Assembly (NCBI GenBank): GCA_900169235.1
Contig: FWCC01000358.1
Coordinates: forward strand, 1-36,848
DNA from: Zarea fungicola
Lineage: Eukaryota > Ascomycota > Sordariomycetes > Hypocreales > Cordycipitaceae
Length of the DNA stretch: 36,848 bases
Direction: 5' to 3'
Made by a program: the position numbers and the translations under genes. The notes under the pieces are model-generated. The model was not told where the DNA came from. It saw only the letters and a program-made list of their open reading frames with translations, and did not search any database. Below, piece by piece: positions 1 to 36,848 of this stretch. Position 1 is the stretch's first letter. Every line of letters starts with the position of its first letter.

Positions 1-800
1 TATATTATTTATAATATAGTTTAAAGTTAAGTCTTAAAGTTAAAAAATAAATCTTTTTTTATTCTCTTTAAAAATTATATATACTTAGCTTATACTTTAA
101 TTTCTTAAATACCTTTAATTTTACTTTATTATAATATAAAGTATTAGCTAAACTTTAATTAGAGTTTTTAAACTTTTTATATTTTAAGTTATTTAAAAAG
201 ATTAAAAAAAAGTATTAAATTTTAAGCTTTTTTTTTTAATATTAAGAACTTTAATTTTAAAAAACTTTAATATAAATTCTATAGATAATAATACTAGTCT
301 TATATTAAAAAAGATTTTTATTTTATTTTTAAGTCTTATAGTTAAAAAGCTATAGATTTAAAGAAGATTTAATATAGATTTAATTTTTAAGGTTTATAAC
401 TTAAATACTATAAGGCCTAAATTTCTATATATTATAAGATATTTAATTTTAGTAAGACTCTCTATTTAAATATCTATATTATAAGTCTTAGCTATTTTAA
501 GCCTAATATTAAGGCGCTAGAGGGCTTAGAATAGAAAAAGTGGGGCAAATGCGTGACTTGCTTGTCTGCGCGGCTCGCTTATTAACCACGTTATAGCTTA
601 TTAGTTAAATAATATAAGATATTAAAATATTAAGGATTTATACCAAAATACTAAGAAATCCTTAATATTTTATTTTTATTTTTTAAAATATTTTTAGAAT
701 TTTATAGAATTAGTTATAAGCTTCTTAAATTTTTTATAGTCTAGTTTTATAGTTAATTATATACTATACTATGTTTTTTTAGTATTAAGCTAAAGGTGGT
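1..800. repeat. AT-rich, RIP-like degraded repeat block
   Basis: This stretch consists almost entirely of A and T, rich in TA steps and short runs such as TTTAAA, with no open reading frame of note. Composition changes abruptly near 540-600 (a GC-richer patch) and normalises after about 790. In ascomycetes this texture usually marks transposons mutated by repeat-induced point mutation; that is inference, since no element can be recognised any more. From 800 to 1691 the composition is ordinary, but I see no gene. Confidence 0.7.
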
Positions 801-1691
801 GCTTTTATAGGGGGCTCAAAATCGGGTTTTTGGTGTAAAAAGTGACCAGGTAGGGGGTGGTGGCCGGGCAGGGGGTGGTTGACGTTAACTCAACTTGCAA
901 TGCGGACAGTAGGTTTTAGTTGGTGCTGGTATCACTACCCTAGACCCTGCGCGCGACCGTAACGAGTATGGTACTCGCACTACAGTTATCAGCTATAGTT
1001 GTCTGTCTAATTAATACTTGAATAAGTATTAATTCCAATCTTTTGCTAGTTGGCGTAGCAGTATAGACAGTTGTTACAGTGACTCTACCTTTCCTGTTCC
1101 TATCCCGTTATTCTTCCTCTAGACTAAATAGTTTCCAATCTATAAATGATTAAAGATACTGGGTTTGCTACCATTTTCTTACAATGCGTTTTTTTTATTG
1201 TTGTTCTTTTCGCGGCTAGTCTAGCCTAGTCCGGATCATGTCAAAATTGCCATGGAAAACTCTGTGTAACCTGCAACGAGCTGACGAAAGTCTGCATTCT
1301 GCTACAACTTCTCAAACTGACATATAGAGTATACTGTCAAAAGTTCCTTTAGCTTCGTGTTCTCATCCTCTTCATAGCAAAATCGTAGCAGATGAATTAC
1401 ATCATCCACCTGTTCAGCATGCAGTTGAAATCTGCACAGTATTCGGACCAGTCTCTCTGCTGCGAACAGGTAGGCTAGAGAGAGATCTCAAGCTGTTGTC
1501 CTAAATTCATACGACGGGTACATGTAATGCAGCTCACATATGCAATAAGTCCACCATCCGCATCCTTTCAATATCTGAGCATCATATGCGGCGAGAAGTG
1601 CAATTGCCATGAAAATGGTGGGATGCATCTCACAACGGCGATAGGAGCACAGGCCATTGGGATCTCGAGTCGTAATAGTAGCTGCTCACCT

Positions 1692-3603
1692 CTAATCTTG
1701 AACCATTGTTAGACTTTTCTTCTCCTCAGTAGGGCTACGTGCCACCACGGCATTGGGGCTGGCGTCAGCGTCGTCGATCGATGGTCTGGGATAACTGGAG
1801 CTATTTGAGTGAAGAACAAGCTCTAATTTCTCCCCTGCTGGACCGCCACTGAAGCCGTCGGTCATAACCATGTCATCATCCTCCATCGTACTTGCGACAG
1901 CAGCATCAAATCGACGAAAAAATGCGACAACAAAATACTGGAGTTCAAGCATAGCTAAGCTAGTTTACAGGTCAGCAGTGCATTCATTACGCAGACATGT
2001 TAGAATGGCTCTTACTTTCGACCGATGCAAGCCCTTGGGCCTGTCCCGAAGCCATTGAATGCCGCACGCTGTTTCTTCGTATCCTGTTCGAGCCAGCGTT
2101 CAGGCAGGAACTCTTCCGGAAACGGAAATGCATCAACGTTTCTATGAATGGTGAAGTTTTGTGCTCCCACTACAGTCTTTTACCCTGGTCAGCGTCACAG
2201 GCATAAAACGGACGAAGTCTGCCTTACTCCGATGGGCACCAGCCGACCCTCCAGTTGGATTGGCTTCTCAATTACAAGTCTCGGCTGTGTCCCCGGTATT
2301 GTGGGATATCTCCTGAGAGCCTCCATAATCACAGCGTTAGTGTACGGGAGCTTGTTTATTGCCTCATATGCTGGGAATTCTGCGGCATTCGGCATGATGT
2401 TTCGAATTTCTTCTGTGAGTTTTGTCTTGATATCTGGACTTCGTAACACCGACCAGATTAAGAAGATGGTTGTATTCGCGGCAGTACCGCTTCCAGCAAA
2501 GAAAAAGCTCAACAATTCCTCAGCAACCTCGATATCTTCAAGTGGTCGGCCGAGGTAAGTGTCGGTGGATTCCATTAAACGCCGGAGCACCGCAGTGGTG
2601 CTGTCGTTGGTGCGTTCAGAACGTACGCTAGCAAGTGCAAACTGCAAACTTCAATCAGCCTAGCTCAGTTTATTCTTTTCAAGTCATGTTCACAAACTTC
2701 GATCCAGTTATGCAATCGCATAAACGGCTGGCAGATAGATCGAATGGGGATGTGACGTCCGTAATGTCGCAAGGCAGGAACAAGCGCCATCTAAAACCAT
2801 CAGCGAACGAAAAATCGCAAATGCGATTCTGACTCATACCCATGCGAAGCATGCTTGAAATGATTCCAGATGGTTGATTACGGAATGTTGTTTGCCTGTT
2901 TTCAAAGATCCGGTCTCAGAATCCAGAACAAAGCTGACTATGCCTCATCAGTCGCCGACCAGGGGCACATGCAACGCCGTTGACTCACAAACTATGTCTA
3001 GGGCGTACCAGTGGACCCAGTCATAAATGTTGACCGTAGCCGATCCATCCCTCGACTGACTGCAGAACTGATCCATTGTTTGCATAACCTTTTCGCATAC
3101 CATCGGAATGTATGACACAAGATTGGCGGAAGAGAACGACTTCGCCATCAAAGATCTTCGTGCGCTATGCTGATGCCGATTCCTCATGCTAAACACGCTG
3201 TCGGCAGCCGTGAATTTTCCACCCTTATAGAAGTTGGCTTTTGGCAGCCCCAGGCCATGTCCATAAATGTCCTTAAGAATGGTTGGATTTGCATAAGACA
3301 GCTCATTTGGGCCAATGCGAATGACAGGCCCGTACTTTTCATGGGCTGCTTGAATGGCATGGGCCTTGCGAAGTTTTCGTGCGCTCATAGAAATCCATAT
3401 AGAAGACACACGAGCAAGAAATGGTCCCGGATAGCCAGCTAAAGGATGTAACCATAGGCGGTAGGAATACTACAATTAATTTAGCATCAATGAAGAAGTA
3501 ATGCGAGCGAGTGTATGTGTACTTTTGTAAGGAGATACAGGACACAAGCAATTCCAGCAACGGCCAGCCAGGCCCGAAATGTTTCTTGTGTAACAAGTGC
3601 CAT
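1692..3603 (-). CDS. Cytochrome P450 monooxygenase, seven exons, intact
   Basis: Heme-thiolate monooxygenase, probably ER-anchored, likely acting in secondary metabolism. Exons: 3603-3523, 3469-2989, 2937-2840, 2790-2698, 2641-2228, 2176-2016, 1959-1692. They total 1,596 nt (531 aa) with all phases consistent. Residues about 10-26 form an N-terminal membrane anchor, followed by the proline hinge HPLAGYPGPF. The I-helix has AGSGTAANT (300-308), the K-helix has EALR (358-361), then PERW (414-417), and the heme loop is FGTGPRACIG with Cys439 as iron ligand. The tail after EKLELVLHS is a polar extension of about 35 residues. An ATG nine bases upstream (3612) is also in frame. The fourth intron needs an unusual GTTTGT donor at 2697; the GTGAAC alternative four bases on breaks the frame. 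The acidic I-helix residue is replaced by Gly303. Substrate is unknown. Confidence 0.9.
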
Positions 3604-3612
3604 TATTACCAT

Positions 3613-5653
3613 GTGGCTGTCTTCGTAAAACAACATACACTTCAAAGTTATCTGTAAACATGCAGTGTCGCCAAACCAGTCTGATTTTATAGTAGCTAGT
3701 ATTGTGTGTAAGGCCATTCATGGCTTTTAGCTCCGCTCGGCATTTGGCCATGCCACAATATCACCCGTGCTAAACCCTATTGCCTTTCACCTATTACCTA
3801 TGCTATGGATGCAGAGTCACGGAGGCTGTATCCGTTAACTCCATGGATGCCAGTATTTGCACCTACTGGGATGAGCGGCAAGGAGTTAAACTCTAAACCC
3901 ATTATGCCGTAAAATGGCTTAGCTATAAACAAGACTAGGGAGGGGAACCCTAGCAAGGAATACTGTTGCAGTCTATGTCCGTGCAGTTGCACCTCTTCTA
4001 ATCCCGCAGCTAACCCCACCCCGGTATATTCAACCTCCTTGTCTGGATCCATAAATTGTTGTTGTTTCCTTACAGTGGCAAATGTGCGTTTAACCTCGCG
4101 TCTTCGGCACGATAGAAAATGCCGAGAACGCAGCAACGGCAAGTTTAGCGAATTTAGACAATGTGGACTGCTTTTACTCGGTACTCACGATCAAATTATC
4201 GGAGCTCGCCTCTTCCAACGTGCGACCGATTCTACTGACATTCTGTTGCTGGGCTGCAGATAACAAGCAGCCTGGACGCCTATGTGGGTTATACTGTGAG
4301 GGACCTATTCAAACAGGACAATGCAAGCGGGACCATTCAAGCGAGACAATGGCCACTACCACTATAGAACCGTACGAGTTATTTGTACAGCTATCTTTAT
4401 AGCCATATTTACAACTATTTCCTGCATATTTTTGAATCGTCGTCTTAACACTGATATCTCAACCTAAATATCTAAGGCTATACTAGAAGTAGGCTTCAGG
4501 ATTAAAGAAATCTTTACCAATAGGCTGTGTATTGTATTTATTATATATCTCTTTTGACAGGAAAAGATGTATTTAGTTTATATAATACTCTTGGAAAAAA
4601 CATAACTAAAGAGCGAGGTTAGCATACGTAACCAGTATACATTGCCGCTGCAAATCTTCAATTATATTCTGTTACGTTGTTAGCCTAGTAAACCCCCCTA
4701 ATAAGGTTATAAACTTTCAACTAGGGCAGATTTAGTGGCACCACCATCCGCCGAATGGTTTGCAGTACATCGGGGTATCCTATATAGGATGTTGGGCGAG
4801 AGCCACGCCATAGACCTCAGCCCAATCTAAGATTAAGTAAATGCAGTAGTAACTGTCAGGCGTGGCTTGAATTTCAGCGACTCCTTTTCTCGTCTGTATG
4901 AGACCTCTATAGTGCGTCGCTGTTGAAGGTCAACAGTTTTGGTGCACATTGAGAAGACGTCCTATCATCAGTCGTCAAAGTTAGAGTTGCTAGGAGTGGC
5001 TTCGAAACCGCGACTGTCTATGACTGGCTTTTGCGGCGACATTTAGACCGTTCCTAAATATGTCATAGATATCGTTGCTGCTTTAATTTCTGGTACTTGG
5101 GCACTCGTTTTATGACACTACCTCGTTTATGCGGGGCAGCCTAATGAGATGACGAGGCCAGGACCTTCTCGACAAGACCTGCATGGCAGAATCACGTTCA
5201 CACTACCTATGTGAGTGCCCTACCGAAAAGGATGCTGACAGCCTCTAGTTCACCGAGCTTACTCCGAACAGCGGGCATCCTAGCAACAACAAGCGCTGGT
5301 ACCATTGGTGAACGATTGCGGCGGTTTGCAACGCCGTCATCGCCACTCGCCACTCCAGTCGTTATCCCCGAGACCAAGCTCCGCACCCCTCCGGGTACCA
5401 GCACCCGGCAATCAATATCAGTGTTTGTGAAAATTAGCCCAAGTACGGCAACACTCTTTACCATAGCACCGTCATATTGAAGACTGGCGTCAACAGCTGG
5501 GATGTGGTTTCGGCGAAATGCCGTGATTTCGATACCGCCCCTATATCGCCCCTTCACAGCCGAGTTGATCAGGAACCAACTACATATTACCACCCTTTCT
5601 CAACTTAACAGCTAGATACATCCTGCAAGCTCATATTTTTCCAGGTATAAAAA
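3613..5653. other. Gene-poor intergenic region
   Basis: About 2 kb between the P450 start and the ARD gene. Short open frames exist (3798-4142 minus, 4039-4402 plus, 5207-5593 minus), but none shows a recognisable domain or splice structure. The segment 4400-4700 is AT-richer. One copy of the 16-bp palindrome lies at 5392-5407, about 250 bp upstream of the ARD start. Confidence 0.5.
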
Positions 5654-6319
5654 ATGAAGGCATACATGTTCGACAACCTAGAGGTAAGTTTTTCCCTGCA
5701 TTCCCTGTTGAACACTTCGCCAACTCTACGGCATACAATAGGGTGACCAGCGGCTGCCGCATGACTCGGGCATCAACGTCAGTGCTACTGAGCTTCTCGA
5801 GCTTGGAGTGATATACTATCGCCTTCCTGATATCAATGGTGTTGATGCGCTAGCTCAGAAGCGTCACTACAAGAACCGAGACGAGATTATTGTCTCCCCG
5901 GAGAAAATGGGAGACATCTATGAGGAGAAAGTGAGGTCGTTCTTTAATGAGCATCTGCACGAGGATGAGGAGATTCGATACATTATGGATGGTACAGGGT
6001 ACTTTGATGTTCGAAGCAAGGATGATGGTTGGGTCCGTATTCAGCTTGAGAAAAGTGATTTGATAATCCTCCCAGCGGGAATCTACCACCGTTTCACAAC
6101 AGCTGAAGATAACGTAAGTTGAGTCGTCAAGCGTGCGTCCCCTACGCGTCTTGTAATCATCGTGGGAGAAGAGCACGCAGATGTGACTGATCGATTGGAA
6201 TTTAGTACATTCACGCGATGCGACTATTCAAGGATGAACCCAGATGGACGCCCCTCAACAGAGGCCTAGAATTAAACAGCAACGCATCTCGCCGAGAGTA
6301 TATCCAGAAGTACTACTAG
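5654..6319 (+). CDS. Acireductone dioxygenase (methionine salvage), three exons
   Basis: Cupin-fold metal dioxygenase that splits 1,2-dihydroxy-3-keto-5-methylthiopentene in the methionine salvage (MTA) cycle; cytosolic or nuclear in eukaryotes. Exons 5654-5683, 5742-6113 and 6206-6319 give 171 aa, close to the usual fungal length. Introns are 58 and 92 bp with GTAAGT donors. The N-terminus reads [10 protein letters not shown] then [10 protein letters not shown], as in the family. The metal set is complete: His81, His83 and Glu87 in [11 protein letters not shown], and His126 in AGIYHRFT. The gene appears functional. A primary-metabolism enzyme is odd in an otherwise accessory region, so it may be a second copy; whether a core copy exists elsewhere cannot be seen here. 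Confidence 0.93.
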
Positions 6320-6617
6320 ACTAGTCACGTAGAAATTAGTGGAATGAACTAGCATGTACTGGTAGACCGGTGCCTCACGCAGCACAGTGCCAGTACAGCC
6401 CCTGTTGAGAAAGGAAGCCCAGCTGTTCTTGACTCTGCAGCTTATATCAACGGTGCGGATTATAACAAAATTAAAACACCGCCAAGACATTCTCACTATC
6501 AGAGCTTTCAAGACGCGGTGATTGTTCGACAAGGTTACGCCACTTTAAGGAGTTCAAGAACCATGTATAAACATCAACGGCCTTTCAAGCACTTGATCCT
6601 TCTTCTATTTCTGAGCA

Positions 6618-7529
6618 CTACTCTGGAGAAGCTGGAACACGTAAAATGTCCTGTAACCCTATCTTGTAGTAATATTCTTTCCGTGCAAGATCTTTCACAG
6701 CGTCCACCACGCTTCCACCATCGTTCCACGGGTCCACAGAGACTCGAAACGGCGCCTCACCACGGGGAGCTCGAACAACTCGCACAATTTCCTTGGCAAC
6801 TTCGGCAACATCTCCAGGTGCATCACCGCAATCCAGTCCTTTGAGGACCTTTTCCGGCACACCAGCGTAGGGCCCCGTGTCTTCCAGGTACTCGGCGGCG
6901 ATTTGGTCATCTGAACCCTTGCCCGCATGCTCAAAGTGATTAGTTCCAGATGTGAAGACGCCCGGCGAGACAATCGTGGTTTCGATGCCCCATTTAGAAA
7001 GCTCACTAGCGCATGTTACCGCAAGTGAGTCCATGGCTGCTTTGGCAGCAAAGTACGGGCCTAGGAACGGCGGTGTGCCACCTGCAGTGCTTGTCGAGCC
7101 TACCCAGATGATCTTTCCCGCGTGCGCTTTGCGCATGTGAGGGAGGATGGCTCGATTGACACGATGGGCACCGACCGCATTTACTTCGTAGTATGAAACG
7201 AGCTCCTCTGGGGAATAAGACTCGAGTGGCCCGTAGCACATGTGCCCGGCATTATGAATCAGGACATCGATTTTTCCAGACTCTCCAATGACATGCCGGA
7301 CAGCGTCGTCGACCGAGTATTGCTTGGTAATATCCATTTCCACAGGGCGAATGTCGGTGGAGTGCTTGGCTGAAAATTCAGAATATCTCTTGACAGCGTC
7401 AGAGTTTTTATGAAGCGTCCGCATAGTGGCATACACGCGATGACCCTCTAAAGCGAGATGTTCCGCCGTCAAGGCACCAAATCCACTTGATGCCCCTGTA
7501 ATGAGAATGATACGCGGGCTGATGGCCAT
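6618..7529 (-). CDS. Short-chain dehydrogenase/reductase, single exon, 303 aa
   Basis: Classical SDR with a Rossmann fold. The dinucleotide loop TGASSGFG is at 11-18, the NAG motif at 93-95, Ser145 in WVGSTSTAG, and the catalytic YFAAK at 159-163. The loop type and the Arg residues after beta-2 (TMRTLHKN) suggest NADP(H), though this is inference. The length of 303 aa is slightly longer than a minimal SDR because of a C-terminal lobe. No intron is needed and the reading frame is unbroken. The gene ends about 300 bp from the convergent ARD gene, and a near-copy of the 16-bp palindrome sits 267 bp upstream (7796-7811). Substrate is unknown; a hydroxy/keto step in secondary metabolism fits the neighbourhood. 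Confidence 0.92.
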   Translation of the reverse strand: MAISPRIILITGASSGFGALTAEHLALEGHRVYATMRTLHKNSDAVKRYSEFSAKHSTDIRPVEMDITKQYSVDDAVRHVIGESGKIDVLIHNAGHMCYGPLESYSPEELVSYYEVNAVGAHRVNRAILPHMRKAHAGKIIWVGSTSTAGGTPPFLGPYFAAKAAMDSLAVTCASELSKWGIETTIVSPGVFTSGTNHFEHAGKGSDDQIAAEYLEDTGPYAGVPEKVLKGLDCGDAPGDVAEVAKEIVRVVRAPRGEAPFRVSVDPWNDGGSVVDAVKDLARKEYYYKIGLQDILRVPASPE

Positions 7530-8476
7530 TGTAGCGATGATAGATTCTGAGTAGATAATGACTATGTTCTGAGGTGGATTTAGCCATGTTGTCTTTTTTG
7601 GAGTATTTATATTTAATCGACATTATCAAGTGGGGATAGCCTGAGGGTTGAATTGTTAGATCCGTGGAAACGGTGCTATTCTGGTGTGAAATCGCGCACG
7701 GCAGAAAAGCGAAGAAGGGATGAGTCACTTGAAAACGGAATTCTTCTCCAGGAGTGCCGAAGCATAGTTGCGCTATGGTCACAAGAGAGCAGCATCGGGT
7801 ACATGTACCCAAGGCTCACCACGCCTTCCCGATCCGGCTATGCACCTGATTATCAATTCAAGGTGGAGCTGGACATTTTGGATGACGTGGATGCAACTTG
7901 AATGTGTACTGAGTAATCTGTATTATAGCCGTGTATGTGCCAACTAACTTTTGCTGTGGGTGGCTCGTGGTCGCGCATTGCACCAAAAGAGTAACAGGCT
8001 CTCAACTCATACCATAGGCCACTAGTTTTGTGTTCGTCACTTTCATATAATACATCTATGCCTCTGGCAGAAGGTAGCTCGCTTGTGTGGGATAGATTAT
8101 TTTTCCTAGTATTCCTTGAATATTCGGAAAGCGATCGCTTCTATTGTGTCTTTCCAGAATCAGGCTCTAAATGATCACCATAACACCATTCGATCGGGAC
8201 TCGTATTACTGATGGATTGATGTGGTTGCTGCTAATTTGTCTATAATGTTGCTTGCAGACTCATGGGATGGGATACCAGGCGGTCCAGGCCGAGAATGGA
8301 GTGATCTCAAAGGGCAGTATGTCAGTCATAAATAATTGATTAAACAAACAAGACAGAAGGTTCGACACATAAATGTAACCATTGAATTGCTATAAACTGT
8401 TCGTTTTTGATGGACTTTATTCGGATGAGTTAGTTTACGGTCTATTCTATGCGACTCTGGTCCTAGTTAGGCACCA
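7530..8476. other. Intergenic region between two SDR genes
   Basis: The upstream region of the SDR ending at 6618 and the downstream region of the SDR ending at 8477. It holds one palindrome copy (CGGGTACATGTACCCA, 7796-7811; last base deviates). A plus-strand open frame at 7653-7901 has no recognisable domain. Nothing else is supported. Confidence 0.5.
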
Positions 8477-9273
8477 TCAAACCATTAAGCCACCATTTGC
8501 GAGATAAGTCTGACCCGTAATCCATCTACTATCATTGCCAGCGAGGAAGGACAGTAGGCCTGCGATGTCCTCTGGCTGACCCAATCTTCCAAATGGATGT
8601 GCTTTCCTTAGACCTTCAATTGCAGCTTCTGATTTCCCTTTGAGGAACAACTCCGTTGCCGTTGGCCCTGGGCCAATAGCATTCACGGTGATTCCTTTGG
8701 ATGCGAGACCCTTGGACATGACACGCGTCATCTGCTCCACCGCGCCCTTTGAGGCCGCATAGAGAAGGTAGTCAGGTGAGACAGTGGAAAAATGACAGAT
8801 TCCAGTAGATACAAATACAATTGCACCTCCAGGCGGCATGTATTCAATGACTCGCTTTTACCGAGTTAGTAAAGTCAACTTGAACACTGAATATGCAAAT
8901 GTAACCATACCTGTGCTAAGAAATATGGCCCCTTAACATTAAGATTGAACAGACTATCAAAGTCTTCCTCAGACGTGTTTTCAACATCTCTCATGAGAAG
9001 CATGCCAGCATTGGCCATTAAAACGTCAACATGTCCAAACTTCTCAACCGCAGCACTGATAAGCTTGTCGATGCCGGCTAGGGTCGAGACATCCGCCTGC
9101 ACTGCAACCGCATTGTCGTGTCCTAGTGAGGCAACGATAGCTTCTGCAGAAGTAGAATCACGGCTATAGTTGATTACAACTTTCGCACCATCTCTAGCGA
9201 CACGTTCGACACAGCCTTTGCCAATGCCGTTGGAGCCGCCTGTGATTAAGATGACTTTACCGGAGAGCGACAT
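8477..9273 (-). CDS. SDR, trihydroxynaphthalene/3-ketoacyl reductase-like, two exons
   Basis: NAD(P)-dependent reductase of the classical SDR type. Exons 9273-8911 and 8854-8477, separated by a 56-bp intron with a GTATGG donor, give 246 aa, the usual length for FabG/THN-reductase-like SDRs. TGGSNGIG lies at 11-18, MANAG ends at Gly90, Ser137 is the catalytic serine in FVSTGI, and YAASK occupies 153-157. The C-terminus has the family's TGQTYLANGG signature. The start is the first ATG, directly before the first beta strand. It is transcribed in the same direction as the other SDR and lies only 231 bp beyond the end of TF-A. It probably reduces a ketone or aromatic polyol; the substrate is not determinable. 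Confidence 0.92.
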
Positions 9274-9439
9274 TTTTTAGGATACAGTGGTGTGGTAAAC
9301 AATATATTGTCAAATAATTTAAGATTTCAGGAACATTAAATAGTAGCGTACAGAGTATGAGTTGCTCTCTTATAATTAAGTGCTTTGCTATGCCTGGCTT
9401 ACGCAATGGAGGCAAGGCATTCCTTCGCCACCATTCCTT

Positions 9440-9455
9440 CGGGTACGTGCACCCG
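9440..9455. promoter_or_regulatory. Palindrome CGGGTACGTGCACCCG
   Basis: One copy of the dispersed CGG-N10-CCG palindrome, located in the 231-bp gap between the SDR start (9273) and the TF-A stop (9505), thus about 170 bp upstream of the SDR. The geometry fits a Zn2Cys6 dimer site. Binding is inferred, not shown. Confidence 0.5.
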
Positions 9456-9504
9456 CCACTAGCGGTGCCAAGCAACTTCTTACCAGTATGTTGCTTGCCG
9501 ATCG

Positions 9505-11318
9505 TCAGGGTAGAGCCATCACTTCACGAGCCTCTAAAACCTGCATATAAGCCACTATAGAATGGTAAGTTAAGACGAGCGGGCTGGCGTGTGGGCTGAC
9601 ATGTGGCTTGCGGAGGAAAATACCCACCTGCTAATCTCCACCTTCCACCATATGTCCTGAGCGAATCCTGCAGGATGTTAAATCCGCTGTTATGCTCGGG
9701 GCTACCGGATTCCCGCATCATTCCGATGTGTATTACACCGGCTTGGTAGCTTGTGTATAAGCCCCAAGGTGAAACCCGCTTCAAATTACACGTAATTTCT
9801 GGGAGTTTCTCACAGAGCGTTGTCGCCACCAGAGTAGCTACTTCGGCATGCTTTGTCCCCAAGATGGGATAGCAAGCCGAATCATGTGGGATGGAATCTC
9901 TGGATGCAGAGCTTGGACATTCGTCGGCTTCATGTAGTATCAGAAGCGCACTAAAAAAAATCGGTGAGACATTGGAAAACTCAGAACTATTAAAAGGAGA
10001 GAATAAGGGAAGGAATACCCAAGACAAATGGCCAGCGGATCGCAAGCTGGAAGCTGTGAGGCCTCAGCCGCACTAATAAGAGAATATATAGTTTGGCTTA
10101 GTTGCTTTGATCTTGAATGGTAGTGTTTGGTAGTAATTGGGTCATTTGAGACATGCTCAAGTACCAAGCCGAGCAATCGAGCAGATTGTGCAACAAGTGC
10201 AAATCTGCTCATATTGTGTCTTGAAGGCTGCGAAATAGTGCTGAAGTGGGTCGATTTGATTTCCTATTCATCATTCAGCTTCAATGCAAAGATCAGAGTC
10301 GTATGCGTTGAGCGTACACCGTTGTCCCACGCTTCCTCACTTGTTGGCAGGATCTGACCCGAACAAGGCTCCTCGATGACGAATCGGCGTCCGCGGCAGC
10401 CGATGCTCACGAGCCTGTTGTTGCGGTAAATAAGATGCGCATCATTCTAGATCTGGGGCTGCAAAATAAAAGGAGGTTAGGGGACACTTGAAACGTACCG
10501 ATCCATTATCATGATAGCCCACCAAACCCTTCGTGCCTCTTCCTGCTCGATTAAAGTAACAAGCCCAGTTACACGAAACCTGAGATTGCCGTTATCATTG
10601 ATACCTAATATATCTGCGTATTTTGCGCAAACTGCAATGGTCGAAAATGCCGCCGGGAAGATGGCATGCCCAATTTCGTACAGCGATAGAAGGACCAAGG
10701 CTTGTAAAACTTGTATCGACAAAACTCCAGTAGCATCGAGCTCCACGAAAAGTTCCTTCGCAGTATAGTAAGTCAAAGTTAGTGGAGTATTTATGTTGTC
10801 TTCTGGCATGGTCATTATTAATCTCATTGTGAGAAGCAATAGCGCAAGTTCTGGGCTTGGTGGCAATGACTGCAACTGGTAGTCATAAAAGCGCCTTTTC
10901 GATATAATTGGTGTCCAGTAAGAACCTGATTCGAAGAATTCTGCGGCTAGTAGCCGTATATCGGATACGCTTCCCAACTGCTCCAGAATGTAGATCGGTG
11001 TAGTACCAGGCGCGCTGCTCTTGCCAATGTCCGCAATGCGAGAATCGAGAAAAAGCATGCGATTGATGTCCAGTAGCTGTGGGCCAGGCGGCCACCCCTT
11101 GTCAACTTGTAGTGCTTCAATGACATGGCTGGCTGCGCATAACTGCTTCGAAAGCGAATAATCACATTTTCTGTTGTGCCTGCAGAATGTCAACCAACTT
11201 ACTCTTGCAGTCACATCACAACCCTTACGTACCGAGAGCATTGTGAACAACTCGGAAGCTCCTTGCTGCATTTCCGTTTCCGTAACCTGCAATTCTCGCA
11301 GGCTTGCGCCGCCAACAT
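9505..11318 (-). CDS. Zn2Cys6 transcription factor (TF-A), six exons
   Basis: Nuclear DNA-binding regulator. Exons 11318-11233, 11179-10499, 10414-10318, 10263-10019, 9950-9628 and 9554-9505 sum to 1,482 nt (493 aa). The zinc cluster starts almost at once: Cys7, Cys10, Cys17, Cys24, Cys27 and Cys34, with the first intron (11180-11232) inside the last loop. The middle region contains LFLDSRI, PIISKRRFY, RRVWWAIMIMDR, GCRGRRF, ILPTSEEAWD and MSRFALVAQSARLLG, motifs of the fungal-specific factor domain. The C-terminus ends on VLEAREVM. The ATG at 11318 is the only in-frame start after an upstream stop. It is co-linear with TF-C. A near-palindrome CCGCAACTTGCGG lies about 380 bp upstream (11696-11708). 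It plausibly regulates the neighbouring genes. Confidence 0.9.
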
Positions 11319-13653
11319 GATCGCCGACGGTGGAAGGTGGTTCCGTGGGTTCGACGAGGGAGAGAACTACGAGGCGGACGGCATGGCCGCAACCTGCGGG
11401 CGACACCCCATCGCGCGACCCCGAGACAAACGGCCCACAATGGTGGCCATGGTAAAAAGCTTGCAGCCGACCGCCGGTAACCGGATTTTCTTTGGGGCGA
11501 GGAAATCATGGCAATCTCCGAGTCATTCGAAAGCCAGGCCAAATGAAGTATCGGGCAGATTCACTACACGTTGCAGCACCCACCACTTCCACTTCGTTGT
11601 GCGCAACTAATCCGAATTAGAACAAGTGCGTGGGCTAGTTAGTCGCTGCGACTGGGGAGTAGCTCCGAGTCATTGCAGTCGCGGTCGCCACTGGGCCGCA
11701 ACTTGCGGTCGCAATAATTGACTAGGACGCACTGCCTCAGATGAGTGGGGAGATTCGCACCCCCAAGCCAAAGTCGCCGCCAGTCGCTGGGGGTGGATAC
11801 ATTCGCAGTGGATAGGTAGTGGACCAGAGTCGGCGTACTGGTTAAGTTTCTTTTAAAGTCCTGAGGTCTCGGCCGTGCGTTACCACTGAGCCGAGGCCCT
11901 CCTCCCACGCTAGGACACGCTGAACGACACGCAGGACTAGTGTATGAGCATTCTGTTTAAAGTAAGCGGAAGGGAGTAAATGAGTCAGCCCAGAGCCTGG
12001 ACTTTGAAGTGATGTAGCATTGAAGATTAATACAATACGACCGCTGAAATAATGCTAGGCTAGGGCTTTGTAGATACCTCCATAGCCAATTGAAGTCCGA
12101 GAAGCTAATTGATGATCCTGGCTACTAAACGGTGGGGTTCTTACCATCGTAACTTGGTGGAACTCGCCTTGAAGCTTAGTAAAGACTCTATTGGCGTCTG
12201 TTAGTTCAATAATAGAAAAAAAACGTTTCATCAGTAGACCGACCTAATAAGTTCTAGTTAAGAAACTAGTTGAATTAGAAAACTATTATTTTCTGTAGTC
12301 TAAAGTGGTCTTTCCCCTAGTCACTCAAGACTTTTCCACTGCTTCAAACTGCTTTCGATCCATGACCGTTCCAAAAGTTTTATTATACAGAGCCTGCTGC
12401 TTGCCACTACATCTACACCCGGGTTATACAGCATAAAATTGGAATCCATTAGGTAAAGATAAACAAATGCTGCGCAATGGGTGCATGTCTTGTTGAGCAT
12501 CAATGTCCTCACCACGCCAGGGCCCTATTCCAATCAACAATGGCCGTCTCATAATACCTGCTTCATTGTGATTCGGGCAGTGACGGTGTATATAGAGATA
12601 TCTATGCTCTCGTTTGAGACCAAGCTAAAACTTAGAGCAAAGTTTAAAATATGATGGCAGAGTACTGCCCAATCTTACTGAGTGGAAAAGAACTTAACAG
12701 CCCGTGCATTGTGACTGCTTGTGCTCGTACCAACACCAGCAGTAGCTTAAAAGATGTCCGTCCTGCGCAAGCAACTGCCGAGTGTATTTCCCACTGACTT
12801 ATCACTACAAAGAAATTAAAAAAAGTAAGATATGTCTGAGAATGTAGATTGCCAACCACAAAGCAACCACCTCGGACGCCGTCCCTGACGTTAGCAGCCT
12901 CTTGGTGACAGCCAGCGTTTCGATCTGAGCTTATTTTACTTTTTTATGAGTAGCCTGAACTTTGCATAGTGGGCAACGGTGACACGCTAGTTCCAGCTGA
13001 CGGTAGGGGGTCAGTGCTAGATTCAGCTGCTCGTTGAATAGGAAAGCCGCTCAATGAAGAGTCTTAGCTATTCGTCCTTTTTGCTCTATTAAGTCTATGT
13101 CTACTTACACCGCAAAGTTTCCACTGGCCGCAAACTCTTTGTAAGTCATTGGTTATAAGTGTTGGAGCAGTCGCTAGCAACAGCAGCTAAGGTGTCATGG
13201 ACATGTCCTCTATCACGCTACTGGTAGCTGCAACAGCCAGCCCCAAGGGGTAAGGTAGGGTTTAAATAGAACCCCGTGTCTACTCATCCTTCCCAGCGAA
13301 AATTAAGCGTCCATTTGCGCACCTCATCGTCGGGCTTAGGGCAAAGTCTACGGCGGGGATGCACAGTAGTGGCTTGTGGATCTGGCCTGTGAGGAGGACA
13401 ATTAAACTATCGGCGGTACGTGTCGAACCAACGGCTTACACCCGACGGGTTTGACGCAGTTGGCCGTTGAAAGAACTAGTTGGTTGTGGGTTTCGTGGTC
13501 GAGAATGTCGCTGACGAGCTAGCCGGATTGCAGGCTCCGAACATGGTGCTGAGCTGAGTAAGATGCCAGAAGGGCTGACCGCGCTTTATACTATATAAGT
13601 ATGATAATGCTAGACATACTGCCATAATCCTTCGATGGCAGGAATCCACTAAC
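11319..13653. other. Long intergenic region between divergent regulators
   Basis: About 2.3 kb between the divergently transcribed TF-A and TF-B. It includes a moderately GC-rich stretch near 11640-11940 with many GTCGC/CCGCAA words and a hairpin (CTCGGC/GCCGAG near 11867-11895). I see no convincing gene; open frames at 11639-11908, 12321-12515 and 12644-12859 (all minus) show no domain. It probably holds the promoters of both regulators. Confidence 0.5.
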
Positions 13654-15883
13654 ATGCCACTGAAAAGTCATAACCCGAAGCGAAAGCGCACTAGACCAAA
13701 GGTTCCTCTCATGTTGAGGAAACGGGCTACTCTCGCCTGCGCGCCGTGCCGTTCTCGGAAGGTCAAGTGTCGGTTGGTCTCCAAATCTACCTGCGAGAAT
13801 TGCTTCAATTCTAGGGTCCATTGCTTTTTTGAACCTCATTTGGCTGATGAGTGAGTAGTGATTGAGTGCGTACTCATTCCAAACGGGATCGCCAGCTAAT
13901 ACTTCATGCAGAAGCGATGTACATCTGGAGGTGGCAAGTGAGACATTGGCTGCATTTAGGAGAGAGTTTCCCGGAGTCAACCTTGATTTGAGTGCTAAGC
14001 ATTTTGATTTTATTCGACAACAACTCTCGAAATCTAATAGCAATAGCCCGGAGAGCGCAAGCAACAGGGATTCGACCGGGAGCAGCCGGGAGCAGACAGG
14101 TACTAAAATGACAGGCGCAGACAGGAATAACACTAATCTCGCATAGATTCGAATCAGATGCTCGCAAGTAAGACTTTTATAGAATTAGCAACAAACTTTA
14201 TGCAACAGGCCAGTCCATCATGGCCGCCAAACGCAAATGGAGAGACAGGATACTGCACCAGTCAAGAATCCCCCCGTTCAGCAACGTTCAACAATGCCAG
14301 CAATTTTTCGGTTATCTTGAATGATTCATACGACAATCGCGAGCAAAGCCGAATGATATTTAGACTTTTGCTGCATTTTCCATCACCAGAGCAATCTATC
14401 GCACTGGTCGATAGATTTTTCTCTACTACACAGGCAAATTACTACTTCATTCACGAAACTACTTTCCGGTCCAAGTTTGACGAAACAATTGCGGTTACTG
14501 CCTCCCAGAATCAGCAACCAGACTCTGAATTCCTCGTTCTGGCCCATATGGTCTTCGCTACAGCCAGCCTGACAGGCCGCACCCACGATCCCGCCGTTCA
14601 GGATCGTGTGCCGGGAGTTCAGCATTTTAACCTTGCTCACAAGTATATACCACAAATTATATCAGAGGGTTCTTTTACGGGTATACAGATTCTTCTCTTG
14701 ATGACGGTTTATATATTATCGACTGAGAGCACTGAAGCCTCATACAAGTACGCAAGCTTGGCGCTTCGGAGCTCAATAATTCTCCAGCTACATGTCCAGA
14801 ATTCAAGCGATGATTTGCCACCAGAGATGAGAGAAGTTCGCCGTCGCATATTTTGGACGGCTTATATAATCGAGCGGTATGAATGTCTTAAATTATCTAT
14901 ATGAAGTCAATTCTCACAAAATTAGCCGCATCGCTATGAATCTAGGACATCCAGACTCCATTCCGTTTGCCGATATAACATGTCCTTTACCTGAAAGAAA
15001 CTCGAGTATTGATGGCTTCCATATATGCCAAGTGGATCGCTTGCTGGCTTGCACAAGATTGTTTCTTTTGACGCAGAAAGCTCTCCAAACCCAGTAAGCT
15101 TCAAACGGCATAATGTTGAACAACCATCAAACTGAACTAACTTCGAAAATTGGCAGAAGCCGCGGAAGTTCACCAAAAGAGATAAATGATGCCTACCTGC
15201 GTCTTCGAAGTTGGAGAGCAAATCTACTTACCGAATTATGTCAGCTTACGACGCTGCCACATCTCCGGGCGAACAGCCACCTTCTCCTTCATTACCATAT
15301 GAGCTTTATATACATGGGCAGATCGCATCTCCTACATGTTATACAGGAACACTTAGTCGCCGGCATCAATGTGAGAGAGTCAATTGAGTCAATCGACAAC
15401 ATATCAAGCTCAACTATGCTGTCAACATCTTGTGTAGCATCTGCCTATGAGATTATCAGTATAGTACAGGTTCTTCATCGAAATGGAGAACTTGCACAAT
15501 TTGCTCACACGGACTTTCACACATGTAGTTCCGCCACTATCATCATTTTGTTGGACAGCATAGTTCATCCTAGCTCTACCGCCGTGAACCAGGTCGCGAC
15601 CGGCATGGAAGCATTACAGTTCATGGCCTCTGACAACATTGCTGCAAGGGCTCGCTTGCATCATGTCGAGAGTATATTGAGGGCGGTCAATGACGCATTG
15701 CACCATTCCAATCATTCTGCCGCGGCAAGGAACGGAGTGGAAATAACAAACAGTTTTATACAAGAGCAACCAAGAACTCGCAAGGCTGGACCAGGCAAGG
15801 AACTTTTCAACCTTTTAGACCTAGATTTTGAGAACCCAGAGATGTATGAGGCACTCTTTTCGATTACTGTTCCTTTCAGTTAA
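13654..15883 (+). CDS. Zn2Cys6 transcription factor with fungal_trans-type domain (TF-B)
   Basis: Nuclear regulator. Exons 13654-13850, 13912-14099, 14147-14876, 14926-15093 and 15157-15883 give 2,010 nt, 669 aa, all phases consistent; introns are 47-63 bp. A basic N-terminus (KRKRTRPK) precedes the zinc cluster: Cys29, Cys32, Cys39, Cys47, Cys50 and Cys57. A Ser/Asn-rich linker follows, then a fungal_trans-like middle region with LVDRFFSTTQANYYFIHE, the segment RRRIFWTAYIIER and NLGHPDSIPFADI. The length is typical for full-size fungal factors of this class, and it is unrelated in sequence to TF-A/TF-C. No disruption is seen. Targets are unknown. Confidence 0.9.
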
Positions 15884-16454
15884 AAATGTACCATTCTTGA
15901 GTGTAATATTAAGGAATCAGCGCTTCGTATTACTTGAGTCTGTTGAATTTCATCCCGAGTTTTACGCTTCACAAACTTTTCCCAGTCTGCAGCACCAAGA
16001 GGCAGAACAGTTATAATTTATTCTGACCTGCATTAGCCTCAAACCTAAGCAGGCCTCCGCCCAGTTTTAAACGAAAGATGAGAGCCATGTTGATCCTGAA
16101 TATCTGTGACAGCAGCACTATAACACCCGCCTATCTAACTGTCGTGACCACTGATTTAGGTCAAGCAGCTCTTCCTCTGAGGCCTGACTTCTGCCGCAAA
16201 AGTCTTCCGTCGGTCAAGGCCGTGACCGACAGCAGCCTGCCGTCGATACGAGCCCATCACGGCAGCCAGGGAGGAAAGAGTTATCTGTCTTGCTTGTGGT
16301 TTACTTTTCCTGCTTTGGACCTTCTTTATATAGAAGAGGAATGCCTCCTCTATCCGTAGCTAGGTATCATCACTCACAATCAGTTACAATAGACATGCAT
16401 ACTGGGAGACGCCCCTCTGAGTACCATGCCTAGTAACTACTCGTAATATACCAA

Positions 16455-16662
16455 CACTAAAGTCGAACATCGGTGTGCCGGACGCTGCCATCAGACAACC
16501 GGACGACTTCAACAAGGTCCTTTCATAGACTGAATTTGGGGCAAATCCATAAATTACATTGGATACTTCCTCTTCTCGCCTAGCCTTATAGTGTTCCAAA
16601 CCTCTTTAAGCCGTCTGGTTGTCTGATGGCAGCGTCCGGCACACCTATATTCGACTTTAATG
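16455..16662. repeat. Long inverted repeat / foldback element
   Basis: The 50-bp arm 16455-16504 is nearly the exact reverse complement of 16613-16662, with about five differences (shared core GTGTGCCGGACGCTGCCATC). Weaker complementarity continues inward and outward, so the whole forms an imperfect hairpin of over 200 bp around a short loop. It has no coding capacity. It resembles a MITE-like foldback element; target-site duplications were not clear. Confidence 0.75.
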
Positions 16663-16776
16663 CAAGGTTGCTGGTAATTAACAGGAGACCGACTGCGGCT
16701 CAAAAAGTACTATACTTGGGGGTAGTCAAGTAAGTTGGCTGCACTCCCCTCCCTCAGCGGCCAAGAAGATTTGGAG

Positions 16777-16792
16777 CGGGTGCGTGTACCCG
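16777..16792. promoter_or_regulatory. Palindrome CGGGTGCGTGTACCCG
   Basis: A copy of the dispersed CGG-N10-CCG palindrome, 115 bp downstream of the inverted repeat and about 1.1 kb upstream of the HHE gene. Candidate Zn2Cys6 dimer site by geometry only. Confidence 0.45.
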
Positions 16793-16999
16793 CACGCTCA
16801 GCCGGATTCGTGAGGCCATATCTACGCAACCACACCATGGCTCTCGGGTAACTAATCGCACCAGAAACTCGGCCGAGCTGGGTAAAGAGATTTAAGCATC
16901 TGTCGACGGCACACCAGAAAAAGGGGTTCATGGGCACAGGAAGGCCGGCAAAGCATAATACTATGAGGGTCTCTGCTACTAGTGGTATTTTAAGTGTAA

Positions 17000-17036
17000 C
17001 CCCCCCCCCCCCCCCCCCNNCCCCCCCCCCCCCCCC
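17000..17036. other. Poly-C run with two undetermined bases (NN at 17019-17020)
   Basis: A run of 18-19 C, NN, then 16 C. It marks an assembly or sequencing limit in a homopolymer, so the true length is unknown. The flanks (GTGTAA and TCGGCAGAG) show no telomere-type unit. Confidence 0.9.
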
Positions 17037-17907
17037 TCGGCAGAGACAAGGTCTTGGGCCGGCCGGCCGGACATCCGTCCACGACGAAGGGTAGTTAATT
17101 AAACACTAAAGTCTAATTATAAAGCCAACCAGTGCTGGTTATTGCTATGGGACGCTAACTTACTGCCTCCTTTAGAAGCCAGATTAAATTCCGGCCGTTA
17201 AATTCCATCTCTTCTGTTGCGTACTCTTCCAGGTTCTGCCCACTCCGCAATCCGCTTTCCCGGATCACCACCCACAGACCACCTTTTTTCCCTGGTCCAA
17301 TTATTCCAGAGTGTGATATTGATTGTTTCAATTCCCTCAAATAGACTCCCGAGCTCACATGTCCCGTTGCAGTAAGTATTTTCGCACTACTCATGTGGAG
17401 TCTGTTAGCAGTTTTCATCCTCGTACGCGGACTTTGGGCGGATGTGGAAACTGCCCCAGCCACACAGGTTGCGTTAGGCTTGGTAGAGGATGCCGGGCAG
17501 GGGTAAATTACCCGCGGCAAGCTATTTTTGTTTTCGGATGTTCTTTAAAGTTGACTTGCAAGGATCAATTTGTCGCCCTTTCCCCTTTTTCACCCTGTGA
17601 GCGGGCGACATCAATGTTCTCCACAGACCAGTTAATGGTATGAATAGGAATATATATGACAGCATGCCGCTTGCTGCGTCAAAATAGGTTCTCAGTCCAA
17701 TTCCATCATAAAAAATGGCCCAGATGTTGCCCAGCAATCCATCCGGGGGTGAAAATGCGCGACTACAGCCATTCCCGCTGGTAGAAACACCCATATTCCG
17801 ACTACCGAAAGGCAACAAGGCACGTAACTAAAATGATGGAGATTGAGGACCCCATCCAAGCTAACTCCGTGCATTAGCCTGATGCTCTACTGCGCTGCGC
17901 ATCAGAA

Positions 17908-18630
17908 ATGGCAAACGTCCACAACATGGTGCTACGCGGCCTAAACAGTATCCATCGTCAAGCTCCATATATTAAGCCAGGCGATGTGCAGTCTTTCTTG
18001 CGCTATAGCCTGTGCTTCTATGACCTGCTGCATGTGCATCATGAGGGCGAAGAAGATATTCTATTCCCATGGATTCAAGAGGCAACCAAGGAAGCTAACA
18101 TTATGGATCGAAACATTGACCAGCACCGCGCCTTTCACGCAGGATTAGAAGCATTTAAAAACTATATCGATTCATGTCTCAATGGGCAACAAGTATACAA
18201 TGGTTTAAGCTTCCTCGGTATTATTAATAGCTTTGGTCATGTGTTGGCAAGCCATCTTACAGAGGAAATCCATACACTGCTTGAGCTAAGCCAGTATAAT
18301 GATGGAAGACTGGATGACTTTGAAAAGGAGTTTGATGCCTGGGCTAAGCAGGATGTGGTAAGTTTCTGAGAAGCCAGTTATACCATGAGCGTTCTAATCT
18401 TAGTTTAGGACCAATTATCTTTCGCGGGAACTCTAACTTGGGGTCTTTTCAATCACGACAAGGGATTTGAGGGAGGGCTATGGCAACAGTGGCCGGCTAT
18501 ACCGGCTCCAGTAGCCTTCGTTATCCGTTGGGGGACGTATTGGGTACACTCCGACTGGTGGAAGTTTGCGTCATGCGATCGCTATGGAAATCTTCGAGCC
18601 AGGCTTTATGCAGAGCCTCAAGATGAGTAA
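17908..18630 (+). CDS. Hemerythrin-like HHE-domain protein, two exons
   Basis: Predicted cytosolic four-helix bundle binding a di-iron centre. Exons 17908-18357 and 18409-18630 around a 51-bp GTAAGT intron give 223 aa. Ligand-type residues are in place: His16, His45 with Glu49 in HHEGEEDILFPW, His73 and His77 in DQHRAFH, and His116 with Glu120 in SHLTEEIH. The second exon adds an aromatic C-terminal part (WGLFNHDKGFEGG, VHSDWWKFASCDRYG) commonly seen after the HHE bundle in fungal proteins of this kind. Fungal members have no firmly established reaction; oxygen, nitric-oxide or iron handling is likely. It lies between TF-B and TF-C on the same strand. No signal peptide or membrane helix is present. 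Confidence 0.9.
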
Positions 18631-19326
18631 ACCCAATACCACAATGGCCCTCTATATGGTTATTGGTTCAAAGACCCGCATCACATTTAGTTTTAAGGAT
18701 CAACCTACATGTCTCTTAATTATTAAACAAGTAATAAATTCAAGCTAGTTCGCTGTGCCACGTTGTGCTGAAGCGGAAGTCTGCTGGAGTTTAGTTAATT
18801 CCGAAGCCAAGAAGGCCACTAGTGATTACGCTTGTCGCAGTTCAGCAGGTCAAGTAGCTCCTTTACTAAAATGAATCTGCACAGGAGCCACAAAACGCCT
18901 ACAGCTGAATCCTGGCTGCTTTACTCCGTACAGCCCACTAGTTAAGCCTTCTCTAGATGGATTCGATTCTCCACTTGCTAGTTGAGTTGTGAAGACTAGG
19001 ACTCACTAGGTTACTGTAGGAGGTTGTCCCAAAGCCCAACCCGGTTGGTACGGGAGATGGTGTGGAGTTGAGGGCTTGGGGTAGTCGGCAGATAAGTCAT
19101 GCGAGTATGTAATCAAACAGATATGCACCGCTTGCGGAGGGCTTCCGCAAGCTCTTCCGCAAGTTCTTCCGCAAATGCCTCCGCAAACTGCTTCCGCAAC
19201 TGCCTCCACCAAGGCCCAAAACGCGTCCGCAACTATAGCTGAACTACAACTGCGCCAAAATACTTTGTACGTCGGTTGGCTCTGCGGCTCTGCGGCTCTT
19301 AACAGTATTCGCACTGCCGTCTAAGA
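18631..19326. other. TF-C upstream region
   Basis: Non-coding stretch before TF-C. Its last 200 bp hold the CCGCAA repeat array (19129-19215) and, at 19276-19298, a short GGCTCTGC direct repeat of about 2.5 units. No gene is seen. Confidence 0.5.
19129..19215. repeat. 12-bp tandem array of TTCCGCAA units with leading inverted copy
   Basis: About five degenerate 12-bp units of the form (C/T)TCCGCAANNN(C) run from 19143 to about 19215. Just before them GCTTGCGGA (19130-19138) is the reverse complement of TCCGCAAGC (19144-19152). The array ends about 110 bp upstream of the TF-C start, a promoter position. It is either a minisatellite or a cluster of factor binding sites. Confidence 0.75.
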
Positions 19327-21158
19327 ATGGACAGTCCAACTTCCAGTTCCACTCTTTCTAAGCAAGCCTGTCTTGCTTGCAAGGCGGGAAAGAGGAAATG
19401 CTCTAAAGAACTGAGTGGCTGCCGCTTGTGCCAAAAGTACGTAGCGCAGCAAGTAAGACGACGTGGGAGGTGGTGCAACATTAACTGTTTGCTTAGAAAA
19501 AAATGGATTTGTGATTATGGACAGCTTCAGAGTCGTGCTAATGTGGCTGGAGCTTCGGCGTCCAATGCAAACCAGCTTCAGCGGTGCGCCCAACCTTTGG
19601 AATTACAACGGGTTCTGTTCCTTGACTCCAGAATTATCCAGCACACTAGGGTTGGATTTTCCGGCCATACGCCTGGATATGTTGTCCAGCTTATAGGCAG
19701 CGATTCGGATATACGAGCATTTTCGTCTTGCTTCTTTGATACCGTCCAGAATTGGATGCCTATTATCTCAAAAAAGCGATTCTATAATCAGTACATCTCG
19801 TCGGTTTCGCGCCCAGAATTTGCTCTACTACTTCTATGCGTAAAGCTTACCACTGAAGTCCCGACAGACGACCCTCAAACTATGACTTACATAGCTGCAA
19901 AGCAATTTTATCTGGAGGTAGAGACTGCAGGAATCCTTTCCATACACGCGCTACAGGCAGGTGTGCTACTCGCCCTATATGAGCTAGCTCATGGTATACA
20001 TCCATCTGCGTATTTGTCTATTGGCGCATGCGCGATGTATTCGTATGCACTGGGCATCAACTTGGATGCTGCAGCGCCGATAAACCGGCCACTTACCCGG
20101 ATTGAGAAGGAAGAAACCCGCAGAGTGTGGTGGGCGGTTTTTATTCTAGATCGGTTCGACTCCTTAATCCCCCCAGCCATGTAATTCCGAACCGTCTTGC
20201 CTGAACAGAATGCAGTTAGACAGCTGGTTCGGACTTACGGGACCTTCTTGTATAGAGAGATGGGCTAATGCGACTCCAGATTGGCAGGCCTCGGCTGTAG
20301 AGGAAGACGATTTATTACCGATATACCCCCAGTACAGTATCTTCTACCAGCAGATGACGAAGCGTGGGATGAGGGAGTATGTGTATGCAATCCGTTGTTC
20401 ATGAACTCGGCTCCTGATGCTTCCACAGACTATCGAGCTAGTAGACTCTCAACCCGTCGCACACCCAACGCTTGATCACATGAGCAGATTTGCCTTGGTT
20501 GTCCAGGCTGCGAGATTGCTAGGACATGTGTTTGACCACGTTTCGAAGCCTGATGGCAATACGCTCCCATTTGAGGAAACAATGCAGTTGGATCGCACGA
20601 TCCGCTCGCTGATAAATGCGTGTCATCGTACAAGCATGCCAGCATGTGCGGCAGTTGCCATCTGCCATAGGTAATCTTTTTTTTCTTTCACCATTAATGC
20701 CCCGATTGATGCCTGCTTACATTCTGGCATATCACAGCGCTTTGATGGCCTTGCACGATTCGTGCGGCTTGTCAACTTCTTCGTCGACTCCTGGCGTGAC
20801 AAGCGATTCTACTAGCAGCTTCAATGATGAGCCAGGAGCTGTGCGAACCGCAGCGGAAGTAGCTGAAATCATGCAGGTCAAATTGCCTGAAATGGCAAGC
20901 AACATAGAACGGATGTCTCCATGGGGTGCGTTTCCAGCATATGAGGCGAGTATCATATATTTGCGATTGAGTCGGTACTCTCATGCTTTAGGTGCAGTCG
21001 AAGCGCTGGACGCTTTGCGAATGTCATTGAAGACCTTGAATATGAGGTGGAAACTAGCAGGTCAGTTTCCGGTGAGGCAACTAAAAAAACCTTGGCTTAC
21101 TATCATAGGCGCATATCTTCAAATATTGGAGGCGAGGGAAGTTATGAATATGCCTTAG
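19327..21158 (+). CDS. Zn2Cys6 transcription factor (TF-C), inverted paralogue of TF-A
   Basis: Nuclear regulator. Exons 19327-19436, 19497-20153, 20280-20376, 20429-20670, 20738-21060 and 21109-21158 give 1,479 nt, 492 aa. Zinc cluster: Cys15, Cys18, Cys25, Cys32, Cys35 and Cys42, interrupted by the first intron at the same place as in TF-A. Shared motifs include LFLDSRI, PIISKKRFY, RRVWWAVFILDR, GCRGRRF, DDEAWDEG, MSRFALVVQAARLLG and AYLQILEAREVM. Exons 3, 5 and 6 are exactly as long as in TF-A (97, 323, 50 nt). The second intron needs a poor GTTCGA donor at 20154; a better GTAATT at 20181 is also in frame and would add nine residues. The upstream repeat array may be regulatory. Confidence 0.9.
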
Positions 21159-22975
21159 CCTTCGCACATTAGAATTATTGAGAGCCATCATATTGCCTCA
21201 AGTTCATAGCCATATGCCTCGCGGCAAATGTACCGGAACTGTAGGATCCGTATAATCCCTTAGCTTGCCAACGGCTGTTGTATCATTTGCTCCACTATAA
21301 TATTTTGATTGCTGACTATATAAAATCAGCAATTTTTCTTCTCTTGGTTTGATCTAGACATACAAATCTGTAGCTTTGAAGTTCATTTTCCAGACCGTGA
21401 GTGGACCAACCGAATACCTCTTGGTCGTAGCTGCAGTCTGGGAAAGAAAAGATTGAACCAGACAAAGTTAGAGTAAAGCAGATGAGCAAGCCTTCATTAT
21501 TAACGTCAATAGAAGTAATGTTTAACATTGGTTGACACTGAGTAAATGCTTCGCAGAGAGACGGGGACATCGGTAACGTACGACTGGTAAATAGGATACA
21601 TGGTTTGGCTTATCTGCAGGCATGTTATTTGCACAACATATGCTGGTTATTTCCATTTCTTCCTTCCGATTTCATGTCAAATGAAAAGAGGGCGTTATCT
21701 CCCATTACTTGGAAAATGTGGTAGCTCCCAGTTCCGTTTCTCTTCCCTCACAAAGGACCCAGTAGACATTTTTATGCCAAAAATGCAGTTCCTATCAGAA
21801 GCAAGTGCATCGGCGCAATGCCATTGGTCTAGACAGGTATCAAAAGCATGAAAACTATCGACTCCTCGCCTACGTGGTGCTGAACCTGGTATACGCACGG
21901 ACGGCAGGAACGTAGTCCGCGTACGTACGAAGAGCATCTCTAGCCTTGTCATACCTACCGACGTTGCTACTGCAAGTATCCCCTTGCTCGCCAGCCCTTA
22001 TTTTGCCTTGTGCGCCGGCGAGAGCATGGGCACCCACAACACTGCTCGTGGTTCCAATGCTGATGAGCACAGAAGCACACCAAGCTGCGCCGCCGACGAG
22101 CGTCACCGTCTTCAGTGGCACGTCAATAGCTTTGCCAGCCTGAGACGATCACAGCTAGAGCGCTTCCTGTCATCGACGAGTTCTGGCACGCGCCAGCTCG
22201 CGCCCCCTACCAAGGCCTCCTTTACCAAAGCGTTGTTGCGTCGTCGTGTGATATGAACTGCGGGCTTTCGGCGAGCAAAACTATCTGTCCATCTCACTAT
22301 CGAATCCCATATATGGCTTCTATCCCCTCCAGCTCTGAATGATCTAACTGAGCGGCCGTTCTTCTCTGACTGGACGCCAGTGTCACCGCGATCGCAACTA
22401 CCTCAGCCCTACTTTTGAACACCGAACTGGCGACTTCACTCTGACATAGTCACCGTCCCAATCTGTCGCAACAGCCTTGGTAATATAATGACTGACATTA
22501 GCAGAATCATATTAAATATAATTTCGAAACTACAAGCACTTGTTATTGTACTCCATATAGGTCGCATGGTATTGAATAAAGTACTCGGTACTTCCTTCGG
22601 AGGCCAATGCAGATGGGCATTCGACTCCATTTAAGTGTCACCGCTGGCTTAAGCAACCTGCGCGGGTACAGCTACCCGGAAAGACTTAACTTCGCGTCCA
22701 TAAACCCGCATTGTACTTGTGCCACGCCACCATACCTTGGTTTGTCCAGCGGCTGGCCCGGGCATCGAAGAGCATGGATCACAGCAAGACATGCTCGTAA
22801 TTTAGTGTAAGTCGGTTCTTGGAGCGTACTTTTCTACCTAAACTCTATTGAAAAAATGCTCAAGTACCCCGCCCGTCTCGCATGGGTATTCCAAACAAAG
22901 CTTTGCAGAAAAGTGCCTGCACTTGACCACCCTCGTCTTTTGAATTATCAGATAACGTTGAAGTGAAACATCAAT
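21159..22975. other. Intergenic region, unassigned frames
   Basis: No gene could be supported. Minus-strand frames at 21316-21570, 21695-21952 and 21870-22121 exist. The last has a hydrophobic stretch (VTLVGGAAWCASVLIS), but no clear ATG or family. A palindrome copy CGGGTACAGCTACCCG lies at 22663-22678, about 300 bp before the GMC pseudogene. Confidence 0.4.
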
Positions 22976-23772
22976 ATGGACGCAGATTTTATTATTTTTG
23001 GTGCTGGTCCAGCAGGCTGCAGTACAGCCGCTCACTGGCCGCAACACCTACACATCCCAGAGTCATTTTGTTTGAGGCCGGAACCGAAAAAGTCGATTCT
23101 ACTTTGCGCATGTCTTTCGGAGATGTCAAAATCTCGGCATTCCGGAAGCTGTGTACTCGTATAAGAGCAAACCACAGGCGAATCTCGACAACCGCAAGTT
23201 GGACCTGCCACGGGGGAATGGACAAGGAGGTCATCACTGATCAACTTTTGGGCATGGACTAAAGACCGTCTTGATGAATGGGATGCAATTGCAACGCTTA
23301 AATGTGACGAGGACTGGAACTGGGAAAACGCCCAGCGCCTATGGAAAGGGTTGGGGGCTGTGACGACAAGGGTGCTAGGTAACCGCTTGAAAACCAGGAA
23401 GGTTAAGCAATGCAACACCATAGTTGTGCATCTCTGGCATCCAATATATAGTTGCCTTCTAGGTCCCTCACAGAAGCGTACCACTGCGGAGTGCCGGACG
23501 GGATGAAGAAGTACTTATCCCCGAAACCAAACAGTCATGGCTCAGCCGGACCTTTAAACATTGGCCATCTGGAGACACAGGATCAGCATTTGGTTGATTT
23601 ACTGGATATATGGGAGTCTTCTGGACCTACCATCGACACTGATATTGGCTTTGGAAGCATTTTAGGCATTTATCTCTGTCCAGATACGGAGCATGCTGGA
23701 ATCCACTCCACTTCATCAGATCTGGTTATGTCGGCACCGACTAACCTGCAAGTCATTCAAGACGTTAGATAG
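22976..23772 (+). pseudogene. GMC oxidoreductase, truncated and frameshifted
   Basis: Remains of an FAD-dependent glucose-methanol-choline oxidoreductase. The N-terminal FAD loop is readable as MDADFIIFGAGPAGCS. The next strand, VILFEAGTEK, is in another frame; then KPQANLDNRKLDLPRG and, after a further shift, SSLINFWAWTKDRLDEWDAI. The 23452-23772 stretch has HGSAGPLNIG and GIHSTSSDLVMSAPTNLQV, typical of the central part of the family. At least three frame changes occur in 500 bp. The C-terminal substrate domain with the catalytic His is missing, so only about half of a family protein of roughly 560-600 aa remains. No plausible intron set restores it. Confidence 0.8.
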
Positions 23773-24211
23773 ATGCTTCTGACACCAATCAACTTGAAGA
23801 CCATCTGTCTACCTGGTCAGTACTCTACATGCCTCGACACTCTTTGCACCCTTTGCACCCTTTACACCCTTTAAACACAATGCACACAACGCACACAATA
23901 ATTCCTCCAATATGCCTTCTTTATAAGTGCGGTAACGAGCTAGCTATTTCTAGCCGTAGTATATGAGAACTATTTAAGAAAATAATGAATTCTGATAAGG
24001 TGGTACTAAACAAAAGTAAACGCCGAGTTTGGCTTCGTAATATAGTTGAAAGGGGGTAAGAGACGACCCGGACTAATTACGACGTGACATGCTTAATCCA
24101 GGCTCTATTTTAATGAAGGGTTTTCCCGCGTAGCTGTAGAACAACAGATCCCAACGCATCAAGTTTCACGACGTTTTTAAGTCAAAGATCCAAAATTATA
24201 TCTCTAACAAA
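23773..24211. other. Intergenic region with short TTTGCACCC direct repeats
   Basis: Around 23839-23875 the word TTTGCACCC/TTTACACCC is repeated about three times, followed by ACACAA(T/C)GC repeats. Otherwise ordinary sequence leading to the peptide gene at 24212. Confidence 0.5.
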
Positions 24212-24484
24212 ATGCGATTCCACAGTACCTTTATTCTGGCAAATATCGCTCTAGCACTTGCTGCGCCTCAGCCTGTCACTCAGGGTACATTCCATGGCGC
24301 TCACATTCATCAGACATGACTGATATAAGCTTTGCCACACTTGGACAAGAACAGCTCCGACTACATTGCCTATGGCGCCAAGCGTGCTGAGAATGCTGTG
24401 GCAACCCCGGACTATATTGCATAGGGCGCGAATCTTGCTGAAAACGCCGCTGCAAACCCCGACTACATTGCCTATGGTGCCTAA
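24212..24484 (+). CDS. Repeat-containing secreted peptide (candidate RiPP precursor), interrupted by a stop
   Basis: Exon 24212-24284 encodes a signal peptide (MRFHSTFILANIALALAAP). A 45-bp intron (24285-24329; GTACAT donor, CTGAT branch-like site, AAG acceptor) leads to exon 24330-24424. The frame then meets TAG at 24422-24424, giving 55 aa. The same frame beyond the TAG runs to TAA at 24482-24484. Three 51-nt tandem units start at 24359, 24410 and 24461. Each opens with DYIA, followed by YGA in units 1 and 3; unit 2 has the TAG where units 1 and 3 have TAT. Unit 1 has Lys-Arg after the motif, a Kex2-type site; unit 2 has Asn-Leu. This build (signal peptide, repeated core, dibasic site) matches dikaritin-type precursors of UstYa pathways. 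The stop suggests decay or a shortened product. Confidence 0.7.
24359..24481 (+). repeat. 51-nt coding tandem repeat, 2.4 units
   Basis: Units begin exactly 51 nt apart (24359, 24410, 24461). The 17-codon period encodes DYIAYGA plus a spacer beginning K/N-R/L-AENA. Substitutions are scattered, including TAT to TAG in unit 2. Codon-sized periodicity shows it arose as a coding repeat. Confidence 0.85.
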
Positions 24485-26285
24485 GAGCCACATTTATTTG
24501 CGCTGCCATTTAATCAACAAGAGGATTTTTATATCAGGCAGTGCCGCAGTTTGTGCTCAAGATCAGTCTTTCTGGCCACTGGGTCTGCTTTTGTGAAACA
24601 GCGCCAACTGAGCCGCTGTGGTGTGGTAGTTTCCATTCAGTGTCGTTCTTGAGTTCAATAGGGAAGGCATGCAGATTTCAGTTAGCCTACAGAAATATAC
24701 TCATTAGCAGGGGACAGCTTTGTAGGAACGACTGACAATATGGTGCTTCTTTCATGTGAAACGTAATATCCTTGAGTTATAAGCGAATTACGTAAGAAAG
24801 TTAGCGGATAAGTACAGATTGTGATGCGTAGTTACTGCTCAAGGGCACGCAGACAGCCTCCAAAGTAAATCCGAAACATCATCACCAGCGAGGCGGCTAC
24901 GCAGTTAACCAGTAGTGCTATAGGGATGCATGTTTCTATACGGATTTGGAATTATTTGATTATTCATGTTACTTCAATATAGGAAACGCGAGATGAGGGA
25001 ACTGACTGGGCCGATGCTTGCACCACACTGGCCGCTACCTATGCTAACACGCAACGAGGTAATAGAAAGCTGAACCATTCCGTTCCCGTATATTCACATA
25101 TATTTGACAACCTAGGCATAGGGTAAGCTACTTTTTAATAAGAGAAGATATTCTTGAATCTCAAGCTGCAGACACTATGCAGAGTAAGACGAGGCTGTTC
25201 ATGCACATAGATAACTATTGAGGTACCCCTTTAGGCTACTTTAATATACCTTACTAAGAGCCCTTTCACCTTACTCATAACACGCCCCTCTACGCGTAAT
25301 TTCTACAATATATAATAAAAGCCTGCACTGCATAGCCATGTAAACAAGTCATGCAGTAAATCAATATCTCGTACACGTTAGAGGGCGTACACGTTAAAGG
25401 GCCGCATACGGCTTGCCTGAGTAGCGAGGGACGCACACTTGATTCACTTGTCATACCACCGCAACATGTGTAAAGTTACTTGTGCAGGAGCAGTTAATCA
25501 CTGACATTCTGCCTGTGCCTGGGGTCCCGAGGCACAAGTTTTATTTCACAAGGGACGAACCCTTCCATTGCTCGTAAACTCTAACCTCACTGGCTTACTA
25601 ACTAATTGGTATCGCACCATTCATTGCTTACCTGATCTGAGCAAACTCGAGGTGTGGTTCACCGTAGTGGTAATCTCCTTCTCAAAGAGTGATCGCCGCC
25701 AGCTGGTGTCACCTACAATCAACAATCAACTAATGATTACAGGAATTCCTGCCCTGCAATAAGCTTGACAAGTTTAACCGCTCAAAATCAAGATGGGATA
25801 CCAACAGATTAATGTATATTTGAAAATGAATCATTTAGTGCATATCCGCTAGTGAGTGTTTTCGCAATTCACTAGACGAATCTAAGGGGCATCTAAAAGT
25901 AAGAGAAGAAAACTTGTAATAGAAAGGGAGCTCGAGTTCGGTGCAGTTGGTCTGGCCTGTTGGATATACTGGTTTGGTAAGTCATGGCGGAACCGAGAGC
26001 GCGTCAGCATCTGGCTCAATTTGTGCATAGATGCGTTACGCACATCCACAAGTATTCGGGGTGGCAGGGTCCATATCCTACGTTCATATTATTACTCACA
26101 ATGCAAAAGGGTAAAAAAAGAAAGATAAGTGATATGACTTACTGGAATGCACATGCATGTATAAGCTGTTGGACCAGTGCGTGGGCAGATCATATCCGAA
26201 CAATCGTCATTGGTCTGACAAACCCGATTTACATTGCAACGCTATCCTGATGTTAGCCTTATTTGGTTAAAATAGCATGTTGCTA
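24485..26285. other. Intergenic region, nothing recognised
   Basis: Short open frames on both strands (for example 25568-25762 and 25984-26250 plus) have no recognisable motif. No tRNA, repeat or regulatory pattern stands out, apart from a possible far exon of the minus-strand peptide gene at 26229-26246. Confidence 0.4.
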
Positions 26286-26463
26286 CTACTGAGCCCACAA
26301 GAGTTTAAATGAAGCCTGTTTTTAACGAATGAAAAAAAAAAAAAAAACTCACGTATGGTCGGCGTGCGACAATACTATTGTCTACACCTGGCCCAAAGGG
26401 ACTTGTGGCTGATGCCGCACCAAGAATGGCATAGACCAGGGCAAGACGAGAAAGTAGCTTCAT
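26286..26463 (-). CDS. Small secreted peptide gene with dibasic site (candidate precursor)
   Basis: The first exon, 26463-26353, encodes 37 residues: a signal peptide (MKLLSRLALVYAILGAASA), a short pro-region, then an Arg-Arg pair before Pro-Tyr, directly followed by a consensus GTGAGT donor at 26352. Exon 2 is uncertain. The nearest acceptor (26316) gives a 37-bp intron and nine further residues ending at 26286. An alternative acceptor preceded by CTAAC (26247) gives a 106-bp intron and five residues ending at 26229. Both yield a peptide of roughly 42-46 aa, with a possible Kex2-type product after RR. A perfect palindrome copy (CGGGTACACGTACCCG) lies 198 bp upstream. It could be a RiPP-like precursor or an effector-type peptide. 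Confidence 0.55.
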
Positions 26464-28215
26464 TGCTTAAATAGCTGACAATGGCTGTGCCTAGCTATTG
26501 TTATAGTCAGTCAGTAATAATCAGAAGGAAAGTTCGTATCTATATGTATTAATTCGGCGCTTGTAACGTATATAGTAATAATGCAGCCTCGAGATAATTC
26601 TTATGTATTGTAACTATATACTAAGACTATGCAATTACTCTGAACTTGCCGCGGTACATTCGGGTACACGTACCCGAAACTTTTTCACCAGGCATTTCAA
26701 CAGTCGGGTGCTTGTTCCTGAGGATTGTTCAACCCTTGCGAAACACACTGACCTGAAAGTCTCGACTGCTCCGGCCTTCTAGTTATGGGTTATTCAGGGC
26801 GTTAGTTTACCCCATAAACCGGGGGCATCTGCTTACGTGTCAAACATAGAGATACGTCCAGGAAGGAGTACGATCGACTCAACTATCTGATGCAGTGAGA
26901 CTACGCATAAGCATAGGCTACTTTCTGCTGTAAGAAAAAGTCAACTTTCTTGTTGAATGTTTGCTAAGTAGAACTTTTTGCTCAAGAAGCGGTCGAAATA
27001 CTGCGTTGATAGCACTGAGGGATATCTATTGCCTGGCGATGTGCTGGTTGGTCTTAACGCTTCAAGCGGCCCATGATTGATATTATGCTACGAGTGAAGC
27101 GACATAAATAATACATGAGCACCTTTAAATTATCTGGCAAATGCGATTGTAAATAATGCTCTCAGTTTCATTTCAGCTTGAAATGTCTCACCCTGGCTCC
27201 CAGGTCGGGCCGAGTAATATAATGGACTATATTAAATAACTAGATCCTCTTTTTTTTAAAAAAGTTTTTTTATTATTAGGGCTTATATTAGCTTAGCTCA
27301 GTATATTTTATTAATAATACTTAGGTATTATTTAGGGTATATTATAGTTTTAAGTAATGCCTTAAATGCTTAATTTTAGGTCTTTTTTTAAAGCTTTAAT
27401 AGCTAAGAGAATATTTACTTTATTGAATAAAGAAACTATTTTCTATTATTAAGTTATCAAGGTTACAAGGTATTTAATTAGAAAAAAGGCAAAGTAGCCT
27501 ACTTGTCCATATAGCCTGCTTATGTGTGAACTATATTATATATTAATAGTAAGTATAAATTGTAGTTAGTGGATATTCCTTTATAAATTATTCCTCCTAT
27601 CGAAGATCAAGGATAGAGTTTTAATTTATTATACCTTTATAATTCTATATTACACTGTGCACTAATTGCTGCTCTTGCCAAATGAAAGCTTGATCAACTC
27701 TTGCAACGTTACATATCTAGTCTGGGTACTGGTACCCGCCAATTACCGATGCATACGCAACTAATCTCTCCTGTGATACAAATTTCACTTTCCATGACGA
27801 TACCGGCATCCATAGCGTCACTACAACCGTTGCGTCATGTTGGCTTATCCGTGGCAAACGCCGACTATAATTGGATTGTGGTAGACGAACCGCAAGCGGT
27901 GTACTTCCAGGTACCAACACCCGAAGTGCGCATGCTTCGCGGAATGGAGACCTATAGACACCAGTCACTTTCGTGAGATAGCTGGCAAGCCAGAGTGTGC
28001 GAGATTGGCATCACAAGCCTGAAGCCATATTGGTATGGCTGTCAACCCTTTCCTATCGAGGTATGTCCAGGCAGCGGTCCAGGCAAGTTCTGCTAAGCCT
28101 TCAAAAATCCTCTTTATCCTCGCGCTGCTGCCATGAAAATTTGGCGGCTCATTGGATGCTCGTCATACCCGACCTTACACCATCGATATCCAGCTGACAT
28201 TTGCAGATATTCATC
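26464..28215. other. Intergenic region with AT-rich block
   Basis: Contains palindrome copies at 26661-26676, 27723-27738 and 27908-27923. An AT-rich, RIP-like block covers about 27225-27660 (TTTTTTTTAAAAAAG near 27251, many TA steps). A plus-strand frame at 27701-27976 has no known domain. CGAAGTGCGCATGCTTCG near 27922-27939 is a perfect-arm hairpin. Confidence 0.5.
26661..26676. promoter_or_regulatory. Palindrome CGGGTACACGTACCCG
   Basis: The cleanest copy of the dispersed CGG-N10-CCG site, with 7-bp arms around AC. It lies 198 bp upstream of the minus-strand peptide gene start (26463), a plausible promoter position. Factor binding is inference. Confidence 0.55.
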
Positions 28216-29389
28216 ATGGAACCAGCGGGCCGTGTCGCGCCTGCCGTACGGCCGACCAGAGCTAGGCCCAAGCAGTCAGGCGCAAAGTCTTCATTGGCGC
28301 TTCGAGTGTCGAATAAGTCAAGTTCTAGTACTGCCTCACGACAGCATGAGCACCACAACCACCGGACAGGCATGCCGAGTGTTCACCCAAGACATGCGTG
28401 GAAAGCTTGTGAGCGTTGCAGAATAAAGAAGACAAAGGTTGGTGTATCCCTTCGCCCGCCGTGCCCGGGATTCAGCTAAACTATCTAGTGCGATCGCGAG
28501 CTGCCATGCAATAGATGCAAAGATGACGGGCATATCTGCACGACAGGACCCCGGAGGAGGATGAACTACAAGCAGATGCCCAGAGGGTACGATATGTCTA
28601 ATCATGCCTTGTAGAGTCGTGTTAACAAAATATAGATACGCGGAAGTTCTTGAGAGCACACAGTTGACATTGATCGCTACCATTCAAAAGCTCTATCTTA
28701 TGGTCCGTAGTGGGCAGTCGTGGGAGTTAGGCGAGCCTGATTTTAATAATCTTGGCCTTCCAATTGTGCACAAAATTGCTGAGAAGCTAGGTTGCATTCG
28801 CCTTAACAGTGATGTCGACTTGCCTGCATGCTTTGCCTTTCCCGAAGACCACACGGGGATGGCAGAGCTCGCTATTCAGCTTGACCAAAGACAACATTCC
28901 AACAACATAAGGGAGGGAAATAAGAGTAATTATTCCGCTTCTTCTATGTCGGATAGATGCCATTCTGACTTGGAATTAGATTCCCACAACGTGGTGTTCG
29001 ACTACTACCAATACTGTAATGTCGAGCGTCCTTTACCACAGCACAGTACAGGCAGCCGTGGCAAAGAATTTGGATCGCCACGTACCGACTCTGACCAAGA
29101 CGCACTCACGTTCACGTCACAAACATCACCATTGCTGCCGGTATTTGCAGGGGAAGAAGAGCAGGCATACCCAACGCTGTCAGCTACGAACAGTAATGCG
29201 GTTGTACAATGTCCTCCGCGAGCAGGCGAGTTTCAAAACGTTGGCCATTTATATCAAGAATATATATTACAAGGCCCTAAATTCGGCTCAACGGAGCCTG
29301 AAGCGTTGACACCGGCAGTCACCGATGTGATGATGGGTGTGTGTGAATATTTAATACTCTCCAATTCTGACACTGAAACATACCTCTAA
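28216..29389 (+). CDS. Zn2Cys6 transcription factor (TF-D), three exons
   Basis: Nuclear regulator. Exons 28216-28437, 28489-28586 and 28636-29389 (introns 51 and 49 bp) give 1,074 nt, 357 aa. After a basic, Ser-rich N-terminus the zinc cluster is Cys65, Cys68, Cys75, Cys81, Cys84 and Cys91; the first intron falls exactly before Cys75. It is followed by PRGYAEVLESTQLTLIATIQ, a coiled-coil-prone segment typical of a large ascomycete zinc-cluster family, then QSWELGEPDFNNLGLP, KLGCIR and an acidic, low-complexity C-terminal half. There is no fungal_trans domain; the length and layout match that short family. It is unrelated to the other three factors. Two palindrome copies lie 290-490 bp upstream (27723, 27908). 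Confidence 0.88.
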
Positions 29390-31589
29390 GCGCAGCTTTA
29401 TATAATCCATCAGTAAATAAGTGTTCGAGTTTAGTTATGGTTATTCAATTGATAAGACTGTTGACGTGGATAGCAGAAGGCCTAGTTATTCTGCCGATTC
29501 GGATGACTGCGCAGCTGGTCATTCCATTAACTGGCATTTTTTCAGCATCTATAATACATAGAATCCTCTGTAGCGCATCTTGTCGTGTTGCTGCGTTGCA
29601 TTCTGTGGCCTCCGTCACAAGGAACCCAGCATGTTCGGCCATTGTGAAGTAGAGACGCTCTCACAGCCGCACGCCGACTGAAACATCTAAAGCGTTAGCT
29701 ACCTCGATATTGGCAATTACCATATCAGATATCAGTATAGAGAAACACCCAGCTCCTTCGCAGAGCAGGAAAGAAAGTCAATCTCAATGACTTGAGAGTG
29801 CATATCTTAATAGAATCTGTCGAAACTGCGGCTTTTGTCTGACGCTTCGAATCTAGTACAACTTCAGTGAAGTACAGTTTGCAACTCTATAACTACCGCA
29901 GCTAAATTCCAAGCACCCTCGGCTTATATCAGTACAGTACCGGTACTAGCCAGCATCATACAATACAGAATCAGCAACTGGGAAGTAGGCAAAAGCCTTG
30001 CTTGATTGCTGCAAAATAATTACGTAATACTCACTTCTCTAGTTAAATATCCTTATTAAAGTGGGTAATCACAGCAATGGGAATATCTTTTAATAAGTAA
30101 GTGCAAAATACACCCGGATGCAGGTGCTGTAGTCTTGAGCTTCAGGCGCTCCTCATGGGCACATAGATTACAGAGACGACATCTTTTTGAAGTCACTCTC
30201 AGGAGAGACAGATTACATGATCCATGCGACATGGTCCATCCAAGTTATAGGGGTTCACGAGTTCCAGAAATTGCCTTGTCGCCTGTGATCTAGAATATTG
30301 TTTCTTGCTAGGCTTTATTTCGACTCGTCGGCAGGTGGATATTGCTGACATCTACCTGACCATCCCTGCTCCAAAAACTAGTGCCGTATCCGACCACGGA
30401 CCAGCCGATACGGATAATTGTACCTGAATCTATAAGTCGGGTACTTGTACCCGGACTGTATTTGTACCCGTACTTGATGTGGTAGAAAAATGAACCATCA
30501 TATTAATAGTACAATAAACTAAACTGCGTTGTCCTTTCTATATTAATAATGCAGTTTCCTATGTTGAGCCCATAGTATACTCGTGCCATGCCCAACACAC
30601 CTGACTTACAGTCTCATAGGTTCGTTTCTCTAGGTGTTAGAGGCTTGTGAGGTTACCGACTTGCCTTGGAAGATTATGTTAAACGCTCAACAGCTCCAAA
30701 GGATAGTTCAAAGCTTATGGGAGGAAACAACCACATGGTGTTATCGCTGTCGGCGGCGGAGAAGACATTATCCAGTTTGAAATATTCCCAACCTCGTGTT
30801 ACCTCGTCTCAGCACTATCAGTTATGCGATTTCTCTGACCGGCAATATCAATACGCACCAGTATGGCCACATGTCATGCGTATGACAGATTATATGGATT
30901 GCTTGTGACCGCATGGGCTACAACTTCGAGGGGAGAACACACATCGAATGCGATCCTACATATTATGGAAACGTCAGGAAGTGTATGCATGCATTAGAAA
31001 AAGCTAGCGAGAACAACTCAGATTTGCAGTGATCAGTCCAGCAATGCGATAGTGACGTAACCGGCGCTGGCGTTTTGTAGCGATGTGCCATGACAGTGGA
31101 TACAAGCTTACAAATGGTGTTTGCAACAGTGGAGTGCGCACTGCCTTGGCCGACGAAAAGGCACAACGGTGTAACTCGGTCCGTTATTCTTCAAGAGAGG
31201 AGGCACTGGATAGCCTGCTAACTCAACTGTCAACGCAATCTATTCTGAGCTGATGTACTGCGATTTACATGTTGCGGTCGTATGATACCAGGCAACAAAG
31301 CCGAATGCCTTGGCGCTGGGTGAGCATAGGTTATTACAATGGTTGCCCACGGGTGCGTGCACCCGTGAGTAGTCATTGACTTCTTCACCCTGTAGCTAAT
31401 AATGTACCTTATGTTGGCGAATCAAGGTTCAACCTTGACAAAAGTTTGAACAAGTTATACGGATGCGACGGAGGGTCATGGAAGACCTGATGAGAAGGTA
31501 TAGATGTAGCCAATTACCGCCAGTGAGCACTCAGCATAGAGATCCCATCAAATTGAAACGTAACAACTTGCTTCAATTCGACAGCTACA
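29390..31589. other. Gene-free stretch with two palindrome copies
   Basis: About 2.2 kb. Open frames at 29437-29652, 30666-30908 (plus) and 30963-31166 (minus) have no recognisable family. Palindromes lie at 30438-30453 (with an extra half-site GTACCCG just after it) and 31350-31365. The latter extends to perfect 9-bp arms, 31348-31367. Confidence 0.45.
31350..31365. promoter_or_regulatory. Palindrome CGGGTGCGTGCACCCG
   Basis: Copy of the dispersed CGG-N10-CCG palindrome with the longest perfect arms in the window (CACGGGTGC/GCACCCGTG, 31348-31367). It lies 225 bp upstream of the signal-peptide exon of the decayed SDR at 31590. Confidence 0.5.
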
Positions 31590-32560
31590 ATGGCCAAGGC
31601 AATGCTTTTTGGTATCCTGGCCACCGCAGTTGACACCTATGCAGCTAGAGGTAAGGCTAACTCGCACTTCTTCGCAATGACAAGGCTAACGAGATATTAA
31701 ATAAGGGATGTTCATCTCGTTGATCCGGTTACCCTGTACTCTGACATGAAGCTTTCGCTTCCCGGGCAAGCCTTTCTGGTCCTTCAGACCAGCTTCTCCA
31801 CAGGACCTAACTGTGGTGAAAGCAGCTACACTGGAACTGGACGCCTCCAGGGCCGCAAGGCTCTCATCACTGGAGGCGACTCTGGTATCGGCCGGTCTGT
31901 CGCTATTGCATTGTTGCGTGAGGGTGCCAGCGTAGCCATCAAGTACCTCCTCGAAGAGGAGCCTGATGCTGAGGACTTTCTCCGTGGCGAAGGGCAATCA
32001 ATTGAACGCATTCCTGGAAAGCTACGAAATAAATCTTTTTGCGCCGAGCTGGTGCATGAAGCCGCCACCCGCCTTAACGGGCTAGATGTTCTTGTCACCA
32101 ACGCCGCGTATGTTTAGCTGTCTCAACGAGTTAGTGTCTGGGGAAGTTGTAACAGTGCCGCAGATACCCAGGCACATTTCTGGAGTGAATCCTGACTATA
32201 TTACTAATCAATCTACCGAAAGACTGCACCAGATCTACGAGACCAATGTATTTGCTCAGTTCTTCCTGGCGCGCGCTGCTGTGCCACTTCTGCCGCCTGC
32301 TGGTAGCCTGATTTTCACTACATCTGGCATTGTGTCAGATCCAGATCCAATCGCCGTGGCGTGTGGTTCGAGCAAGGCTGCCATCGCTCACATGGTGCGA
32401 AGTATGCCTCGACAGTTAATCCCACATGGTATCCGGGTGAATGGGGTAGCGGCCGGTCTTGTGTACACTCCTTTTCTCCTGACATGAGGATTCACCAACG
32501 CCAACATGTCTGCAGCAGCCGCAATGTATCCTGACGCAGGTTTCTTAGTCCACACCAACC
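31590..32560 (+). pseudogene. SDR with N-terminal signal-peptide exon, decayed
   Basis: A short exon 31590-31650 encodes a hydrophobic leader (MAKAMLFGILATAV) and ends at a GTAAGG donor. The SDR body starts near 31715 with KLSLPGQAF, CGESSYTGTGRL and the cofactor loop TGGDSGIG. A GTATGT intron (32108-32171) restores NAA to HISGVNPD and the frame continues to 32487. Defects: no acceptor joins the leader exon to the body in frame; the catalytic YxxxK position reads CGSSK (Tyr to Cys, GTGTGGT); and a TGA at 32485-32487 interrupts the frame, after which GFTNANMSAAAAMYP continues in the same frame for about 20 codons. It was probably a secretory-pathway or ER SDR of the longer type, now inactive. 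The 123-residue body before the intron is well kept, so the loss seems recent. Confidence 0.72.
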
Positions 32561-34197
32561 AGGGTTGAGCAATTCCATTGGGGTCCAAAATCGGTATCGA
32601 CCACTGTTGCGAGCAGGCTGGCTCATGTTGACTTGGTGTGATGGCGGGTACAACTACCCGAGCTTCAGCTTTGCCCGGAAGACTAGGGCCGCGCGGCGTG
32701 TTTGGCACTATACTGTTATTAAATACCGATTCGACACGAATACGGAGCGCCCAACGCTACCGGATGAGCATACCTATTTCACAATTCGCTGTGCTGTACC
32801 ATATGATGCCACACACATCACGTCACTGGGCTGAAACCACCATTGAGCGCATTGCAGTGGCGCGGGTACAAGTATCCGCTCAACGTCGGCGGTGAAATTA
32901 CGGACCGCAGACCGCCTGGATCGACAAAGTACCTCTCATATTAGGCTACGACGATATTAGTTACCACTTATTGAATCAAATGGCATCTTTATCCTCATGA
33001 CCACTATGGAGCCCGTGGCCTTTGCCTGATGTATAACCGGGACAGCAAAAAATGACGGCATCGTCAGTTTCAAGATGGCACGTTCTTTGTGCATCCCGAT
33101 GATGACACCCAAGACGAGGTGATGAAGCGATGGCACCCTGCTTCGACCCCAACTATATATGACCCGCCTCCTCTTTACTACGAATTCACACAATGTTACA
33201 ATTGCCGTCTTCGATAGAGCATGAGCGATGGAAACTGTATACACGTCTCGTACGAAAGTAGCACGCGACAGTACTACATAATAGCTAGACCCCCCCTTAT
33301 GGAGCGAACCGTTGCTTACGCGTCTATAATGGATAAACGCGTCTGGCCCACTTGACTGTCCACGAGAAATTATGACGAGTCGCAAGCAACTAGTTTTCTC
33401 ACTGCCGGAGCCATCTGTTCTGCAAAAGGGCTGACTAAAATGTAACGAAGTGGGCTGCACTACGTAGGTTTCTGTCGTAGTAGTTGCGCAGTTGCGTGTA
33501 GGTCGAACAGGAGGAGTAATAAGCATATCGTTAAGGAGCTATCAGGTCACATATGCACTTGGCAGTGACTCCAAACGGGAAGTGTTCTCCTTCTCTCTTA
33601 GAGCGGGAACACAATAGAATCCATTTTGGGGCGGGGCGGCAGCCATAGCATATGCGCTGAGATATATATCTAACAGCAATAGCCAAAATATCGCAATATT
33701 TATACACAGCAAGGGAGCGGCGGCAGTCCTGAACCGACCATACCAATAATCAGGACAAGGGTATATCAAATACATATACGACGAGGTAGATGTGTTAGTC
33801 GGCAGAACAAACAAAAGTACTATAGGTCGGGACTCGCCAGACGAGGACGAAATGCTAATAATGCCCAAACAACATGCAAAGGCTGCAACAGCAGAAGGTA
33901 CGGTGCCACAAACCCAATTTCCGGGAACGAAAAAGTACGATCTTGAATATCGATTGAATGAAACTTAGTAACGAACGATGAGACGGCAATGAGCAACTGG
34001 AATGCACATGACGGACTAATCAGAATTGTATTTAAGCTTAGCTGGTGAGCCCTAATAGCTACACTATTGGCTGGAAGCCATTGGGCTTATGAATAATGAA
34101 TGAATAATTAATTATAGATATATATTTTATTGGAGAATTTCCGCGTAAACTCCGCCCCATTCCTTCCGTCCACGTCAAGCTGGGGAAATGATTTGCC
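32561..34197. other. Intergenic region, unassigned frames
   Basis: Two palindrome copies, 32645-32660 and 32863-32878 (one arm mismatch), 218 bp apart. A 189-codon minus-strand open frame (32957-33526) and a 108-codon one (33542-33868, with hydrophobic stretches) show no recognisable family, conserved motif or splice pattern, so I do not call them genes. Confidence 0.4.
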
Positions 34198-34905
34198 CTA
34201 GAATACCGCTGCAAAATTGCTTGGCAGATCGCATGTCGTGAAGATATTGTAGAATCCCGCCAGAGCGATATGCGTTGAGCTTGCGTTTGGCTGACGCTGT
34301 GCGGAAAGTGCGGTTGAACAGTGGATTGTGTGATGATGATAATCGCCAACGTGGCTGTCTATTGGGCGCCCAAGCAACACTGCCCGATGCAGTTTCCGCC
34401 ACGTGTAGGCATAATGCAGGTCGTGGTATTCCCTGGTAACAAAGAGAGGATTTGGTCCTCCTGTTTGTCTGATAAACCCTTCAGAAAGTTCGTGCTCGCC
34501 GTCTGGATCCGAATACCACCGCCAATCTGCTGGCTGAAGGAAATCCTTTTCCAACTCTTCATCGTGGCAGTCGGGGTGTACCCAAGCTCGGGATATGAAG
34601 TCCATCACACAACCATTTTGCCTAGCAGCCTCGGAAGATTGCCCGCAGCCTCTCGGTGAGATATAGCCCGGAAAAGCAAATTCGTGGAGGGCAATGTAGA
34701 CGGACAGTCCTAGGATACATGTAATAACTGCCAATTTCGCGGATATTAATACTAAACAGCCATGTCGTATGCCAAAAAAGGCCTTTTCTGGGCCCACTTG
34801 GCTGATTCCAACAGCTTCAATAGGGCCTTCTACATTGCTGTCGGCGTCAAGGTCAGCCAGGCGGTCCGCGAGTAGGCTGTATTTGAGCCAGCTCATTGTC
34901 CGCAT
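34198..34905 (-). CDS. UstYa-like (DUF3328) oxidase, single TM, 235 aa
   Basis: Single-exon gene. A cytosolic N-terminus of about 50 residues precedes one membrane helix (about 51-75, LVLISAKLAVITCILGLSVY) and a lumenal domain. That domain has CGQSSEAARQNGC (87-99), DWRWYSDPDGEHELSE, and two histidine motifs 31 residues apart: HDLHY (161-165) and HTIHC (192-196), with WRKLHRAVLLGRPIDS between. UstYa-family proteins are TM-anchored oxidases with paired HxxHC motifs; they cyclise or oxidise RiPP core peptides in ustiloxin/phomopsin-type pathways. Here the first motif has Tyr for Cys. Family assignment rests on the TM plus paired motifs and spacing. It is divergent from the peptide gene at 35721, as a precursor/enzyme pair would be. 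The frame is intact. Confidence 0.75.
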   Translation of the reverse strand: MRTMSWLKYSLLADRLADLDADSNVEGPIEAVGISQVGPEKAFFGIRHGCLVLISAKLAVITCILGLSVYIALHEFAFPGYISPRGCGQSSEAARQNGCVMDFISRAWVHPDCHDEELEKDFLQPADWRWYSDPDGEHELSEGFIRQTGGPNPLFVTREYHDLHYAYTWRKLHRAVLLGRPIDSHVGDYHHHTIHCSTALSAQRQPNASSTHIALAGFYNIFTTCDLPSNFAAVF

Positions 34906-35720
34906 CTAGTTGCGAAGAGCAGAGCAAGGAAGGTCAGAGATGAGATGAGTAAAGAGTCCTTTGTCAATAAAAGGTTTGATTGGTTTTGAATGGTTTCTTA
35001 TACGGCATTGTGAGGGCTGAATAAAACAACTGAACTGGAGTACCGGTACAGAGGACTACCGGTTCAGTGTCCAACTTTGGCTGAAGGAACATTCTTCGTC
35101 ATATGGTACTTTATTAAGCCTATACACTAGGTCTCAGATAGTTACACTATCCTCAGCCATAATTTGCCGGAAATCGAAATTTGGCTTAGGATGTAACTAG
35201 TCGCGCTGAACCTCTGTACCAGAACTCCAGTGAAGTACTTTGGTCCTGACAATGCCTTCCTAGAACTCGTTCGAATGATGCCTAGACCGGGCCAGCCCCA
35301 CCGTCCAGTGCACGTAAGCATTCCATTATTCAGCCAGCTAGACGATAATGGCTTACTCTAGCCAGAGAGACCCTGGATGAGTGGACTGCTCAGGTACTTG
35401 CACCCGCGCGCTGGGGGAGCTGGGGGCGCAGCACCAAACGTGCTCGGGCTGCGACTATACAGACAAGCTATAAGTGGATTAGTAGCAGCGCGGGTCGGGT
35501 GCAAGTACCCGGCTGGTGAGATGACAGTGGCTAATAGAAAATCGAACAGTAAGGTATGTATCTAAGCTAACGGTGATAACCCGTTGAGGGTTACCAAGAG
35601 TTTGTTCATTCTATTATACTAGTATTAATATATAAACTCGCTGGTCGTATATTTGCATTTCTCTACAGTTTACTTCAAACCAAACGCAGACAATCAGAAA
35701 TACACAATAATTTATCGATC
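34906..35720. promoter_or_regulatory. Divergent promoter region between UstYa-like and peptide genes
   Basis: 815 bp separate the two divergent starts. It holds two oppositely oriented palindrome copies (35391-35406 and 35496-35511) whose flanks also match in inverted order (CGCGCTG outside each). ACCGG words occur near 35042-35062. A TATATAAA box at about 35629-35636 lies about 85 bp before the peptide ATG. Shared control of the two genes is a reasonable inference. Confidence 0.55.
35391..35511. repeat. Inverted pair of 16-bp palindromes with matching flanks
   Basis: CAGGTACTTGCACCCG (35391-35406) and the reverse-oriented CGGGTGCAAGTACCCG (35496-35511) bound a 120-bp segment. GGTACTTGCACCCG is followed by CGCGCTG at the left end, and the same words (with a 3-4 bp insertion) appear in reverse complement at the right end. 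This resembles short terminal inverted repeats. Confidence 0.6.
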
Positions 35721-35855
35721 ATGAAGCTTTTTCAGGCCTCTATCTTAATGGTCTTGGGCCTCTGTTCCGCCAACCCGATCGAGTCCAGAGCCAAAAACCC
35801 TAAGCAAGACGACGCTACCGTTGACGGATACCCGATTATTGAGAACTGGAAGTAA
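35721..35855 (+). CDS. 44-residue secreted peptide (candidate RiPP precursor)
   Basis: An intact single-exon ORF encodes a signal peptide (MKLFQASILMVLGLCSA) followed by a polar pro-region rich in Lys, Asp and Gln, and a distinct C-terminal segment DGYPIIENWK. A Tyr-containing hydrophobic stretch at the very C-terminus, after an acidic leader, is a common layout for single-core fungal RiPP precursors; there are no Cys residues, which argues against a disulfide-rich effector. A TATATAAA box precedes it by about 85 bp, and CAAA/CAGA-rich sequence sits just upstream of the ATG, as in expressed fungal genes. It is transcribed divergently from the UstYa-like gene. No Lys-Arg site is present. Core boundaries are inference. 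Confidence 0.68.
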   Translation: MKLFQASILMVLGLCSANPIESRAKNPKQDDATVDGYPIIENWK

Positions 35856-36267
35856 AGGCTTTTAGCTCTACTCAAATAAATACAAACACATGGTGTTATC
35901 TCTACATCTTTTACCTTCTATTAATGCTTTGATGATATATTATCAACCGTTTATGTTACTAACGTGCCGTTTCGAGACTACTTCACATTGTAGCTTATTC
36001 AGCCGTTGGCCCTCTATACACTACGTGGAATAAGTTTTCCGAATATGACGATTTGGTGCAGACAGGGACTAAAACAGGGATGTAATTTTTTCCATCTCTG
36101 ATTTGTTCAAACTTTACATGTAAAATGGCATATCGTTCCGCAACTGGATGGGTTAATCGTAATTTAGAAGCTCGTGATGCAGTTGTAGTTTACCCCTTGC
36201 TCAGCATCACTTGTGTGATCATTCTTGCTTTCCATGAGCTCTATGATTGCCCAAAGACTTTGAAGAT
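35856..36267. other. Downstream region of the peptide gene
   Basis: AT-leaning sequence with no recognisable gene; it probably contains the peptide gene's 3' UTR. The plus-strand frame containing the zinc-ribbon motif opens at 36125, but its first 48 codons show no domain. Confidence 0.4.
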
Positions 36268-36424
36268 GATTCCTGTTATATGTGCCCGCTGTGGCGAGGA
36301 GAAGCCGGCGGTTGATTTCGTTAGCAAAAAGACCCCTGCTGGAACGCCTAGGAGCTGCTCAAGCTGTCGCAGCCAGCGCACTGGTCATTCAAGTCAGACC
36401 ATCACTGTGGAGATTGAATACTGA
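36268..36424 (+). CDS. Zinc-ribbon-like CxxC...CxxC fragment
   Basis: Within a frame open from 36125 (99 codons), the part from Met at 36268 reads MIPVICARCGEEKPAVDF and, 23 residues after the first CxxC, CSSCRSQ. Two CxxC pairs at this spacing form a likely zinc knuckle; similar short CxRC...K-x-C-x-x-C-R segments occur in uncharacterised ascomycete proteins, some linked to mobile elements (general recollection, not verified). It ends 200 bp before an AT-rich block. It could be a small real protein or a relic exon. Confidence 0.4.
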
Positions 36425-36599
36425 CGATGTGAAGTACACTAGGTCGACAGCCGCAATCCAGAGTCTGAGAGACCTAGCCACCATCCGCATACCAAGTGCA
36501 TATCTTGCTTCGAAAAGAACAGATGAAGATGCCGGCCTATCCCGCAACGGATCGGTCATGAGCCTGCCCAATGTTACCAGACCCCACTGCAACAATCAA

Positions 36600-36780
36600 C
36601 CATTGCAAGGAGCTTGCTATCTTTTAATAATACTTATTAGGTATATCATTTAAATAATCTAGCTTACTTTAGAATATACCTAATTATAACTTATATTAGT
36701 TAAGCTATTATTATAAATAAGCCTTAAGATTAAGATTTAATTATTTAGGCTGCTTTACCCTTATATCTATGCTAATAGCT
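36600..36780. repeat. AT-rich RIP-like block at right end
   Basis: Dominated by A/T with many TA steps (TTAATAATACTTATTAGG and similar words), resembling 1-800 and 27225-27660. No coding potential. The last 60 bp return to mixed composition. Confidence 0.55.
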
Positions 36781-36848
36781 AGCTCTAGCCTGTCACGGTT
36801 GGAGCCTACTGGATCGTCATAGTTCGGGTGACTGAGAATTGTCTATAT

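What the first reader, a model, noticed from the sequence alone, without database searches (positions are those of the whole stretch)
24212..24484. Multi-core secreted peptide gene with an internal stop: possible new RiPP precursor
A signal-peptide ORF spliced to 51-nt repeats each carrying a DYIA(Y)GA core, with Lys-Arg after the first core, is the architecture of kexin-processed fungal RiPP precursors. The core does not match a product I know. The TAG in unit 2 sits where its sister units have TAT, so the gene is either freshly broken or yields a shorter precursor with one full core.
Basis: partly seen in the sequence, partly recalled or inferred. Interest (0 to 1): 0.88.

Follow-up and report, generated by a model that had tools for sequence, protein, structure and literature searches.

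The report
Broken copy of fungal peptide precursor
This short stretch looks like a recently broken, three-unit copy of a fungal gene for a small secreted peptide; an intact ten-unit sister sits elsewhere in the same genome next to a gene related to peptide-cyclising enzymes, so it is one more member of a known class and not a new kind of system.

Summary
In detail: a signal-peptide-like exon, an intron and three 51-nt units reading DYIAYGA, with Lys-Arg after unit 1 and TAG in unit 2. The same 43-Mb fungal genome holds one clear relative (contig C163): same exon 1, a 60-nt intron at the same place and ten intact units (YIAYGA in 10 of 10, KR in 9 of 9). A UstYa (PF11807) gene lies divergently about 1.05 kb away. 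So the family is a kexin-processed repeat precursor of the UstYa (dikaritin) type, and the window holds its damaged paralogue. A CACCC-repeat pattern occurs at two places in the genome, 365 and 360 bp upstream of these two genes. DYIAYGA and YIAYGA were in no held paper's main text. Comparison with other fungi was unavailable. New member of a known kind; the window copy is most likely a young pseudogene, though a one-core product is not excluded.

The parts
23843..23885 (+). CACCC-repeat element; 23847-23869 matches the scanned pattern and starts 365 bp before the ATG
   Evidence: 23843-23872, 93% over 30 nt; 23837-23885, 80% over 49 nt to the C163 upstream region; pattern drawn from the two copies: 2 places in 43 Mb, 0 for the reversed control; best shared stretch of the two upstream regions; 0 of 200 base shuffles reach it
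24212..24284 (+). exon 1, signal-peptide-like (24 codons + 1 nt)
   Evidence: aligned with C163 exon 1 (25 codons + 1 nt). Signal peptide judged by eye
24345..24358 (+). pre-core residues (DKNSS; DKNSP in the paralogue), first codon split by the intron
24359..24409 (+). unit 1, DYIAYGA-KR-AENAVATP: the one complete core with a Kex2 site
24410..24460 (+). unit 2, in-frame TAG at 24422-24424 and Kex2 Lys-Arg replaced by Asn-Leu
24461..24484 (+). unit 3, DYIAYGA then stop TAA, the same ending as the paralogue
34198..34905 (-). divergent UstYa-like ORF (hydrophobic segment by eye, HDLHY + HTIHC); link to the precursor not shown
   Evidence: phmmer E 3.2e-11, 8.2e-11 and 2.6e-9 (against a small local ORF set) with three ORFs beside UstYa genes on C230 (one) and C182 (two); Pfam finds nothing; weak profile link to UstYa (probability 13%, E 0.0023)

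Best explanation
The window gene is a paralogue of an intact kexin-processed repeat precursor (C163:54747-55379). In the intact copy the signal peptide sends the chain into the secretory pathway, Kex2 cuts after each Lys-Arg to give 17-residue pieces carrying YIAYGA, and the neighbouring membrane oxidase UstYa most likely cross-links the core through its tyrosines, as proposed for AprY in asperipin-2a. The window copy duplicated or diverged long ago, was kept under selection on its protein for most of that time, and has recently decayed: splice acceptor lost, stop in core 2, Kex2 site 2 lost. Shown: sequence, homology, lesions, shared upstream element, UstYa neighbour of the paralogue. Inferred: secretion, cleavage, cyclisation, and loss of function in the window copy.
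For: One other clear relative in the genome by pattern, DNA and protein search. Same exon 1, same intron position and homologous intron length, same last unit ending in a stop directly after the core. YIAYGA in 10 of 10 and KR in 9 of 9 in C163. UstYa PF11807 matches at C163 52821-52985 and 53180-53599, divergent, motifs HNLHC and HMVHC (the latter across a junction read by eye). About 24 of 37 coding differences silent against 24% expected; dN/dS 0.12 with best-matching units, 0.07-0.18 over all pairings. CACCC pattern at 2 places genome-wide, 365 and 360 bp before the two ATGs.
Against: No transcript or peptide data. dN/dS rests on 69 codons, and units within an array can homogenise. Against the diverged units 8 and 9 the part past the stop shows dN 0.21 with dS saturated. 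The window copy keeps an in-frame alternative acceptor, one full core with KR and the upstream element, so it may still make something. No tyrosinase match on C163 or C442, so the ring chemistry is not that of ustiloxin and is guessed. The lesions could in part be assembly errors; reads were not seen.
Confidence: 0.78

Rival explanations
1. The window copy is a live single-core precursor: the alternative AG at 24328-24329 is used, the chain ends in core 2, and Kex2 frees one DYIAYGA that the UstYa at C163 (or the UstYa-like protein at 34198) modifies in trans.
For: Of the four AGs tested only this one keeps the frame; core 1 and its KR are intact; the upstream element is kept at nearly the same distance.
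Against: The AG is 5 nt past the branch-point A, which from general knowledge (recalled) is unusually close; sequence beyond the stop is still like units 2, 4 and 6 of the paralogue, as expected of a recent accident and not of a settled short form; the UstYa-like ORF lacks the Cys of its first HxxHC.
Confidence: 0.14
2. The family yields linear secreted peptides (signal or pheromone-like KEPs) without ring formation; UstYa is a chance neighbour.
For: No tyrosinase match on C163, and no methyltransferase or peptidase among 20 C163 ORFs that I picked for Pfam (other ORFs were not tested). Only 22% of KEP genes in a survey had DUF3328 neighbours (PMC7329392, abstract).
Against: UstYa is the divergent neighbour with about 1.05 kb between start codons and keeps both HxxHC motifs; the core holds two Tyr, and Tyr-bearing repeats are commoner beside DUF3328 genes (65.6% against 38.2%, PMC7329392, discussion). 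For asperipin-2a the UstYa homologue AprY is essential and was proposed to do the macrocyclisations (PMC6514808, passages).
Confidence: 0.17
3. The stop, acceptor loss and KR loss are sequencing or assembly errors in a small 36.8-kb contig, and the gene is whole.
For: The contig has a poly-C run with an undetermined base near 17000.
Against: Three separate substitution-type lesions within about 95 bases, no indels there; the UstYa-like ORF lacks a motif Cys and the GMC gene of the same contig looks frame-broken by eye.
Confidence: 0.05

Closest known systems
Kex2-processed repeat proteins (KEPs) with DUF3328/UstYa neighbours (PMC7329392)
   Same: Signal-peptide-like start, near-identical units between Lys-Arg sites, UstYa gene next door: all true of the C163 paralogue
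   Different: The window copy has one Kex2 site, a stop in unit 2 and no PF11807 match on its contig; core YIAYGA is not the YXIX type of ustiloxin, phomopsin and POI2
Asperipin-2a (aprA/aprY; PMC6514808, passages)
   Same: Several Tyr in the core, one UstYa-type gene beside the precursor, no tyrosinase in the cluster
   Different: Core FYYTGY, not YIAYGA; the asperipin cluster has a reductase and a transporter, whereas here an aldo-keto reductase and a sugar transporter lie some 14-20 kb from UstYa on C163 with no shown link
Ustiloxin and phomopsin (dikaritins)
   Same: Repeat precursor with Kex2 sites, UstYa family
   Different: No tyrosinase match on C163 or C442; no Y-X-I core

Membership tests
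KEP (PMC7329392 section 13: signal peptide, at least 3 repeats of 8+ aa between Kex2 sites), window copy | three or more repeats bounded by Kex2 sites | tested here: not met
   one KR, stop in unit 2
KEP, C163 paralogue | three or more repeats bounded by Kex2 sites | tested here: met
   10 units, KR in 9 of 9 junctions
KEP, both copies | signal peptide | tested here: inconclusive
   hydrophobic N-terminus with an A-x-A-like site by eye; no predictor available
Dikaritin (UstYa RiPP), C163 paralogue | UstYa/DUF3328 protein with two HxxHC motifs next to the precursor | tested here: met
   PF11807 2.3e-14 and 5.9e-16 on its two ORFs; HNLHC and, across a junction read by eye, HMVHC
Dikaritin, window copy | UstYa/DUF3328 protein nearby | tested here: inconclusive
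   no PF11807 match on C442; a UstYa-like ORF 9.7 kb away with only one whole motif
Dikaritin | modified, cross-linked peptide product | not testable with these tools
   needs mass spectrometry
Ustiloxin/phomopsin subgroup | tyrosinase in the cluster and Y-X-I core | tested here: not met
   0 of 9 tyrosinase matches lie on C163 or C442 (best candidates only are scored); core is Y-I-A-Y

The most novel reading that the evidence does not exclude
A precursor family split over two contigs, with one ten-core copy beside its UstYa and one orphan copy that still makes a single core in trans, both switched by an upstream CACCC element found nowhere else in the genome by the pattern used; YIAYGA would then be the seed of an undescribed Tyr-cross-linked peptide.
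Probability: 0.12. Interest if true: 0.55.

Novelty: new member of a known kind. Interest (0 to 1): 0.42.

Why it matters
It names an intact, testable UstYa-type locus with a core that I found in no held paper, and gives a side-by-side view of a repeat precursor intact and in decay in one genome. It also gives a candidate promoter element that could tie the precursor to its regulation.

Tried and rejected
Protein database search for relatives in other fungi: switched off, so distribution and species stay unknown. Whole-genome search with the exon-2 protein gave a third, weak hit on C241 (E 0.002, 20% identity); the 365-residue open frame there is low-complexity and lies antisense to a longer FG-repeat-like frame, rejected. 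RIP as the cause of decay: considered; the stop is not a C-to-T or G-to-A change against the sister units and the region is 44-45% GC, so not supported for that lesion. Segmental duplication of the whole locus: 30 kb of C163 (40400-70299) share with the window only the gene and the upstream element at the thresholds used. Papers: DYIAYGA and YIAYGA in 0 papers; the shorter IAYGA or YIAYG in 7 papers and one linker string in 1, unrelated by title (listings only). PMC7329392 was seen in its abstract, sections 6 (part 1 of 2), 9 and 13 and found passages; PMC12048977, PMC6339444, PMC6514808 and PMC7099791 as found passages only; others as search listings. Supplementary tables and figures, where repeat motifs are mostly shown, could not be read, so the core may already be listed there. 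Structure prediction was not run: tool rules limit the input and a lone sequence would probably give a poor model. Rfam (gathering threshold) and tRNA scans of the window: nothing.

Full report
What is there. The array scores 139 in Tandem Repeats Finder; 0 of 500 dinucleotide shuffles gave an array of 50 or more, the best being 43, and the real stretch scored 139 in the same set-up.

The intact sister. A DNA pattern for the core hit the window three times and one other place in the 43.1-Mb genome, C163. DNA and protein searches found the same two loci; a third protein hit (C241, E 0.002) is a low-complexity antisense frame and was dropped. The C163 gene (54747-55379) has the same exon 1 (one codon longer), a 60-nt intron at the same place, then ten units on a 17-residue period. 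YIAYGA is kept in 10 of 10 units, KR in 9 of 9 junctions, and the linker varies, so the core lies within [D/E]YIAYGA. The last unit ends in a stop right after the core in both genes.

Its partner. PF11807 (UstYa) gave 55 exon-level matches in the genome, two of them at C163 52821-52985 and 53180-53599. The gene is divergent from the precursor, with about 1.05 kb between the start codons as I read them; it shows a hydrophobic segment (by eye), HNLHC, and HMVHC across an intron junction that I read by eye. None of 9 tyrosinase matches lies on C163 or C442. Of 20 C163 ORFs that I picked for Pfam, those with hits beyond UstYa were beta-lactamase-like, a weak JmjN (below its cut-off) and an aminotransferase on one side; GH3, GFO/IDH/MocA, a Zn-cluster regulator, a sugar transporter, APH-like, GNAT and aldo-keto reductase on the other; six had no hit. 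This recalls the small asperipin-2a cluster, where one UstYa homologue is essential and was proposed to do the macrocyclisations (PMC6514808, passages).

What is broken in the window copy. (1) The intron stretch homologous to the 60-nt intron keeps GT and a CTRAY branch sequence at intron position 36, as in C163, but its last bases are TGG. (2) TAG in core 2. (3) Asn-Leu in place of Lys-Arg after core 2. As a KEP (at least three repeats between Kex2 sites; PMC7329392 section 13) the window copy fails and the C163 copy passes.

How recent. Over 69 codons, with unit pairs chosen by best match and stop columns left out, about 24 of 37 differences (rounded from 23.7 and 13.3) are silent where 24% would be expected (binomial p 1.8e-7, treating differences as independent); dS 0.75, dN 0.09, ratio 0.12. 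Over all 729 unit pairings the ratio is 0.07 to 0.18, median 0.10; exon 1 alone gives dN 0.18 and dS 0.85, exon 1 with the pre-core residues 0.16 and 1.18. Downstream of the stop three pairings were tried: dN 0.05 against dS 0.36 (units 6 and 4), 0.05 against 0.81 (unit 2), and 0.21 with dS saturated against the diverged units 8 and 9. If C163 took no amino-acid changes, the window copy can have been free of constraint for at most about twice the ratio, a quarter to roughly a third of its history (inference). Homogenisation inside arrays weakens this.

A shared upstream element. The best alignment between the two upstream regions is the CACCC repeat (23843 onwards), which 0 of 200 base shuffles reach; the region nearer the gene is at chance level (22 of 200 shuffles reach it) (single-base shuffles, a mild control). 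The pattern CACCCTNTNCACCCTNTNCACCC, drawn from the two copies, occurs at two places in the genome, starting 365 and 360 bp before the two start codons, with 0 for the reversed control. With dS near 0.75 this suggests constraint, perhaps a regulator's site (inference).

The rest of the window. A UstYa-like ORF at 34198-34905 (-) is unseen by Pfam but matches three ORFs beside UstYa genes on C230 and C182 (phmmer 3e-11 to 3e-9 against a local ORF set). Its first HxxHC reads HDLHY where the three others have a Cys, while the second is whole. The profile link to UstYa proper is weak (probability 13%, E 0.0023), though the His/Cys motifs fall in register. Upstream of the precursor lies a GMC oxidoreductase remnant that looks frame-broken by eye (no Pfam hit on its three pieces; weak PDB match E 0.023; the FAD motif is recalled). 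So the contig looks in part like a decaying secondary-metabolism region (inference).

Verdict. Family: new member of a known kind, a UstYa-linked Kex2-processed precursor with a core found in no held paper's main text. This copy: most likely a young pseudogene.

Noticed in passing
G000 C230 about 153435-154139 (L046:436-1140 -): Another Kex2 repeat precursor, units TVKQNGDILYNN(G/P)AGWGKR, between two UstYa genes and near a UstYa-like gene.
   Followed up: partly
G000 C439 about 48906-49412 (L049:3907-4413 -): Repeat precursor with NGNPDILYF..(V/A)GWGKR units beside UstYa genes.
   Followed up: partly
G000 C167 (L012:134-553 -) and C157 (L054:1743-2045 -): Two more repeat precursors near UstYa: EFLNILDKKDEDDKWSTTGNAERNVKKR, and HKY(S/N)VSAKEADA..EKR, the latter with a tyrosinase match at the contig end.
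   Followed up: partly
window 23358-23472: A 115-bp dispersed repeat inside the broken GMC gene, matched at 7 other genome places at 73-86% identity; 6 of the 7 were aligned and have unrelated flanks. MITE-like or intron-like; not settled.
   Followed up: partly
window 27228-27570: About 310-bp AT-rich dispersed repeat with 21 non-self matches in the genome, 15 of them starting at the same base; 4 copies aligned.
   Followed up: partly
window 24738-25020: Stretch just downstream of the precursor matches C412:781-1062 at 78%.
   Followed up: no
window 10477-11505 (-) and 19303-20184 (+): Two Fungal_trans regulators that look alike by eye.
   Followed up: no
window 17000-17036: Poly-C run with an undetermined base in the ORF across it, probably an assembly join.
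   Followed up: no
window 1-1000: AT-rich contig end, 24% GC against 36-55% in the other 35 one-kb bins.
   Followed up: no
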